Shown here piece after piece: positions 1-64,000 of a stretch of 64,000 bases of DNA. The position numbers and the translations under genes are program-made. Numbering within the stretch: position 1 is the stretch's first letter; every line of letters begins with the position of its first letter. The stretch covers positions 744,001 through 808,000 of the forward strand of contig NZ_CP015104.1 of NCBI RefSeq assembly GCF_002214525.1. Reading direction: 5' to 3'. The notes below the pieces were generated by a model that did not search any database, was not told the DNA's origin, and saw nothing but the letters and a program-made list of their open reading frames with translations. Source of the DNA: Thermococcus sp. P6. GTDB lineage: Archaea; Methanobacteriota_B; Thermococci; Thermococcales; Thermococcaceae.

Positions 1-118
1 CAACGAGTTCGACGAGCTTCTCCTCATCGGGGTATTCCGAGTAGACCACCTCTAAACCGGCCCCCCTAAGGACCTCGAAAGCCTTTTCGTGCAGCGGTGC
101 CGCAACGAGAACCTTCAT
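1..118 (-). CDS. serA: D-3-phosphoglycerate dehydrogenase, N-terminal fragment (partial at window edge)
   Basis: The minus strand from an ATG at 118 encodes about 39 residues beginning MKVLVAAPLHEKAFEVL and including SEYPDEEKLVELV. This is the usual start of archaeal SerA, the NAD-dependent 2-hydroxyacid dehydrogenase that oxidises 3-phosphoglycerate in serine synthesis. The remainder, including the NAD-binding and ACT domains, lies outside the window. The call rests on resemblance of the N-terminus only; another 2-hydroxyacid dehydrogenase is possible. Confidence 0.7.
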   Translation of the reverse strand, partial: MKVLVAAPLHEKAFEVLRGAGLEVVYSEYPDEEKLVELV

Positions 119-129
119 CTTCGTTCACC

Positions 130-777
130 TCATCCACTCCTCTTTATGGCCATGAGCAGGACCTGATCGGAAGCGTCCTCCGCACGATCCGCGATGTCAC
201 CCACCTTCGTCAGTATCTGGTTCCACACGAGTTTGGCGTAGGTCGTTACGGTTTCGCTTTCAAAAACCTTGCCCTTAACGTCGTACTCCACGGAATCGGC
301 TTTTTCCTCCGCATCCTCGACAGCTTTGGCGAGCTCTATGGCCCTGCCAAAGTCCGAGTTAAGGGCCCTGACGGCATCCTTCAGGAGCGTGTAGGTTTCG
401 ATGGCCGACTCAACGAGCCTCATGAACTCGCCCTTCAGCTCCTCCGGAACCTTCGGCCTCGCCAGTATCAACGTGTGCGAAGCGCTCTCGGCCGCGTCGG
501 CCACCTGATCGATGAGCTCGCTCAGCCGCACGTAGTCACCTCTGCTTGCGGGAAGGAAGGCACCCTCGTAGAGCATGGTCTCGATTTCTCTTCTCAGGTT
601 ATCGGCCTTGCTTTCAAGCTTCGCGACCTCCCCCTCGAAGGCCTTTGCCCTTTCAAGATCCCCGTCGAGGTAAGCGTCCATCAGCTCCCTGAAGGCCACC
701 AGCGTTTCGCCAACGACTTCAAGGTGATTCTCGATCATTTCAAAAACGTTACCCTCCTTGCCTCCGAAGATGGCCAT
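130..777 (-). CDS. DUF47 / PhoU-like phosphate transport accessory protein
   Basis: A 215-residue all-helical protein. It begins MAIFGGKEGNVFEMI and carries the repeated acidic/Asp-rich helical pattern (EGEVAKLESKADNLRREIE, VEDAEEKADSVEYDV) typical of the DUF47/TIGR00153 family, distant relatives of PhoU that usually pair with PiT transporters. A GAGGGAG ribosome site precedes the ATG. A PiT transporter lies about 5 kb away at 5593-6555 rather than adjacent, so partnership is inferred. It follows the ketopantoate reductase gene by 33 bp, with a TATA-like stretch near 797. Confidence 0.82.
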   Translation of the reverse strand: MAIFGGKEGNVFEMIENHLEVVGETLVAFRELMDAYLDGDLERAKAFEGEVAKLESKADNLRREIETMLYEGAFLPASRGDYVRLSELIDQVADAAESASHTLILARPKVPEELKGEFMRLVESAIETYTLLKDAVRALNSDFGRAIELAKAVEDAEEKADSVEYDVKGKVFESETVTTYAKLVWNQILTKVGDIADRAEDASDQVLLMAIKRSG

Positions 778-810
778 CTTACTCCCTCAATACCTTATAG
801 ACCGGAGGGT

Positions 811-1731
811 TTATTTACTTTTCTTCTGGCGATCCCGAAGGATGTTCTCCTTGGCTTTGATGAGCGCCCACAGTAGCTCGTTCCTCGGGGCTTCCAGACC
901 TATGGAACGGGCGTGTTCGACGATCTTTCCGTGGATGTAGTCAACCTCCGTCCTCCTGCCCCGTCTTATGTCCTGCAGTGTTGAGTTGTAGTTCTCCCTC
1001 GTGCGCTCGACCGTATCCCAGAGAAGCTCGAGGGGATGAACCTCGAACTCGATGCCGAGCCCTTCGGCCACGAGACAGCCCTCTCTGGCGATTTCCACCG
1101 AGATGGCCTCAAGGTAAGGATCATCCTTCAGAAAACCGTTTTTGACCTCGAGAACCGTTCCAAGGCCGTTGATGACCGAGTTCACTATCGCCTTGGCCCA
1201 CTTCCAGCCCCGGGCGTTTTCGGTGAGGCGGGTCTCCAGACCGGAGGAGTTGAAAACCTCCGCGACCTCCACTACAAAGGGATCCGTTCCATCGGGATAC
1301 TTCCCTATGACGGTTACCCCCTTACCGGCCCACAGAACGTGGCCCCACTCAACGAGCATCGCACCGTTGGTCGTTATCCCACCGATGACGTTGGGCGTGA
1401 ACTTCAGGGCAAGGTCCTCGTTTCCAAGACCGTTCTGCACGCTCAGTATCCACGTTTCCGGCCCGATGCAGTTACGTGCGCACTCAAGGGCCGTTTTAGT
1501 GGAGTAGGACTTCGTGGAGAGTATCAAAAGCTCGGGAGGTTCCTCGGGGGCACTAACGCTCGCCTTCGGACGAACCGTGAACTCCTCCACCCCGGAAACG
1601 TGTAATCCATTCTCCCTCACGGCCCTTACCTGTTCCTCCCTGCCGATCAGCGTTACATCGTTCCCGGCCCTCGTCAGGAGGGCACCGAAGAGCGAACCTA
1701 TGCTCCCAGCTCCGAGCACGTAAATCCTCAT
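811..1731 (-). CDS. panE: 2-dehydropantoate 2-reductase (ketopantoate reductase)
   Basis: A 306-residue NAD(P)H-dependent enzyme that reduces 2-dehydropantoate to pantoate in CoA synthesis. The dinucleotide-binding GAGSIG is at residues 7-12, QNGLGN at about 99-104, the catalytic-type lysine K180 with N184 (WAKAIVN), and the C-terminal [18 protein letters not shown] region includes E262. The start is ATG at 1731 behind GGTGATGGG. Pantoate kinase, the next archaeal step, is in the same window at 50868-51770. In Thermococcales this reductase is known to be feedback-controlled by CoA; nothing regulatory is visible at the DNA level. Confidence 0.92.
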
Positions 1732-1784
1732 CCCATCACCCCAAAGGGTTTAAAGGGTCATCCTTAAAGCCCTGCCGATGGGAG

Positions 1785-2321
1785 ATGCTGAGCGTTGAGA
1801 CCTTCAGTATGGGGGGAAGGAAAATCTGGATCGGCGTCTTCTGGGAGGAGAAGATTCAGGGGATAACCTTTTCCACGGAGCGGGAACCTTTCGAGGCCGG
1901 CCTGAAACGTCTTGAGAACTTCCTTAGGAAAAGGAAGGTCGAGATCGATGCAACACCGGAAGGTTCCGATTACCCGGAGCTCGTGAGGGAGGTTATGCTC
2001 GGCCGGGTTGAGAACCCGGAGGCACTGGCGGTGCTCTCCTTCGAGGGCGTTACACCTTTTGAGAAAAGGGTTTACGAATGGCTCACAAAAAACGTTAAAA
2101 GGGGGAGCGTTATAACCTACGGTGGCCTCGCCAGACGCCTGAAAACGTCCCCGAGGGCCATAGGCGGTGCCATGAAGAGGAATCCCTATCCCATAGTGGT
2201 TCCCTGTCACAGGGTCGTTTCCGCGAATGGCATCGGTTACTACACTCCTCGACTTGATGAAAAGGTCTTCCTGCTCGAAATAGAGGGGGTGAAAGGATGG
2301 ACAAACTCAAGGCGTACATGA
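1785..2321 (+). CDS. ogt: Methylated-DNA--protein-cysteine methyltransferase
   Basis: A 178-residue suicide repair protein that removes O6-alkyl groups from guanine onto a cysteine. The active-site motif PCHRVV has the acceptor at C141, and the helix-turn-helix is GGLARRLKTSPRAIGGAM with the arginine finger around residue 124. Length and both domains are normal for the archaeal family. It is divergent from panE, with a 53-bp gap holding a TTTAAAG TATA-like box at about 1749. Its last 25 bp overlap the start of the TPR membrane protein gene in another frame. Confidence 0.95.
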   Translation: MLSVETFSMGGRKIWIGVFWEEKIQGITFSTEREPFEAGLKRLENFLRKRKVEIDATPEGSDYPELVREVMLGRVENPEALAVLSFEGVTPFEKRVYEWLTKNVKRGSVITYGGLARRLKTSPRAIGGAMKRNPYPIVVPCHRVVSANGIGYYTPRLDEKVFLLEIEGVKGWTNSRRT

Positions 2322-3325
2322 TAGCCTTCCTTCTCGTGGTGGCTGGAGTCGCGGCCGGAATAGTCCTGTACGGTGGCTGGAAGCTGTTGCTCCAGGTTGT
2401 GCTGGGTCTCGGTTTCCTCGCGGTTACCCTCGTGCTCCTGTTCTTCACAGGGTTGACGCTCTACGCCGGGAGCTGGAAGTACGGGGCTTTGCTGGGACTG
2501 TTCACCCTGATAAGCGGCTACGGGCTTTACTTAAGCGTCACGTGGCAGAGGCTCGACGTCATCGCGGGGATGATAGTCCTCTTCGTGCTGGCGGTGGTCT
2601 TCGGCGTATGGTACATCAGCGAGCCGGATCTGGGGCTGGTGGACAGGTTCAAAAGTGCGGAGAGCCTTGAGAGGGCCGGCAAGTACAAGGCCGCGGCCCG
2701 GAAGTACGAGAAGGCCGGGAATTACGAGAAAGCCGCCGAGATGTACATGAAGCTCGGGTGGATGGAGAGCGCCGCATGGGCCTACGAGAAGGCCGGAAAG
2801 TACGAGAAAGCCGCCGAAATTTACGAAAAGCTCTACGAGAAGGAGAAGGATACGTATTATCTCAAGGAAGCCCACGAGTACTGGAAGAAGGCCGGGAACA
2901 TGGAAAGGGCCGCAAAGGCCCTCGAAAAGTACGCCGAAGAGGAACCGTGGTTCTGGGAGGACGTGGCAAAACTCTACGAGGAGCTTAAGGAAGAGGAAAA
3001 GGCCAGAGAGGCGTGGGAGAGGGCCCTTGAGTACTACCGGAAGGAGGCCCAGGAAGAGGGCGTCTTCTGGGAGGACGTTGGAAACATAGCGAGGAGACTC
3101 GGCAGGGAAGAGCTCGCCCGTGATGCCTACGGGAAATTCCTCGAATACTGCCTGAAGGAGGCGGAAGAGGACCCCATGTGGTGGAAGCACGTTGCGGAGG
3201 CATACGAATACCTCGGCGAGAAGGAGAAGGCCGAAGAGGTCAGAAAGAGGTACGAAGAATACCGGAGGAAGATAACCGAAACCAGCGAGGAAACGTCCAG
3301 CTTCCCGGGGAAGGACGGAGGTTGA
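2297..3325 (+). CDS. Membrane-anchored tetratricopeptide-repeat protein
   Basis: A 342-residue protein of unknown role. Four hydrophobic segments (about 8-28, 32-54, 63-83, 88-106) precede a cytoplasmic or extracellular helical domain (about 115-325) made of TPR-like units such as [21 protein letters not shown]. The repeats are rich in Lys, Glu, Tyr and Trp. The ATG lies inside the end of ogt with GGGGGTGAAAGG just upstream, so the two genes are probably co-transcribed. TPR domains imply protein-protein contacts; the partner cannot be read from the sequence. Confidence 0.8.
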
Positions 3326-3383
3326 GCATCTTCTCTTCCCAACCTTTTTAAAATCCGGGGGGAACCTTCCCGGGGTGGTAAGG

Positions 3384-3716
3384 ATGATGGGGATGAATCC
3401 AAGGCAGATGAAGAAGCTCATGCGCCAGATGGGCATTAAGATGGAAGAACTGGAAGGCGTAAGGGAAGTGGTGATACGCCTTGAAAACAGGGAGATAATA
3501 CTGAGGGACCCGGCCGTTACGGTGATAACCGCTCAAGGGGAGAAGAGCTACCAGATAGTTCCCGGGAGCGAGGAGGTAAGGCAAACGCTGAACATCTCCG
3601 AGGAAGACATAAAGCTCGTCATGGAGCAGGCGGGCGTTGACTACGACACCGCCAGAAAAGCGCTGGAAGAAACAAAGGGGGACCTTGCGGAGGCCATCCT
3701 GAAACTTCAGGAGTGA
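3384..3716 (+). CDS. nac: Nascent polypeptide-associated complex protein
   Basis: About 110 residues; homodimeric archaeal NAC binds ribosomes and emerging chains. A NAC beta-barrel segment ([19 protein letters not shown] through YQIVPGSEE) is followed by a C-terminal UBA domain ([22 protein letters not shown]). The GTG at 3375 overlaps the GGTGG ribosome site, so I place the start at ATG 3384 (3387 is also possible). A TATA-like CTTTTTAAAATCC at about 3344-3356 lies roughly 30 bp upstream. Confidence 0.9.
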
Positions 3717-3724
3717 CCCTTGAT

Positions 3725-4180
3725 TTAAATTTTAACAACTGCAGGGACCGTACAGGTTCCCCTTTCGTTCCATGTCTTCCCATTCATAGCGGATTTAACC
3801 GTCGAATTGCAGGGGAGTACCTCTCCACCGTTCTTCTCAAAGAAGGCCAAATACTCCTCAATTCTGGCATTGTCTGCGGGAGTGAGGTTCAGGTTTCCAT
3901 TCTGGAGGTCGAAGAAGGCGAGGTATGTGGTGTTTCCCTTTCGCACTATGGCCTCGGCCCGGAGGACCCTGCAGTCCGGACAATCACCGGAGACCCACAG
4001 GGTGATCTGCGGCTCGATCTCATTGAGGTTATTATCGTAAAGCAGGACCTTATCCATGGCCAGTGCTATTGGATCGGGGGTGGGCTTTGATGGTGAAGAA
4101 TGTATTTTCAAAAAGAATAACCCGCAAAACGTCAAAACTAAAAGGGATAAAAGGAAGATCCGCTTATGGTTACCTTTCAT
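3725..4180 (-). CDS. Small exported protein with a CPDC motif
   Basis: A protein of about 151 residues with an N-terminal hydrophobic anchor (RIFLLSLLVLTFCGLFFLKI) and an outside domain containing SGDCPDCRVLRAEA, a CxxC like that of thioredoxin-fold proteins. Two further cysteines occur near the C-terminus (VLPCNS, RGTCTV). I choose ATG 4180 over 4198 because the AAAGGGGG ribosome site lies between them. I do not recognise the family. A redox or disulfide role is only suggested by CPDC, and the segment around it is too short for a full thioredoxin fold. It is divergent from hflX and convergent with nac. Confidence 0.6.
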   Translation of the reverse strand: MKGNHKRIFLLSLLVLTFCGLFFLKIHSSPSKPTPDPIALAMDKVLLYDNNLNEIEPQITLWVSGDCPDCRVLRAEAIVRKGNTTYLAFFDLQNGNLNLTPADNARIEEYLAFFEKNGGEVLPCNSTVKSAMNGKTWNERGTCTVPAVVKI

Positions 4181-4326
4181 CGGATTTCCCCCTTTCAATG
4201 TAACCCTAAATCTTTAAAACTTTAACCGTTAGTTCTCCCATTACGTATATCAATGATATAATCATGCAAACACCAATACCTTATGAACCCGAAGACCTAA
4301 ATATCCCTGGGGGAATCCCATGAACG

Positions 4327-5655
4327 ATGAAGGTCATAGGTGTGATCAGGCACTCCCCGAGGAGAAGGGTGAACAGGGAGGAATTCGAGGAGCTCTTAAC
4401 CAGTGCTGGCTATGAAGTTCTGGAAATCGTGGAGCAGGTCAGGGAAGAAAGCCCCCGCTACAACATTGGCAGAGGAAAGCTTGAAGAGATAAAAAGACTC
4501 GTTGAGGAGCTCAAGCCCGATAAGGTCGTCTTCGCCAACCGGCTGACTCCAAGTCAGGCGTACAACCTCTGGAAGGAGCTGAAGGTTGAGGTCATCGACA
4601 GGTGGCAGCTCGTTCTGGAGATATTCGAAAGGAGGGCCCACTCGAAGGAGGCGAAGCTTCAGGTCGAACTCGCGGGCCTTCACTACGAGGTTCCGCTCGT
4701 GAAGGAGGCCATAAGACGGGTAAAACTCGGTGACAGGGCCGGTTTCAAGGGAATGGGCGATTACCAGACCCGGCAGTACCTCAAGCACATCCGCTACAGG
4801 ATAAACCGCATAAGGAAGGAGCTTGAAAAGGTCAGGAGGGACAGAGAGGTCAGGAGAAAAAGGCGCGAGAAGCTCGGTTTCATACTCGTGGCCCTCGCGG
4901 GCTACACGAACGCCGGCAAGTCAACGCTCCTCAACGCCCTCGCGGGTGAGGAGAAGGAGGCCAAGGATGCGATGTTCACGACCCTCGATACAACCACGCG
5001 ACGCTTCGAGCTCGGCAACAAGAGGATCCTCGTTACGGACACGGTCGGCTTCATAGACGGGCTTCCGCCCTTCATAGTGGAGGCCTTCCACTCGACGCTC
5101 GAGGAGATAGTCGAGGCCGACGTGATACTCCTCGTTGTAGACGTCAGCGAGCCGTGGAGAGAGGTGAGAAGGAAACTGCTGGCGTCTCTCAACGTTCTAA
5201 GGGAACTCAAGACCCTCGACAGGCCGATGGTGGTAGTTCTTAACAAGACAGACCTCACCACCCCGGAGGACGTTATGGACAAGGCGGAGAAGATAAGGGA
5301 GCTGCTCGAGGAGCGCGATGTCGGGGCTTTCGATGTGGTCGCGATATCTGCGAAGCTTAAACGGATGGAGGAGCTCTACAGGAGCCTCGAGGGGATCGTG
5401 CCCAAACTGCCGAAGTACGCCCCCTTCGAGATAACCGCTATGGATCCCGAAGAGGTGCCCCGGCTTATGGCCCTGATAAACTCCATCGGAGATGTTATGG
5501 AGGTTGAATACCGGGAGAAGACGAGGATAAGGGCCCGCATCCAGACGGGAATGATAAAGGAACTCGCAAAGCTCAACGTGGAGATAAGGAGGTTAAACCA
5601 TCCCCACCAGAGCGAAGAGCCTGAAGATGACGAGGGAGATGAGGATGGCCGTTAA
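4327..5655 (+). CDS. hflX: GTPase HflX
   Basis: A 442-residue translational GTPase of the HflX family, which binds the large ribosomal subunit and splits stalled ribosomes. The N-terminal HflX domain (residues 1 to about 180) includes YNIGRGKLEEI and the GMGDYQTRQY helix. The G domain follows with P-loop AGYTNAGKST (about 191-200), DTVGF (G3) and NKTD (G4). The C-terminus is an acidic tail (EEPEDDEGDED). The start is ATG 4327 after GGGGGAAT; the ATG at 4320 is out of frame. A TATA-like CTAAATATCC is at about 4297. Its last 63 bp overlap the phosphate transporter gene on the other strand. Confidence 0.93.
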   Translation: MKVIGVIRHSPRRRVNREEFEELLTSAGYEVLEIVEQVREESPRYNIGRGKLEEIKRLVEELKPDKVVFANRLTPSQAYNLWKELKVEVIDRWQLVLEIFERRAHSKEAKLQVELAGLHYEVPLVKEAIRRVKLGDRAGFKGMGDYQTRQYLKHIRYRINRIRKELEKVRRDREVRRKRREKLGFILVALAGYTNAGKSTLLNALAGEEKEAKDAMFTTLDTTTRRFELGNKRILVTDTVGFIDGLPPFIVEAFHSTLEEIVEADVILLVVDVSEPWREVRRKLLASLNVLRELKTLDRPMVVVLNKTDLTTPEDVMDKAEKIRELLEERDVGAFDVVAISAKLKRMEELYRSLEGIVPKLPKYAPFEITAMDPEEVPRLMALINSIGDVMEVEYREKTRIRARIQTGMIKELAKLNVEIRRLNHPHQSEEPEDDEGDEDGR

Positions 5656-6555
5656 GGGGGTGGCGACCCAGCCGAAGAGGATGTCCCTGATCACCGACTT
5701 CTCAACCCCCTTGCCCGCGAGGAGGCCGACCCCGACGACACCGCCCACTATGGACTGACTGGAGCTAACGGGAAGTCCGAAGACGTTCGCAAGGCTCACT
5801 GCCATGGCGGAACCGAACTGGGCGGCGAAGGCCGATATGGGACCGAGGGCCGTTATCTTCTTTCCAACGGTGTGGATCACGGCGTAGCTGAAGGTGAGCG
5901 AACCGATTGCAAGGCTGAGGGCCACGAGCACTCCGGCCGTCTTCGGCTCGAGAAAGCCGGCACCCACTATCGGCCCGGAGGCGTTGGCGACCTCGTTGGT
6001 CCCGAAGTTGAAGGCCATATAAGAGCCCCCGAGGATTGCCAGAACCTTGTAGAGAACCTCAACCGTGGATATGCTCCTGATTTTTGAGACCACAAAGGAG
6101 TAGAACCTGTACAGGAATATCGCAAGTATCCCGGAAAGAACGGGCGAAACAACCCACGCGGCGGCTATCTTTCCAAGGGTGTACCAGTTCACGGGCGCAC
6201 GGGTGGCCAGTCCAACCCCTATAACTCCCCCCACGATGGCCTGAGTCGTGGACACTGGCAGACCCTTCACGGTGGCTATCGTTACCCAGACTCCTGCTGC
6301 GAGGAGTGCTATAACTGCCATCTCCATCGTAAGGTATCCCTCGGGGACTATACCCTTCCCGACGGTTTTCATGACCCTGTAGCCCCTGAGGTAGGCCCCC
6401 ATGATGGTGAATATCGCTATGGTCAGCGTGGCCTGATGAAAGGTGAGTATGCCCGCTCCAACGGCCGTGCCCATGGCGTTGGCCGAGTCGTTCGAGCCTA
6501 TGTTCCATGCGATGTAGAAGGCCACCGCGATCACTGCCACCATCAGCCCGTCCAC
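5593..6555 (-). CDS. PiT-family inorganic phosphate transporter
   Basis: A membrane protein of about 320 residues and ten or so hydrophobic segments that carries phosphate with a cation. The duplicated PiT signatures are clear: GSNDSANAMGTAVGAG near the N-terminus and FGTNEVANASGPIVGAG in the second half, each followed by a ST/SS-Q-(A/S)-IVGGV(I/V)G repeat. I choose GTG 6555 because GGGTGG lies 5 bases upstream; GTG 6564 and ATG 6543 are alternatives. The 3' end runs 63 bp into hflX on the opposite strand. A perfect palindrome sits in the promoter, suggesting repression. Confidence 0.92.
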   Translation of the reverse strand: MDGLMVAVIAVAFYIAWNIGSNDSANAMGTAVGAGILTFHQATLTIAIFTIMGAYLRGYRVMKTVGKGIVPEGYLTMEMAVIALLAAGVWVTIATVKGLPVSTTQAIVGGVIGVGLATRAPVNWYTLGKIAAAWVVSPVLSGILAIFLYRFYSFVVSKIRSISTVEVLYKVLAILGGSYMAFNFGTNEVANASGPIVGAGFLEPKTAGVLVALSLAIGSLTFSYAVIHTVGKKITALGPISAFAAQFGSAMAVSLANVFGLPVSSSQSIVGGVVGVGLLAGKGVEKSVIRDILFGWVATPLTAILISLVIFRLFALVGMV

Positions 6556-6566
6556 GTGAACCACCC

Positions 6567-6583
6567 GTATATAGTCTATATAC
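6567..6583. promoter_or_regulatory. 17-bp palindrome at the phosphate transporter promoter
   Basis: GTATATAG-T-CTATATAC is a perfect 8-1-8 palindrome just upstream of the transporter start at 6555. On the minus strand a TATA-like GTTTTTAAGTG lies at about 6601-6611, so the palindrome would straddle the transcription start, where archaeal repressors often bind. The alternative is that its TATATA core is itself the TATA box. Confidence 0.5.
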
Positions 6584-6718
6584 CACCATGTAGTTTATGC
6601 ACTTAAAAACCTAGCGGGTGAAGTTTTGGGAAATTATGCCCCGATACAGCCAGTAACGAGTGGCAACGTTCATAGGTACCCAAAGACACTTGACGAAGGG
6701 AGTCCAAGCCAATACCGA

Positions 6719-6733
6719 AACATAAATAAATGC
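6719..6733 (+). promoter_or_regulatory. Promoter of the porG-vorDAB operon
   Basis: An AT-rich ACATAAATAAATGC stretch lies about 45-55 bp before the porG ATG at 6775, with a strong AAGGAGG ribosome site at about 6761. The 219-bp gap between the phosphate transporter and porG shows no other feature I can support. Confidence 0.5.
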
Positions 6734-6774
6734 AATGGTCAAACAACATATGACAGAATTAAGGAGGCAGAGAA

Positions 6775-7332
6775 ATGATCGAGATTCGTTTTCACGGTAG
6801 GGGTGGACAGGGCGCCGTTACGGCAGCCAACATACTGGCCTCAGCGGCTTTCCTTGAGGGCAAGTACGTGCAGGCCTTCCCGTTTTTCGGCGTTGAAAGG
6901 CGTGGAGCACCGGTCACGGCCTTCACAAGAATCGACGAAAAGCCGATCAGGATAAAGACCCAGATCTACGAGCCCGACATAGTGGTCGTTCTCGACCCGA
7001 GCCTTCTCGATACGGTGGACGTTACCGCCGGCCTGAAGGAAGGCGGAACGGTGATCATCAACACCGAAAAGAGCAAGGAAGAGGTGCTCGCCAGCCTCAA
7101 GAAAAAGCCGGGAAAACTGGCCATCGTTGACGCCACCACCATAGCCCTCGACGTTCTCGGTCTGCCGATCACCAACACCGCAATCCTCGGTGCGGTCTCC
7201 AAAGCCACGGGTGTGGTCACCCTCGAGCACGTCCAGAAGGCCATCAAGGAGGCGTTCTCGGGAAGCCTCGGTGAGAAGAACGCCAAGGCTGCGGAAGAGG
7301 CCTTCAACAAGACGACCATCCACGAGCTCTGA
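6775..7332 (+). CDS. porG: Shared gamma subunit of pyruvate and 2-ketoisovalerate ferredoxin oxidoreductases
   Basis: 185 residues. It begins [20 protein letters not shown], the hallmark of the gamma domain of 2-oxoacid:ferredoxin oxidoreductases, and continues with [16 protein letters not shown]. Pyrococcus and Thermococcus have one gamma subunit serving both POR and VOR. That fits here, since the window holds two sets of delta, alpha and beta genes but only this gamma gene. It heads the operon, 38 bp before vorD. Confidence 0.95.
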
Positions 7333-7370
7333 TTCTCTTTCTTTGTAAATCCTTAGAGGAGGGAAACGGT

Positions 7371-7688
7371 GTGAACACGCTGTTCGGTGAAAAGAAGGAG
7401 GGGGCAACCAAGATCGTCCCGAAGTCCGTGGACGAGTACCCGGAAGCCCCCATAACGCTGGGCACGACGCTCAGCAACTTCACCGGTGACTGGAGAACCT
7501 TCATGCCCGTCATCGACGATGACAAGTGCGTTAAGTGTTACATATGCTGGAAGTTCTGCCCCGAGCCGGCCATATACATACGCGAGGACGGTTACGTTGG
7601 AGTGGACTACGACTACTGTAAGGGCTGCGGCATATGTGCCAACGAATGCCCCGTCAATGCCATAACGATGGAGAAGGAGGAGAAGTGA
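7371..7688 (+). CDS. vorD: 2-ketoisovalerate ferredoxin oxidoreductase, delta subunit
   Basis: A 105-residue ferredoxin-like subunit with two [4Fe-4S] motifs, CVKCYICWKFCPEP and CKGCGICANECPVNA, which pass electrons from the TPP site to ferredoxin. It has a GTG start behind GAGGAGGG, and its length equals the Pyrococcus protein. It ends 1 bp before vorA. The second cluster region is nearly identical at DNA level to that of porD (10107-10170), showing recent common origin or homogenisation. Confidence 0.93.
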   Translation: MNTLFGEKKEGATKIVPKSVDEYPEAPITLGTTLSNFTGDWRTFMPVIDDDKCVKCYICWKFCPEPAIYIREDGYVGVDYDYCKGCGICANECPVNAITMEKEEK

Positions 7689-7689
7689 T

Positions 7690-8880
7690 ATGGCTGGATA
7701 TAAGCCCATTAGAAAGGTCGTTAGCGGTAACTACGCCGCGGCTTACGCGGTAAAGCACGCCCGCGTTCAGGTTGTGGCAGCCTACCCGATCACTCCCCAG
7801 ACGAGCATCATCGAGAAGATAGCCGAGTTCATAGCAAACGGCGAGGTGGAGAACCTTCAGTACGTTCCGGTTGAAAGCGAGCACTCGGCCATGGCGGCCA
7901 GCATAGGCGCATCCGCAGCCGGAGCAAGGGCCTTTACAGCGACCTCAGCTCAGGGTCTGGCATTGATGCACGAGATGCTCCACTGGGCTTCCGGGGCGAG
8001 GCTACCGATAGTCATGGTTGATGTCAACCGTGCCATGGCTCCACCATGGAGCGTCTGGGATGACCAGACCGATTCTCTGGCCCAGAGGGACACGGGCTGG
8101 ATGCAGTTCTACGCCGAGAACAATCAGGAGGTTTACGACGGGGTTCTGATGGCGTTTAAAATCGCCGAAACCGTCAACCTGCCGGCAATGGTCGTTGAGA
8201 GCGCCTTCATCCTGAGCCACACCTACGATGTCGTTGACATGATACCGCAGGAGCTCGTTGACGAGTTCCTCCCGCCGAGGGAACCGCTCTACGATCTGAC
8301 CAACTTCGAGAGGCCCTTCTCGGTTGGTGCACTTGGGACCCCGGCAGACTACTACGAGTTCCGCTACAAGCTCCAGAAGGCCATGGAGAAGGCCGAGAAA
8401 GTCATCAGGGAAGTTGGTGGAGAGTTCGGAGAGCGCTTTGGAAGGGACTACAGCAGCATGATAGACCTTTACCGCACCGAAGATGCCGACTTCGTCTTCA
8501 TGGGACTGGGTTCCCTCATGGGTACCGTTAAACAGGCCGTTGATCTGCTACGCGAGGAAGGCTACAGGGTGGGAGCGGCCAAGGTGCGCTGGTTCAGGCC
8601 CTTCCCGAAGGAGGAAATCAGGGAACTCGCAAAGAACGTTGAGGGAATAGCCGTCCTCGACAGGAACTACTCCTTCGGTATGGAGGGGATACTCTTCACC
8701 GAAGCCAAGGGAGCCCTCTACAACTCGAAGGCAAGGCCCCTGATGAAGGACTACATCGTGGGACTCGGAGGAAGGGACGTTACGGTCAACGACATCAGGA
8801 AGATCGCCGAGAACATGAAGGCAGTGGTGGAGAGAGGAGAACCCGATGTAGAGGTGGACTGGTATCACCTTAAGAGGTGA
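7690..8880 (+). CDS. vorA: 2-ketoisovalerate ferredoxin oxidoreductase, alpha subunit
   Basis: 396 residues. The alpha chain of the branched-chain 2-oxoacid oxidoreductase that turns valine-, leucine- and isoleucine-derived oxoacids into acyl-CoA. The pyrimidine-side domain shows AYPITPQTSIIEKI, VESEHSAMAASIGASAAGARAFTATS and the [15 protein letters not shown] stretch shared with PorA. The C-terminal transketolase-like domain contains LGSLMGTVKQAVD. The stop overlaps the region before vorB. Assignment to VOR rather than POR rests on gene order porG-vorDAB-porDAB known in Thermococcales and on resemblance to Pyrococcus VorA. Confidence 0.92.
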   Translation: MAGYKPIRKVVSGNYAAAYAVKHARVQVVAAYPITPQTSIIEKIAEFIANGEVENLQYVPVESEHSAMAASIGASAAGARAFTATSAQGLALMHEMLHWASGARLPIVMVDVNRAMAPPWSVWDDQTDSLAQRDTGWMQFYAENNQEVYDGVLMAFKIAETVNLPAMVVESAFILSHTYDVVDMIPQELVDEFLPPREPLYDLTNFERPFSVGALGTPADYYEFRYKLQKAMEKAEKVIREVGGEFGERFGRDYSSMIDLYRTEDADFVFMGLGSLMGTVKQAVDLLREEGYRVGAAKVRWFRPFPKEEIRELAKNVEGIAVLDRNYSFGMEGILFTEAKGALYNSKARPLMKDYIVGLGGRDVTVNDIRKIAENMKAVVERGEPDVEVDWYHLKR

Positions 8881-8885
8881 GGATG

Positions 8886-9821
8886 ATGGAGATTCCCGAG
8901 AGCATTAAGAAAAAGTTGACCATCCCGGCCGAGGAGCACTTTTACGCGGGCCACACCGCCTGTCAGGGCTGTGGAGCGGCTCTTGGACTTAGATACGTCC
9001 TCAAAGCTTATGGAAGGGAAACGATAGTGACGATTCCGGCGTGCTGTTCAACCATCATAGCCGGCCCGTGGCCCTACAACACACTCGACGCCAACCTCTT
9101 CCACACCGCCTTCGAAACGACCGGAGCCGTTATCGGCGGTATCGAAGCCGCGCTGAAGGCGAGGGGCTTTAAGGTAAAGGGCGAGGACGGTATAATGGTC
9201 GTCGGATGGGCCGGTGACGGAGGAACCGCTGACATAGGCCTTCAGGCGCTCTCCGGCTTCATTGAAAGGGGCCACGATGCCGTTTACATCATGTACGACA
9301 ACGAGGCTTACATGAACACCGGAATACAGAGATCTGGATCAACGCCCTACGGGGCGTGGACAACCAACACGCCCGGCGGGAAGAAGCACTTCCTCGAGAA
9401 GAGGCACAAGAAGAAGGTCATAGACATAGTCATCGCCCACAAGATCCCCTACGCGGCAACCGCGAGCGTTGCCTACCCAGAGGATTTCATAAGAAAGCTC
9501 AAAAAGGCGCAGAAGATCCCGGGACCGAGCTTCATCCAGCTCTTCGCACCGTGCCCCACGGGCTGGCGTTCGCCGACCGACAAGAGCATCGAGATCGCCC
9601 GTCTGGCAGTTCAGACGGCCTACTTCCCGCTCTTCGAGTACGAGAACGGAAAGTACAGGATAAACATGCCCTCCACAAAGAGGGAACCGAAGCCCATCGA
9701 GGAGTTCCTCAAGTATCAGGGCAGGTTCAAGTACATGAACAGGGGAGACATCGAGGTACTCCAGCAGTGGGTCCTCAAAGAGTGGGAGACCCTTAAGAAG
9801 CTCGCCGAGGTGTTCGGTTGA
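8886..9821 (+). CDS. vorB: 2-ketoisovalerate ferredoxin oxidoreductase, beta subunit
   Basis: 311 residues; carries the thiamine pyrophosphate site. Visible are the CxGCG cluster-type motif (GHTACQGCGAALGLRY), the TPP/Mg motif [15 protein letters not shown], and [23 protein letters not shown]. Start ATG 8886 (8883 is also possible) is chosen over the GTG at 8877, which overlaps the AAGAGGTGAGG ribosome site. Length matches Pyrococcus VorB. Confidence 0.92.
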   Translation: MEIPESIKKKLTIPAEEHFYAGHTACQGCGAALGLRYVLKAYGRETIVTIPACCSTIIAGPWPYNTLDANLFHTAFETTGAVIGGIEAALKARGFKVKGEDGIMVVGWAGDGGTADIGLQALSGFIERGHDAVYIMYDNEAYMNTGIQRSGSTPYGAWTTNTPGGKKHFLEKRHKKKVIDIVIAHKIPYAATASVAYPEDFIRKLKKAQKIPGPSFIQLFAPCPTGWRSPTDKSIEIARLAVQTAYFPLFEYENGKYRINMPSTKREPKPIEEFLKYQGRFKYMNRGDIEVLQQWVLKEWETLKKLAEVFG

Positions 9822-9828
9822 GCCCTTT

Positions 9829-9840
9829 ACATTTAAGGTT
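9829..9840 (+). promoter_or_regulatory. Internal promoter before porDAB
   Basis: A TATA-like TACATTTAAGG lies about 35 bp upstream of the porD ATG (9870), in the 48-bp gap after vorB. It suggests porDAB can be transcribed separately from porG-vorDAB, which would matter because the gamma subunit is encoded only in the first unit. Confidence 0.5.
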
Positions 9841-9869
9841 CAAGGTAATGATTTACCGAGGTGATAGGA

Positions 9870-10187
9870 ATGGCCGAAAGCCCGTTTAAGGCCGATATTG
9901 AGAGGGTTGAGAAGGAGTATAGCGAAAAGATGACCCCCGGAGCAATAGCAAAGATACCCGGAAGCAGCGTCGTGAACAAGACCGGCTCATGGCGTGTTTT
10001 CGTGCCGGAATTCAACAGGGACAAGTGCGTAAGGTGCTACCTCTGCTACCTCTACTGCCCCGAGCCGGCCATATACCTCGACGAGGAGAACTACCCGGTG
10101 TTCGACTACGACTACTGTAAGGGCTGCGGCATATGCGCCAACGAATGCCCCGTCGATGCCATAACGATGGTTAGGGAGAGCAAGTGA
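9870..10187 (+). CDS. porD: Pyruvate ferredoxin oxidoreductase, delta subunit
   Basis: A 105-residue 2x[4Fe-4S] subunit with CVRCYLCYLYCPEP and CKGCGICANECPVDA. Start is ATG 9870 after GAGGTGAT; the GTG at 9861 is inside the ribosome site. It is paralogous to vorD 2.5 kb upstream, with the second cluster region almost unchanged at DNA level. Confidence 0.93.
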   Translation: MAESPFKADIERVEKEYSEKMTPGAIAKIPGSSVVNKTGSWRVFVPEFNRDKCVRCYLCYLYCPEPAIYLDEENYPVFDYDYCKGCGICANECPVDAITMVRESK

Positions 10188-10197
10188 GGTGGTGGAG

Positions 10198-11382
10198 ATG
10201 CCCGTTAGGAAGGTTATGAAGGCCAACGAAGCCGCCGCATGGGCGGCCAAACTCGCAAAGCCGAAGGTTATAGCCGCGTTTCCGATTACGCCCTCAACAC
10301 TCGTTCCCGAGAAGATCAGTGAGTTCGTTGCGAACGGGGAGCTCGATGCGGAGTTCATCAAGGTCGAGAGCGAGCACTCGGCCATATCCGCCTGCGTTGG
10401 TGCTTCAGCGGCCGGAGTGAGAACCTTCACCGCGACCGCTTCGCAGGGTCTGGCGCTTATGCACGAGGTCCTCTTCATAGCCGCAGGAATGAGGCTTCCA
10501 ATTGTCATTGCCGTTGGAAACCGCGCCTTATCCGCCCCGATCAACATATGGAACGACTGGCAGGACAGCATAAGCGAGCGCGACACCGGATGGCTGCAGT
10601 TCTACGCCGAGAACAACCAGGAGGCCCTCGACCTCATCCTGGCAGCCTTCAAGGTTGCAGAGGATGAACGCGTTCTCCTTCCGGCCATGGTGGGCTTCGA
10701 TGCCTTCATACTAACCCACACGGTCGAACCCGTTGAGATTCCGGATCAGGAAGCGGTGGACGAGTTCCTCGGCGAGTATGAACCAAAGCACGCTTACCTC
10801 GACCCGAGCAGGCCGATAACTCAGGGTACCCTCGCCTTCCCGGCCCACTACATGGAGGCGAGGTACACCGTATGGGAGGCCAACGAGAACGCCAGAAAGG
10901 TCATCGACGAGGTCTTCGCCGAGTTCGAGAAGAAGTTCGGAAGGAAGTACAGCAAGATCGAAGAGTACAGAACGGACGATGCCGATATAATCCTCATCAC
11001 GATGGGTTCCCTCGCCGGAACCGTGAAGGAGTACGTCGATGCACTCCGTGAGAAGGGAGTAAAGGTCGGCGCCGCAAAGATCACCGTCTACAGACCGTTC
11101 CCGATGGACGAGATCAGGGAGATAGCAGGGAAGGCCAAGGTTCTTGCCATCCTCGAGAAGGACGTCACCTTCAGCGTCGGTGGAGCCCTCTTCCAGGACG
11201 TAAGCAGGACCCTGATAAACGAGGAGGAGAAGCCGAAGGTGATAGACTTCATACTGGGCCTTGGAGGCAGGGACGTCACCTTCGAGAACCTCGATGAAGT
11301 TCTCAGCATCTCAAAGAAGGCCCTCGACGGGGAGAAGGTTGATGAGGTTAACTGGATAGGACTCAGGAAGGAGATACTGTGA
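10198..11382 (+). CDS. porA: Pyruvate ferredoxin oxidoreductase, alpha subunit
   Basis: 394 residues, the same length as Pyrococcus PorA. The chain oxidises pyruvate to acetyl-CoA in the modified Embden-Meyerhof pathway, reducing ferredoxin. Motifs are [59 protein letters not shown] and a C-terminal [13 protein letters not shown]. Start ATG 10198 is preceded by GAGGTGGTG. It is separated from porD by 10 bp and from porB by 10 bp. Confidence 0.95.
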
Positions 11383-11392
11383 GGTGAGGAAA

Positions 11393-12388
11393 ATGGCCGT
11401 TAGGAAACCCCCCATCACCACTCGCGAGTACTGGGCACCGGGTCACGCGGCCTGTGCCGGTTGCGGTCCGGCCATCCTTATGAAGCTCGCAACAAAGGCA
11501 TTTAGCGAGGCCATGGAGGAGAAGTACGGAGACCCGAACGCCTTCGCCATAGCGCATGCAACGGGATGTATGGAGGTCGTTTCAGCCGTCTTCCCCTACA
11601 CTGCATGGAAGGCTCCGTGGATCCACGTGGCCTTCGAGAACGCCGCTGCGGCTGCAAGCGGAGTGGATGCCGCGTGGAAGAAGCTCGGAAGGAAGGGCAA
11701 GATCCTCGTATTCGGTGGAGACGGAGGAACCGCTGACATAGGTCTCCAGGCACTGAGCGGCATGCTCGAAAGGAGGCACAACGCCGTTTACATCATGTAC
11801 GACAACGAGGCCTACATGAACACCGGAATTCAGCGCTCCTCGTCCACTCCCTACGGAGCCTGGACTACGACGTCACCGCCCGGAAAGTACTCAATCGGTG
11901 AGGACAAGCCCAAGAAGTGGGTCGCCCTCATAGCGGCCGCCCACCAGATACCCTACGTTGCCACTGCAACCATAGGAAACGCCTTCGACGTGATAACGAA
12001 GGTGAAGAAGGCGGCAAAGGTTGACGGTCCCGCGTTTATTCAGGTTCTAGCAACGTGCCCAACCGGCTGGAAATCCCCGCTCGAGAAGACTGTGGAGATA
12101 GCAAGGCTCGCAGCTGAGACGGGCGTATGGCCGCTCTTCGAGATAGAGAACGGTGACTTCCACAACATCAAGATACAGCCGCCGGGAGGAGGTGCCAAGG
12201 TAAAGCGCGAGGGCGGGAGAGTCGTGGCCATTGAGTTCAAGAAGCCCATTGAGGAGTACCTCAAACTGCAGGGAAGGTTCAAGCACCTCTTCAGGAAGCC
12301 CGAGGCCATAGACCAGCTCCGCGAGCAGATAAAGGCTATGTGGAAGGTCCTCGGTGTTGAGGTTACGCTGCCAAAACCGGAGGAGTGA
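11393..12388 (+). CDS. porB: Pyruvate ferredoxin oxidoreductase, beta subunit
   Basis: 331 residues. TPP-binding subunit with [31 protein letters not shown] and [23 protein letters not shown]. Start is ATG 11393 after GAGGTGAGG. It ends the tandem oxidoreductase cluster. Compared with VorB it has an extra charged loop near the C-terminus (about residues 261-282). Confidence 0.95.
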
Positions 12389-12415
12389 CCCCCTTCCCTT
12401 CTTTTGAAATCTTTT

Positions 12416-12439
12416 ACCCATTTCTGTCCAGTAATGGGT
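12416..12439. repeat. Inverted repeat between porB and the Mrp/NBP35 gene
   Basis: ACCCATT-N10-AATGGGT forms a 7-bp stem, and an overlapping imperfect pair (TGTCCAG at 12426 and CTGGGACA) extends toward the next TATA box (TTTTTAAGTA at about 12456). It could help end por transcription or be an operator upstream of the next promoter. Nothing in the sequence decides which. Confidence 0.35.
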
Positions 12440-12496
12440 TATTCTGGGACAAAGTTTTTAAGTATCCGAACCAACCCCATCCGGAGGTGCACGGAA

Positions 12497-13378
12497 ATGA
12501 CCATTAAATCTCCAACTCTTAACGTGGCCGGAATGGGTGCCGATCCAGTCGCCCAGCGGATAAACGAGAAGCAGGAGAAGTGGAAGTATAAGATAGCGGT
12601 TCTGAGCGGTAAGGGGGGAGTTGGTAAGAGCACCGTTGCCGTTAACCTTGCCGCTGCCCTCGCCAAGAAGGGCTACTTCGTCGGAGTCCTCGATGCCGAC
12701 GTTCACGGCCCCAACGTGGCGAAGATGCTCGGTGTGGACAAAGCGGAGGTTCTCGCCGAGAGGCTCGAAGACGGAAGATTCGAGATGATACCGCCGATGA
12801 ACGACTTCATGGGGCAAACGACACCCATAAAAGTCATGAGCATGGGCTTCTTGGTGGGTGAGGATCAGCCAGTTATATGGCGCGGTCCACTTGTCACCAA
12901 GGCGATTAAACAGCTTTTGGGCGATGTCAGATGGGGCGAGCTCGACTTCATGATAATCGACTTCCCGCCCGGAACAGGTGATCAGATACTCACCGTCACG
13001 CAAAGCGTAAAGCTCGACGCTGCTATAGTGGTAACAACGCCGCAGGATGTTGCCCTCCTTGACACGGGCAAGGCCGTCAACATGATGAAAAAGATGGAAG
13101 TGCCCTACATAACGGTCGTGGAGAACATGAGCTACCTCATCTGCCCCCACTGTGGCAACGAGATAGACGTCTTCGGAAAGGGCGGTGGTAAAAAACTCGC
13201 CGAGAAGGAAGGGGTGAACTTCCTCGGGGAGGTGCCCATAGACCTCAAGGCCCGTGAGGCGGGAGATGCAGGTATTCCTGTGGTTCTCTACGGGGACACG
13301 GTTGCGGCAAAGGCCTTCATGGATATCGCGGAGAAGCTCGTTAAGAAGCTCGAGGAGATGAAGGGCGAAGAGGGTTGA
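12497..13378 (+). CDS. Mrp/NBP35-family iron-sulfur cluster carrier ATPase
   Basis: About 293 residues. ParA/MinD-like P-loop ATPase of the ApbC/NBP35 group that carries Fe-S clusters to target proteins. It shows the deviant Walker A SGKGGVGKST, FDADVHGPNVAKMLG-like switch, DFPPGTGD, and a C-terminal CPHC motif (residue order CPHCGNEIDVFGKGGG) for the bridging cluster. The start ATG 12497 follows GGAGGTG and a TATA box about 40 bp upstream; the longer reading frame from 12404 would begin upstream of the promoter. A strong hairpin follows the stop. Confidence 0.92.
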   Translation: MTIKSPTLNVAGMGADPVAQRINEKQEKWKYKIAVLSGKGGVGKSTVAVNLAAALAKKGYFVGVLDADVHGPNVAKMLGVDKAEVLAERLEDGRFEMIPPMNDFMGQTTPIKVMSMGFLVGEDQPVIWRGPLVTKAIKQLLGDVRWGELDFMIIDFPPGTGDQILTVTQSVKLDAAIVVTTPQDVALLDTGKAVNMMKKMEVPYITVVENMSYLICPHCGNEIDVFGKGGGKKLAEKEGVNFLGEVPIDLKAREAGDAGIPVVLYGDTVAAKAFMDIAEKLVKKLEEMKGEEG

Positions 13379-13379
13379 A

Positions 13380-13397
13380 GGACCGAAGGCCCGGTCC
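13380..13397 (+). terminator. Hairpin after the Mrp/NBP35 gene
   Basis: GGACCG-AAGGCC-CGGTCC, a perfect 6-bp GC-rich stem with a 6-base loop, begins 1 base after the stop and is followed by TTAACTTTTTAAC. It is a candidate transcript 3' end. The T-run is also the TATA box of the next gene. Confidence 0.4.
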
Positions 13398-13443
13398 CAT
13401 TAACTTTTTAACTCCCCTCTTCTATCCGCCCCTGAGGGAGATC

Positions 13444-14799
13444 ATGAAGAGGCTCCTCCTTCTAATCCCGATCGCACTTCTGCTCCTTCCTTCCGTCTCC
13501 GCAGGGGTAACCTACTATCCCGATCAAGGTGCCTTTCAGGCTTTTCTAAATTCGAACTCCTCCTACACGGTTGTTGCCGGTAACGAGGACTGGGCGAAGG
13601 GCTGGGGGCGGTACGTGGATGCGAGGCTCCACACGATAAAGCCCCATGGAGGGGATACCACCGTCCTCGTGGGCAACGTCCTCAACAACCCCCGGATGAA
13701 GGAGATCTGGAACAGAACGGGCCTTCCGGAGAACGCCTCCCTCCTCCCGTCCATTGTGGTTCTCAACGACACCGTTCTCATAACGGGCTCCGAGGATAAC
13801 GTGTACCTCACGGAGAGGGCCTTCGAAGGGCTCTGGAACCCCCCGGATAGCTCGGTCATCGGCTCCCTGATGATCGTTCTGGCAATATTCCTTTCCTTCC
13901 TCATCCTCCTGAGGCGTGATGAAGGTCACGCCGGAAGTTTCTACCTCCTGAGCTCATCCCTCCTCGGCCTCTGGTACCTAACCGCCTCGAGACCCGCCCT
14001 GACGGAAAGCTTTCTGCACCGCTTCATGGAGGCTCTGAAGTTCGCCGCCGGGGGTCCGCCCGATTCACCGCTGGCCGTTGTAATAGGCACAATCATAGGG
14101 TTCGTTCCCCCTCTGGAGGAGAACATGGTGTTCCTCCACTGGATTCTTGTACTCCTGATGGCGTCCTTCTTCTTCTACCTTGCTCCAAAAAGGGCCCGTG
14201 AACTCGGCTTCATCGTCTTCGGTATCCTCCTTGCCTCCCCCTTCTTCAGGGAAAGCCTCAACGGCATCAACGAAAACACCCTCGGTTTAACGGTCTTCAC
14301 GATAACCCTTGCCATCGTAAACAACGTGACCTTCTCCCCGGAGAGATGGAAGGCCCTGCTCCAGACGGTCGTTCTCTCTGCCTTCACGCTCCTAACGGTG
14401 TGGGTAAACCCCTACCTCTTCCTCATCCCGGTGATCTTCGTTCTGACGTTTCCGAAAAGGCACCTGAGGAACTACGCCTATCTCATCATAACGGGCACCG
14501 GTGTGATCTTAACCTGCCTGAAGTTCGGTCTCCCGATACCCTCACACGTTGACCCCCACGGGTTGCTTTACCTCGGGAGGTTCCTCCTCAATGGTATCCT
14601 TCCCCTCGCCTTAATAACCTACGTGGCGGTGGAAGACAGAAAGAGGATAAGGATGAAGGGCCAGACGGCCTTCCTGCTTCTGATGATGATGGTTTACCTC
14701 CCCCTGGCCCTCTTTGTGCCCTCACTGTTCCCCTACTGCCTCATCCTTCTAACGGCACTCGCCGTCAGGATGATCCATAGCTTCACTCCCCGAACTTAA
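13444..14799 (+). CDS. Predicted exported/membrane protein, function unknown
   Basis: About 451 residues. A signal peptide (MKRLLLLIPIALLLLPSVSA) is followed by an outside domain of roughly 120 residues (YYPDQGAFQAFLNS, TVVAGNEDWAKGWGRY, LITGSEDNVYL). Some 8-9 hydrophobic segments then run to the C-terminus. I choose ATG 13444 since it gives the signal peptide and has GAGGGAGATC upstream; the reading frame is open back to 13375. I do not recognise the family. The last 17 bp overlap the convergent DUF2110 gene. Confidence 0.65.
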   Translation: MKRLLLLIPIALLLLPSVSAGVTYYPDQGAFQAFLNSNSSYTVVAGNEDWAKGWGRYVDARLHTIKPHGGDTTVLVGNVLNNPRMKEIWNRTGLPENASLLPSIVVLNDTVLITGSEDNVYLTERAFEGLWNPPDSSVIGSLMIVLAIFLSFLILLRRDEGHAGSFYLLSSSLLGLWYLTASRPALTESFLHRFMEALKFAAGGPPDSPLAVVIGTIIGFVPPLEENMVFLHWILVLLMASFFFYLAPKRARELGFIVFGILLASPFFRESLNGINENTLGLTVFTITLAIVNNVTFSPERWKALLQTVVLSAFTLLTVWVNPYLFLIPVIFVLTFPKRHLRNYAYLIITGTGVILTCLKFGLPIPSHVDPHGLLYLGRFLLNGILPLALITYVAVEDRKRIRMKGQTAFLLLMMMVYLPLALFVPSLFPYCLILLTALAVRMIHSFTPRT

Positions 14800-15526
14800 G
14801 GGCACCCATGATGGCCCCCCTAACGTGGGGCCCTATCTCCTTGATTATGCCCGGTGCCTGTGTCCCCCTCTTGAGGATCAGGAGGGTCTCCATGAGGCCC
14901 AGCTCCTCCACCCGTTTCACGTCCCTTCCGTGGCCCGTTTTTATGAGGGCATCCTCTACCCTCTCGCTCGTAGTTCCGGCGATGAAGACCTTATCGTGAC
15001 CGTCGCTCAGCCATCCCTTTATGCGGTTCAGCTGGGCGTCGCTGAAGTTCACCTCGATCTCCCTTGCACCGAACTCGAGGCCGGTAACCGTAACCTCAAC
15101 CGGAAGGTTGTCCACCCAGCCGAAGGCCCTTATCATCCTCCTGACCGGCATCTCCCCGAAGGTCTCCTTCAGGTAGTAAAGCGGCAGGAGAGCATCCTTC
15201 GGCCGAGGGGAGAATATTCCGATGTCAACGTAGACACCGTAGCCAACTCTACCGAGGTCGATGAACCTGCCACGGTAACTTTTTCCCTCCTCAACCGCGC
15301 TCAGCCTGTAGGGAACCTCGCCGAACTCCTCACGGACGAGGTTCGCGCTTATCTCCTCGTCCTCCCCGCTCAGGGAAACCCTAACCCAGTTCTTTTTCAC
15401 AGCCGAGAGCTTCCACTCAACCTCCAGCTCTCCAAGGAGGGTTTTCAGCTTCCCCTCGAGCTTAAGAAAACCGCTCCTGTCACCGTAAACTTTCTCCAGA
15501 ATAACAACTTCCCTCATTATCATCAT
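14783..15526 (-). CDS. DUF2110-family protein
   Basis: 247 residues, beginning MMIMREVVILEKVYGDRSGF. Conserved stretches include FIDLGRVGYGVYVDIG, FGWVDNLPVEV, GWLSDGHDKVFIAGTTSERVEDAL and a C-terminal HVRGAIMGALKFGE. I recognise the pattern as the archaeal DUF2110 family, of unknown function. The N-terminal part has an S1-like or OB-like strand pattern (GYGVYVDIGIF), which hints at RNA binding but is inference. Start may be ATG 15526 or the fourth codon ATG 15517. It lies 29 bp downstream of tfe. Confidence 0.65.
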   Translation of the reverse strand: MMIMREVVILEKVYGDRSGFLKLEGKLKTLLGELEVEWKLSAVKKNWVRVSLSGEDEEISANLVREEFGEVPYRLSAVEEGKSYRGRFIDLGRVGYGVYVDIGIFSPRPKDALLPLYYLKETFGEMPVRRMIRAFGWVDNLPVEVTVTGLEFGAREIEVNFSDAQLNRIKGWLSDGHDKVFIAGTTSERVEDALIKTGHGRDVKRVEELGLMETLLILKRGTQAPGIIKEIGPHVRGAIMGALKFGE

Positions 15527-15555
15527 CCCCGAAGTTCATTAAAGGACCGCTGAAA

Positions 15556-16077
15556 TCATGCCTTCTTTCTAAGGCCCAGTTCGGTCTCGAGTTCTTTGAT
15601 GCGCCTTTTCAGGTCCTCAACGACGGCCGTGTTGTCGTACTGCATGAGCATCCTGCCGCATATCGGGCACTGGAACTCGTACTCCATGGCCTCGTCAAAG
15701 GTCAGTTTCGGATGTCCGGGGGTACCGCAGTGGTAGTAGGTGTTCTCGGTCTCCTCCCTGAGCATCTCCCTGAGCTTCTTCAGTTCGGCCATCTTTCTGG
15801 CCCGGATTATCTCGGGTAGGCGCTTGACCTCAAGGCGCCAGTAGTAGTAATACCAGCCTGTTTCCTTATCGCGGATGCGCTTGAACTCCGCCAGTCCCTG
15901 ATCGTAGAGCATGTAGAGGACCTTCCTGACGGTGTTGACCCTGATGCCCGTGGCCTCGGCAAGTTCCTCGTCGGTTACGTCCCTCTTCTTTTTGAGAGCC
16001 TTGACTACCTCAATCGCTTCCTCTCCGCCGATGTCCATCGCCAGCTCGAGGAGTTCCCTGTTCTTCTTCTTTGCCAC
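15556..16077 (-). CDS. tfe: Transcription initiation factor E, alpha subunit
   Basis: 173 residues. TFE helps the RNA polymerase preinitiation complex melt DNA. A winged helix ([20 protein letters not shown] through [19 protein letters not shown]) is followed by a zinc ribbon (YYHCG, CPICG) and a C-terminal coiled coil ([15 protein letters not shown]). The frame is open to 16170, but I place the start at GTG 16077 because AGGGAGGT lies 7 bases upstream and the resulting MAKKKNREL matches the family. The first zinc-ribbon half has HCG with only one cysteine ([10 protein letters not shown]), the usual Thermococcales form. Confidence 0.92.
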
Positions 16078-16209
16078 CGCTACGACCTCCCTAAGAACGT
16101 TAAGTCGCTGGTTTGGAATACAGTCCAATATAGCAGTATGCCACTTATGATATATATATGTTTTCGTCACATTTCCAACGTTAATGGACAGAAAAGGACA
16201 TTAAACGGA

Positions 16210-16506
16210 CTAATCGGCAAAGTACTCGTTGACGAGATCCTTCGCCGAAGGTTTGTGGATCTCCAGAACCTCGATCTTCTCGATGACGTTGCCCTCCCTG
16301 AGGTGAAGCTTAACCTTTCCACCGTAAACCTGAAGGTCGTCGAGCATACCGTAGATGGCATCCTCCGCCTCGAGCGGGGTCTTAAACTTCATCACGTACT
16401 CTCCACCATCGGGAAGAATCAGCTTAACCCAGTACTCGTTCTTTCTTTTGAAGGGACGGGTGATCTTGGGTTTGAAGTCCTCGATTACGATCTCCAAACG
16501 TTTCAC
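16210..16506 (-). CDS. Conserved small protein of unknown function
   Basis: 98 residues, alpha/beta pattern, no hydrophobic segment: MKRLEIVIEDFKPKI, YWVKLILPDGGEYVMKF, EDAIYGMLDDLQVYGGKV and a helical end SAKDLVNEYFAD. A ribosome site (GGAGGTGAAACG) lies directly before the ATG, and a TATA-like CTTAAAAATCC is about 50 bp upstream at 16548-16558. It sits 132 bp upstream of tfe on the same strand. I do not recognise the family. Confidence 0.65.
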   Translation of the reverse strand: MKRLEIVIEDFKPKITRPFKRKNEYWVKLILPDGGEYVMKFKTPLEAEDAIYGMLDDLQVYGGKVKLHLREGNVIEKIEVLEIHKPSAKDLVNEYFAD

Positions 16507-16632
16507 CTCCAGCTCGGGAGCCTTTGACCTTTTTGAAAGTTGGGCCGGGGATTTTTAAGGGTTTCTGGATCCAGCGTAAGGTAATACCTACCACTATTTA
16601 AGCGTTGTGAAGGAAAACCCTGCCGGCGGATC

Positions 16633-17523
16633 TCAGGACCCCTCAAAGGGTAGCTCCATGCCCTTCTCCCGGGCCAGTTCGATGACCTTCTCAAGCGGGA
16701 CTATGGCGCTCCGGGCGCCCACCTTCTGGACAGTGATGTAAGCCAGCGCCATGCCCAGCCTCGCGGCATCCTCGAGGGACCAGCCGTTGAGAACTCCGTA
16801 TATCACGCCTGCATCGAAGGAATCCCCCGCTCCTGTGGAATCCACAACGCGGGCGCTCAGCCCCCTGATCTCCCGCACCCTTCCCCTTCCGTCCCTCACG
16901 ATGGCTCCCCCACCGTTGAGCGTCACCACGAGGTTTCTGGCCCCTGAGAGCGATGGGTCGAGGGAGCCGAACTTCCTCCTGTATTCGTCCTCGTTCATCA
17001 TGAGGTAATCCACGTTCCTTTCCACCTCCCCTGGAAGCTCTGCCTCCCCTATATCCAGAGAAACGGTTATGCCGTTGTCCCTCGCGAAGTTCACCACCTC
17101 CCTTATGGTCCCGGAGGGATTCGAGGAGAGGTGAACGTGCCTCGCCTTCGAGAGGTATTCAAAATCCACCTCCTTCATGAGGTTGGCCCCGGGGTACTTC
17201 ACAACCCTCTTGTCCTCACCGCTTACCATGACCACGGCCACGCCGGATGGAACCTCAACGGATTTTATGCCCCTAACGTCAACCCCGAGTTTTTTGAAGT
17301 ACGCCAGATGGGCCTCGCCGATCTCGTCCCTGCCCACCGCGCCTACGTAACCCGTCTTCAGTCCAAAGGTTGCGAGCCAGCTTATCGTGTTCGCCGCCGC
17401 ACCGCCCAGACCGAAAAAAGCCTCTCTGGCGTTGATCTTCTCGTGAAACTCGGGAAAACGGTCGAGCAGGAGGATTATGTCGTAGTTGAGGTTCCCAACG
17501 CCTACAACATCGAATTCGCCCAT
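16633..17523 (-). CDS. PfkB-family carbohydrate/nucleoside kinase
   Basis: 296 residues of the ribokinase fold. It has the N-terminal GVGNLNYDI and [16 protein letters not shown] (glycine hinge), [19 protein letters not shown], and the C-terminal signature [13 protein letters not shown] with the catalytic aspartate in GAGD. The substrate cannot be read from sequence; Thermococcales PfkB proteins phosphorylate nucleosides, ribose-1-phosphate or sugars. Start is ATG 17523 after AGGGGGTG; the open frame to 17604 runs through the promoter. Divergent from the ACT regulator gene, sharing a 104-bp promoter region. Confidence 0.88.
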
Positions 17524-17627
17524 CGATCCCACCCCCTGAAAGATGGGGGTGGTCGTTAATAACCTTACGGGCGGGAAAAGATTTAAATATTCATTTCTAC
17601 CCACATATGAGTAAGAGGTGAACAGAA

Positions 17628-18224
17628 ATGATGCTCATACTCGAGGAGTACTTCAAGGACTACCCCGCCAGAAGGAAGGTTGCGGAGTTCCTGTTTGAGA
17701 ACGGCCTGAGCGTAAGGGACGGTAAGATATGCCTCAGGAGTGTTGAGATTCCGATAAGCGGGCTTGCGAGGGTCATAGGCGTCAACAGGAAGATAATCTA
17801 TCACACCATAGAGTACATCGAAAAGACCTACCCCCTGAAACTCGTCTTCGAGAAGCTCAAACCCCTGCCGAGCCTTGTGAGCCTTGCCCCCCTGATGGGG
17901 TGGGAGGTTCTGGAGGTGGAGCTGGAAAAGGAGAACTACCTGAAGGGATTCTCCCAGATAATCTCCCTCCTGTCTGAAAACGACGTTCCGGTGATGGAGG
18001 TCTTCAGCAGAAACCTTCGCGAGGAGCCATCGAAGCTCTACGTGATCATAGACGGAACCCTACCGGTTGATGTTTTCGTGCGCATCAAGGAGATAGAGGG
18101 TTTCAGGAGGCTCATACTGCACACCCCCGAAAGGGACAAGCAAAAGTTCGTCTGCAACTACTGCGAGGTCAAATACTGCCCGAAGAGGATCCTCCTCGAG
18201 AGGATGGCTAACCGATCACCCTGA
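17628..18224 (+). CDS. ACT-domain regulator of amino acid metabolism (COG2150-like)
   Basis: 198 residues. An N-terminal HTH-like region ([28 protein letters not shown]) is followed by an ACT-like region (about 90-165: [37 protein letters not shown]) and a C-terminal cysteine cluster CNYCEVKYC that could bind metal. This resembles the predicted archaeal amino-acid regulators of COG2150; a DNA target is unknown. ATG 17628 or 17631 follows AAGAGGTGA. The TATA-like GATTTAAATATTC is at about 17580. Its end overlaps acyP by 17 bp. Confidence 0.7.
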
Positions 18225-18483
18225 AGCCCTCCAGGCCCTCGGGCTCTTCCATTTTCACCTCAACCTTCGTCACTCTGGCGGAGATCGGTCCCTGATGGGC
18301 CCAGCCGATCAGCGCCTCAACCCTTTCGGGATCCCCCTCAACCACCGCTTCCACCGTTCCGTCGGGCAGGTTTCTAACCCAGCCGGCCAGACCGAGCTTT
18401 CTCGCCTCCCTCTGCATGCTCCACCTGAAACCAACCCCCTGAACGCGACCGTATATCCTGAGGTGAACCCTTATCCGTTCCAT
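18208..18483 (-). CDS. acyP: Acylphosphatase
   Basis: 91 residues; hydrolyses acyl phosphates such as carbamoyl and 1,3-bisphosphoglycerate phosphates. The active-site loop [16 protein letters not shown] contains the catalytic arginine, and [17 protein letters not shown] contains the catalytic asparagine. Complete and of normal length. Convergent with the ACT regulator, overlapping it by 17 bp. Confidence 0.95.
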
Positions 18484-18572
18484 GGGCCATCCCGTTGATT
18501 GTAACCCGCAACCGATTTAAGCTTATCCCCGAATTCAGAGGGAACTACACCCGTGGCTCGAGAGGTGCTCCC

Positions 18573-19160
18573 ATGATAAGGAAGGTCAAGCCCGAGATCA
18601 GAACGGTCGGTTTCGACGACGGGACGTTCTCCTTTTCCTCCAAACTGAGGGGAGAAAAGACAATCCTTATTGGGGTCGTTATGAAGGGCTCCCGGGAGGT
18701 TGTTGGGGTCCTCTCGCGCTGGATAACTGTTGACGGAAGGGACGCCACGGACAGGATAATCGAGGCGGTGAAGTACTCCCGCTTCAGGGATCTGAGGGTG
18801 ATACTCCTGAAGGGCATAACCTACGCGGGTTTCAACGTCGTGGATCTGGAGAGGCTCCATTCCGAGACGGGTCTGCCCGTGGTGGTCGTGGTGAGGAAGA
18901 GACCCAACATCGGGGCCATGGAAAGGGCACTGAGGAAACACTTCAGGGATGCCGGGGAGAGGATAGCGCTCCTGAAAAAGGCACCGCCCCTGATTGAGCT
19001 CCTTCCGGAAAGACTCTACATTCAGGCGGTCGGAATAGAGACCGGGAAGGCTTCCGAGGTGGTGAGGACCACAACCAGAACCGGACTGATTCCCGAACCC
19101 CTGAGGCTGGCCCACATGATAGCCAGCGCCGTCATGACGGGCGAGAGCACGAAGGAGTAG
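18573..19160 (+). CDS. DUF99 (UPF0215) family protein
   Basis: About 195 residues. Conserved DUF99 features are [43 protein letters not shown] and the C-terminal [20 protein letters not shown]. The fold is thought to resemble endonuclease V, and members have been linked to DNA repair nuclease activity; I cannot confirm activity here. Start is ATG 18573 after GAGAGGTG, although the frame is open to 18495. Followed 1 bp later by the promoter of a C/D sRNA. Confidence 0.82.
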
Positions 19161-19191
19161 GTTTATAAGCCCCGGGAGAAAATTGAAGAAA

Positions 19192-19253
19192 GACCGATGA
19201 TGGCAACAGGGTAGCTACCGAACTTGATGTGGAGGCCGTTCCAGTCTGAGGTC
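19192..19253 (+). ncRNA. Box C/D guide sRNA
   Basis: A 62-nt locus with terminal stem GACC (19192-19195) and GGTC (19250-19253). Box C-like ATGATGG (19197-19203), D'-like CCGA (19218-19221), C'-like TTGATGT (19224-19230) and D box CTGA (19246-19249) are in the right order and spacing. A TATA box GTTTATAAGC (19161-19170) lies about 26 bp upstream, just where it should. The D' guide before 19218 is complementary to AGCUACCCUG, which I associate with the archaeal 23S peptidyl-transferase region. The D guide target is not recognised. The 3' end touches the convergent usp stop codon. Confidence 0.75.
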
Positions 19254-20088
19254 ACTCGCAGGGCACCAGCAGTACTGGTACCGTTGAGTCCCGCATCACT
19301 CTTTCCGCGGTGCTTCCGAGGAGCAGGTCCTTCAGGAAGCTTCTGCCCTTCTTGCCGATGACTATCAGCGTGGCGTTCTTCGCAAGGGCGGTTCCTATTA
19401 TGGACTGACTCGCGCTGCCCACGAAAACCTCAGCGTCAAAGGGGGCCTTCAAGCCCTTTGCGGACTTCTCGAGGTTAGCCTTCGCGAGCTTTATGTTGTG
19501 CTCGAGCTCCTCAATTTTGCCGTAGTCCACGGAATGGAGGAGTATTCCCCCCTCTATACGGTCCTCAAACATCTTCAAGGTCTTTATTATCTTTATAGAG
19601 CACTTCGAGAAGTCCAGGGCAACCAGCGGACGTTTTAGAATCCCGGAGCAGTCGGCCGATGGCTCAAATCCGTCATCCTTCTTCCTGTACTTCAGGAAAA
19701 GCACCGGCTTCCTGGTGGCCCGGGCGAGGTTGGAGGCGGTGCTTCCCATAAACATGGTCCTCCAGATGTTCTCACCAACGCTTGGAACGACCACGAGGTC
19801 GACCTTCTTCTCCTCCGTCACCTCGGCTATCTCCATGGAGGGGACGCCTATCCTAACGATGGGAACGACTTTAACGCCCTCACCGCCGATCTCCCCGGCG
19901 AGCTTCTCGAGTTTCTCGCGGTACACTTCCTCAAGCTCGAAGGCCTCGAACTCGGCGATGGTTATGTCAATGACGTGAACGAGGTATACCTCCCTGACTC
20001 CCGCGGGAATTAGCTTCGGAACACACGTGCGCAGGGCATGGAGGGAAACCTCCGAAAAGTCGGTCGGATAGAGCACCTTCTCAAACAT
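19252..20088 (-). CDS. Tandem universal stress protein (UspA)
   Basis: 278 residues made of two Usp domains. The first ([20 protein letters not shown] to about 145) ends in [21 protein letters not shown]. The second ([13 protein letters not shown] to the end) ends in [22 protein letters not shown]. Both keep the G-x2-G-x9-G(S/T) ATP-binding pattern, the first in degenerate form. The start ATG 20088 has GAGGTG upstream; the long frame to 20343 is not coding upstream, as it overlaps gcvT. Role in stress is by family only. Confidence 0.88.
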
Positions 20089-20190
20089 TCTGAACACCTC
20101 AGTATTAATCTGGGCATCAATGTTATTAAAGCTACCCCCTCGATTGGAAAGGATTATAACGGGAGGGACAAAGTCCCAACGGTGATGGCC

Positions 20191-21387
20191 ATGGTCAAGA
20201 GGGTTCACATCTTCGACTGGCACAGGGAGAACGCCCGGAAGGTTGAGGAGTTCGCGGGCTGGGAGATGCCCATCTGGTATTCGAGCATAAAGGAGGAGCA
20301 TATGGCCGTTAGAAACGGTGTCGGAATCTTCGACGTTTCTCACATGGGGGAGTTCATATTCAGGGGAAAGGACGCGCTCGAGTTCCTTCAGTACGTCACG
20401 ACCAACGACGTTTCGAAACCCCCGGCGATAAGCGGGACCTACACGCTCGTCCTCAACGAGAGGGGAGCGGTAAAGGACGAAACCCTCGTCTTCAACATGG
20501 GCGACGACACCTACATGATGGTCTGCGACAGCGACGCCTTCGAGAAGCTCGAGGCGTGGTTCAAAGCCATAAAGGGTGGAATTGAGAGGTTCGGTGAGCT
20601 CGACCTTGAGATAGAGAACAAAACCTACGACATGGCCATGTTCTCGATACAGGGGCCGAAGGCGAGGGATCTGGCAAAAGACCTCTTCGGCATAGATATA
20701 AACGAACTCTGGTGGTTCCAGGCGAAGGAGGTCGAGCTCGATGGAATTAAGATGCTCCTCTCAAGGAGCGGTTACACGGGAGAGAACGGCTTCGAGGTCT
20801 ATTTTGAGGACGTGAATCCCCACCACCCGGACCCGGCTAAAAGGGGAAAACCTGAGAAAGCCCTGCACGTCTGGAAGACGATCCTCGAGGCCGGCGAAGA
20901 GTACGGGATAAAGCCCGCCGGGCTGGGTGCGAGGGACACCCTCAGACTGGAGGCGGGTTACACCCTCTACGGCAACGAGACGAAGGAACTCCAGCTTCTG
21001 AGCACGGACGTGGACGAGGTAACGCCGCTCCAGGCCAACCTCGACTTCGCCCTCTTCTGGGACAAGGAGTTCATAGGAAAGGAAGCCCTCCTGAAGCAGA
21101 GGGGGAGGGGACTGCCGAGCAGGATGGTGCACTTCAGGATGGTCGACAGGGGAATCCCGAGGGCCGGCTACCGGGTGTACGCGGAAGGAAGGGAAATCGG
21201 AGAGGTTACGAGCGGAACGATGTCCCCCCTGCTCGGGATCGGGATAGGAATAGCCTTCGTCAAACCCGAGTACGCAAAACCGGGGCTGGAAATCGAGATA
21301 GAGGTGAGAGGACAGAGAAAGAAGGCCCTAACGGTGGCTCCGCCCTTCTACGACCCCAAAAAGTACGGGGCCTTCAGGGAGGAGTGA
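20191..21387 (+). CDS. gcvT: Aminomethyltransferase, glycine cleavage T-protein
   Basis: 398 residues. It releases ammonia from the aminomethyl lipoyl H-protein and passes the one-carbon unit to the tetrahydropterin. Family motifs are [74 protein letters not shown] and the C-terminal [22 protein letters not shown] choose ATG 20191 because GGTG is 6 bases upstream and [10 protein letters not shown] fits Pyrococcus GcvT; ATG 20185 is possible. The gcvH and gcvP genes are not in the window. Confidence 0.93.
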
Positions 21388-21428
21388 TCCACCAGAAAAT
21401 TTTTATTCTTCCCCTCATCCCCTCGATC

Positions 21429-22253
21429 ATGGCGAGAAAACACGCCTTGGGTGCGATACTGCTCTGGTCGACCGTGGCGAGCGCTTTTAAGGTATCGCTG
21501 CGCTATCTAAGTCCAATCCAGCTCCTCTTCTACGCTTCCCTGACTTCCCTGATCCTCTTCGGGACGCTCTACATCCGCGATTTCTCGCTCAGAAGGGACA
21601 ACCTTCGCTCGGCCTATCTGGGCCTTATAAACCCTCTGCTTTACTACCTCGTCCTCTTCTCGGCCTACGACAGGCTGCCCGCTCAGGAGGCTCAGGCTCT
21701 CAACTACACATGGCCCCTGATCCTAATCCTCCTATCGATCCCCCTTACCGGCGGGAAACCCGGCGCGAGGGGAATCCTCGGTTCACTCGTGGGTTTCAGC
21801 GGGGCCCTCGTGGTGGCAACCGGAGGCAACGTCACCGGCCTGAACTTCGCGGATCCAGCCGGCGTGGCCCTCGGCCTCGGAAGTGCCGTGATCTGGGCAT
21901 CCTACTGGATCCTCAACCTGCGCGACGGGAGGCCCCTCGTCGAGAAGATGTTCTGGAACTTCCTCTTCGGCTTCGCCTACGTCTCAGCGGGACTGTACAT
22001 CGTGGGTTTTACCCTTCCTCCCGTTGAGGGCCTCCTCGGAGCCGTCTACGTCGGCCTCTTCGAGATGGGCGTTACCTTCCTCCTCTGGTACAGGGCCCTC
22101 GAGGACGATACGACCTTTGCGTCGAACCTCGCCTACCTCGTGCCCTTCCTCAGTTTGCTCTTCATAGCCCTCATCGTGGGGGAGAGCATCGAGCCCACAA
22201 CGGTCCTCGGTCTGGCGATGATAATAGCGGGCATAATCATCGGCAGGGGATAG
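21429..22253 (+). CDS. EamA-family (DMT superfamily) transporter
   Basis: About 274 residues with ten hydrophobic segments in two five-helix EamA repeats (LLWSTVASAFKVSLRYL; later GVALGLGSAVIWASYWIL and FEMGVTFLLWYRALEDD). Likely exports or imports a small metabolite; the substrate is unknown. A TATA-like AAAATTTTTATTC (about 21396-21408) lies 25-27 bp before ATG 21429 and no ribosome site is seen, so the mRNA is probably leaderless. Confidence 0.85.
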   Translation: MARKHALGAILLWSTVASAFKVSLRYLSPIQLLFYASLTSLILFGTLYIRDFSLRRDNLRSAYLGLINPLLYYLVLFSAYDRLPAQEAQALNYTWPLILILLSIPLTGGKPGARGILGSLVGFSGALVVATGGNVTGLNFADPAGVALGLGSAVIWASYWILNLRDGRPLVEKMFWNFLFGFAYVSAGLYIVGFTLPPVEGLLGAVYVGLFEMGVTFLLWYRALEDDTTFASNLAYLVPFLSLLFIALIVGESIEPTTVLGLAMIIAGIIIGRG

Positions 22254-22291
22254 CAAAACTTATAAACCTGTCACGATAGGTTAAGCCGGAT

Positions 22292-22431
22292 GGGGGCGTG
22301 GTGTAGCCTGGTCCATCATCGCGGGCTCCAGAGGTATGAGGACTTGCGGGTTTGCTGATTGGGGATGAGCCTTTGGAGCTCTGACCCGGAGAAACCCGCG
22401 GACCGGGGTTCAAATCCCCGCGCCCCCACCA
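22292..22431 (+). tRNA. tRNA-Trp (CCA) with intron, genome-encoded CCA tail
   Basis: The acceptor stem GGGGGCG pairs with CGCCCCC. The anticodon stem GCGGG/CCCGC encloses loop CU-CCA-GA, split after position 37. The T arm is CGGGG-TTCAAAT-CCCCG, then A73 and encoded CCA (22429-22431). Exon 1 is 22292-22331 and exon 2 is 22394-22428. The bulge-helix-bulge is CTCC (22326-22329) paired with GGAG (22388-22391), with 3-base bulges AGA and AAA, as cut by archaeal splicing endonuclease. Confidence 0.95.
22332..22393 (+). ncRNA. tRNA-Trp intron carrying a box C/D guide RNA
   Basis: The 62-nt intron contains C-like ATGAGGA (22336-22342), D' CTGA (22355-22358), C'-like ATGAG and D CTGA (22381-22384). 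The D guide pairs with the anticodon region GGCUCCAGA so that the fifth base before box D faces C34. The D' guide GCGGGUUU pairs with AAACCCGC of exon 2 so that the fifth base faces position 39. This matches the known euryarchaeal system in which the tRNA-Trp intron guides 2'-O-methylation of its own positions 34 and 39. Confidence 0.9.
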
Positions 22432-22505
22432 GAACGCTCTTCTAACGCGACTCAAAAACGGAAGTCTTATTAACTTCGGTTTACAAAAATTAGCGGGTGA
22501 TACCC

Positions 22506-22742
22506 GTGGAGGAGCCCGTTAGGATCGGACATGACCGGTTCCTTATAGGGGAGGGAGAAACTGCCAGAAGGGAGCTCCGGGTTGTTAAGGTAAGCGATGA
22601 TGTGATACAGGTTCAGGAGGAGGTTCACGGGATTATAGCGCTCGTGGGCGCCAGTTCGAGCGTCAACATAAAGAAGGAGGAGCTCAAGAAGCTGATTCAG
22701 GTGGCCAAAGAGGACTTCGGATGGAGTGATATCTGCGAGTGA
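22506..22742 (+). CDS. Small conserved protein of unknown function
   Basis: 78 residues from GTG 22506, chosen because GGGTGAT lies just upstream (GTG 22497 is inside that site). Acidic, soluble, beta-rich then helical: EEPVRIGHDRFLIGEGE, RRELRVVKVSDDVIQVQEEVHGIIALVG, then LKKLIQVAKEDFGWSDI. Not recognised. It lies between tRNA-Trp and fbp with its own AT-rich upstream stretch (CTTATTAAC at about 22466). Confidence 0.6.
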   Translation: MEEPVRIGHDRFLIGEGETARRELRVVKVSDDVIQVQEEVHGIIALVGASSSVNIKKEELKKLIQVAKEDFGWSDICE

Positions 22743-22768
22743 TTTCTCCTTTTTGCCTTCTTAATGCG

Positions 22769-22785
22769 TATCATCGATGGTGATA
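22769..22785. promoter_or_regulatory. Thermococcales glycolytic motif (Tgr site) upstream of the fbp TATA box
   Basis: TATCAT-CGATG-GTGATA matches the known TATCAC-N5-GTGATA motif with one change. It ends 6 bp before the TATA box (TTTTATAAAC, 22792-22801). For the Tgr/TrmBL1 regulator, a site upstream of BRE/TATA is the activating arrangement used for gluconeogenic genes, in keeping with fbp. Confidence 0.85.
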
Positions 22786-22831
22786 TTAACGTTTTATAAA
22801 CATAAAAGTGTTGAGTTACTCGGGGATGGCG

Positions 22832-23959
22832 ATGGCTGCTGGGGACAGGATAACCATCAGCGTTATAAAGGCCGATATCGGCGGCTGGCCCGGGCATTCG
22901 AGGGTCCACCCCCAGCTCGTTGAGGTTGCTGAGGAGGTTCTCGGAAGGGCCCGGAAGGAGGGGAGGATAATAGACTTCTACGTGGCCACGTGCGGCGACG
23001 ACCTTCAGCTCATAACGACCCACGATAAGGGAACCGACAGTCCAGAGGTCCACGGGCTGGCGTGGGAAACCTTTGAAGAGGCAACGGGAGTAGCCAAGGA
23101 GCTCGGCCTCTACGGTGCGGGTCAGGATCTCCTGAAGGACGCCTTCAGCGGCAACATAAGGGGAATGGGACCCGGAGTGGCGGAGATGGAGATAACCCTG
23201 AGGAAGAGCGAGCCCGTCGTTACCTTCCACATGGACAAGACCGAACCGGGGGCCTTCAACCTCCCCTTGTTCAGGATGTTCGCCGATCCCTTTAACACGG
23301 CCGGGCTCGTGATAGATCCAGCCATGCACATGGGCTTCCGCTTTGAGGTCTGGGACATAATGGAGCACAGGAGGGTAATTCTGAGGGCCCCCGAGGAGCT
23401 CTACGACCTTCTGGCCCTCATAGGGGCGAAGAGCCGTTACGTCATCAAGAGGGTTTTCCCGAAGGAGGGGCACAGAATAGCGAAGGACGAACCGGTCGCC
23501 GTTGTAAGCACGGAAAAGCTCTACCAGATAGCCGGCGAGTACGTTGGGAAGGACGATCCCGTGGCCATAGTGAGGGCCCAGAGCGGTCTTCCGGCCCTTG
23601 GAGAGGTCCTTGAGCCCTTCGCCTTCCCGCACCTCGTCAGCGGGTGGATGCGCGGGAGCCACAACGGTCCGATAATGCCCGTTCCGATGAGGATGGCCAA
23701 CCCGACCCGCTTCGACGGTCCACCGAGGGTCGTTGCCCTCGGCTGGCAGATAAGCCCGGAGGGAACGCTCGTCGGCCCCGTGGATCTGTTCGACGACCCG
23801 GCCTTCGACGAGGCCCGGCGGAAGGCCCTCGAGATAGCGGACTACATGCGCAGACACGGGCCCTTCGAACCCCACAGGCTCCCGATGGAGGACATGGAGT
23901 ACACCACCCTTCCGGGGGTTCTCGAGAGACTCGGCGACAGGTTCGAACCCATCGAGTGA
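22832..23959 (+). CDS. fbp: Fructose-1,6-bisphosphatase, class V (archaeal FBP aldolase/phosphatase)
   Basis: 375 residues, the same length as the T. kodakarensis enzyme. Key features are [19 protein letters not shown], the metal-site region [44 protein letters not shown] and [13 protein letters not shown]. Mg-dependent; makes fructose 6-phosphate for gluconeogenesis and, in many archaea, also condenses triose phosphates. Upstream in-frame starts (GTG 22808, ATG 22826) exist, but the TATA box at 22792-22801 places the transcript start near 22820. Followed by a T-rich stretch (23961-23979). Confidence 0.95.
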
Positions 23960-24042
23960 TTTTCTTCTTCCCCTTTCGAACACAAAACATTAAAGCCCCG
24001 GCGTGCATTATCCGATATCTACGGAACCGCAGGGTGGTCACA

Positions 24043-25548
24043 ATGGATGAAGAGAAGTTCATTCTTTCTCTCGACGAGGGAACCACCTCGGCAAGGGCGA
24101 TAATCTTCGACGCCGAAGGGAACGTCCGCGGGATGGGTCAGTACGAGTTCCCGCAGTACTACCCCAGACCCGGCTGGGTCGAGCACGACCCGGAGGAGAT
24201 ATGGGAGGCACAGCTGAGGGCCATAAGGACCGCCATGGAGCGGGCAAAAGCCGGAGCCGGCAACATCGAGGCCATGGGCATCACCAACCAGCGCGAGACG
24301 ACCGTAGTATGGGAAAAGAACGGGAGACCCCTCCACAGGGCCATAGTCTGGCAGTGCAGGAGAACGGCCGAAATGATAGAGGAGATAAAGCGGGAGTACG
24401 GCGACGTTATAAAGGAGAAAACCGGTCTGGTTCCGGATGCCTACTTCTCTGCCTCAAAACTGAAATGGCTCCTCGACAACGTTCCGGGCCTCAGGGAACG
24501 GGCCCGTAGGGGAGAGGTTCTCTTCGGAACGGTTGATTCCTTCCTCATCTACCGCCTCACGGGGGAGCACGTTACGGACTACTCCAACGCCTCCCGGACG
24601 ATGCTGTTCAACATCAAAAGGCTCGAGTGGGACGGGGATCTACTCGAGATCTTCGACGTTCCTCAGGAGGTTTTGCCCGAGGTAAGGGAATCGAGCGAGG
24701 TTTACGGTTACACCAGACGGGAACTCCTCGGAAGGGAAATTCCGGTCAGCGGGGACGCTGGAGACCAGCAGGCGGCGCTCTTCGGTCAGGCGGCCTTCGA
24801 TTCGGGTATGGTGAAGGCAACCTACGGAACAGGAAGCTTCATCCTCGCCAACACCGGCAAGACCGTCCGCTATTCCGACAACCTGTTAACGACCATCGCG
24901 TGGGGCCTCAACGGAAGGGTCAGCTACGCCCTCGAGGGGAGCGTTTTCGTAACCGGTGCCGCCGTTCAGTGGCTCCGCGACGGGATAAAGATAATCAAGC
25001 GAGCTTCCGAGACAGAGGAACTCGCCAGACGGCTGGAGAGCAACGAGGGCGTTTACTTCGTTCCGGCCTTCGTCGGGCTGGGGGCACCCTACTGGGACCA
25101 GTTCGCGAGGGGTATGATAATCGGAATAACTCGCGGAACGGGCAGGGAGCACCTCGCAAGGGCAACCCTTGAAGCCATAGCCTACCTGACGAGGGACGTC
25201 ATAGAGGAGATGAGAAAGCTCGTTGGCATAAAGGAGCTGAAGGTCGACGGAGGGGCAACTTCCAACGACTTCCTCCTGCAGTTTCAGGCGGACGTACTGG
25301 GGAGGCGCGTCGTGAGGCCGGTGGTGAAGGAGACGACGGCACTGGGGGCGGCCTATCTGGCCGGCCTTGCGGTGGATTACTGGGAGGGCGTTGATGAGAT
25401 AAGGGGTCTCTGGAAGGCCGAGAGGGTTTTTGAGCCGGAAATGGACGAAGAAACGAGGGAAAGGCTCTACCACAGATGGAAGGAGGCCGTGAAGAGGGCC
25501 CTCGGATGGGCAAAGGTTGTTGAAGGCCAACCTGATGAACATATGTGA
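24043..25548 (+). CDS. glpK: Glycerol kinase
   Basis: 501 residues, FGGY family; phosphorylates glycerol to sn-glycerol 3-phosphate. It has the N-terminal [64 protein letters not shown], and the C-terminal signature [20 protein letters not shown]. Start ATG 24043 follows GGGTGG; the open frame to 23644 lies within fbp on another frame and is not coding. A hairpin (TGAACA-N9-TGTTCA, 25546-25566) overlaps the stop, then a T-run at about 25604-25615 suggests the transcript ends before glpA. Confidence 0.95.
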
Positions 25549-25651
25549 ACACTGAAATGCTGTTCAATCCTGTCCTATCTTTCAATGCCCAGAAGGGTTC
25601 TTTCCTCCTTTTTTTGCCAAACTTAAGGTTTCAGAAAGCTTTAAAACAGGA

Positions 25652-25669
25652 AACACGATTTTCCGTGTT
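25652..25669. promoter_or_regulatory. Operator-like inverted repeat before the glycerol-3-phosphate dehydrogenase operon
   Basis: AACACG-ATTTTC-CGTGTT is a perfect 6-6-6 inverted repeat placed just downstream of the TATA-like GCTTTAAAAC (25639-25648). It ends 17 bp before the start codon at 25687. This position overlaps the expected transcription start, so a repressor bound here would block polymerase. I find no clear copy before glpK. Confidence 0.55.
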
Positions 25670-25686
25670 AGTTAGGAGGGTGAAGC

Positions 25687-27204
25687 ATGAAGACGAGGAT
25701 TGCCGTTATAGGTGCGGGCGTGGTCGGATCCTCCATAGCCCGGGTTCTCAGCATGTACGAGAACCTCGAGGTCCACCTCATCGAGAAGAACGTTGACGCT
25801 GGCATGGGTGTAAGCAAGGCCAACACGGGCATAATCCACCCGGGTCACGAGGACGATCCCGAAAAATATCCGCTGAGGGCGAAGCTCTGCGTGAAGGGAA
25901 ACAGGCTGTGGTACGACTGGACGAGAGAACTCAGGATACCCATCAGATGGCCGGGCGAGCTTATGATAGCCCTCGAGGAGGAGGACCTGAAGGTCGCGGA
26001 GTACTATCTGGAACTCGCCCGGAAGAACGGGGTTCCGGGTGTAAGGCTCGTTGAGGGAGACGAGCTCCTGAAACTCGAGCCCAACGCCAACCCGAACGCC
26101 GCCGGGGCGCTGTGGGCACCCACGGCCGGCATGATGTCATCACCAACAGCTGCAGTATCTATCGCGGAGAACGCTGTGGACAACGGGGTCAGATTTCATC
26201 CGGAGACGGAGGTAAGGGGAATAGCCGTTGAGGGGGGAGAGGTGAAGGGTGTTGAGACCAGCGCGGGCTTCATAGAGGCGGATATCGTGATAAACGCGGC
26301 GGGTCTCTACGCCGACAGGATCTCCCGAATGGCGGGGGTGGAACACTCAAAGGACGGAACCCCCATCAGGATACGCCCAAGGAGGGGGCAGTACTACATC
26401 TTTGACGACGATGCGGGACCCAAGGTCAGGAGAATAGTTCACCAGACGCCCACGCCGACCACGAAGGGCGTCTACGTCATAACCGAGAACAACGGCGGTG
26501 TGATGATCGGACCCACGGCTGAGGATCTGCCGGAGGAGGCGAAGGAGGACACCTCCACGACCCGGGAGGGACTGGAGTTCGTCTGGAGGATGGCCAAAAA
26601 GCTCGTTAAGGACCTTCCCCCGAGGAGCAGGGTTATAAGAACCTTCGCAGGTCTAAGACCCGAACCACCGGACGGCAGGTGGATAATAGAGGCCTACGAC
26701 GATCCTGCGGGTTTCATAAACGTGGCGGGAATACGCTCCCCGGGACTCACGGCCGCCCCTGCAATAGCCCACTACGTCGTCGACGAGCTGATCGGGAAAG
26801 AGCTTGACGTGAAGCTAACCCCAAAATCCCGGTGGAATCCCTACGGGAAAGCCCTCTGGCTCAAGGCCCTTCCGGAGGAAAAGCGGGCCGAGCTCATAAG
26901 GGAAAACCCGGCCTACGGAAGGGTAGTCTGCATGTGCCGGACGATAACCGAGGGGGACGTACTGCACGCGATAAACAGAATGAAGCGGATGGGGGTCAGG
27001 ACCGTTAGCCTCGAGGGGATAAAACTCAGAACGGGAGCCATGGGCGGAACCTGTCAGGGAAGTTTCTGCCGGGTGAGGATAGCGAGGATAATAGCGAGGG
27101 AAACGGGGGAGCCCCTCTGGAAGGTCACCCATAGGGGGGAGGGAACGGAGTACGGAATCGGCGACGTGAAGGTCCTCCTCAGGGGGGAGAAGGATGAAGA
27201 GTGA
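25687..27204 (+). CDS. glpA: Anaerobic glycerol-3-phosphate dehydrogenase, FAD subunit with BFD-like [2Fe-2S] domain
   Basis: 505 residues. FAD-binding IGAGVVGSSIARVL at the N-terminus, a DAO-fold core with GMGVSKANTGIIHPGH and IRPRRGQYYIFD, and a C-terminal BFD-like domain with four cysteines (CMC at about 415 and CQGSFC at about 455). Oxidises sn-glycerol 3-phosphate to dihydroxyacetone phosphate, passing electrons to the next subunits. Ribosome site GGAGGGTGAAGC precedes ATG 25687. Overlaps the next gene by 11 bp, so the three genes form one operon. Confidence 0.88.
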   Translation: MKTRIAVIGAGVVGSSIARVLSMYENLEVHLIEKNVDAGMGVSKANTGIIHPGHEDDPEKYPLRAKLCVKGNRLWYDWTRELRIPIRWPGELMIALEEEDLKVAEYYLELARKNGVPGVRLVEGDELLKLEPNANPNAAGALWAPTAGMMSSPTAAVSIAENAVDNGVRFHPETEVRGIAVEGGEVKGVETSAGFIEADIVINAAGLYADRISRMAGVEHSKDGTPIRIRPRRGQYYIFDDDAGPKVRRIVHQTPTPTTKGVYVITENNGGVMIGPTAEDLPEEAKEDTSTTREGLEFVWRMAKKLVKDLPPRSRVIRTFAGLRPEPPDGRWIIEAYDDPAGFINVAGIRSPGLTAAPAIAHYVVDELIGKELDVKLTPKSRWNPYGKALWLKALPEEKRAELIRENPAYGRVVCMCRTITEGDVLHAINRMKRMGVRTVSLEGIKLRTGAMGGTCQGSFCRVRIARIIARETGEPLWKVTHRGEGTEYGIGDVKVLLRGEKDEE

Positions 27205-28444
27205 GTACGATGCGGTGGTGATCGGTGGCGGGCCGGCCGGTCTCGCAGCGGCCACGAAGGCGAAGGAACTCGGAATGGACGTTCTGCTGATAGAGAGCAG
27301 GGACTACCTCGGCGGAATACCCGTCCAGTGCGTCCATCCGGGCTTCGGGGTCCACTACTTCGGGGAGGACCTGACCGGAACGGAGTTCGCGCACCGGCTC
27401 ATCGAGAGGTTCAGGAAGGCCGGGGTGGAGTACCGCACGAACGCCCACGTCCTCGAGGTGATTCCGCACTCCTACAGGCACAGGACCCTCAAGATCGTAA
27501 CGGAGGACGGACTCTTCACCGTGATGGCGAAGACGATAATCTACGCGGCGGGAGCCCGGGAGAGGCACATGTTCGAGATCGGAATAACCGGCCGCAGGGA
27601 CGTTGGAATCTACACCGCCGGGGAAGCCCAGACCATGATGGACATCGACGGGATAATGCCCGGAAAGGAGGTGGTCATAGTAGGTTCGGGGGACGTGGGG
27701 CTGATAATGGCGAGGCGCTTCGCCCTCGAGGGCGCCCGCGTTAAGGCTGTGATAGAGATACTGCCCTACCCCGGCGGTCTCACGAGGAACGTCGTTCAGT
27801 GCCTCGAGGATTTCGGAATTCCGATCCATCTCAACCACGCCGTGATAAGGGTCGATGGAAGAAAGAGGGTCGAGAGCGTAACCGTAGCCCGTGTGGACAA
27901 AAACCTGAAGCCCATACCCGGAACGGAGGAGAAGATAGAGTGCGATACGGTGATACTCGCGGCGGGTCTGGTTCCCTACCTGAAGGTGCTGGAGAAAGCC
28001 GGAGTCGAGGTGGACCCGGCCACGGGAGGACCGGTCGTCAACAGCTACCTCGAAACGAGCATTCCGGGTATCTTCGTGGCCGGAAACGCGCTGATTATCA
28101 ACGATCTTGTTGACTACGTGGTCGAGCAGGGAGAGGAAGCCGCCAGAGGGGCCTACGAGTTCGTCAAAAACGACGGTCTGCCCGCCCTCAGGTGGAGGAA
28201 GCTCGTGAAGGGAAGGAACGTTAGACTTGCCGTCCCGCACTACCTTACCGACACGAAAGATACCGTGATCTACGCGAGGGTCTCCAAGCCCGAGGAGAAG
28301 GTTAAGGTCCGCTTCCCCGAGATCGGGAAGGAGATACGCCTACCCTTCGTCAAACCCTCGGAGATGATACGGGTGAAGCTAAAGGCCGAGGAGATAGCCC
28401 GAGCGAAAGGAACTATCACGATGGAGGTCGTTCGGGATGAGTGA
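27194..28444 (+). CDS. FAD/NAD(P)-dependent oxidoreductase subunit of glycerol-3-phosphate dehydrogenase
   Basis: 416 residues. Two dinucleotide folds: N-terminal VIGGGPAGLAAATKAKELG and internal VVIVGSGDVGLIMARRFALEGA, with GIFVAGNALIINDLVDYV near the FAD site. Resembles the NADH oxidase-like subunit encoded with archaeal GlpA; it probably relays electrons from GlpA to a cofactor such as NAD or a [2Fe-2S] partner. It starts at ATG 27194 inside glpA and overlaps the DUF1667 gene by 8 bp. The exact electron acceptor is unknown. Confidence 0.85.
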   Translation: MKSEYDAVVIGGGPAGLAAATKAKELGMDVLLIESRDYLGGIPVQCVHPGFGVHYFGEDLTGTEFAHRLIERFRKAGVEYRTNAHVLEVIPHSYRHRTLKIVTEDGLFTVMAKTIIYAAGARERHMFEIGITGRRDVGIYTAGEAQTMMDIDGIMPGKEVVIVGSGDVGLIMARRFALEGARVKAVIEILPYPGGLTRNVVQCLEDFGIPIHLNHAVIRVDGRKRVESVTVARVDKNLKPIPGTEEKIECDTVILAAGLVPYLKVLEKAGVEVDPATGGPVVNSYLETSIPGIFVAGNALIINDLVDYVVEQGEEAARGAYEFVKNDGLPALRWRKLVKGRNVRLAVPHYLTDTKDTVIYARVSKPEEKVKVRFPEIGKEIRLPFVKPSEMIRVKLKAEEIARAKGTITMEVVRDE

Positions 28445-28799
28445 AAGGAAGTTCAAACTCACCTGCATCGTCTGTCCCCTCGGCTGCGAGGTGGAGGTGA
28501 CGATGGAGGATGGCAGGATAACGAAGGTTGAGGGTTGCAGGTGTCCCCGGGGAAGGGATTATGCTATCCAGGAGGTAACGGAACCCAAGCGTACGGTCAT
28601 GAGCGTCGTGCCAGTTAAGGGAGGGAAGTTCCCGACGGTTGCCGTGAAAAGCGACAGACCCGTTCCAAAGGAGCTGATACCGAAGATAATGCGCGAGCTC
28701 GCCGGTGTGGAACTCGAGGCACCGGTTAAGGTCGGGGAGATAGTGGTGGAGAACGTCCTTGGAACCGGGGCAAACATAGTGGCCACGAGGGAGGCGTAG
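28437..28799 (+). CDS. DUF1667 iron-sulfur protein of the glycerol-3-phosphate dehydrogenase operon
   Basis: 120 residues. An N-terminal cysteine cluster CIVCPLGCEV plus GCRCPRG resembles the [4Fe-4S] module of molybdopterin oxidoreductases. The rest (ITKVEGC, TVMSVVPVKGGKFPTVAVKSDRPVPKEL) is the DUF1667 domain. It is the third gene of the overlapping operon, analogous in position to bacterial glpC, so an electron-transfer role is inferred. A T-run (CCCCTTTTTAAC) follows the stop. Confidence 0.85.
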   Translation: MSERKFKLTCIVCPLGCEVEVTMEDGRITKVEGCRCPRGRDYAIQEVTEPKRTVMSVVPVKGGKFPTVAVKSDRPVPKELIPKIMRELAGVELEAPVKVGEIVVENVLGTGANIVATREA

Positions 28800-28840
28800 C
28801 CCCCTTTTTAACTTTCAAAAGCCTTAAATACCTAAAACTA

Positions 28841-28857
28841 TAACACTGCGAGTGATA
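28841..28857. promoter_or_regulatory. Thermococcales glycolytic motif (Tgr site) downstream of the gor TATA box
   Basis: TAACAC-TGCGA-GTGATA differs from TATCAC-N5-GTGATA at one base. The TATA-like CCTTAAATAC is at 28822-28831, so the motif lies downstream of it and overlaps the expected transcription start. That is the repressing arrangement known for glycolytic genes of the Tgr regulon. It ends 13 bp before the gor ATG. Confidence 0.85.
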
Positions 28858-28870
28858 CGGGGTGGTGAAA

Positions 28871-30829
28871 ATGAAGTTCACGGTTTTACGGATCAACCTC
28901 AACGAGGGAAAGGTCGAGGGCGAGGAGTTCGAAAAGGAGGGAGTCTACGGGGTAATCGACTACGGCATAGAGCTCCACGAGAGACTCGGAACCCACAGCA
29001 TAGACCCCTACGACGGGAGGAACGTTACCGTAATGGGAATGGGGCCCTTCTCGGGTTCGGCCCTTCCCGGCGCCCACAGGTTAGTCTTCTTCTTCCGCTC
29101 ACCCCTCTACGGCACCCTCTTCCCCTCGACCATGGGCGGAGCGGCCTACGCCTTTAAGAACGTGGGGGTGGACTTCGTCACCTTCGAGGGAAAGGCAGAG
29201 AAGCCCGTGGTGGTTCTCCTCTACAACGACGGCGAGAAGGTGAACGTTGAGCTTCAGGAGATAGAACTCGAGAAGGTCCTCGAGATATGGAGGGGTTACA
29301 AGGGTGAAGAAGGCGTCTACGCGCTCACCCAGTACCTCATAGACACCTTCGGCGGGAGGTTCGATTTCGAGTACAGGATAGCCGTCGTCGGTCCGGCCTC
29401 GCTCAACACCAACTACGGGGGAATATTCTCCCAGGCGCTGAGAAAGGGGAAGAGGCTCGTTGGAAGCGAGGACTGGGCCGCCCGTGGAGGCTCCGGCTCG
29501 GTTCTCCTGAGGGCCCACAACGTCGTGGGGATAATCTTCGGCGGAAAGCCCGGAAGAAGGAACTTCCCGGGAGAGAACATCGGCAGCTTCAAGAACGCGA
29601 AGGCCATCGTCGAGGGCGTCCACAAGAAGCCCTACAACGAGGTGGTTAGCGAGAAAACCGTTAAATACCGCTTTAATCCCAAACTCAACAGCGGTGGAAC
29701 CTTCGGCGGCAACTACCCGGCCGAGGGTGACTTTGTTCCAATCCTGAACTGGCAGATGCCCTACATTCCAAAGGAGGAGCGCATTAAGATCCACGAGAAC
29801 ATTATGAAGCACTACTGGGAGGAATTCAACGAGGAGGCCATAAAACCAAGGAACTGGACCACCTGTGGAGAACCCTGTCCCGTGGTGTGCAAGAAGCACC
29901 GCAGGGGCCACCACGTCGAGTACGAGCCCTACGAGGCCAACGGACCCCTGAGCGGAAGCATAAGCCTGAGGGCCAGCGACATAAGCGTGCATGCGGTTGA
30001 CGCGATGGGCTTCGATGCCATAGAGTTCGGTGGGACCGCGGCGTGGGTTTTGGAACTGCTCCACCGCGGCCTGCTCAGGCCGGAGGAGGTTGGCCTAAGC
30101 GGTAAGCCGGAGTTCACGAAGGAGGCGCTCATTGAAAGGCCGGTTGAAGCGAGCGAGGTTAACGCCAGACTCGTGGCCGAGCTTGCCCGCAGGGTGGCCT
30201 TCGCCGAGAACGAGATAGCGAGGATAATCGGCCTCGGAAAGAGGAAGGCTTCCATAATCCTTGACGAGAGGTTCAAGGACAGGCTTGACTACGGAGAGAG
30301 CTTCAAGGACTACGCCGTTTTCACGCCGCTCGGCGAGGACGGAGAGATGACCCCGACGATGTACTGGGCCATTGGGAACTACATCCCCCTCCCGATTCAG
30401 GGGCGCTACTGGACGTTCTACCAGTTTGGAGTCTTTTTAGAGCCCGAGGAGCTCGCCCATAAGATAATCGCCTCGGCCCTCTGGGAGTTCTGGTACGATA
30501 ACGTCGGCTGGTGCCGGTTCCACAGGGGATGGATGAAGCCCGTTCTCAAGGCCCTCTTCATGGAGGCCTACGGTGAAAACGTCGACATGGAAGGACACGC
30601 AAGGGAACAGATCAAGAGGCTCATCGACTATGCCAGAAAAGCCGGCTACACCCCGGCCTTCTGGGACTCCATGAGGGTCATAGACCTGATAGCCGCCGGA
30701 AGCGAGGAGTTCGGGAACGAGCACTGGGCCGAAAAGTTCAGGATCGACAAGGTCGGCACCGCGAAGGAGTACCTCGAGAGGGTTCTCGAGGCCTACAGCA
30801 GGTCCCTCGACGTGGACTGGAGGATCTAA
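28871..30829 (+). CDS. gor: Glyceraldehyde-3-phosphate:ferredoxin oxidoreductase (GAPOR, tungsten enzyme)
   Basis: 652 residues, AOR family. It oxidises glyceraldehyde 3-phosphate directly to 3-phosphoglycerate with ferredoxin as acceptor, the key step of the modified Embden-Meyerhof pathway. Motifs include LFPSTMGGAAYAFKNVG, SEDWAARGGSGSVLLRAHN, the cluster cysteines TTCGEPCPVVCKKHR with a fourth in GWCRFHRG, and DAIEFGGTAAWVLEL. It resembles Pyrococcus GAPOR along its whole length rather than AOR or FOR. Start is ATG 28871 after GGGGTGGTG. Next to the glycerol genes that supply triose phosphate. Confidence 0.93.
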   Translation: MKFTVLRINLNEGKVEGEEFEKEGVYGVIDYGIELHERLGTHSIDPYDGRNVTVMGMGPFSGSALPGAHRLVFFFRSPLYGTLFPSTMGGAAYAFKNVGVDFVTFEGKAEKPVVVLLYNDGEKVNVELQEIELEKVLEIWRGYKGEEGVYALTQYLIDTFGGRFDFEYRIAVVGPASLNTNYGGIFSQALRKGKRLVGSEDWAARGGSGSVLLRAHNVVGIIFGGKPGRRNFPGENIGSFKNAKAIVEGVHKKPYNEVVSEKTVKYRFNPKLNSGGTFGGNYPAEGDFVPILNWQMPYIPKEERIKIHENIMKHYWEEFNEEAIKPRNWTTCGEPCPVVCKKHRRGHHVEYEPYEANGPLSGSISLRASDISVHAVDAMGFDAIEFGGTAAWVLELLHRGLLRPEEVGLSGKPEFTKEALIERPVEASEVNARLVAELARRVAFAENEIARIIGLGKRKASIILDERFKDRLDYGESFKDYAVFTPLGEDGEMTPTMYWAIGNYIPLPIQGRYWTFYQFGVFLEPEELAHKIIASALWEFWYDNVGWCRFHRGWMKPVLKALFMEAYGENVDMEGHAREQIKRLIDYARKAGYTPAFWDSMRVIDLIAAGSEEFGNEHWAEKFRIDKVGTAKEYLERVLEAYSRSLDVDWRI

Positions 30830-30883
30830 GCCTCCGGCCAAACCCTTATATCCCTCTTTTCTACACGCTCTCAGGTGGACGGA

Positions 30884-32146
30884 ATGAAGGCTGTGGTTGT
30901 GGGCTCTGGAATAGGGGGATTGCTAACGGCTTCCTTCCTCGCAAGAGGGGGGCATGAGGTTACGGTTCTCGAGAGGGCGCCCTACATCGGCGGTCGCTTC
31001 ACGAACCTGAGCTACAGGGGCTTCGGTCTCTCAACGGGAGCCTTTCACATGGTCCCCCACGGTGAGAACGGCCCGCTTGCCCATCTCCTCGGACTCCTCG
31101 GTGCGAACGTCCGGATAGTCAACTCCAGCCCGAAGGGGATGATCCTCTACGGGGGAAGGACCTTCCACTACAGGGAGGGGTGGAAGCACCTAAGCCTCAG
31201 GGAGAAGGCCCGGGCCATGAAGCTTATGGCAGAGATAAAGCGGAACAGGCTTCCTAAGGGAGAAGAGGCCGAGATGAGCGGAAGGGAGTGGATAAGGGAA
31301 AAGGTTGGGGACAACGAGTTCGTTGACCTCTTCATAGAGAGCTTTCTCGGATGGGCGGACAGCGTTCTGGACGTCCCGGCGGGGGAACTGGCGAGGGAGA
31401 TAAAGGCGACTCTGAGATGGGGTGGGCCCGGGCTGATAAAAGGCGGCTGCAGGGCCGTAACGGACGAGCTGGCGAGAATAGTCCGGTCAAACGGTGGGAG
31501 AATCCTCACGCGGAAGAACGTGGCCGAGATAGACGTCGATTCTCGGAGGGTTCTAACGTCTGACGGCGAGGAGTTCCCCTACGATACGCTGATATCGAAC
31601 GCCGGGATAAAGGAAACCGTGGAGCTGATCGGTAGGGAGAACTTCGAGGCCGACTACCTGAGGAGGGTCGATTCCTTAAAGCCGGGTGAGGGGATAAAAT
31701 ACAACGTCGCGCTCAGGGGAAAAACGAGGATCGGAAACACGGTTGTGTTCACACTGGATGCGGAGCGCATAAACGGCTACAACGAACCCTCGAGCCTCTC
31801 GCCGGAGCTGGCGAGGGAAGGGTACACCCTCCTGATGTTCCACCACGCCCTCAGGGGAAGGAACCTCAAAAGGGAGAGGGAAAAGGGCATCGAAGACATC
31901 CACCGCATCCTTCCCGACCTCGACCGGGAGGGTGAGATACTGCTGATCCAGAGTTACCTCGACGGAAACCCCGTCAACAGGGTCGCCAGCGGGCAGACGG
32001 TTGAAGACTTCCCCATGGAGGGTGTCTACGTCGTTGGCGACGCCTACAAACTCCCCGGGGGAATAGAGGTCGAGGGGATAGCCCTCGGCGTTATGAGGAC
32101 GCTTGAGAGACTCGGCCTCGGGAACTTCGGTGAATGGTACCTTTAG
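30884..32146 (+). CDS. Phytoene-desaturase-like FAD-dependent oxidoreductase
   Basis: About 420 residues. N-terminal FAD fold [27 protein letters not shown] with the following [24 protein letters not shown]. The C-terminal FAD motif is [26 protein letters not shown]. This is the CrtI/amine oxidase-like family; archaeal relatives can act on polyprenoid chains, but no substrate is indicated here. Start is ATG 30884 after CAGGTGG, with a TATA-like CCTTATATCC at about 30843. Stands alone between gor and the carbamate kinase-like gene. Confidence 0.8.
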
Positions 32147-32270
32147 ACGGAAACTTTACCTTTATCAAATTATTTCCGCCTTTTCCGAACCTTTTTCCAG
32201 TGAACTCTTCGTTACCCTAACGAACGTTTTTATTCCCGGGAGCGTATCCATACATCCCGGGGTGATGATC

Positions 32271-33218
32271 ATGAAGAGGCTCGTCATAGCCCTTGGAGGC
32301 AACGCCATCCTCCAGAGGGGGCAGAAAGGAACTTACGAGGAGCAGATGGCCAACGTCACCAAAACGGCAAGGCAGATAGTCGATATAATCCTGAGCGGGG
32401 ATTACGAGGTTGTGGTAACCCACGGAAACGGCCCACAGGTTGGAGCCCTGCTGCTGCAGATGGAAGCCGGCCAGCAGGTTCACGGAATTCCGGCACAGCC
32501 CATGGACGTTGCGGGTGCGATGACGCAGGGTCAGATAGGCTACATGATAGGGCAGGCTATAATCAACGAACTGAGGAAAAGAGGAATAGAAAAACCGGTG
32601 GCAACCATAGTGACCCAGACGATTGTGGACGCAAAAGATCCTGCCTTCCAGAACCCGAGCAAGCCCGTTGGGCCTTTCTACGACGAGGAAACAGCCAGAA
32701 AGCTTGCAAAGGAGAAGGGCTGGACGATAATAGAGGATTCCGGCAGGGGCTGGAGGAGGGTCGTTCCAAGCCCGGATCCAAAGGGACACGTGGAAACTCC
32801 CGTTATAGTCAATCTCGTCAGGAACGGCTTTATAGTCATAGCAAGCGGTGGAGGCGGGGTTCCCGTCGTGGAGGGGAACGGCCAGCTCAGGGGCGTGGAG
32901 GCGGTCATAGACAAGGACCTCGCCGGGGAGAAACTGGCGGAAGAGGTAAACGCCGACGTCCTTATGATCCTCACCGACGTCAACGGAGCGGCTTTGAACT
33001 ACGGGAAGCCCGACGAGAGGTGGCTTGGAAGGGTTACCGTGGATGAGCTGAGAAGGTACCACAAGGAAGGCCACTTCAAGAAGGGCAGCATGGGGCCCAA
33101 GGTCCTCGCGGCCATAAGGTTCGTGGAATGGGGCGGCGAGAGAGCGGTTATAGCCTCCCTCGATAGGGCCGTCGAGGCCCTCGAAGGAAAAACCGGAACG
33201 CAGGTCGTGAAGGGCTAA
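32271..33218 (+). CDS. cpkA: Carbamate kinase-like carbamoyl phosphate synthetase
   Basis: 315 residues. Carbamate kinase fold with [74 protein letters not shown] and [11 protein letters not shown]. In Thermococcales this enzyme was described as making carbamoyl phosphate from ammonia and bicarbonate for arginine and pyrimidine synthesis. Start is ATG 32271 behind GGGGTGATGATC; ATG 32265 lies within the ribosome site. A TATA-like CGTTTTTATTC is at about 32225. Confidence 0.92.
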
Positions 33219-33264
33219 TCGAAAGGATTAAATACTTTCTTTTCCTTACACCCTTGGTGATAAC

Positions 33265-34101
33265 ATGGCCTACGAAGGGTTTTTCGGTTCGTTGCTGTGG
33301 ATGCTCCTCTTCATCTACATCCTGCTGTGGCCACAGATGCAGTACAGGGGACTGCAGGCCGCCAGAATGAGACTCCTGAGAAGGCTCTCGGAAAAGCGCG
33401 GATCAACGGTAGTAACCATGATCCACAGACAGGAGAAGATAGGTCTTTTCGGTATACCCTTCTACAAGTTCATAAGCATCGAGGACAGCGAGGAGGTTTT
33501 GAGGGCGATCCGATCGGCACCCAAGGATAAACCGATAGATCTCATAATACACACACCGGGCGGGCTCGTTTTAGCGGCCACACAGATAGCCAAAGCCCTC
33601 CACGATCATCCCGCCGAAACCCGGGTCATAGTTCCCCACTACGCCATGAGCGGTGGGACGCTGATAGCCCTGGCGGCGGACAAAATAATAATGGACCCCC
33701 ACGCTGTCTTGGGGCCGGTGGACCCGCAACTCGACAAGTATCCGGCGCCGAGCATAGTGAAGGCCGTCGAGAGGAAAGGAGTTGACAAGGTGGACGACGA
33801 AACGCTTATACTGGCGGATGTGGCTGAAAAGGCAATAGCACAGGTCCGGGATTTCATTTACAACCTCCTGAAGGATAGATATGGGGACGAAAAGGGCCGG
33901 GAACTGGCCAGAACCCTAACCGAAGGACGGTGGACCCACGATTACCCGATAACCTATGAACACGCCCTTGAGCTCGGTCTCCCCGTGAGTACGGACGTTC
34001 CCACCGAGGTCTACTCCCTCATGGATCTCTACAGGCAACCGATAAAGCAGAGGGAGACGATCGAGTTCGTACCCTACGCCGGAAGGGGCAAGAGCCCCTG
34101 A
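33265..34101 (+). CDS. Membrane-anchored Clp-fold serine protease (SDH proteinase family)
   Basis: 278 residues. An N-terminal transmembrane helix (LLWMLLFIYILLWP) precedes a ClpP/SppA-like domain: IDLIIHTPGGLVLAATQIAKAL, then VPHYAMSGGTLIALAADKIIMDPHAVLGPVDPQL. S129 in MSGG is the likely nucleophile, and the DPHAVLGPVDPQ loop is diagnostic of the SDH_sah family. The protease domain should face the cytoplasm or the outside depending on topology. Its ATG follows GGTGATAAC; the TATA-like GATTAAATAC is at about 33226. Confidence 0.85.
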   Translation: MAYEGFFGSLLWMLLFIYILLWPQMQYRGLQAARMRLLRRLSEKRGSTVVTMIHRQEKIGLFGIPFYKFISIEDSEEVLRAIRSAPKDKPIDLIIHTPGGLVLAATQIAKALHDHPAETRVIVPHYAMSGGTLIALAADKIIMDPHAVLGPVDPQLDKYPAPSIVKAVERKGVDKVDDETLILADVAEKAIAQVRDFIYNLLKDRYGDEKGRELARTLTEGRWTHDYPITYEHALELGLPVSTDVPTEVYSLMDLYRQPIKQRETIEFVPYAGRGKSP

Positions 34102-34175
34102 GGTTTGATTATCCCTTCTTTTCATCATGGATTAAGCCAAAAAGTTTTTATTTAGTCCCCACCTTTCCAGTTCAG

Positions 34176-34232
34176 ATGGTCAAGCAGGATGCTGTTCTAA
34201 AAATAGGGAAGGGGAAGAGAGATGCAGGTTAA
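34176..34232 (+). CDS. Possible leaderless 18-codon upstream ORF
   Basis: ATG 34176 opens an 18-codon frame (MVKQDAVLKIGKGKRDAG) that ends at TAA 34230-34232, overlapping the coiled-coil gene start at 34222 in another frame. The TATA-like AAGTTTTTATTTAG (34143-34154) lies about 28 bp before ATG 34176, so this ATG would be at the mRNA 5' end. It might be a regulatory leader ORF or simply untranslated leader. Basic content, no known family. Confidence 0.3.
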   Translation: MVKQDAVLKIGKGKRDAG

Positions 34233-35124
34233 GGTAGATCCAGAGGAAATTAAGAGGATCAAAAGGGAGCTGGAGGCCCTTGAAAAGGAGAGAAACGAGA
34301 TAAGGGCCAAACTGGAGGAGGTGGAGAAGGAGCTTCAAATCTGGACCCAGAGGAGGAATGAAAAGAACAACGAGGTCAAGGAGCTGCGCCAGAAGGGACG
34401 TGAATACAGGGACAAGAGGGACGGGATAAACAGGCAGATACAGGAGCTCAAGAAGAACCGCGAGGAGATAAACGCCAAGCTCGACCTTCTCTACCAGGAG
34501 ATACTCGAATACAGGACGAAGAGGGACGAGTACAACCAGCTCAGGCGCCTCAAGATCCCCGCGGATAAGATAAAGGAAAGGATAGAGAAGCTGGAATGGG
34601 AGCTTCAGACCAACCCGACGATAAAGCCCGATAGGGAGAAGCAGATAGTCGATCAGATTCAGGTTCTGGCCACGGAACTTGAGATAATCCAGCAGGCCCA
34701 GAAGTTCCACAACAAACTAGTGGAGACGAGGAAGAAGATAGACCAGCTCAAGAAGGCCAGAAGGGGCATAAACATGGAGATCCGGAAGCTTGCCAACCAG
34801 AGCCAGCAGTTCCACGAACAGATGATAAAGGCCTTCAAGGGAGCCGACGAGGTCAAGAAGGAGGCGGACGAGTACCACGCCAAGGTCGTCGAACTCTACG
34901 AGAAACTGAGGGGTATCAGAAAGGAACTCAGGGAAGTTGAGAGGAAGATAGAGGATTACAACAACAGGCACAAGGAGCTCATAGCCTACCAGCTCGTTGC
35001 CAGAATGCGCTCCCAGAAAGGCGGCAGCTTCGAGAAGGCCGTTGAAGCCCTCGAGAAGTTCAAGCGCGGTGAAAAGCTTACGCTGGATGAGCTGCTCCTC
35101 CTCCAGAGGTACAACCTCGTCTGA
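34222..35124 (+). CDS. Long coiled-coil protein (COG1340-like)
   Basis: 300 residues, almost entirely heptad-rich charged coiled coil (RELEALEKERNEIRAKLEE to about 245), with a small C-terminal helical tail (SFEKAVEALEKFKRGEKLTLDELLLLQRY). Relatives are sometimes named phosphoserine phosphatase in databases, but there is no HAD motif here, so I do not use that name. Ribosome site GGGGAAGAGAG. It ends 9 bp before arcS, suggesting co-transcription. Molecular role unknown. Confidence 0.82.
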   Translation: MQVKVDPEEIKRIKRELEALEKERNEIRAKLEEVEKELQIWTQRRNEKNNEVKELRQKGREYRDKRDGINRQIQELKKNREEINAKLDLLYQEILEYRTKRDEYNQLRRLKIPADKIKERIEKLEWELQTNPTIKPDREKQIVDQIQVLATELEIIQQAQKFHNKLVETRKKIDQLKKARRGINMEIRKLANQSQQFHEQMIKAFKGADEVKKEADEYHAKVVELYEKLRGIRKELREVERKIEDYNNRHKELIAYQLVARMRSQKGGSFEKAVEALEKFKRGEKLTLDELLLLQRYNLV

Positions 35125-35133
35125 GGTCTCCCC

Positions 35134-36837
35134 ATGGAAGTTATCAGGCACGAGGGGCCCGGGAGGCTGGGCCTCGTAAGGATCGGGGAGCGCACGTTCT
35201 CAACCCCCGCCCTGGCCGGGGTAGACTTCACTCTGTCCCGGTTCAACTCCTTCTTCCATCCCTCCGAACCCGGTGATTACGACTTCAACCTCGCCCCTTC
35301 CATACCCCTTGGCTTCTACACACCGGGAGAGGTCATAGAGAAGGCCCTGGAGAGACTCCGGGGTGTGAACTACAGGGATTTTAACGCCTTCTACTTTCCA
35401 GCCCTGAGGAGAACGGAATACCTGAAGGAGCTCTTCGAGATAATAGAGGCCAATAACTTCGACGCCATCTACCTCGGCAACTCGAAGATCCTCGTCAGGG
35501 AATACCGCTACTTTGTGAAGACCCTCAGGGAGCTCCGGGAGAGGTTTCCGAACACCATGATAATAACCGATCTGGAGCCCTTTTTCTATCCGCTGGCGGT
35601 TTACCTCGGCGTTGACGCCTTCGACACCCGCTCCCTCAGGTTGTACGACTTCGAGGGGAAGGGCTTCAACCCATACGCCCCCGTAGTCTGGGGGGAGGGC
35701 GGTAACTCCCTCGACTTCGCCCGTGAGACGATCCTCCTGATAAGAAAATCCCTGAAAGAGGGGAAACTCCGCTATCTCGTTGAGAACTACTTCTCAACCC
35801 AGTACCACGCGGGCATATTGAGAATAGCGGACGTTGAAAACCCCGATTACCTCGAGAAGTACACCCCAATTCAAACGGAGACGATCTATTTCATAAGCGA
35901 CGCCTCCGTCAGAAGGCCCGAGGTAAGGAGGTGGCATGAGAGGGTTCTGGAGAGGTTCGAACCGCCGGAGAACACGGAACTGGTCCTCCTGCTGCCGTGC
36001 TCCGCCAAAAAGCCCTACTCCTCCTCACGCTCCCACATCCTTTACCGGAAGGCCATTAAGGAAGCCCTCGGCCCGGGAGCGAGCAGGGTGCACGAGCTTA
36101 TCCTGACCTCACCCTTCGGCGTGGTCCCGAGGGAGTGGGAGTGGCTGGCCAGATACGATATCGTGGTTACAGGCCACTGGAGCGAGGAGGAGATAAACTC
36201 CGCGGCGGAGCTTTTAGCAAGGACTCTCGAAAAGTATCCCGATCTGCCCGTTGTTGCACACCTCGATGAGGCGTACGTTGAAATAGCCCGGAGAGCGGGC
36301 GATATTGCCGGGAGGGAGATAATCTTCACGGAAGTCAGGAACGGAACCACCAGCGGGGAGAGCCTTGAGTCCCTCAGGGAGACGCTGGGGAACTTCGAGC
36401 TCGAGGGGAGCGGGGAGGATAGGAGGTACCGCCACTTCGAGAACCTGAGGAAGGTGTTTGACTTCTACTTTGGCCCGGGAGCCGGAAAGGCCATCCTTCC
36501 GGATGAGGGGCAGGTAAAGGGCTCAAAGATGCTCCGCCTCTTCGTGAATGGGAAACAGACCGGAACCTTTAGGGAGGGCGTGATAAGCGTCACCCCCTTT
36601 GGAATGGAGAGGATATACGAAAGGCTCAAAGCTTACTACGTGAGGATTGACTTCGAACTTCGCGGTGACGTGTTTGCGGTGGGCGTTGAGGAGGCCGACG
36701 AGAGGATAAGGCCTGGTGACATCGTGGGCGTTGTGAGGGACGAAAAGGTCGTAGGCGTCGGCAGGGCCGTCCTCAACGGCGAGGAGATGATGAGGGCAAA
36801 GAGGGGCGTTGCGGTAAAAGTTAGAAAAAAAGCTTAA
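35134..36837 (+). CDS. arcS: Archaeosine synthase ArcS
   Basis: 567 residues. Acts on preQ0 at position 15 of tRNA in archaeosine formation; in Thermococcales it works with a radical SAM partner (RaSEA), not seen here. The N-terminal part is a TGT-like barrel that lacks the transglycosylase catalytic residues. The central ArcS core carries PCSAKKPYSSSRSH at about 288-301, and a PUA domain closes the C-terminus (GDVFAVGVEEADERIRPGDIVGVV). Start ATG 35134 follows GAGGTCTCC. A hairpin plus T-run lies just after the stop. Confidence 0.9.
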   Translation: MEVIRHEGPGRLGLVRIGERTFSTPALAGVDFTLSRFNSFFHPSEPGDYDFNLAPSIPLGFYTPGEVIEKALERLRGVNYRDFNAFYFPALRRTEYLKELFEIIEANNFDAIYLGNSKILVREYRYFVKTLRELRERFPNTMIITDLEPFFYPLAVYLGVDAFDTRSLRLYDFEGKGFNPYAPVVWGEGGNSLDFARETILLIRKSLKEGKLRYLVENYFSTQYHAGILRIADVENPDYLEKYTPIQTETIYFISDASVRRPEVRRWHERVLERFEPPENTELVLLLPCSAKKPYSSSRSHILYRKAIKEALGPGASRVHELILTSPFGVVPREWEWLARYDIVVTGHWSEEEINSAAELLARTLEKYPDLPVVAHLDEAYVEIARRAGDIAGREIIFTEVRNGTTSGESLESLRETLGNFELEGSGEDRRYRHFENLRKVFDFYFGPGAGKAILPDEGQVKGSKMLRLFVNGKQTGTFREGVISVTPFGMERIYERLKAYYVRIDFELRGDVFAVGVEEADERIRPGDIVGVVRDEKVVGVGRAVLNGEEMMRAKRGVAVKVRKKA

Positions 36838-36847
36838 GCTTAGGGCC

Positions 36848-36874
36848 CTGTGCCTCCACAGTTCGCTTTTTCAA
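36848..36874 (+). terminator. Hairpin and T-run after arcS
   Basis: CTGTG-CCTC-CACAG (36848-36861) is followed by TTCGCTTTTTC, 10 bases after the arcS stop, in the convergent gap before the ABC transporter ATPase gene. Archaeal termination depends mainly on the T-run; the hairpin may be incidental. Confidence 0.4.
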
Positions 36875-36931
36875 GGCCTTAGGAGCTTTTATCCATGAAT
36901 TCTTCTTCCGAGTTGTTGACGGGGTCGAGAG

Positions 36932-37594
36932 TTAGATCCCCTCGATCTGAGGGATCACCTCCTCAGGGGTTCCGGTTAGCGCCACCCTCCCAGCGGCTAT
37001 GACCACCAGTCTATCTGCAAATTCAACCAGCGGTCGCCAGATGTGGGAGACCACGAGCATGTTGGTTCCCCTCTCCGCTTGCTCGCCTATGATCTTTGCC
37101 ACTTCGCAGATCCCCGAGAGGTCGAGGTTTGCCAGAGGCTCGTCCAGGAGCACCAGCCTTGGTTTCCCGAGGAACGCTTGGGCGAGACTGACCCTCTTGA
37201 GCATGCCTGCTGAGTACTCCCCCATCTTCCTGTCAAGGTATCCAGCAGCGGAGAAGAGCTCCGCCGCCCTCAGGATCTCGTCTTCATCCAGCCCCTTAAC
37301 CTCTGCAAGGTATCCAAGCCATTCCCTGGCCGTTCTGTGCTTTGGCAGGGCGGGAGGATCAAAGGAGAAGCCCATCCTTCTCCTCAGCCTATCGTTGCTC
37401 CACGGGTTTTCTCCAAACACTTTTATTTCTCCCTCGCTCGGCCGGTACAGGCCGGCGCAGAGGTTAAGGAAGGTGCTCTTTCCGCCACCATTGGGACCGA
37501 GAATGAGGGTTAGCCCATCGCCAATTTCAAGGTCCACCGAATTCAGGGCAACCAGCTTGCCGAACCGCTTTGTGAGTTTCCTTGCGGTTATCAT
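36932..37594 (-). CDS. ABC transporter ATP-binding protein (exporter operon)
   Basis: 220 residues. Walker A GPNGGGKST, a degenerate signature YSAGMLKRVSLAQAF in place of LSGGQ, Walker B RLVLLDEPLANLD, and the switch histidine in VVSHIWRPL. It belongs to the ABC-2 exporter-type ATPases (CcmA-like). It is the last gene of a six-gene minus-strand operon; its ATG overlaps the stop region of the preceding gene by 4 bp. With the permease at 38025-38798 it should form a transporter for a product of the upstream exported-protein genes. Confidence 0.88.
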   Translation of the reverse strand: MITARKLTKRFGKLVALNSVDLEIGDGLTLILGPNGGGKSTFLNLCAGLYRPSEGEIKVFGENPWSNDRLRRRMGFSFDPPALPKHRTAREWLGYLAEVKGLDEDEILRAAELFSAAGYLDRKMGEYSAGMLKRVSLAQAFLGKPRLVLLDEPLANLDLSGICEVAKIIGEQAERGTNMLVVSHIWRPLVEFADRLVVIAAGRVALTGTPEEVIPQIEGI

Positions 37595-38028
37595 CTCCTC
37601 CTCCCCTCCATCAGCAGGACGAAGGCCAGCAGGAGGGCGCTCAGTCCTCCCAGTCCGTACCTCAGGTTGAGAAGCTTCACGGAGGGATGCCTGTCGATGA
37701 CCCTTACAGCCAGCGTCACTGGCATCATCATCCGAACCGAGAAGTAATAAGGTCCGGAATGTCCCAGTAAAACCCTGCCTCTGAAGTTACCGCTAACGTT
37801 TTTCTCAAGAAGCGCTCTCCTAGCTTCGGGATCGAAGACCCTGACGGTGTATTCCGTCCCATCATTCCCGTTGGAGCTCAGTATGGCTATTCCGGTTGAT
37901 GGAACGACGAATCCCTGCCCCACAACGACAACCTTGGCAATCGGCTGTGACAGGGCGTTCTTCTCCACGGGGAAAACGAGGATGGTAAGGATGACCGTGG
38001 AAAGAAGTATTGCCTTCAGGAGTCTCAT
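37591..38028 (-). CDS. Small membrane protein of the ABC exporter operon
   Basis: About 145 residues with an N-terminal hydrophobic segment (LLKAILLSTVILTILVF), an outside domain of about 85 residues (VVVVGQGFVVPSTGIAI, TEYTVRVFDPEARRALL, SGPYYFSVRMMMPV) and a C-terminal helix (YGLGGLSALLLAFVLLM) ending in basic residues. The start ATG 38028 forms an ATGA overlap with the permease stop and has GGAGGGATGTC upstream. Not recognised; position suggests an accessory subunit of the transporter. Confidence 0.65.
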   Translation of the reverse strand: MRLLKAILLSTVILTILVFPVEKNALSQPIAKVVVVGQGFVVPSTGIAILSSNGNDGTEYTVRVFDPEARRALLEKNVSGNFRGRVLLGHSGPYYFSVRMMMPVTLAVRVIDRHPSVKLLNLRYGLGGLSALLLAFVLLMEGRRR

Positions 38029-38798
38029 GAGACATCCCTCCACTCGCTGAGCAGGAGAGCCGCTCCAAGCATCACCACTGGGAGCAGAAGCCCCATGTAA
38101 AAGGAGCCGTTGATGAAAGCCGCTATCCTATCGCCCGGGGAGAAGTGGGTTGTGTAGGCCTTGAAGAACGCGTCGTCAATTACCGCCGGTGGAAGGCTTC
38201 TAAGTTTCAGGACAAGGGGTAGGTAAAGGAGCGTGATGCTTCCCAGAAGGGCGGCGAATGTGTTCGGAAGGAGTATCGCCACCAGGGCTGACAGGGACAG
38301 CACGTAGAACACCATCATCGCCCAGTAGATGAGGTAACCCGCAAGGAAGCCCTCGTCGAGTAAAGCCCTCTTAATCAAACCCGGAACGTCCCCGTAAACG
38401 TAGATAAAGGCTAAGAAGGCCGACAGAGTCGCGGCGAGGAAGAGGAGTGTTATGGCCGAGAACCACTTGGAGAGGACCACCAAGTGGTTCCTAACGGGCA
38501 GGCTGTAAACACTTTTGGCAACCCCCGTGTCCCTGTCGTATCGGAGCATCAGGGCGACGAGAAGGGCTCCGGTGAGGGCGAATATGCTGTAGCCCTCGGT
38601 GCCCAGCCTCGGGAGGATCATGCCCAGGGTGTTGGTGGAACTGACCGCTACAACTTGGTCGGGCCCGGAGACCATGAATTCCACGGCGCTGGCTGTCAGG
38701 CGGGAGAAGAAGGTGATGCCGAGCATGATAAAGCCGAACATGAAGACGGCGATGTTGTAGGGATCCTCAAGCTCCCATTTTACATGGCTCCTCATCAT
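38025..38798 (-). CDS. ABC-2 type permease of the exporter operon
   Basis: 257 residues with six predicted membrane helices (IAVFMFGFIMLGITFF, YSIFALTGALLVALML, VVLSKWFSAITLLFLAATLSAF-type, and three more). The segment LRYDRDTGVAKSVYSLPVRN is the cytoplasmic loop typical of ABC-2 permeases. Genes on both sides overlap by 4 bp. No recognisable substrate-specific relatives. Confidence 0.75.
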   Translation of the reverse strand: MMRSHVKWELEDPYNIAVFMFGFIMLGITFFSRLTASAVEFMVSGPDQVVAVSSTNTLGMILPRLGTEGYSIFALTGALLVALMLRYDRDTGVAKSVYSLPVRNHLVVLSKWFSAITLLFLAATLSAFLAFIYVYGDVPGLIKRALLDEGFLAGYLIYWAMMVFYVLSLSALVAILLPNTFAALLGSITLLYLPLVLKLRSLPPAVIDDAFFKAYTTHFSPGDRIAAFINGSFYMGLLLPVVMLGAALLLSEWRDVS

Positions 38799-40363
38799 CT
38801 CACCTCCCGGCCCTCAGCATCAGATAAAACACACCCACGATTCCCCGCAAGGAGAGCCATCTTGATCCAGAGGGAACCGTTCTGAGAACCCCGGGTGGCG
38901 CTGCCGGGAGTGGCCGGGGAAGTTTGAGTATCAATGGGGATCCGGGTGTCCACGGAAGCATTGCTCCCGTTGGATACTATCTCGCCGGTATCGTTGGAGG
39001 GGTGTATGACCACGACCATCGCGGGCTCCTCCTCAAGCTCAATCTCTATTTTCCTGGATTCGTTAGGGGCCAGGATTACCTCCATGCTCCTATTGAGATA
39101 ACCCGGGGCTTTCAGGGTAATGTTGTATCGCCCGGGGCTGAGCGTGAGGTTTCTAACTTCTACTTCCTTGCCGTTCAGGAGCACCGTTGCGTTGTCCGGA
39201 TGGGTTACTATCTCGAGGGTCGCGCTTGCTGGGTGAAGCTTCAGGAGAAGGTTTGAGGCGTTACCCATGACTACAGATTCACAGGCCGAGAGGTTACCCT
39301 TTGATGCTATGACAGTGTAGTTCCCGGGGGGCAGAAAGAACGTTGCCGGGGTGGTGGAGAAAGCCCTAAGGACGCCGTTGGTAACCACAATCGAGGCGTT
39401 TTCCGGTCTGGAATCCACTTTAAGGGGTAAAACCTTCAGGGGCTTTCTCTCGATCCTCAGCGCGAGCTCCACTTTATCCATGTTCACGTTGATGCGGTAC
39501 GTCCCGTTTGGGGTAACCTTCACGAGGCTTTCGACGAGGTAGTGATCCCTTGCTACTCCAACCCAATGGGCATCGAGTCTGCGGATCAAGGGGACCCTTA
39601 TGGTTTTTCCCCCGAAAGCCACGGCAGTGGCGTTATGGACATCCCGTAGAATTGCTGGAACGTAGAGGCCCATCGGAGTGTAGAAGATGTATCTGTTGTG
39701 GCCCCCGTTGACGTAGAATGTTAGATTCCCGGGAACGGAATTTATTTCCAGCCGCGCCCACGGAACAACGTAGGTGGCGTTGCTAACGCTTTCCATATGC
39801 GTTGATATGGCGTTAACCCTAACGTACTCAATGCAGGGCTGCCCTTTTGAATCACCAAGATGCAAAAACGTCCCGTTTGGAATAAGGTACACATCCATCG
39901 GTCCCCTCTCCACAAGACCCATGGGGACCGGTTTGGGGATGTTTATATAAAGATCTCCGAAACCGCAGCCAGGTATTTCCTGAAGGGGGTTAAAGGGAGG
40001 GTTAAGCCTCTCCCTGCTGTAGTTGGCACTCTCGTTTAAGATGGCCCGTATCGAAACGATTCCATCCCCCGAAACGGCATCCTCAATGGCCCCGGGGTTC
40101 ACGTGAATGACGGTTTCAGATGTCATGGACACTTTCGCAACAACCGTGACGTTCCCCCCTATCCGCAGGGTGTAGTTCCCGGGGGGGAGGGCGAGACCGA
40201 CGGGGGTGATGTAGGAGCCCACCCCTCTTATGTCCGCCACGAGGCCGGCGGGTGCATCAACGAACAGGTAACCGGGTTTTTCATGACTTTCCCCGATCGG
40301 ATATGCTTGGGGAATGAACAATCCAACCAGCAGAAAAACTATGAAAAGCGCTTTCTTATTCAT
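38795..40363 (-). CDS. Exported PEGA-domain protein with an apparently frameshifted C-terminal membrane anchor
   Basis: 522 residues as read. A signal peptide (ALFIVFLLVGLFIPQAYP) is followed by a long beta-rich outside region with many N-x-S/T sequons and at least two PEGA-like repeats (VDAPAGLVADIRGVG near 35; VTHPDNATVLLNGKEV with LSPGRYNITLKAPGY at about 405-470), then a Ser/Thr/Asn-rich stalk. At 38841-38846 a one-base shift would change the odd end (GNRGCVLSDAEGREVR) into IVGVFYLMLRAGR, a normal hydrophobic anchor, with its stop at 38800-38802. PEGA domains occur in cell-surface proteins. Start ATG 40363 follows GGAGGTGG. Confidence 0.75.
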   Translation of the reverse strand: MNKKALFIVFLLVGLFIPQAYPIGESHEKPGYLFVDAPAGLVADIRGVGSYITPVGLALPPGNYTLRIGGNVTVVAKVSMTSETVIHVNPGAIEDAVSGDGIVSIRAILNESANYSRERLNPPFNPLQEIPGCGFGDLYINIPKPVPMGLVERGPMDVYLIPNGTFLHLGDSKGQPCIEYVRVNAISTHMESVSNATYVVPWARLEINSVPGNLTFYVNGGHNRYIFYTPMGLYVPAILRDVHNATAVAFGGKTIRVPLIRRLDAHWVGVARDHYLVESLVKVTPNGTYRINVNMDKVELALRIERKPLKVLPLKVDSRPENASIVVTNGVLRAFSTTPATFFLPPGNYTVIASKGNLSACESVVMGNASNLLLKLHPASATLEIVTHPDNATVLLNGKEVEVRNLTLSPGRYNITLKAPGYLNRSMEVILAPNESRKIEIELEEEPAMVVVIHPSNDTGEIVSNGSNASVDTRIPIDTQTSPATPGSATRGSQNGSLWIKMALLAGNRGCVLSDAEGREVR

Positions 40364-41384
40364 TTTTCCACCTCCATCTCTTCCAGAGGAAAGTCAGGAT
40401 AAGGATGGCAAGTGAGAGTGCGAAGAAGTATTTAACCGGCGTTGAGGGCGAGCGACCACACCCATACTCAGGAAGCTTTACGTTCGTGTCATAGAGGTTA
40501 AAACCCACAGCCCACCACTCCTTATCGGCCTTCCCCTCCTCGATGAGCTTATGTAACTTTCGGCTGTTTACCCTGTCGAGGGCGACTGCCCCTATCACAC
40601 CCAGACTTGTGATTTCGGCGCCGACATCATAAAACCCCGTCGTTATGAGGAGGCCGGTATCAAGCTCGTAGACGCGTCCCGCCATGAGTACGTGACCCTC
40701 TCCCGTGTTCAGGTCATGGATGAGGTACGCCCCCTCACTATCAACGAACAGATAGGGAGGGATAAAATCCCTGTAATACGTGTGGAGGATTTTATCCTCG
40801 TTCCAGGTGAATGAGACGTTGGTAACGACTATGTCATCCGAAAGCAATTCATACTTTTTCAGAAAAGCCGGCGTGAGGATATAATCACCTTTTTTTGGAG
40901 GATGAGCCGGGTCTATGAAGAATGCGGGGGCCCCTATGGGGGTGCCGTCACTTTCATAATACATCATATCGCTCAGATTGAGGCGGAGAACCTTTGAGAT
41001 AACAAGACGGGGAATGTTATTCAGAGAATCCGTGCTAACATTGTTCAGCTCAAGTGTAACCCGGATGAAAGCGGTTTCGTTGGTGAGATTAAGAACCTCA
41101 AAGGTGAGGTAAGAGTCTCCCCTAACGAAGAGGGATATCATGGAACGATTATCGATTTTGAGGGTGTCAGACTCGTAGGCTTTTCTGAGCGTCCCATAGG
41201 TGTCCTTCGGAAGGAGTCTCGGCCATATCATGAAGATGTTTACCTCGTCTTTTCTGGGATTATCAACCATCTTCATCGCGTATTTTACGTAAACCCCCTC
41301 CCTGAACCAGTCTGGAAGGGATGCCCCCACAGAACCTGTGAAGACGATGAGGAAGAGAATAAAAAAGGCAAAGGATCTTTTCAC
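40356..41384 (-). CDS. Membrane-anchored exported protein of the ABC operon
   Basis: 342 residues: signal peptide (FAFFILFLIVFTGSVGA), an outside domain of about 290 residues (YVKYAMKMVDNPRKDEV, SYLTFEVLNLTNETAFIRV, DYILTPAFLKKYELL, GEGHVLMAGRVYELDTGLL), and a C-terminal helix (YFFALSLAILILTFLW) followed by a basic tail. GTG start behind GGGGGG. The family is not recognised. Overlaps the PEGA gene by 8 bp. It could be a surface receptor, processing factor or immunity-type partner of the small secreted protein; all of these are guesses from position. Confidence 0.65.
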   Translation of the reverse strand: MKRSFAFFILFLIVFTGSVGASLPDWFREGVYVKYAMKMVDNPRKDEVNIFMIWPRLLPKDTYGTLRKAYESDTLKIDNRSMISLFVRGDSYLTFEVLNLTNETAFIRVTLELNNVSTDSLNNIPRLVISKVLRLNLSDMMYYESDGTPIGAPAFFIDPAHPPKKGDYILTPAFLKKYELLSDDIVVTNVSFTWNEDKILHTYYRDFIPPYLFVDSEGAYLIHDLNTGEGHVLMAGRVYELDTGLLITTGFYDVGAEITSLGVIGAVALDRVNSRKLHKLIEEGKADKEWWAVGFNLYDTNVKLPEYGCGRSPSTPVKYFFALSLAILILTFLWKRWRWKNE

Positions 41385-41403
41385 GTCTTTCCCCCCTTAG
41401 TTT

Positions 41404-41772
41404 TTATCCAAAGAGGTGAGGGATGTCAGCGAAAGCAGTGCCCTGGTCACCATTGTACCTTATGTACCTCACGTAGGCATACGATCGCTGAGAACGCTTT
41501 ACAACACCCCCATACCATTGCTTCATTCCCTTTGCAGTGTACACTCCGTGGACGGTGTCGGTTAGGACCTGCTGGAACCTGCCATCACAGACGAGGACCT
41601 GACCATGTATGCCAGCCCAGACCCATTCGTTGTCGCTCCACTCCCTGACGTCAGTGTTGTGGTCCCATGGGGTCCAACAGCTCCGGGCGGATGCACTATT
41701 GCCCCCTGCATACACAAGGCCGACCAGCAGTCCTCCAAGGAGGAGGGCCCCGAGCAATATCCCGCGCTTCAT
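41404..41772 (-). CDS. Small secreted aromatic-rich protein, first gene of the ABC operon
   Basis: 122 residues. A clean signal peptide (GILLGALLLGGLLVGLVYAG) precedes a mature part of about 95 residues. It has two cysteines (SCW and LVCDG), six tryptophans, many Tyr, His and Arg residues, and the end AFADIPHLFG. ATG 41772 is preceded by CAGGTGG; the frame is open further upstream through the promoter. It leads the operon of two more exported proteins and an ABC exporter. This layout resembles bacteriocin-type loci (small secreted protein, membrane partner, ABC exporter), but I recognise no family and no toxic activity can be inferred. Confidence 0.65.
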   Translation of the reverse strand: MKRGILLGALLLGGLLVGLVYAGGNSASARSCWTPWDHNTDVREWSDNEWVWAGIHGQVLVCDGRFQQVLTDTVHGVYTAKGMKQWYGGVVKRSQRSYAYVRYIRYNGDQGTAFADIPHLFG

Positions 41773-41999
41773 GATACCACCTGTATTTGTAATAGCGCAG
41801 ATATCTTTATATTCTTTACGCTTATTTTTAATGAGTTTTTTAGATCTGAAATTTATAAAATTATAATTTAAAGTCAATAATTCATATTGAAAATTCTACA
41901 AAGTATTTTGACACCTAATAAGGACAACACATTATTTTTCTATAACACATAAAAGTCAAGCGCAACTTTTTTAAATTCTCATTGTTTTACTATTAATGC
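41773..41999. promoter_or_regulatory. AT-rich divergent promoter region
   Basis: 227 bp, far more AT-rich than the rest of the window. On the minus strand, GAATATAAAGATAT (about 41795-41808) fits a TATA box for the secreted-protein operon. On the plus strand, ACTTTTTTAAATTC (41966-41979) lies about 27 bp before ATG 42000, making that mRNA leaderless. No RNA gene or repeat is evident. Confidence 0.55.
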
Positions 42000-43439
42000 A
42001 TGAAACACAATATTCCAGAGTTGTCCGTTTATAAATTAACAACGATTGTTATATCCTCAGCCTATTTTGTGGTGTTAACGTGGCTCTGCCTGGAACGTTA
42101 TGATTCGTTCGGGTACCGGAGTCTGGATCTGGGAATATTCACCCAGTCCCTTGCGAGCACCCTCAAAGGACGCTTCTTTTACAACACCGTCGAATATCAG
42201 TGGCACGGCGTTACCTCCCACTTTGGGGCCCACAACCAGCCGATTCTCTTCCTGCTCCTGCCCCTCTACGCTCTCTTTCCCTCCCCGAAGACTCTCCTCA
42301 CCGTTCAGTCTCTCGCACTGGCATCTTCGATATACCTTGCCTTTGAACTGGCGGAGAACGAGGTGGGTGAGGAGAGAGCCCTTGCACTTACCGTTCTCTA
42401 TGCGCTCAACTCATCCCTCCTCGGCATAGGGATCTTCGAGTTTCACCCGGTTTCACTGGCGGTACCCCTGCTCCTTCTGGGGGTTATAATGTGGCGCCGC
42501 GGCAGAAAGCTTGGCTTTTTGCTCATTTCCCTCCTCCTTCTCTCGGTAAAGGAGGACACCGCCCTCGGAGTTCTGAGCCTGGCGGCATACGAAATCCTGC
42601 GCTCTACCGGGACCATAAAAGAAAGGCTCGAGAAAAATAGAATGCTCATTGGGATAGCCCTCCTTTCCCTCGTCTGGCTTTTTCTGGGGATAAAACTCTT
42701 CATTCCCCACTTCAGAACAGGGGGCTACATATACGCAGGACTCTACGATGGTTTTAAACTGGATTCGAGGAAGCTTCTGTACTTCATGGTAGTGAACCTA
42801 ACCTTCGGCCTGCTCCCCCTTTTACGTCCAGAGAACACCGTCCTCCTGGCACTCCCATGGGCGGAGTCCCTGCTCTCCGTTAGAGGAACCCAGACGATGA
42901 TAGGTTTCCATTACGCCTACATGATAGTCCCCCTATCCTTTATCGCCTCCGTGGATACGGTTAAAGGCAGAGATCTAAAGGACGTACTCACCCCCCTTCT
43001 GATAGCGGGTATCCTGACGTCCATGGCGACTTATCCAATTACATCATCCCCCCTCCTCCAGAACAGGTATGTGGTCTATGCACACACCATCGATAGGCCT
43101 GACGAAAGGGACGCCACGATATGGAAGATTATAAACGTGCTTAAAAACTCGAACTGCTCCATTTACACCCAGCCCGAGTTCTATCCTCCACTGGCGGGTA
43201 GGCTCGATGTTTATCTGGGGTCTACCGATGCGGATGTACTGCTCTTTGATACGAAAACGTACAATGGCAGAAAGTTCAAAAGGCGATTTGGAAAAGCCAT
43301 AGCGAATTACATCCTCGCATACTCAAAAGAGGGCATTGAAGTTTATGTAAGAAAAGACTTAACGTTTTTAAAATGCTTCGAATCTGAAGAAAAAGAGATA
43401 CCGAAAAGAAAAGGCGCTTCAAATTGCTATCATGGTTGA
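42000..43439 (+). CDS. DUF2079 multi-pass membrane protein
   Basis: 479 residues with about 12 hydrophobic segments. The early segment SLDLGIFTQSLAST, YQWHGVTSHFGAHNQPILFLLLPLYAL and LGIFEFHPVSLAVPLLLLGV, with VKEDTALG later, is characteristic of DUF2079, a GT-C-like fold of uncharacterised membrane proteins that may transfer sugars from lipid carriers. The C-terminal outside domain holds a cysteine and basic residues. Divergent from the secreted-protein operon and lying in the AT-rich island, next to an IS relic. Confidence 0.8.
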   Translation: MKHNIPELSVYKLTTIVISSAYFVVLTWLCLERYDSFGYRSLDLGIFTQSLASTLKGRFFYNTVEYQWHGVTSHFGAHNQPILFLLLPLYALFPSPKTLLTVQSLALASSIYLAFELAENEVGEERALALTVLYALNSSLLGIGIFEFHPVSLAVPLLLLGVIMWRRGRKLGFLLISLLLLSVKEDTALGVLSLAAYEILRSTGTIKERLEKNRMLIGIALLSLVWLFLGIKLFIPHFRTGGYIYAGLYDGFKLDSRKLLYFMVVNLTFGLLPLLRPENTVLLALPWAESLLSVRGTQTMIGFHYAYMIVPLSFIASVDTVKGRDLKDVLTPLLIAGILTSMATYPITSSPLLQNRYVVYAHTIDRPDERDATIWKIINVLKNSNCSIYTQPEFYPPLAGRLDVYLGSTDADVLLFDTKTYNGRKFKRRFGKAIANYILAYSKEGIEVYVRKDLTFLKCFESEEKEIPKRKGASNCYHG

Positions 43440-43524
43440 TGTCATCTGTATCTCTGTCATTTTCCTTATCCTTTCCGTGATTAATTGATCCAGATCCTTC
43501 AGTGTTTCGGTCTCAACCTTTACT

Positions 43525-43921
43525 ACATACTGTTAGGATAAGCAGTAGGGCGTTAGGTTTAAGTTTCTAACATTACTTCAGAAAAAGAGGGAAAATGAAG
43601 ACTGAAACCATTATTTGCTGGGGGGTTTCAGCCCTAAAACCTTTTCGCGGAAACAAAATCCCAGTAGAAAAGAAAATCAGGGCAATAGAATTATACTTGC
43701 GAGACCTCAGTTACAGGCAAGCTGAAAGAATACCGGAAATCAGTCACACAACACTGAAAGGTTCAAAATTTAGCAGTCTAGGTTACTGTTACCAGAAGGT
43801 TCACAGGCTTGTTTTTCTATTTGCTTTCTGGTATAATTTTGTTAGCGCTCTCGAGTCGACCACATAGTAATGTTGCTGAATGGCTCCAAGAGGTAACACC
43901 CAAGTTATCCTAACAGTATGT
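43525..43921 (+). mobile_element. Internally deleted insertion sequence with intact terminal inverted repeats
   Basis: A 397-bp element bounded by perfect 17-bp inverted repeats: ACATACTGTTAGGATAA at 43525-43541 and its complement at 43905-43921. The inner sequences beyond the repeats also share GGGYGTTA. Inside is a transposase fragment starting at 43595. The flanking 8 bases (CCTTTACT and CAGGAAGA) are not duplicated. The transposase start looks like the IS6-type elements known in Pyrococcus and Thermococcus; a full element would be about twice as long. Confidence 0.75.
43595..43867 (+). pseudogene. Transposase remnant (IS6-like N-terminus)
   Basis: A 90-codon frame. The first 48 residues (SALKPFRGNKIPVEKKIRAI, LYLRDLSYRQAERIPEISHTT) match the helix-turn-helix start of archaeal IS6-type transposases. 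After about residue 50 the sequence (KVHRLVFLFAFWYNF) no longer follows the catalytic DDE core. That suggests a deletion joining the N-terminus to a C-terminal or out-of-frame segment. It cannot be active by itself. Confidence 0.75.
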
Positions 43922-43967
43922 CAGGAAGAAGGGCAAGGCATAAAAACCCTCTTCTCTACCCCCTTTC

Positions 43968-44258
43968 ATGCCCAGGCATTTCAAAAAAGGCGTTAAGAGG
44001 GAACACCACTTTCTCAACGGGCTTGAGAAGAAGCTTGAGGAGATAGCGGCCATTCCGGGGGTCAAAAAGGTCATCCCCGGGAGGATATACGCGAGCGACT
44101 CGAGGGGCTTTGAGATAAAGGTAACGCGGGAGACAAAGACCGGCCTAAAGCTCGTGGCCAAGAGCGACGGAAGCGTTCAGGAGGTATTTCTGGTCGTGGA
44201 CAGGAAGGACAGGAAGGAAGTGTGGCGGGAAATCGAGAGGAAAATGGGCACGGGTTAA
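43968..44258 (+). CDS. DUF2103 family protein
   Basis: 96 residues, basic: MPRHFKKGVKREHHFLNGLEKKLEEI, IPGVKKVIPGRIYAS, FEIKVTRETKTGLKLVAKSDGSVQEVFLV. This matches the small archaeal/bacterial DUF2103 family of predicted metal-binding or nucleic-acid-associated proteins. The TATA-like GCATAAAAACC (43938-43948) lies 25 bp before the ATG and no ribosome site is seen, so it is probably leaderless. Starts only 47 bp after the IS relic. Overlaps the convergent SPOUT gene by 4 bp. Confidence 0.75.
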   Translation: MPRHFKKGVKREHHFLNGLEKKLEEIAAIPGVKKVIPGRIYASDSRGFEIKVTRETKTGLKLVAKSDGSVQEVFLVVDRKDRKEVWREIERKMGTG

Positions 44259-44893
44259 ACTCCATCCCTTCCCCCGAAAAAATCGTCCAGATCCTCGTCG
44301 CTAACGTCCTCCTCTTCAAAACCGAGCTCCTTCCTTTGCAGGTCGATCAGCCCGGGAGTGAGTAGGAGCTTTCCGTCGAGCTTTGGGACGGCGTAGTGGA
44401 GCGTTATCTCGCTGAACTCGTCGAGTTTTATGGTCGGGTTCTCCTCGTATTCCAGCTCCTCCAGGCGCATTCCCTCGGCTATGAGTCTGGCAACTATCGC
44501 CGAGCCGTCTATGGAGAACTGCACGCTGCCTATGTGCCTCACCTTTGAAGTCTTCAGCCTGTCGGTTATGAACTTCTTCGTTCTTCCCGTGAACTCAAGG
44601 TCCCCGAGGATTCCCCCGACGACGATGATGCTGTCGTCCTCAATATCCTCCGGTTTCAGCTCCTCCTCCCCGAAGGGATCGAGGACTATGAGTTTGGACC
44701 TATCGAAGGGAAACTTCGTGACGCTCTCCGTGATAACGCTTCCGATCTTTGCCAGCCTCTCCCTCTCATGGGGCCTCACGTTGGTGAAGATGAGCCCGTT
44801 GCCCCACCATCTGGCCGCGTGCTCGTACTCCAGCAGAACCCACTCGCTCAGTTCCTCGAGATGCTCTATAACCAGATACGGCACCCTCACCAC
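44255..44893 (-). CDS. SFM1-like SPOUT methyltransferase (DUF431/COG2428)
   Basis: 212 residues. The start PYLVIEHLEELSEWVLLEYEH and the later LIVLDPFGEEELKPEDIEDD and VVGGILGDLEFTGRTKKF closely follow the pattern of yeast Sfm1, a SPOUT-fold enzyme that methylates ribosomal protein uS3. The archaeal substrate is unknown; RNA is also possible for a SPOUT protein. An acidic tail (EEEDVSDEDLDDFFGG) ends the protein. GTG 44893 lies about 27 bp from a minus-strand TATA (CTTTTAAGGTTCC); GTG 44884 is an alternative start. Confidence 0.75.
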   Translation of the reverse strand: MVRVPYLVIEHLEELSEWVLLEYEHAARWWGNGLIFTNVRPHERERLAKIGSVITESVTKFPFDRSKLIVLDPFGEEELKPEDIEDDSIIVVGGILGDLEFTGRTKKFITDRLKTSKVRHIGSVQFSIDGSAIVARLIAEGMRLEELEYEENPTIKLDEFSEITLHYAVPKLDGKLLLTPGLIDLQRKELGFEEEDVSDEDLDDFFGGRDGV

Positions 44894-44968
44894 CCGGCAC
44901 CATTTCAGGAGGAACCTTAAAAGTCTGCCGGAGGGGTAGGATTTTAAATGCCAAGGGGAACCCCCTTT

Positions 44969-45586
44969 ATGGGCTTCAGGGAGAGGTACTCGCGACTGGG
45001 ATGGAGGTACGAGAGGATTGCCGGCCCGCTGGAGAGGGCCTTCGATCCGCTGAGGAGGAAAGCCACCAGCTTCGTTTCAGGAAAGGTCCTCGAGATAGGC
45101 GTTGGGACGGGTCTGATGCTTCCCTATTACCCCCCTGACGTGGAGCTTCACGCCGTGGATGCCGTTCCCGAGATGGTGGAGGCGGCCAGAAAAAGGGCCC
45201 GGGAGCTCGGTCTTAACGCCAGATTCTACGTCATGGACGCCGAAAGGCTCGAGTTCCCCGATGAAAGCTTCGATACCGTCGTTAGCCCCTTCGTCTTCTG
45301 CACCATACCGAACCCGGAGAGGGCCATGAAAGAGCTTTACCGCGTCCTCAAGCCCGGGGGTAGGGCCATCTTCCTCGAGCACACGAAGAGCGACTCCCGG
45401 CTTTTGAACTGGCTTTTCCTGAAGCCTCTGGACGTTTTCCTCGGGTTCCTTCTGAACGACAACACCCTGCGGGAGACCCACAGGCTCGTGGAGAGGTACT
45501 TCAGAATCGAGCACGCGGAAAGCCACTACCACGGGATCCTGAGGCTCATCGTTGGCAGGAAGGAAAAAACTTTTAAAGTGGGGTGA
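44969..45586 (+). CDS. Class I SAM-dependent methyltransferase
   Basis: 205 residues. SAM motifs: VLEIGVGTGLMLPYYPP (motif I), LHAVDAVPEMVEAARKRA (acidic loop), MDAERLEFPDESFDTVVS and VLKPGGRAIFLEHTKS. This is the UbiE/methyltransferase-11 type; the substrate is unknown. The frame is open from ATG 44948, but that lies in the TATA-like ATTTTAAATG (44940-44949). ATG 44969 is about 25 bp downstream with no ribosome site, so a leaderless start is likely. Confidence 0.85.
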   Translation: MGFRERYSRLGWRYERIAGPLERAFDPLRRKATSFVSGKVLEIGVGTGLMLPYYPPDVELHAVDAVPEMVEAARKRARELGLNARFYVMDAERLEFPDESFDTVVSPFVFCTIPNPERAMKELYRVLKPGGRAIFLEHTKSDSRLLNWLFLKPLDVFLGFLLNDNTLRETHRLVERYFRIEHAESHYHGILRLIVGRKEKTFKVG

Positions 45587-45610
45587 GGCCTATATTACGG
45601 GCTGGGCGGA

Positions 45611-45688
45611 GCGGTGGTAGTCTAGCCTGGTCCAGGACACCGGCCTCCCAAGCCGGTAACCCGGGTTCGAATCCCGGCCACCGCACCA
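45611..45688 (+). tRNA. tRNA-Gly (CCC), genome-encoded CCA tail
   Basis: Acceptor stem GCGGTGG pairs with CCACCGC. Anticodon stem CCGGC/GCCGG encloses loop CTCCCAA, giving anticodon CCC. The T arm is CCGGG-TTCGAAT-CCCGG, with discriminator A and encoded CCA at 45686-45688. No intron. Confidence 0.96.
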
Positions 45689-45740
45689 GAATTCTTCTCT
45701 ACCTTCATTCCTTACGGAGAAGTCGTAAAAAAGAAAAGGA

Positions 45741-46166
45741 TCACTTCAGCCTCTCGAGGATTATCGCCGGGCAGACCCGGGTTACACCGTCTATCCTGCC
45801 TATCCTGTTGGAGATTATGTCGGAAAGGTCCTCCCCGTCTCTGGCCCATATCTCGACCATTATCATGTGGTCGCCACTGGTGAGGTAGACGCTCCTGACG
45901 AAATCGAACTCCTTAAGCCGGTTGGCAACTTCGAATATCTTTTCCGGGAGGGTATCGACACCCGTCAGGCTGACCAGATTGTAGCCGAGCTTCGACTGGT
46001 CGATCACGACCGTGTACTGCTTTATGACCCCGGCCTCCTCGAGGGCCTTAACGCGTTTCCTTACCGCCGTCTCGCTGATGCCCAGAACCTTGGCTATCTC
46101 CGTGAAGGGCGTTCGGGCATCCTTGATCAGCATCTCGATTATGATCCTATCCCTTTCGTCAACCAT
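45741..46166 (-). CDS. lrpA: Lrp/AsnC-family transcriptional regulator LrpA
   Basis: 141 residues, the length of Pyrococcus LrpA. The N-terminal HTH ([38 protein letters not shown]) precedes a C-terminal RAM domain ([47 protein letters not shown]). Pyrococcus LrpA is a repressor of its own gene. Start ATG 46166 has GGAGGG 6 bases upstream; ATG 46172 lies in that site. Confidence 0.92.
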
Positions 46167-46233
46167 TTCCATCCCTCCATACCAAGTTATAATGACCATG
46201 TATATTAAGTTTTTGAACCTTTTGGTTTTGGGG

Positions 46234-47487
46234 TTAAACCCTAAGCTTAAGTTTTACAACTGTTTCGACGTGGGGCGTGTGGGGAAACATGTCCAGTCCA
46301 ATGGCCTTTTCTATCTCGTAGGCCTTTGAAAGCTCCTCAAGGTTGCCAGCGAGGGTTTTAGGATTGCACGAGACGTAGATGAGGTTTTCGGGCTTATCCC
46401 TCAGGATCTTACCTATGAGTTTGGGGTGCAACCCGGCCCTCGGCGGATCCACAACCACGGTATCGTATTTCGAAAGGTTTTCAACGTCCCTGTCCCTTCC
46501 GGTTTTGAAGGTGGCCTTAACGCCGTTCAGTTCCGCGTTTCTGACGGCCATCTCCACGGCGAAGGGGTTCATCTCGATACCCTCGACGGTGAAGCCCCTC
46601 TTTGCAAGCCAGACCCCGAAGGTTCCGACACCGGAATAGAGGTCGAGCACCCTCCCGCCCTCGGCCAGCTCGATCACCTCCTCGACCAGCCTCACAGCGG
46701 CGTAGCTGTTCGTCTGGAAGAAGCTGTTCGGGTGGATGAGGTAGGTAACGTCGCCTATCCTCTCGCGTATGAACTCGGACCCCCAGAACCTCTCCACGTC
46801 GCCGTAGGAAACGTCGCTCGGGGTTCTGTTAACGCTCCAGTAAACGGAGGTGGCGTAGTCAAAGTACCCGGGAAACTCCTCCGGAAGGCTCCCCTCGGAG
46901 GTAACGAGGTTTACCATCAGCTCCCCCGTGAACTTGCCCTCCCTGATAACCACGTACCTCAGAAAACCCTCGTTCTCGCGTATCCCGTACAGGGAAAGCT
47001 TAAAGTCCTCGATGAACTCCCTCAGGGAGCGGAGGACCCTTTCACTCGAGCTTCCGAAGACGGGACAGCCGGTTATGTCCACCACATCCCACCACGTGCC
47101 ACGTCTTCTGAACCCTATCCCTCCTGTCGAAATGACAACATCGATGCGGTTTCTGTGCCCGTATATCCGGGGTGAGGGGATAACGTCAACTTCAAAACCG
47201 AGGATCTTCAGCAGTTTTTCGGATTTGAACCTTATCTGCTCCCCGTAGGGAACGTGCTGGAGAAGGCAACCCCCACAGGTTCCAAAGTAGGGGCATTTCG
47301 GCTCGGTTCTTGTGGAAGAGGGTTCCACCACCTCAAACTCGGTCGCCACGAGGGTTCTCTTCTTCCTTCTCCACCGCTTTACCTCTACCACATCCCCGGG
47401 AGCGGTGAACGGGACGTGGATTTCCCTCCTCCCAAGCCTCACGATCCCAAGGCCCTCGTTGTCGAGCCCCTCAACGACACCGCGCAT
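46234..47487 (-). CDS. RNA m5U methyltransferase with [4Fe-4S] cluster (COG2265; TrmA/RlmD-like)
   Basis: 417 residues. An N-terminal TRAM domain ([30 protein letters not shown]) is followed by cluster cysteines [10 protein letters not shown] with a fourth in GCPVFG. The methyltransferase domain carries [39 protein letters not shown] and the nucleophile motif [13 protein letters not shown]. Thermococcales have two such enzymes, one for tRNA U54 and one for rRNA; I cannot tell which this is. A TATA box (TTTTATAAAG, 47509-47518) lies about 26 bp before the ATG, so it is leaderless. Confidence 0.9.
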
Positions 47488-47592
47488 GGTCGTTCTTAAA
47501 GGGATCGCCTTTATAAAACCTGCCCCCGATTCGTCAAGCCGGCCCGCGAAAGGTTTATCTATATGATCGGCGTATTAACAACGGTGCCCCCG

Positions 47593-47808
47593 ATGTCCGT
47601 CAGGAGTAGGGATATCGTCTATAAGGTTCTTGCCACCAAGAAAAGGGCCATGGCCCTTCAGGCTCTGAGTGCGGAACTCGAAACCCCGATGCCCGTCGTT
47701 CTTAAAATCCTCAAAGGGCTTGAATCCGACGGTCTGGTGGAGGTCTTCTACGGGCAGGACAAAGCGGCCATAATGGCCAGGGCAAAGACCATCGGGGAGC
47801 TCATATGA
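47593..47808 (+). CDS. Small winged-helix protein
   Basis: 71 residues: SVRSRDIVYKVLATKKRAMALQALSAELETPMPVVLKILKGLESDGLVEVFYG. The pattern is a single winged helix without a partner domain, so it is probably a DNA-binding or protein-binding module. ATG 47593 follows GGTG at 6 bases; GTG 47584 would be leaderless relative to the TATA-like GGTTTATCTATATG (about 47550-47563). Divergent from the COG2265 gene. Confidence 0.65.
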   Translation: MSVRSRDIVYKVLATKKRAMALQALSAELETPMPVVLKILKGLESDGLVEVFYGQDKAAIMARAKTIGELI

Positions 47809-47840
47809 TCCGCCGGTAAGAGGGGAAAGGGGCCCTTTCG

Positions 47841-48386
47841 CTACCCAGGGTTCCTCCGTGCCAGGAGTTCGGAGACCCTGAGGAGGGGGATGAACCGGTA
47901 TCCCTTTAGATTGTTCTCCGACCCTTCCTCCCTGTCCACAACAACGCTTATCGCAACTATCTCCGCCCCGGCATCCTCCAGAACACGGGCAGCCCTTAAA
48001 ACGCTCCCACCCGTTGTCGTAACGTCCTCAACGAGGAGCACCCTGTCGCCCGGGTTAACCTCGCCCTCTATCTGCCTCCCGGTGCCGTGCTCCTTGGGCT
48101 TCTTCCTGACTATGACGAGGGGTTTTCCGGTTTCAAGGGCCAGCGCCGTGGCTATAGGCACGGCACCGAGCTCGGGACCAGCGACTCGATCGAAGCTTAT
48201 ACCCGCCTTCAGGACTTCCCCGGCCATGAGTTTCGCTATGAGCTTCAGGGCAGAGGGGTTTGTGCTGAGCTTCTTGACGTTTATGTAGTAGTTGCTCTCA
48301 CTCCCGGACGTGAGGATGAACCTGCCGAAGAGCACGGCCTTTTCGGAAAAGAACATCTCAATAAGCCTGTCTCTGGACTCGCCCAT
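47841..48386 (-). CDS. pyrE: Orotate phosphoribosyltransferase
   Basis: 181 residues. Converts orotate and PRPP to OMP in pyrimidine synthesis. Motifs are [51 protein letters not shown], and the PRPP loop [21 protein letters not shown] 48386 follows GGGGAGGAAG; the open frame to 48470 would run into the divergent promoter. Pairs logically with the carbamoyl phosphate-forming CpkA at 32271. Confidence 0.95.
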
Positions 48387-48468
48387 CTTCCTCCCCTGAG
48401 AGGGCACACCGGATGAACTTAAAAACGTGGCGGTAATGTTAATAAGGTAACCACCCTGAAGGAAGAAC

Positions 48469-49164
48469 ATGACACCGGAGGAGTTCCTCGAGTACTACAG
48501 CCTTATCGTGATCCCGGCGGTAGCGGTGGTGCTCCTTCCGACCATCTGGTACATCCTCAGAGGGTGGCGTTCACTTCCCAAAACCCCGTGGAAGGGGCGG
48601 GCCTTTGTCGCGGGGCTCGCGGCCATCTTCCTCGCGTCACTCCTCGAGCTCCCCTTTATGGCCATGGAGAAGTGGGTGTTACTGGCCTTCGCAGCCGGCA
48701 CAATAGAGGAGCCGGTAAAGCTCTTACCCCTGAGAATGTTCAGGTTTCTGCCCGAAGGGGAGAAGTGGAAGCTCGTGGCCGGAACTGGATTCTTCGTTGG
48801 AATACTGGAGGGGGCTTTCTACACGCCAGCGATCCTCACCCTTGACCTTCCCCTCTACTCCCTCGGCGCCAGAGTGGTCCTCGTAGGACTGCACGCGGCA
48901 TGGGCCGCCGTAAGCGCCGGCTTCCTGCTCGGGGAGACGGGATGGAAGCGCTTCGGGGGGATCCTCTTTTCAATAACGTCCCACGCCCTCTACGACCTCC
49001 CACCACTGGCATTCGTCGACGGCTATTCCCAGCTCACCTTGAAAGTCCTTACAGGGCTCTCTATGGTGTTCCTGATCCCCCTTCCCTTCATGGTAAAGAA
49101 GGCCACGGAACTGGTCCGCAGCAGGACCGTGGAAGAGACCGGGGAAGTTACTTCCCCGCTTTGA
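48469..49164 (+). CDS. PrsW-like intramembrane protease
   Basis: 231 residues with about seven membrane helices. The PrsW-type motifs occur in order inside helices: EEPVK (about 82-86), [12 protein letters not shown] (about 107-118), a histidine in [15 protein letters not shown] and [10 protein letters not shown]. These are the glutamate and histidine residues thought to form the active site. Substrate unknown; PrsW relatives cut membrane-bound regulators. Ends 17 bp inside the convergent DNA ligase gene. Confidence 0.75.
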
Positions 49165-50827
49165 ACCTCTCCTGCAGTCTGTAGAGCTGGGCTATGCGCT
49201 CTATGGTGTCCGCTTCCTCGGGGCTTTTGTCCTCCCTCAGGGCGACGTAGCGCGGGAAACGAAGGGCAAAACCGCTTTTGTATTTTGGACTCTTCTGTAT
49301 CTCCTGATAGGTGACCTGTATAACCACCCTGGGCTCTATCTCAACGTATTTGCCCTCCTCCCGGACTATCAGGGGTTTCAGCATTCTCGTGAACTCGGCG
49401 AGGTCCTCGTCCGTGAAACCGCTCCCCACCTTTCCAACCGGAACGAACTCACCGCTGTTGGTGTCAAAAGCGGCCACGAGGAACGATCCAAGGAGGTGGG
49501 CCCTTCTCCCCTCCCCCCATTCCGCACCAACGATGACGAGGTCCAGATCCTCCATCGTCGGCTTTATCTTGAGCCATTTCTTACCCCTGTTCCCGGGTTC
49601 GTAAACCGAATCGAGCCTTTTGGCCATCAGACCCTCGTGGCCGAGCTCGAGGGCCTCCCTGTAGAACGCCTCAGCCTCACCCGGGTCGTCCGTAACCAGC
49701 TGTCTCGCCAGTTTTATCCGCCCGCTTTCGGAAACCGCTTCCTCAAGCCTCTTCCTGCGCTCGGAGAAGGGCAGGTCTATGAGGGTATCGCCGTCGACGT
49801 AGAGCACGTCAAAGAGGTTCAGCTCGAGGGGGATCTTCTCTATCATCTCCTCGATGTTGTACTTCCTCCTGAACCTCCGGAGAACGTACTGGAAGGGGCG
49901 GGGTCTTCCGTCATCTCCGACGGCAACGAGCTCCCCCTCGATAATAACCTTCCGGGCCCTGACGCTCTCCCTTATGGCCTCCACCACCTCGGGGATGGAC
50001 TTCGTCACGTTCTCGAGCCTCCTCGAATAGATGAGAACCCTCTCGCCGTCCCTGTGGACCTGAACGCGCGCACCGTCGTACTTTATCTCAAAGGCGGCCT
50101 TTCCCCCCATTTCCTTAAGGGCTTCCTCCACGCTGGCCGCGTTCTGGGCCAGCATTGGCCTTACCGGCTTCCCCACCTGCATTTTCACTTTAGAAAGGCC
50201 TTCGTTCCCCTCAGTCCTGGCGATCTTTGCCACATAGCCAAAATCGCTCGTGAGCATGTAGGCCCTCTCCACGAGCTCCGGAGAAACCTCAAAGGCCTCG
50301 GCTATGGCGTCCCTCATCAGTCCCTCGGCGACGCCCGTCCTCATGGTTCCGAGGACCGTTCTCGTAAGGTACTTGCCCTCCTCCGGGGAGGCGTCCATGA
50401 AGAGGTTCACGAGGTACTTCAGCTTCCTGTCCTGACTTCCCTCGCCCGTAGCCTCCGCTATTTTAACAAACGTCTCGTAAACCCTTTTTATCGTCAGGGG
50501 CTGTGAGAAGAAGCTCTTCTGCCTCTTTCTCTTCAGTGCCAGGGCCACGCTCTCGCCGAGGTCCCCCGTGTTCCTGATTGCCCCCTCGAGCTCCCTCTCG
50601 GGAACGCCCGTGGCCATGGAGACGGCCTTCAGGAGAAGCTTCTCACCGATACCGAGCTCGCGCTCGTCCCAGTCCGGGAACACCTTTCCGAGGATCAGGT
50701 AAGGGACTACGTCAAGAAGCTCATCGGGAGTCCTTTTGAGGAAATCGGCCACGAGGCGGGTCTTCAGGGTTTTCAGCGTGGTTTTTTCAAGGCGGGTGTA
50801 AAGATTGCTTAACTCCGAATACCTCAC
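49148..50827 (-). CDS. lig: ATP-dependent DNA ligase
   Basis: 559 residues. The replicative/repair ligase of Thermococcales. An N-terminal DNA-binding domain (about 1-210) is followed by the adenylation domain with [12 protein letters not shown] (lysine nucleophile near 247), [33 protein letters not shown] and KWLKIKP, then an OB domain closing with [23 protein letters not shown] choose GTG 50827, giving [10 protein letters not shown] after GGTGGTGACC, over GTG 50836. Three bases upstream differences aside, the length fits the T. kodakarensis enzyme. Confidence 0.95.
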
Positions 50828-50867
50828 GGTCACCACCGGGATAACTTGGGGAAAGTGGATAAAAGGG

Positions 50868-51770
50868 TTAGCCCCTCCACCGCCCTACCTCGGGCTTCCG
50901 GGTGTAGATTCCGGTTACGTCGTAGGGGAGGTCCATATCCGAGAGCAGGACCTTGGCCCTCTCCACCTCATCGTCCCGGACGAGGGCGAACAGGCCCCTT
51001 CCGAGCATTATCATCGACGCTGGATTCCTCAGTATTCCGTCGAGCTCCCTCGCAATATCCAGAAGCTCACCCGAGAGCAGTCCCGTCTTCTCGGCGAACT
51101 CCCTCGCCAGTGCCATCATCCTTTCAGGGGTCGGCTCCCTGAGGAGCCTTTCCAGTGCGGGCCTTCCATGAAGCTCTATGGCCCTGACAACCTCGCTATC
51201 GAGGATTTTCTTTGTCGAGAGCCTCCCGAGAGGAACCACGAGGACGCGGTAGTCATCGAAGAAGAGGTTGTCGGCAACGCCAACGCCGGGGGCACCCTCC
51301 TTGATCCTGACCTCGATTCCACCGGCGAGCTGGGCTATAACATCCCCCAGCCCTCCTTTGTTAAGGACCTCGTGTTTGTGCGCTATTTGAGCGGCCTGGA
51401 GCACTGTTTTATTTTTAAAAGCATGCGAAAGCGCCAGAGCCGTGCCAAGGGCTCCAGCACCGCTGTTGCCAAAGCCGTAACCGTTCGGGAAATCGAAGTA
51501 CTGCCAGACCTCAACCTCTCCCATGAAATCCCCGGGAAGCAGTTCCTCCGCCACGGAATAGCTTATCCTCGCCTCCTCTTTTTTCACGGGTTCGCCGTTG
51601 AAGGCCACATAGACGTGCCTCTCAGGGCCTTCCTCCACGTTCAGAAGAACGGTGGTTCCCTTATCGAGGTTCAAGCCCGCACCGAGGGAGCCCGCTTTAA
51701 GGGGATCCTCATGAAACCTTGGAACGAAGAACGCCGTTATATGCGATGGAACAAACGCCTTGATCAGCAT
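50868..51770 (-). CDS. Pantoate kinase
   Basis: 300 residues, GHMP kinase family. Phosphorylates pantoate to 4-phosphopantoate, the archaeal route to CoA. Key stretches are [28 protein letters not shown], the ATP loop [18 protein letters not shown], and [20 protein letters not shown]. Start is ATG 51770 after GGGTGATCC; the longer frame to 51815 is not needed. In T. kodakarensis pantoate kinase also sits next to DNA ligase. Works after the ketopantoate reductase at 811-1731. Confidence 0.92.
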
Positions 51771-51811
51771 TGGATCACCCCCGAAGGGTTGGGAAAGAAA
51801 ACCTAAAAACC

Positions 51812-52486
51812 TCACGATGACAGAAGAACCCTTTCGGGATCCACACGCTTGAGGGCCAGGAACCCGACGAGGGCAAGGATAAACGAGGTGGCGGTAAGAA
51901 TCGCCGTTGTGAGATCGAGGGGAAGCTCCCCCTTAACCGCGGCCTGAATTATGTAGCGGGGTATTCTCACGAGCACGAAAATAAGCAGGAAAAGGACCGC
52001 GCTGAGGGCCCGTACGTTGGAGACCTGAAGCATGAGGGCCGAAGAGAGCAGGCCGAAGCCCAGCGTGAAGAGCCCGCTACCGACCATGGGCAGGAGCAAC
52101 CAGGAGGCGGGAGCGGACGGCAGTTTGCCGTAGAGCCCCAGCCCAACCGCCCACATCAGAAGGAGGGACATCGTGAGGGCTGGCAACATCTCGAGGAGGA
52201 AGAGGTGATGCGGTTCTTCCGGCAGGATTAGGTACAGGTGGTAAAACCTCGAGGTCTTCCTCCTCAAAAAGGATGCGAAGTAGAGGGATACCGTTACGGT
52301 GTAACCGGTTATCATCATCAGCGTGAGGAAATAAACCTGAACAAGGTCCCGTGATATCAGATCGGGGAACCCCGCCGAGAAGGAGGACAGTCCGTAGAAC
52401 AGAAGGGCGGCCATCACGACGAAAACCATCGCGGACTCCTTAAGGGTGGTGCGGAAGTTAAGGAGCAACAGCCTTCTCGTTTTCAT
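51812..52486 (-). CDS. ABC-2 type permease
   Basis: 224 residues with six hydrophobic segments (MVFVVMAALLFYGLSSF, VYFLTLMMITGYTVTVSLYF, MLPALTMSLLLMWAVGLGLY and others). Loop sequence RRKTSRFYHLYLILPEEPH fits an ABC-2 exporter permease. The ATG overlaps the ATPase stop (ATGA), so the two are translationally coupled. Substrate unknown. Confidence 0.78.
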   Translation of the reverse strand: MKTRRLLLLNFRTTLKESAMVFVVMAALLFYGLSSFSAGFPDLISRDLVQVYFLTLMMITGYTVTVSLYFASFLRRKTSRFYHLYLILPEEPHHLFLLEMLPALTMSLLLMWAVGLGLYGKLPSAPASWLLLPMVGSGLFTLGFGLLSSALMLQVSNVRALSAVLFLLIFVLVRIPRYIIQAAVKGELPLDLTTAILTATSFILALVGFLALKRVDPERVLLSS

Positions 52487-53175
52487 GGTGAACCCCCCAC
52501 AAGTTTGAGGTACACCGCCTCAAGGTCCTCCACATCCCGAAGTGAGAACTCAGCTTTCGTGATGCCGTTGGAGATTATGGCGGCCCTATCGGCTATTTTC
52601 TGGACCTCGGGAAGGTTGTGGGATGAGAAGAACACCGTCTTGCCCTCGTCTCTCAGCTTCAGAAGAAGTTTTCTGACCTCGATCCGGGCGGTGGGATCGA
52701 GCCCGCTCGTCGGCTCATCGAGGATCAAAAGTTCAGGCTCGTGGACGAGGGCCGATGCAAGGGAAACCTTCCTCTTCATCCCTTTTGAAAGCTCCCTGAA
52801 TTTTTTGTCCCGGTGCTCCCGCGGGAACCCAACGGTCTCAAGGGAGTCCTCAACTTCGCCCATATCCCTCCCCTGAGCATAAGCAACAAACCTGAGGTTT
52901 TCAAGAACGGTCCACTCTGGATTCAGGGTTTCGTATTCAAAAACCACTCCGATGCGTCTGAAAACATCCCGCGTGGGTGCCTTTCCAAACAGCCTCACGC
53001 TTCCCCCGTCTTTCCTCAGGAGTCCGAGAATGGTTCTTATCGTCGTGGTCTTCCCGGCCCCGTTGGGCCCGAGGAAGCCGTAGATCTCCCCTTTCCCCAC
53101 GTGAAAGGAAACTCCCCCAAGGACCTCCCTACCACCAAGACGTTTCTTCAACCCCTCAACCTCTATAACCTTCAC
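52483..53175 (-). CDS. ABC transporter ATP-binding protein
   Basis: About 230 residues. Walker A GPNGAGKTT, Q-loop region VFEYETLNPEWTVLENL, a signature in degenerate form LSKGMKRKVSLASAL, Walker B ELLILDEPTSGLDP and H-loop FFSSHNLPEV. GTG 53175 has GGGGTGAT 4 bases upstream; GTG 53184 is possible and would overlap the stop of the small membrane peptide at 53181. CcmA-type exporter ATPase pairing with the next gene. Confidence 0.9.
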   Translation of the reverse strand: MKVIEVEGLKKRLGGREVLGGVSFHVGKGEIYGFLGPNGAGKTTTIRTILGLLRKDGGSVRLFGKAPTRDVFRRIGVVFEYETLNPEWTVLENLRFVAYAQGRDMGEVEDSLETVGFPREHRDKKFRELSKGMKRKVSLASALVHEPELLILDEPTSGLDPTARIEVRKLLLKLRDEGKTVFFSSHNLPEVQKIADRAAIISNGITKAEFSLRDVEDLEAVYLKLVGGSP

Positions 53176-53180
53176 CCGAA

Positions 53181-53273
53181 TCACCCCAATACGAGCCTGT
53201 ACGTGATGAAATAAACAATTACGAGGATCATCGTGGATCCCACAGGATGGAGTTCTTCAAGGGCCGGGGCCAT
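53181..53273 (-). CDS. Leaderless 30-residue membrane peptide before the ABC transporter
   Basis: The minus strand from ATG 53273 encodes 30 residues: a short MAPALEELHPVGST then a single hydrophobic helix MILVIVYFITYRLVLG. A TATA-like AGTTTTAAAATAG centred near 53300 lies 27 bp upstream, so translation would begin at the mRNA 5' end. The stop TGA (53181-53183) overlaps the ribosome site of the ABC ATPase gene. The layout suggests the first gene of the ABC operon, but its short length makes coding uncertain. Confidence 0.5.
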   Translation of the reverse strand: MAPALEELHPVGSTMILVIVYFITYRLVLG

Positions 53274-53369
53274 AAGGAAGATGGCCAGCACTATTTTAAA
53301 ACTTTTGATAACCTTAAGTTTTTAACTGTGAATTATGAACAAAATCCATTAAAAGAGAAAAAACAGGGC

Positions 53370-54965
53370 TCACTCCTCGGCCACGTATATCGGCACCTTC
53401 CCGTGCGGAACCCCGTACTTCTTCCCGTACCACTCGCTCAGGAAGTAGTGGGCACCTAAGAGAAGGAGCAGACCGAGTATGAGCAGGACCGCCCAGTTGC
53501 GGAGACCGATGGCAAAGAGAATGTAGAGCACTATTCCAACGCTCGCGGCTGTCAGGGCATAGGGGACCTGCGTGCTCACGTGGTCTATGTGATCGCTTCC
53601 CGAGAACATCGAGCTCATGATCGTGGTATCGCTTATCGGTGAGCAGTGGTCTCCGAAGATACCGCCGGCAAAGACGGCACCGATGCTGGCGAAGACCTCC
53701 GGGCCGACGTTGCCCGTGATGCCGTAGGCGAGCGGTATGGATATGGGCAGCATGATGCTGAAGGTTCCCCAGCTCGTTCCGGTCGTGAAGGAGATGAACA
53801 TTGCTATCAGGAACACTATGAGCGGCACCCAGCCGCCGCCGACACCCGCACTCTTGGCGAGGTCAACCACGTAGGGTGCAGTTCCAACGGCATCCGTGGC
53901 ACTCTTAATGCTCCACGCGAGGAGCAGAATGGTGTTGGCGATTATCATCTGCTTCATTCCGCGAACCATCGCGTCTTCGGCCTCCTCCACGGTCATCTTC
54001 TTCATCGCCAGCACCAGGAAGAAGGCCAGGACAACCATCGCAAAGCTTCCCCAGAGCAGGGCGAGGGCGGCATCAGAGTTTCCAAGGACTCCCATAAGCC
54101 CATCGGTGGCGTAAACCTCGCCTCCACCACCGGTGTACCACATGCCGTAGAGGGTGACGAATACGAGCGTCAGTATCGGCCAGATGAAGATGTGGACGCT
54201 GCCATCTTCCTTGGGCATCCCGAGGTCAATCTCCGTGGTCATGAGAGGCTTGGCACCGTCGCGGAGAACCTTCCCCTCCTTCCTCGCGCGGAGCTCGGCC
54301 TTGAGCATCGGTCCGTAGTGCCTGTGGGTGTAGGCAACGAGGAACACCAGTATTATGGCGAATATCGAGTAGAACCTGAAGGGAACGCTGTGAAGCCAGG
54401 CGGTGTAGGCACCGTAATCAACGTTGAGGTCCTTGAAGGCATCACCGATAAGGCCAACCTCGTAGCCTATCCATGTGGAAACTAAAGCCAGACCCGCAAC
54501 CGGGGCGGCCGTTGAGTCGTCGATGTACGCGAGCATCTCCCTTGAAACCCTCGTCCTGTCCGTTATCGGCCTCATGGTGTTGCCCACGATTATCGTGTTG
54601 GTGTAGTCGTCGAAGAATACCAGTACGCCGAGGAGCCATCCCATCAGCGAAGCACCGCGGCTGCTCCTTACCCTCTCGGTAAGGGCTTTACCCACGGCCA
54701 TGGCCCCGCCGGATTTGTATATCAATCCAACGCCGGCACCTATGAGGAAGTCGAAGAGCAGTATCTTGACGTTCCAGTCGTCTATGGCGTTCGCCACCAG
54801 CCAGTCGAGGGTCTGGGTGGTTCCCGTAATCGGGTTCCAGCCGGCGACCATCACTCCCCCAATCCATACGCCGGAGAACAGCGCCAGTATAACCCTCTTC
54901 GTCCATATGGCCAGTATAATGGCCACCAGCGGTGGTAGCAGAGACAGCAATCCGAAATCCGACAT
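53370..54965 (-). CDS. NhaC-family Na+/H+ antiporter
   Basis: 531 residues with about 13 membrane helices. NhaC-family signatures include LLGVLVFFDDYTNTIIVGNTMRP, YIDDSTAAPVAGLALVSTWIGYEVG, SFTTGTSWGTFSIMLPISIPLAYG and GGIFGDHCSPISDTTIMSSMFSGSDHIDHV. Exchanges sodium, possibly with amino-acid or malate-lactate relatives in the same family. Start ATG 54965 has GGAGGTGAAACGG upstream. A minus-strand TATA-like ACTTATATTGC at about 55025-55035 gives a leader of roughly 40 bases. Confidence 0.88.
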   Translation of the reverse strand: MSDFGLLSLLPPLVAIILAIWTKRVILALFSGVWIGGVMVAGWNPITGTTQTLDWLVANAIDDWNVKILLFDFLIGAGVGLIYKSGGAMAVGKALTERVRSSRGASLMGWLLGVLVFFDDYTNTIIVGNTMRPITDRTRVSREMLAYIDDSTAAPVAGLALVSTWIGYEVGLIGDAFKDLNVDYGAYTAWLHSVPFRFYSIFAIILVFLVAYTHRHYGPMLKAELRARKEGKVLRDGAKPLMTTEIDLGMPKEDGSVHIFIWPILTLVFVTLYGMWYTGGGGEVYATDGLMGVLGNSDAALALLWGSFAMVVLAFFLVLAMKKMTVEEAEDAMVRGMKQMIIANTILLLAWSIKSATDAVGTAPYVVDLAKSAGVGGGWVPLIVFLIAMFISFTTGTSWGTFSIMLPISIPLAYGITGNVGPEVFASIGAVFAGGIFGDHCSPISDTTIMSSMFSGSDHIDHVSTQVPYALTAASVGIVLYILFAIGLRNWAVLLILGLLLLLGAHYFLSEWYGKKYGVPHGKVPIYVAEE

Positions 54966-55379
54966 CCGTTTCACCTCCAGACCTTAAACCTTTAAGTTAA
55001 ACCGCGGCTCTTTTCCCTTCGAATGCAATATAAGTTTTTCGTAATTTTTTAGGTTATATTGACAATCCTAGAACTTTTTCCACGAACGTTCCCGAAATAT
55101 TGAAATTTCACTGTTTGAATTCAGCACCTACTGGATGTCCATGGTATTCATGGCACTATCAAGGTCATTAATGTGCATTTATTTCATAAAAACCTTTCCC
55201 CAAAAAAGCAGTTTAGCACACCTAAAAAAGGCGAAGAACTTTTGTATGAACTTTTTAATACAAAAAAGTGTTCAATAGATGAACGAAATTAGTAGATGGA
55301 GTCCTTTTTATCACATTATCCACCTCTTCAGCCAACTTCTTCCGGAAGATTTTTTATGTATCAGTATGTTAATTGTTTC
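54966..55379. other. 414-bp AT-rich intergenic region
   Basis: Contains the divergent promoters of the NhaC gene and the AbrB-ACT gene. An inverted repeat TTTTGTAT-N10-ATACAAAA (55240-55265) stands about 115 bp before the AbrB-ACT start, and the TATA-like GATTTTTTATGTATC (about 55347-55361) lies 26 bp before ATG 55380. I see no tRNA, C/D sRNA or convincing ORF in the rest. Confidence 0.5.
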
Positions 55380-55787
55380 ATGAGACACTATGAAATCATA
55401 AAAATTGAGGAGGATGGGAGGATAAGCATTCCCCCGGAATGGGCCTATGAAGTGGGACTTGTAAAAGGCGCCTATTTCCTGGTGGAGATCGATACCGATC
55501 TAAACGAAGCCCATCTGGAAAGAATAGCCATGCCCGGAAAACAGCTGGTTGAGATCGAGCTTGTGGTCAAAGATCAGCCGGGAGTTCTGGCCAAAATTAC
55601 GGGATTACTGGGAAGGCAGGGGATAAACATCCTGTTTAGTGAAGCCGAGGAAATGGAGCAAATTGGATTGGGGGCAATAGTTGCCGTCGTTGATGTAAGT
55701 CAGGCAAAGATTACTTTAGACCAGCTTCGTGTGGAACTGCAAACAATAGACGAAGTGATGGAGGTATCTTTAAAGGAGATTAAATAA
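55380..55787 (+). CDS. AbrB-like swapped-hairpin plus ACT domain regulator
   Basis: 135 residues. N-terminal SpoVT/AbrB-like segment (YEIIKIEEDGRISIPPEWAYEVGLVKGAYFLVE) followed by an ACT domain (LVEIELVVKDQPGVLAKITGLLGRQGINILFSEAEE, VDVSQAKITLDQLRVEL). The first part would bind DNA and the second a small ligand, perhaps an amino acid. ATG 55380 is leaderless relative to its TATA box. Convergent with mrpD, overlapping it by 18 bp. The target is unknown; the divergent NhaC or the Mrp genes are possible. Confidence 0.75.
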   Translation: MRHYEIIKIEEDGRISIPPEWAYEVGLVKGAYFLVEIDTDLNEAHLERIAMPGKQLVEIELVVKDQPGVLAKITGLLGRQGINILFSEAEEMEQIGLGAIVAVVDVSQAKITLDQLRVELQTIDEVMEVSLKEIK

Positions 55788-57293
55788 GATGAACAGCAGT
55801 GTTGCACCAAAGATCATCATGTATGCGTTTATTTCTTTGCCAAGTTCAGAACCCTCAAAAACCGCCGGGACCGGATGGAGCTCAAAGATTCCAGCTTTCT
55901 TAAGGGCATAGAACAGCACCATAGCAATGGCAATGCTCAGAAGATCCCTCAACGGCTTTAAATGGGGATAGAGGTATGCCCCAAGGATCAGCGTGATCAG
56001 TCCCAGCACCAGTGAAAGGACTCCTTTCTTCAGTGGAATACGGCCCCCTCTGCCTTTCCGGGAGAGATAATAATTGAGTTTTATGAAGGCGGTGATTGTA
56101 CCGATCGTTCCGAAATACAACAGGTACTTCTCCGTGCCTTTAAGACCCTCGAGCAGCATGCTCTTTCCAAATGCGCCAATGAAGGGACTTATCCCTCCAA
56201 TTGCAAAGCTTAAAAGTATTATTGCAACCATTAACGGTTTGCTATCCCTGTAGGACAGCTTCGATAGATCGCGGGTGTTGTAATGTTCCGCTATTGTCCC
56301 AACACCTAGGAAAAGTCCCCCTTTAAAGAGCGAGTGAGCCATGGCATAATAGGCAGCAGCCAGGGGATTCGACAGGGCTATGCCAAGGAGCACGTAGCCC
56401 ATCTGGGATACTGTAGAATAAGCCAGGAACCTTTCCGAGTTTTTCTGGAGCAGGGCCATAAACACCCCGAAGAAGATTGAAACAAACGCCAGCGTAAGCA
56501 GAGCATCGTGTATAAACGGATCCAGAGGGAAGGTCAACGTCAAAAGTACCATTCCATAGGCGGGCGCCTTAACCACCAGACCGGAAAGCAGGGCACTTAC
56601 CGGTGCATCGGCCTTTGAATGGGCATCCGGAAGCCAGAAATGGAGGGGAAAGATACCGCTCTTTAAAAGGAGTGACGTGAATGCCAGCCCCAGCGCAACG
56701 TTTAGCTCCCTCGAGACGGTCAGGTTCTCCTTCATCAGGGCCAGGTTCAAATATCCCGTCTTCATATAAAGAATACCCATGGCGAGAATGAACATGTATG
56801 AGGCCAGCAGAGAAAAGAGGACGTACTTAAACGCAGCTCTTCTGGCGCCCCTTTCCTTCGAAATCGCAACCAGAGCAAAACCCGAAACAGAGGCTATCTC
56901 CATGTAGATATAGTAGTTAAAAACATCCCTGCTTATAAAGGCGCCAAGAAGACCGGCATGCAGGAGCAGGAGTAGCACATAAGCCTTATTCTCGATTTTT
57001 CCCCGGTAATACCCGCTATAAACGTAGAGTGCCACTGCGGTGAAAAGGATCAGCTCTGCGGCCAGAAAGGGGAGGTTGTAAGAGTCGATCATCACCTCTA
57101 TTCCGGCGGATCTCTCCCAGCCCCCAACTACCTCCCCGTAGGGCAGTTTTGAACGCATGAAGGGAACGAATACCCACGGGGAAAGGGCCCCGGTCAGGAA
57201 AAGGTATCTGGAACGCCTCTCCATTTTAAGGGCGGGCAACAGGGATAAGATGAAAGCAAATAGCAGGGGAAATGCCACGAGCAGAGGGATCAT
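55770..57293 (-). CDS. Mrp/Mbh-type antiporter subunit D (MbhH-like)
   Basis: 507 residues, about 14 helices. It belongs to the proton-pumping antiporter-like family of complex I (NuoL/M/N, MrpD). Visible are IYMEIASVSGFALVAISKE with the conserved glutamate, LLLKSGIFPLHFWLPDAHSKADAPVSALLSGLVVKAPAYG with the key lysine and histidine, and YSTVSQMGYVLLGIAL. It is the last gene of the eight-gene Mrp operon and overlaps mrpC by 4 bp. Confidence 0.9.
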   Translation of the reverse strand: MIPLLVAFPLLFAFILSLLPALKMERRSRYLFLTGALSPWVFVPFMRSKLPYGEVVGGWERSAGIEVMIDSYNLPFLAAELILFTAVALYVYSGYYRGKIENKAYVLLLLLHAGLLGAFISRDVFNYYIYMEIASVSGFALVAISKERGARRAAFKYVLFSLLASYMFILAMGILYMKTGYLNLALMKENLTVSRELNVALGLAFTSLLLKSGIFPLHFWLPDAHSKADAPVSALLSGLVVKAPAYGMVLLTLTFPLDPFIHDALLTLAFVSIFFGVFMALLQKNSERFLAYSTVSQMGYVLLGIALSNPLAAAYYAMAHSLFKGGLFLGVGTIAEHYNTRDLSKLSYRDSKPLMVAIILLSFAIGGISPFIGAFGKSMLLEGLKGTEKYLLYFGTIGTITAFIKLNYYLSRKGRGGRIPLKKGVLSLVLGLITLILGAYLYPHLKPLRDLLSIAIAMVLFYALKKAGIFELHPVPAVFEGSELGKEINAYMMIFGATLLFILFNLL

Positions 57294-57583
57294 TCCTCCT
57301 CACCCCTCATCTTCAGGATTATTGCCAGAGCGAGGGAGGTAATCGCAACATCGACCACGAGGGTGGTGAGCATCAGGGTGGCCGGCAGGGGATCCACGAT
57401 GGTTTCAGAGGGGAGTATCGGGACGTCTCCCCCTTCGATATAGCCCACGCCGATGAAAAAGAGAACTAAACCCACGGAAACCACGTTTACCGAGAGCACT
57501 AATTTAATCAGGTTCCTTTTCGTCATGAGGCCATAGAGGCCAATCAGCATTATTACAATGCCCGCCATTTCCGCACTAATCAC
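57290..57583 (-). CDS. Mrp/Mbh-type antiporter subunit C (MbhG-like)
   Basis: 97 residues, three helices; NuoK-like small subunit. IVMLIGLYGLMTKRNLIKLVLSVNVVSVGLVLFFI matches MrpC/NuoK, followed by the usual DPLPATLMLTTLVVDVAITSLALAI. Overlaps mrpB by 8 bp and mrpD by 4 bp. Confidence 0.92.
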   Translation of the reverse strand: MISAEMAGIVIMLIGLYGLMTKRNLIKLVLSVNVVSVGLVLFFIGVGYIEGGDVPILPSETIVDPLPATLMLTTLVVDVAITSLALAIILKMRGEEE

Positions 57584-57998
57584 GTTCCACCCACCTCAGC
57601 AGGATGTAGAACATGAACGTAAAGGCCGCACCCACCTTCAGGGCCACCCCTACATTAAAAAGAGGGATTATCCCCCCGCTTAGTAGAGTTCCGGTAGCGC
57701 CTCCTTTCAGGAAATTGTAGAAAAAGCCCCCAAAGAAGGTCCCCAGAATCCCCAGAAAAACTAAAAAAGCCCCCGATATTCCCTCTATGAACTGGACTTC
57801 CCAGAATTTAAACGTCTTTCTAACCCGTTTGTATCCATGGGAGGTTATCAACAGAATAATGCTGACCGCTAAAATGACCCCCGCCTGAAATCCTCCACCC
57901 GGACTCAGGTGGCCGTATACCATCAGGTAGACGGAATAGGTAACCAGAAATGGACTCACGAGCTTCGTGGTTGTTCTCACTATGGGGGTCATTTTCAT
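57576..57998 (-). CDS. Mrp/Mbh-type antiporter subunit B (MbhF-like)
   Basis: 140 residues, four helices; MnhB/MrpB family. It has VTYSVYLMVYGHLSPGGGFQAGVILAVSIILLI, the conserved GHxSPGGGFQ loop of the family, and FNVGVALKVGAAFTFMF near the end. Overlaps the next gene upstream by 4 bp. Confidence 0.92.
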   Translation of the reverse strand: MKMTPIVRTTTKLVSPFLVTYSVYLMVYGHLSPGGGFQAGVILAVSIILLITSHGYKRVRKTFKFWEVQFIEGISGAFLVFLGILGTFFGGFFYNFLKGGATGTLLSGGIIPLFNVGVALKVGAAFTFMFYILLRWVERD

Positions 57999-58240
57999 TT
58001 CTTCTTCCCCCCGAGCAGGAGGTAAAACCCCGCAATTGCCGTGAACAGAAGGGTGGCTTCTCCCAGACTATCGTAGGCCCTCCAGTCTGCCAGAATTGCC
58101 GTGACCAGATTCGGGACCCCCACTTCCTCCCAGTGGGTGATGTAGTAAGTGTAACTCCCCCCATCTGCCCGCGAATAATCGAGGGACGCGAAGACGCCCA
58201 GTAAACCGAGCACTATGAAAAGGGCGAGTGCTCTTTTCAT
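57995..58240 (-). CDS. Small Mrp/Mbh subunit (MbhE-like, MrpA C-terminal segment)
   Basis: 81 residues, two helices (ALALFIVLGLLGVFASL; TLLFTAIAGFYLLLGG) joined by an outside loop ending in LVTAILADWRAYDSLGEATL. The DxRxYDTLGE-type motif is characteristic of the last part of MrpA, which is split into separate small genes in Thermococcales. Overlaps both neighbours by 4 bp. Confidence 0.82.
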   Translation of the reverse strand: MKRALALFIVLGLLGVFASLDYSRADGGSYTYYITHWEEVGVPNLVTAILADWRAYDSLGEATLLFTAIAGFYLLLGGKKK

Positions 58241-58467
58241 TTCTCCACCTCCCTGATGGTGAAGAGAAACAGCCCTATTACGAGGGCCCCCACAACTATT
58301 GCAGACAGGGCAACGTCAGGAGCTTTCAGGAGCACGAGTGCCAGAACAAAAGCCAGACTCAAGAAAGCATATTTGACTACCGCATTAACAAGGTTCTCTT
58401 CCTCGACGACCGCGATGGAAAGGATTATCATCACTATAAGGAGAAGTTCAAGGATTGTCCCAGGCAT
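58237..58467 (-). CDS. DUF4040-type Mrp/Mbh subunit (MbhD-like)
   Basis: 76 residues with three hydrophobic stretches: ILELLLIVMIILSIAVV, YAFLSLAFVLALVLLKAPDVALSAIVVGALVIGLFLF. This corresponds to the DUF4040 domain of MrpA (ADKAP..DVALTEA-like region; here LKAPDVALSAIVVG). Its start lies 20 bp inside mrpG. Confidence 0.85.
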   Translation of the reverse strand: MPGTILELLLIVMIILSIAVVEEENLVNAVVKYAFLSLAFVLALVLLKAPDVALSAIVVGALVIGLFLFTIREVEK

Positions 58468-58762
58468 ACATGTCCACCACGACTTTCGGTTTTATCCCGT
58501 ATTTGTAGGCCCCCCTTGCGATCGCGTGGGAGACCATGGGGTTTATCAAGGCTATTAAAAATGCCAGTATAAGGAATTTAAGCCTGATTAAGGGCGATGC
58601 GGGGGAGGCAATTGCCAGGGCTATTAAAATACTCATTGCTCCCCCGGTATCACACTTGGTGGCGGCATGAAGCCTCGTGTAAACGTCCGGAAAGCGGAGT
58701 ATCCCCAGCGTGCCGAAAATCATTATTGACTCCCCCAGAAGGAGGAAAAGGTACTCTATCAC
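58448..58762 (-). CDS. Mrp/Mbh-type antiporter subunit G (MbhC-like)
   Basis: 104 residues, three helices; MnhG/PhaG family. LFLLLGESIMIFGTLGILRFPDVYTRLHAATKCDTGGAM contains the invariant RFPDxYTRLHAATK motif. A hydrophilic tail (PKVVVDMYAWDNP) follows. Overlaps mrpF by 4 bp. Confidence 0.93.
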   Translation of the reverse strand: MIEYLFLLLGESIMIFGTLGILRFPDVYTRLHAATKCDTGGAMSILIALAIASPASPLIRLKFLILAFLIALINPMVSHAIARGAYKYGIKPKVVVDMYAWDNP

Positions 58763-59034
58763 TTCGCTCCCTCCATGTACTTTGCCAGAATCAACCCCCC
58801 TACCGCGTTTACCATCAACAGCACTATTGCAAGGTCCAAAAAGAAGTAATGGTTCGTTATAAAACCGAGGATGGCCAGAACCACCACCACCTTCGTGGTC
58901 ACCGTGTTAATTCCCACAATCCTGTCGGCCAGCGTTGGGCCGAAGAGGACTCTATAGGACAGTATCATGGAAGTTATCAGGAGTATCAAGGCCCCGTAAC
59001 CAAAAGGGCTCACCAGAAGATCTTCTTCAACCAT
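58759..59034 (-). CDS. Mrp/Mbh-type antiporter subunit F (MbhB-like)
   Basis: 91 residues, three helices; MnhF/PhaF family. YRVLFGPTLADRIVGINTVTTKVVVVLAILGF is the conserved RxxxGPTxxDRIVAxN segment. Starts 25 bp inside mrpE. Confidence 0.92.
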   Translation of the reverse strand: MVEEDLLVSPFGYGALILLITSMILSYRVLFGPTLADRIVGINTVTTKVVVVLAILGFITNHYFFLDLAIVLLMVNAVGGLILAKYMEGAK

Positions 59035-59615
59035 CCTTCAATATCCCCCTTAATTTTCTCCCCGGCCTTTTCTCTGTTGAGGGTTTCAACATCTATCCAG
59101 TGAACGTACAGGTATGTTTCTCCAAGCTTTTTGTCCACATCTAAAGTAAGCGTACCCGGGGTTAGGGTTATGGAATTGGCCAGAATCGTTATGCCCGTGT
59201 CCGAGTGTAAATCTGTCTTTATTTTCACAATACCCGGGTTTATGTCCATAAGGATTGCATGCTTTGCCACCTTAAAGTTGCTCTCAATCAGCCTGAAAGC
59301 CATGATGAAAACGTATTGCGGAATAACAAAAAGGGCAATGTACAGTATTTTTTCCACTATGTGGCCGCTCCTTCTTATATCGTCGGTGAGCATTCCGTAC
59401 ATAAAAAGGGAGATTGTAAACGTGGCCACTCCGCCAACGATCAGGTTTTCTAACACCGTATTCGCACTTATAATGATCCAAAATGAAAAAAGCGCGATCC
59501 AGGTTAAAACTATCTGCTCCCATTTTGGAAGTTTTTGTGCTTCATAACTCTCAAACAACAGCCTCTGCTTTATTTCATCAAGCCGCTCTCTGAGATAAAA
59601 AGGCGCTCTACTCAT
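59010..59615 (-). CDS. Mrp/Mbh-type antiporter subunit E (MbhA-like)
   Basis: 201 residues; MnhE/PhaE family. An N-terminal charged extension of about 35 residues precedes two or three helices and the family core (VFIMAFRLIESNFKVAKHAI, ANSITLTPGTLTLDV, LYVHWIDVETLN). The start ATG 59615 lies about 25 bp after a TATA-like CTTATAAG, so it is leaderless. It heads the operon E-F-G-(A' A'')-B-C-D, identical in order to mbhA-H. Confidence 0.9.
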   Translation of the reverse strand: MSRAPFYLRERLDEIKQRLLFESYEAQKLPKWEQIVLTWIALFSFWIIISANTVLENLIVGGVATFTISLFMYGMLTDDIRRSGHIVEKILYIALFVIPQYVFIMAFRLIESNFKVAKHAILMDINPGIVKIKTDLHSDTGITILANSITLTPGTLTLDVDKKLGETYLYVHWIDVETLNREKAGEKIKGDIEGWLKKIFW

Positions 59616-59635
59616 GTAGTATGATAGTTTTTGGA

Positions 59636-59646
59636 ACTTATAAGAA
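59636..59646 (-). promoter_or_regulatory. Promoter of the Mrp operon
   Basis: On the minus strand TTCTTATAAGTT is centred about 25 bp before ATG 59615. The 156-bp gap to the uracil-DNA glycosylase gene is AT-rich and holds no other feature I can support. Confidence 0.6.
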
Positions 59647-59771
59647 TTTTGATAATTCTACAAAACTTTTTATACTCCAAAAATACAGTTTCCGAAATTT
59701 TTGAGGGTGAACTGCCGTCTTTTAAAATTCTCTGAAGCACCGCAGGGACACCCATGGCTTCAAAATTAAAA

Positions 59772-60359
59772 TTAAAGTAAACCCTTCAGGAGGGTTCCAA
59801 GCTTTTTAAAGTCCCTCTCAAGTTCTTCCCTGAGCTGGGATCTGTAAAGGGCCACCGCCGGATGGTACATCGGCATTATGATGATCTTACCGAAGAGGGT
59901 TCCTGCCTCGAAGGTTTCCCCGTGGATCCTGCTTATCGGCTCCACGTCGAAGCCGAACTTCTCGAGGATGTAGCGCATCGAATGCCTCCCGAGGGGCACT
60001 ATAACCTTGGGCCTGATCAGGTCTATCTGCCTGTCGAGATAGGGCGAGCACGCTCTGATCTCCTCCTCCGTGGGGTCCCTGTTGTTCGGAGGGCGGCACT
60101 TCACAACGTTGGTGATGTAAACGTCATCCCGGCTGAGGCCTATACCGGCGAGGAGTTCGTCCAGAACCTTTCCCGCCCTCCCAACGAAGGGAAGGCCCTT
60201 CTGATCCTCCCAGTAGCCCGGTGCTTCCCCCACGAACATAACGCGAGCGTAATAACTCCCGGCACCCGGGACGGCGTTCGTCCTTAGCTCACCGAGGGGG
60301 CATTTCCGACATTCCCTTATCCGCTCCTCAAGCTCCCTCATTGCCCTTTCCCTGTTCAT
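59772..60359 (-). CDS. Uracil-DNA glycosylase, family 4
   Basis: 195 residues. Removes uracil from DNA, important at high temperature. The four cluster cysteines are C17, C20, C88 and C104. The active-site motif GEAPGYWED begins at G44, NVVKCRPP follows, and MYHPAVALY supplies the catalytic histidine region. ATG 60359 follows GAGGTG. It is 9 bp downstream of the small helical protein, probably in one transcript. Confidence 0.95.
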   Translation of the reverse strand: MNRERAMRELEERIRECRKCPLGELRTNAVPGAGSYYARVMFVGEAPGYWEDQKGLPFVGRAGKVLDELLAGIGLSRDDVYITNVVKCRPPNNRDPTEEEIRACSPYLDRQIDLIRPKVIVPLGRHSMRYILEKFGFDVEPISRIHGETFEAGTLFGKIIIMPMYHPAVALYRSQLREELERDFKKLGTLLKGLL

Positions 60360-60368
60360 GGGGACACC

Positions 60369-60728
60369 TCATTTGGCCGATTCAAGGGTCTTCTGGCTGA
60401 GGTAGGCCTTCAGGAACTCGATCCATGCGGTGTAGTAGCCCTTCTCGTACTCATCCCGGAACTCGTGCCCTACAATGTTCTCAAAGTGCTCGAGGAGTCT
60501 CTCCGCCTTTTCCCGATCGTGTTCCTCCAGCAGCTGAACTATCAGGGCATCGCCGACGTTCTCCTTAATGGCGCTCATAAACCCGTTCACGGCCTTGGAG
60601 TAGCCCGCACCCCATTCGTCAGAGCCGGCCATTTTTTGAAGCTTCTCGAGGTGGTTCTTCGCCCCTCTGAAGTCCCTCCTCAGCAAAGCGCGGAGGAACA
60701 TCTCCATCCTCATTTCCCTGGCTCGCAT
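60369..60728 (-). CDS. Small helical protein of unknown function
   Basis: 119 residues, charged and all-helical: MFLRALLRRDFRGAKNHLEKLQKMA, YSKAVNGFMSAIKENVGDAL, LLEEHDREKAERLLEHFENIVG, GYYTAWIEFLKAYLSQ. It begins at ATG 60728 after CCGGTGG; the frame upstream of this runs through the promoter. It resembles small conserved Thermococcales proteins of unknown function and may be co-transcribed with the glycosylase. Confidence 0.65.
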   Translation of the reverse strand: MRAREMRMEMFLRALLRRDFRGAKNHLEKLQKMAGSDEWGAGYSKAVNGFMSAIKENVGDALIVQLLEEHDREKAERLLEHFENIVGHEFRDEYEKGYYTAWIEFLKAYLSQKTLESAK

Positions 60729-60894
60729 CTCACCACCGGACCAATTTTGAGGGTACGCTTTTAACCTTACCGTCCACCCGGTGTTGCCCAAAACTGATCA
60801 TATATATGCAGGAAAATCTTCATATTTACGCAAAAGCTTTTATATGTCCCGGGGAAACGAACCCCAGTGGAAGACAAAGTAAGGAGGGTTTGAT

Positions 60895-63800
60895 GTGGAA
60901 GGCAGTGCTGGTGAAGTTCCAAGCGGTGAAAAGGAGTTTGAGCATCTCACAAAAAGGATCAGGGAGGTAATCGAGTTCCCTGAGATAAGCGAGGATGAGT
61001 TCAACGAGATGATGAAACGGGCCAGCAGGGCCTACGGTGGGCCCTTACCCCACAGGACTTACTCCCTCTGTCCAGAGACAAGACGGGTGGTGCCGGCCCT
61101 CGTATGGGAGAAGGACGGCAGGGTGTGGATAACGAAGCGCTGTCCGGAGGGCATGATAACCGGTCTCTACTACGAGGACGTTGAGCAGTACTACTGGTTC
61201 CAGAAGTGGAAGTTCGATTTCAAGATCACGAGTTCCAACGTCGAGAACACCGGTGCCAACTGTCCCCTCGATTGTGGATTATGCTCAAGGCACCGCTCCC
61301 ACACGAGCCTTTTGAACATAGTTCTGACGAACAGGTGCAACTTAAGCTGCTGGTATTGCTTCCCCAAGGACGAAGAGGCGGTTTTCAAAGTTAAGGACAG
61401 AGTGAGCATCCTGAAGTTCGAAGACCTTGCCAGAAGGTTTTCCTTTGAGAACAAAGTTGAAATCGACGGGTTCAAGGGGGAATACTCAACACCCGATGAC
61501 ATCTACGTCCTTACCTTCGAGGATGGACTGAGTAAGTGGACGAGACTAACCAAGTTCCTCAGAAGGAAACACGAGGGCAAGATCCTCAGGATAAGAACGA
61601 AGACGGGGAGAACGCTAAGGGTTACGCCCGAGCACAAGGTGTTCGTCCACGTGGACGGGAAGCTCGTAAAGAAGAGGGCCGACGAACTCGAACCGGGTGA
61701 CGAGTTGATTTCAACGTGGCGGATTCCGGAAAAAGATGGTACCTATACGATAGACCTGATCGAAGCATTTAAAGCCCTGCCTGAGGAAGAGAAGGAGAAG
61801 ACCTACGTTAGGGGCATAAAGGAAATCGACCTTTCCCCACTGAAGGAAGAATACGGGGATAGGATATACTCGTGGAAAGGTCAGGACTCAATGCCCCTAA
61901 GCGCTTTCTACAGGCTGAAGGTTTCCGGCGATTTCAGACTTGGAAGAGACGCCACCGACCACGAATTGCCCTCAAAACTTGAGATCACGCCCTCCTTTGC
62001 CAGACTCATCGGCTACTTCGTCTCGGACGGACACTACACCGACAAGGACGTTCGCATAACGGTTGGCCATGATGATGTTGAAAGGGACATTCTCTCGATC
62101 CTTGAGGAGCTCGGGGTTCCCCACAGTATTCTTCAAGCCGAAGGAAAGGCAAAGCAGATCGTGATTGGGAGCAGGTTGATGCGTCTCGTCTTTAAGTACG
62201 CCCTCGGGATTCCGGAGAAAGCCGAGAACAAGAGGCTTCCGAGAGACTTCCTCAGCTATCCGCAGGAAGTCAGGAGGGCGTTGCTTTCTGGCCTGCTCAA
62301 CGGCGATGGCTACGTCGTCAGGGGGGAGAGACATTTAAACGTTGGCTATGCCAGCGTCTCCCGCGGCCTCATAAGAGACATCCTCTATCTACTGGCATCC
62401 TTTGGGATATTCGCAAGGGTATACACCGTTGAAAAGGAAAAGGTCAAAGGGGCAAATCACGACCTCTACAGGGTATACGTGGCTGGGAAGGACCTCGAGA
62501 GGCTGGTTGAAATAGTCGAGCTCAGGGAAGGGCACAGGAAAAGACTTGGCGATGTCGGGGAGAGGAAACCCGCGAGGATAACGAAGGTCAGCGACTTCTA
62601 CCTCGATCCCGTGGAAGGTATTGAAGAGGAGGAGTACTCGGGATACGTTTACGACGTTGAGGTTGAGAACCCCGGGCACTCGTTCGTAGCCTCCGACGGT
62701 CTCCTGGTGAGCAACTGCTTTTTCTACGCCAAAGAGGGACAGCCGATATACGAGCCCACGTTAGAGCAGATAAGGATGATGCTCCGCAACGCAAAGAAGG
62801 AGGAGCCCATAGGGGCCAACGCAGTCCAGTTCACCGGGGGAGAACCAACGCTGAGGGACGATTTAATTGAGATAATAAAGATCGCCAGGGAAGAGGGTTA
62901 CGACCACGTGCAGCTCAACACCGATGGCATAAAGCTCGCCTTCGAGCCGGAACTGGTGAAGAAGATAAGGGAGGCTGGAGTCAACACGCTCTACATGAGC
63001 TACGACGGAATGACGCCCCAGACCAACTGGAAGAACCACTGGGAGGTCCCCCTGATCTTTGAGAACGTTAGAAAAGCTGGAGGGCCGGGCATAGTCCTCG
63101 TTCCAACGACCATAAGGAACGTGAACGACCACGAGCTCGGGGCAATAATAAACTTTGCCCTCAACAATCTGGACATCGTAAGGGGCGTTAACTTCCAGCC
63201 GATTTCCCTCGTTGGAAGGGTTCCGAAAAAGGAACGCCAGAGGTTCAGGATAACCATCCCCGGGGCAATAAAGAGGATAGAGGAGCAGACCCATGGAGCC
63301 ATAGCAAAGGGAGACTGGTATCCAATTCCCATAGCCGGACACATAGCGAGGTTCTTCGAGGCCTTCTCGGGAAGCAGATACTACATGACCTCCCACTTTG
63401 CGTGTGGTGCGGCAACCTACGTATTCCTTGACAGGGAGAAAAAGAGGGTCGTGCCGATAAGCAGGTTCCTTGACGTTGATGGCTTCGTCGAGTATCTGGA
63501 GAGCAAGGCCGAAGAGATAGAGGGCTGGAAGAAGATGGGCAAACTCCGCAAGCTCAAGCTCGGTGCCGAGATATTCATGAAGTTCAGGAGCTTCTACGAC
63601 GAGAAGTACGCCCCCAAGGGACTTGGAGTCCTCGACCTCATAAAGAACGCCTTCATCCACGGCAACTACGATGCCCTCGGAAAGTTCCACACGAACGCCC
63701 TCTTCCTCGGGATGATGCACTTCATGGACGAGTACAACTACGACGTCGAGAGGGTTGAACGCTGCGTTATCCACTACGCCATGCCTGACGGAAGGATCGT

Positions 63801-64000
63801 TCCCTTCTGTACCTTCAACGTCATTCCAGAGCTGTACAGGGACAAGGTGCAGGCCCAGTTCAGCTACTCGTGGGACGAATGGAAGGCCCTGCATCCGGAC
63901 TGGGACTACAAAAAGGACAAGTACATCAGGACCAAGGAGTTCGTCGAGAGGATGAAGAAGAGCGAGCTCTACAGGAAGACCTACATCGACATCGAGGACT
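60895..64000 (+). CDS. tes: Radical SAM protein, probably tetraether lipid synthase, interrupted by an intein (partial at window end)
   Basis: GTG 60895 follows GGAGGG by 6 bases and opens a frame still open at 64000. The host part belongs to COG1964. Residues include C59 (SLCPE), C83 (KRCPEG), C123/C127/C130 (CPLDCGLCSRH) and the radical SAM motif C148-x3-C152-x2-C155. After the intein come TGGEPTLRDDL, LNTDGIKLAF, CGAATYVF and RCVIHYAMPDGRIVPFCTF with further cysteines for extra clusters. In T. kodakarensis the Tes gene (GDGT-forming) lies near ligase and pantoate kinase, as here. Other COG1964 functions remain possible. Confidence 0.72.
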   Translation, partial: MEGSAGEVPSGEKEFEHLTKRIREVIEFPEISEDEFNEMMKRASRAYGGPLPHRTYSLCPETRRVVPALVWEKDGRVWITKRCPEGMITGLYYEDVEQYYWFQKWKFDFKITSSNVENTGANCPLDCGLCSRHRSHTSLLNIVLTNRCNLSCWYCFPKDEEAVFKVKDRVSILKFEDLARRFSFENKVEIDGFKGEYSTPDDIYVLTFEDGLSKWTRLTKFLRRKHEGKILRIRTKTGRTLRVTPEHKVFVHVDGKLVKKRADELEPGDELISTWRIPEKDGTYTIDLIEAFKALPEEEKEKTYVRGIKEIDLSPLKEEYGDRIYSWKGQDSMPLSAFYRLKVSGDFRLGRDATDHELPSKLEITPSFARLIGYFVSDGHYTDKDVRITVGHDDVERDILSILEELGVPHSILQAEGKAKQIVIGSRLMRLVFKYALGIPEKAENKRLPRDFLSYPQEVRRALLSGLLNGDGYVVRGERHLNVGYASVSRGLIRDILYLLASFGIFARVYTVEKEKVKGANHDLYRVYVAGKDLERLVEIVELREGHRKRLGDVGERKPARITKVSDFYLDPVEGIEEEEYSGYVYDVEVENPGHSFVASDGLLVSNCFFYAKEGQPIYEPTLEQIRMMLRNAKKEEPIGANAVQFTGGEPTLRDDLIEIIKIAREEGYDHVQLNTDGIKLAFEPELVKKIREAGVNTLYMSYDGMTPQTNWKNHWEVPLIFENVRKAGGPGIVLVPTTIRNVNDHELGAIINFALNNLDIVRGVNFQPISLVGRVPKKERQRFRITIPGAIKRIEEQTHGAIAKGDWYPIPIAGHIARFFEAFSGSRYYMTSHFACGAATYVFLDREKKRVVPISRFLDVDGFVEYLESKAEEIEGWKKMGKLRKLKLGAEIFMKFRSFYDEKYAPKGLGVLDLIKNAFIHGNYDALGKFHTNALFLGMMHFMDEYNYDVERVERCVIHYAMPDGRIVPFCTFNVIPELYRDKVQAQFSYSWDEWKALHPDWDYKKDKYIRTKEFVERMKKSELYRKTYIDIED
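61357..62715 (+). other. Intein with LAGLIDADG endonuclease, inserted at the third cysteine of the radical SAM motif
   Basis: 453 residues in frame. C1 (block A: CFPKDEEAVF) is followed by block B RVTPEHKVFV with T90 and H93. The two LAGLIDADG motifs are LIGYFVSDG (217-225) and LSGLLNGDG (310-318), with acidic D224 and D317. Block F is YDVEVENPGHSFV with H441, and block G is LLVSN ending in N453. The next codon is Cys, which restores the host CNLSCWYC-F. The penultimate residue is Ser452 instead of the usual His. Splicing follows from established intein chemistry; it has not been tested here. Confidence 0.93.

Follow-up and report, generated by a model that had tools for sequence, protein, structure and literature searches.

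The window analysed here, a 64,000-nucleotide stretch of the genome of Thermococcus sp. P6, ends within tes, a plus-strand gene whose single open frame runs from a GTG codon at 60895, closely preceded by GGAGG, to a stop codon at 64030–64032, beyond the window end. Its 1045-residue product is a precursor of the tetraether lipid synthase (Tes) that carries an intein. Tes joins archaeal membrane lipids into tetraethers and is the source of the membrane-spanning lipids that characterise heat-loving archaea. The gene is built from the following parts:

60895–64000, + strand: tes, tetraether lipid synthase precursor with intein (window part)
60895–61356, + strand: N-extein, 154 codons, C-terminal sequence ...CNLSCWY (from sequence and structure alignment)
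61336–61359, + strand: CNLSCWY followed by intein residue 1, with Cys-7, Cys-3 and intein Cys1 (from sequence)
61357–62715, + strand: class 1 intein, 453 residues, Cys1 to Asn453
61966–62565, + strand: LAGLIDADG homing endonuclease domain within the intein, limits approximate
62716–64000, + strand: C-extein (window part), whose first residue, Cys+1, is the third radical-SAM cluster ligand

The 5' neighbours of tes comprise an unidentified ORF, a UDG-family protein and Mrp antiporter subunits, none of them redox-related, and the idea of a redox-related neighbourhood was dropped on this ground. A 140-residue ORF divergent from tes (60369–60791, minus strand) lacks a Pfam match.

The assignment to Tes, made as probable in an earlier note on this DNA, holds. 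The protein matches the NCBIfam model NF045703 over its whole length (residues 5–1035) with 2103.9 bits against a cut-off of 1700, and NF045702 with 686 bits against a cut-off of 450; minus the insert, the exteins match the Tes crystal structure 7TOL at 1e-135. Tes carries two CxxxCxxC motifs (PMC8941075), and the window protein likewise has the radical-SAM CxxxCxxC aligned to 7TOL and another upstream. MoaA (GTP 3',8-cyclase) was rejected as the identity of the gene, since its models reach only 70–73 bits, below cut-offs of 284–325. The window protein is a Tes, and synthesis of GDGT from archaeol is its predicted activity. An intein-bearing Tes is already catalogued and known to annotators through NF045703 (rSAM_Tes_intein), from which the window protein shows no difference in insertion site or architecture; none of the open-access papers found to mention both inteins and tetraethers appears to concern an intein in Tes.

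The intein splits the radical-SAM motif immediately before its third Cys. The chain reads LTNRCNLSCWY up to the first junction, continues as the intein (CFPKDEE...GHSFVASDGLLVSN) from Cys1 at 61357–61359 to Ser452-Asn453 at 62710–62715, and resumes with the C-extein, CFFYAKEGQPIYEP, whose Cys+1 (62716–62718) opens the segment CFFYAKEG. The N-extein contains the first CxxxCxxC (CPLDCGLC) together with Cys 1 and 2 of the radical-SAM motif, and the Radical_SAM Pfam domain (PF04055, 2.7e-24) begins at the C-extein junction. The boundaries proposed in the earlier note are exact to the base, being fixed by intein-free relatives, and so is its placement of the element at the third cluster ligand: Cys+1 aligns with the third radical-SAM Cys of Tes (7TOL) and of MoaA in an alignment including 1TV7. 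The claim that the intein N-terminus replaces the third ligand in the precursor stands, with one nuance. Cys1 does occupy the third position, which leaves a readable CxxxCxxC string; what is lost in unspliced Tes is the link between the third-position Cys and the rest of the radical-SAM barrel.

The insert matches the Pfam domains Intein_splicing (PF14890, 9.7e-19) and LAGLIDADG_3 (PF14528, 1.5e-20), as well as PF05204 (1.4e-7). It has the residues of a class 1 intein, namely Cys1, T90 and H93 of block B, D433 of block F, the terminal N453 and Cys+1, and its splicing set is complete, with C1, T90, H93, D433, H441, S452 and N453 invariant in 29/29 allelic inteins. The penultimate residue of inteins is usually His; here it is Ser (S452). 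The endonuclease domain contains two LAGLIDADG motifs, LIGYFVSDG (residues 217–225) and LLSGLLNGDG (residues 309–318), and retains both catalytic acidic residues, D224 and D317. It is predicted to cut the intein-free site, an activity to which lateral transfer among relatives points indirectly. We infer that the window copy splices itself out and cuts in vivo. The next nearest inteins by profile, those of the DNA polymerase II large subunit and RNA polymerase A'' (PRK14715, PRK14898), have genome matches around 1e-35, but are at most about 28–30% identical and lie in different hosts and at different sites.

The genome, a single contig of 1.52 Mb that is 99% complete, encodes a single Tes, every other match falling far under the Tes cut-off, so that the intein-free second copy named in the earlier note as a reason to doubt a regulatory role is absent. 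Because the sole tes gene bears the intein, Tes activity in Thermococcus sp. P6 should require splicing. Three more intein-bearing genes, for family B DNA polymerase, MCM/CDC21 and ribonucleotide reductase, lie outside the window, at about 69.4 kb, 100.5 kb and 515 kb of contig C1.

The same insertion site was compared across archaea. In Thermococcaceae, 94 genomes were searched and 85 alleles resolved at the site; the intein is present in 17, every one at the same codon, and the remaining 68 read continuously as CNLxCWYCFFYA. The intein-free alleles that the earlier note had proposed to look for in other Thermococcus genomes are therefore the majority in this family. One Thermococcus genome (G024) appeared to have no Tes, an artefact of masking by a 32-kb run of N at 1,920,001–1,952,001. 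A scan of named genomes found same-site inteins, down to 44% identity, in an Archaeoglobaceae MAG, an Archaeoglobales MAG, several Desulfurococcales, a Brockarchaeota MAG and others. They occur in 3/57 Archaeoglobi genomes having Tes and in at least 5/175 genomes of the order of a Desulfurococcales MAG, the latter count including a 194-residue mini-intein (L174, in G280) with its splicing blocks present and its endonuclease lost. In another copy (L073, in G088) the endonuclease has decayed, both LAGLIDADG motifs being changed while the C-terminal splicing blocks are retained, and a third (L112) carries D317N. In both sequence and length, two intein-bearing Archaeoglobi Tes (L112 and L175) resemble those of Thermococcales and not the intein-free Tes found in their own class, which suggests whole-gene transfer or MAG misbinning; the Tes of a ‘Thermoproteota’ MAG (L107) is also Thermococcales-like, and the labels of several distant intein-bearing MAGs may be wrong. 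In the Archaeoglobales MAG (L114, QMZE01000184.1), a second intein-like insertion seems to lie in the same Tes frame at about 3356–3754, with a Ser right behind AVQL where relatives read TGGEP, the SAM-binding GGE motif; the contig end interrupts it. If real, it would place inteins in two cofactor-binding motifs of one enzyme.

Comparison of inteins with their exteins points to lateral movement. Explaining presence and absence along the extein tree takes 17 changes, and well-supported branches force at least 11 of these. Within Thermococcales, inteins are less alike than exteins (72% versus 84% identity), a relation that is reversed between Thermococcales and Desulfurococcales (57% versus 45%). 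A clade of Thermococcales and Archaeoglobi inteins is not rejected by an AU test (p 0.26), so the case for cross-phylum transfer rests chiefly on this reversal; a between-genus transfer of one intein (G085) is marginal (p 0.04). Two pairs show recent intein transfer in their synonymous divergence: G077/G076, with dS of 0.028 in the intein and 0.69 in the C-extein, and L113/L119, with dS of 0.51 in the intein and a saturated C-extein. Nucleotide identity is elevated over 60–120 bases flanking the G077/G076 intein, compatible with co-conversion. The window intein pairs in both trees with that of its nearest relative, G015, with dS of 0.91 in the intein and 0.81 in the C-extein, consistent with vertical descent; recent mobility is therefore evidenced for relatives of the window copy, not for the copy itself. 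For the endonuclease dN/dS is 0.03–0.14, and it is also low for the splicing region and for the C-extein. The coexistence of full, decayed and mini forms whose splicing residues never vary is what the life cycle of a homing intein leads one to expect, and the near-identical inteins in diverged hosts, the decayed endonucleases and the 194-residue form fit a homing parasite. The suggestion that insertion at this codon gives the homing site maximal protection goes too far: over 36 bp at the insertion point, nucleotide conservation stands at the 84th percentile of tes and residue conservation at the 79th, high but short of the top, and the site was accordingly rejected as the most conserved part of the gene.

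An intein at this position appears already to have been described from Pyrococcus abyssi under another host name. In the ‘MoaA’ intein of P. abyssi (Callahan et al. 2011), reviews describe a disulfide between N-extein Cys-3 and Cys1 that blocks splicing on oxidation (PMC10663303, PMC3922620). The genome G004 is P. abyssi GE5, as its second contig shows 100% identity to plasmid pGT5 across the 3400 bases compared. Among its intein-bearing genes, the sole radical-SAM host is Tes, whose precursor scores 2149 bits against the intein-containing Tes model and falls below the MoaA cut-off; the genuine MoaA of P. abyssi comes from a different gene, is 323 residues long, exceeds the archaeal MoaA cut-off and has no intein. 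By elimination, a tight argument though an indirect one, the published redox trap thus appears to reside in Tes, a connection that the papers searched were not seen to make. Except for the name given to the host, MoaA in the literature and Tes in the window, the two elements agree in site and in the layout of Cys-3, Cys1 and Cys+1, and their inteins are 71% identical; the window intein is apparently allelic to the published one. Cys-3 and Cys1 are present in the window copy at the trap site and may form the same disulfide.

The comparison establishes the anatomy of the element, its intact catalytic residues and its single host copy, and further the recurrence of the insertion site across many archaea, lateral transfer, graded loss of the endonuclease and which P. 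abyssi gene is the host. We regard one reading as very probable: a mobile class 1 LAGLIDADG intein that excises itself and spreads by homing, its redox sensitivity, if any, being most simply explained by where it sits. The intein interrupts tes directly after Tyr-1, with the third Cys of the radical-SAM CxxxCxxC on its far side. In the precursor, a thioester would form at Cys1, Cys+1 would attack it, Asn453 would cyclise and the exteins would be joined, giving the predicted junction peptide CNLSCWYCFFYAK and restoring the motif CNLSCWYCFFYA, which could then hold the [4Fe-4S] cluster. The endonuclease would cut the conserved site in intein-free alleles and so carry the element into them, and any redox sensitivity of the Cys-3/Cys1 pair would come with the landing site.

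The main competing view is that the intein persists as an adaptive redox switch, oxidation holding the precursor through a Cys-3/Cys1 disulfide and delaying production of an oxygen-labile radical-SAM enzyme until conditions are reducing, to the benefit of the host. The redox sensing proposed in the earlier note is plausible, having been published for the apparent P. abyssi allele whose host is here taken to be Tes (PMC10663303, PMC3922620), and Cys-3 and Cys1 are found in all copies, the Thermococcales ones lacking any other Cys. Stress-dependent or Fe-S-related splicing control has been proposed for the mycobacterial DnaB and SufB inteins (PMC6195587, PMC8891592), although their hosts are unrelated and, unlike the Tes intein, they do not precede a cluster-ligand Cys of a radical-SAM motif. 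The pair is, however, inevitable from the placement: a Cys-type intein just before the third Cys of CxxxCxxC automatically has Cys-3, Cys1 and Cys+1, and with them the chance of a disulfide. Since either cluster binding or the chemistry of splicing demands each of these Cys, their conservation cannot separate a switch from an accident of location, and it was set aside as evidence of regulation. Scarcity of other Cys was likewise discarded as a sign of tuning, the intein having one Cys in all Thermococcales copies but two to four in most of the distant ones. Cys is rare anyway in such proteins. Moreover, most relatives (68/85 alleles) do without the intein, near relatives differ (P. abyssi has it, the P. 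horikoshii-like G006 does not), and homing alone accounts for the distribution. An adaptive switch is therefore improbable in our estimate, and the same doubt attaches to regulation of Tes splicing in general, for which the case comes mostly from published work as reviewed. Slightly less credible still is the compound proposal that, the redox trap being in Tes and not in MoaA, redox or iron-sulfur state gates formation of the archaeal lipid monolayer post-translationally, by means of an intein that has reached several archaeal phyla at a single codon.

Far less probable is a gate operated by metal or by the cluster itself, in which Cys-7, Cys-3 and Cys1 of the precursor would bind a metal or nascent cluster and block Cys1 until its release, making splicing a report on iron-sulfur supply. 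Cys1 does fill the third CxxxCxxC position in the precursor, and zinc is reported to inhibit another intein reversibly (PMC7360933), but the remaining cluster site is in the C-extein, with the intein between them in the chain. A temperature sensor, with low temperature limiting Tes splicing and so tuning tetraether content, is more doubtful again: splicing of RadA inteins in Thermococcales is temperature-dependent (PMC10663303), yet inteins of hyperthermophiles commonly depend on heat, none of the features described here points to such a role, and the sequence comparison gave no specific support for the temperature sensing raised earlier. A dead insert that had lost splicing, and with it Tes in this strain, is highly improbable, since nothing was found in its favour and the splicing residues are whole and invariant in 29/29 copies, the frame is open throughout and dN/dS is low in the splicing region and C-extein.

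The element in tes is thus a mobile intein of the ordinary kind, striking for its position and already covered by an annotation library, and it yields one useful correction to the literature. At a single tes site, several archaeal groups harbour members of one intein family, among which full, decayed and mini versions occur together. If the P. abyssi redox trap belongs to Tes rather than to molybdenum-cofactor synthesis, its physiological meaning shifts and becomes testable in lipid biology; and in intein-bearing strains, each active Tes molecule should need prior splicing.
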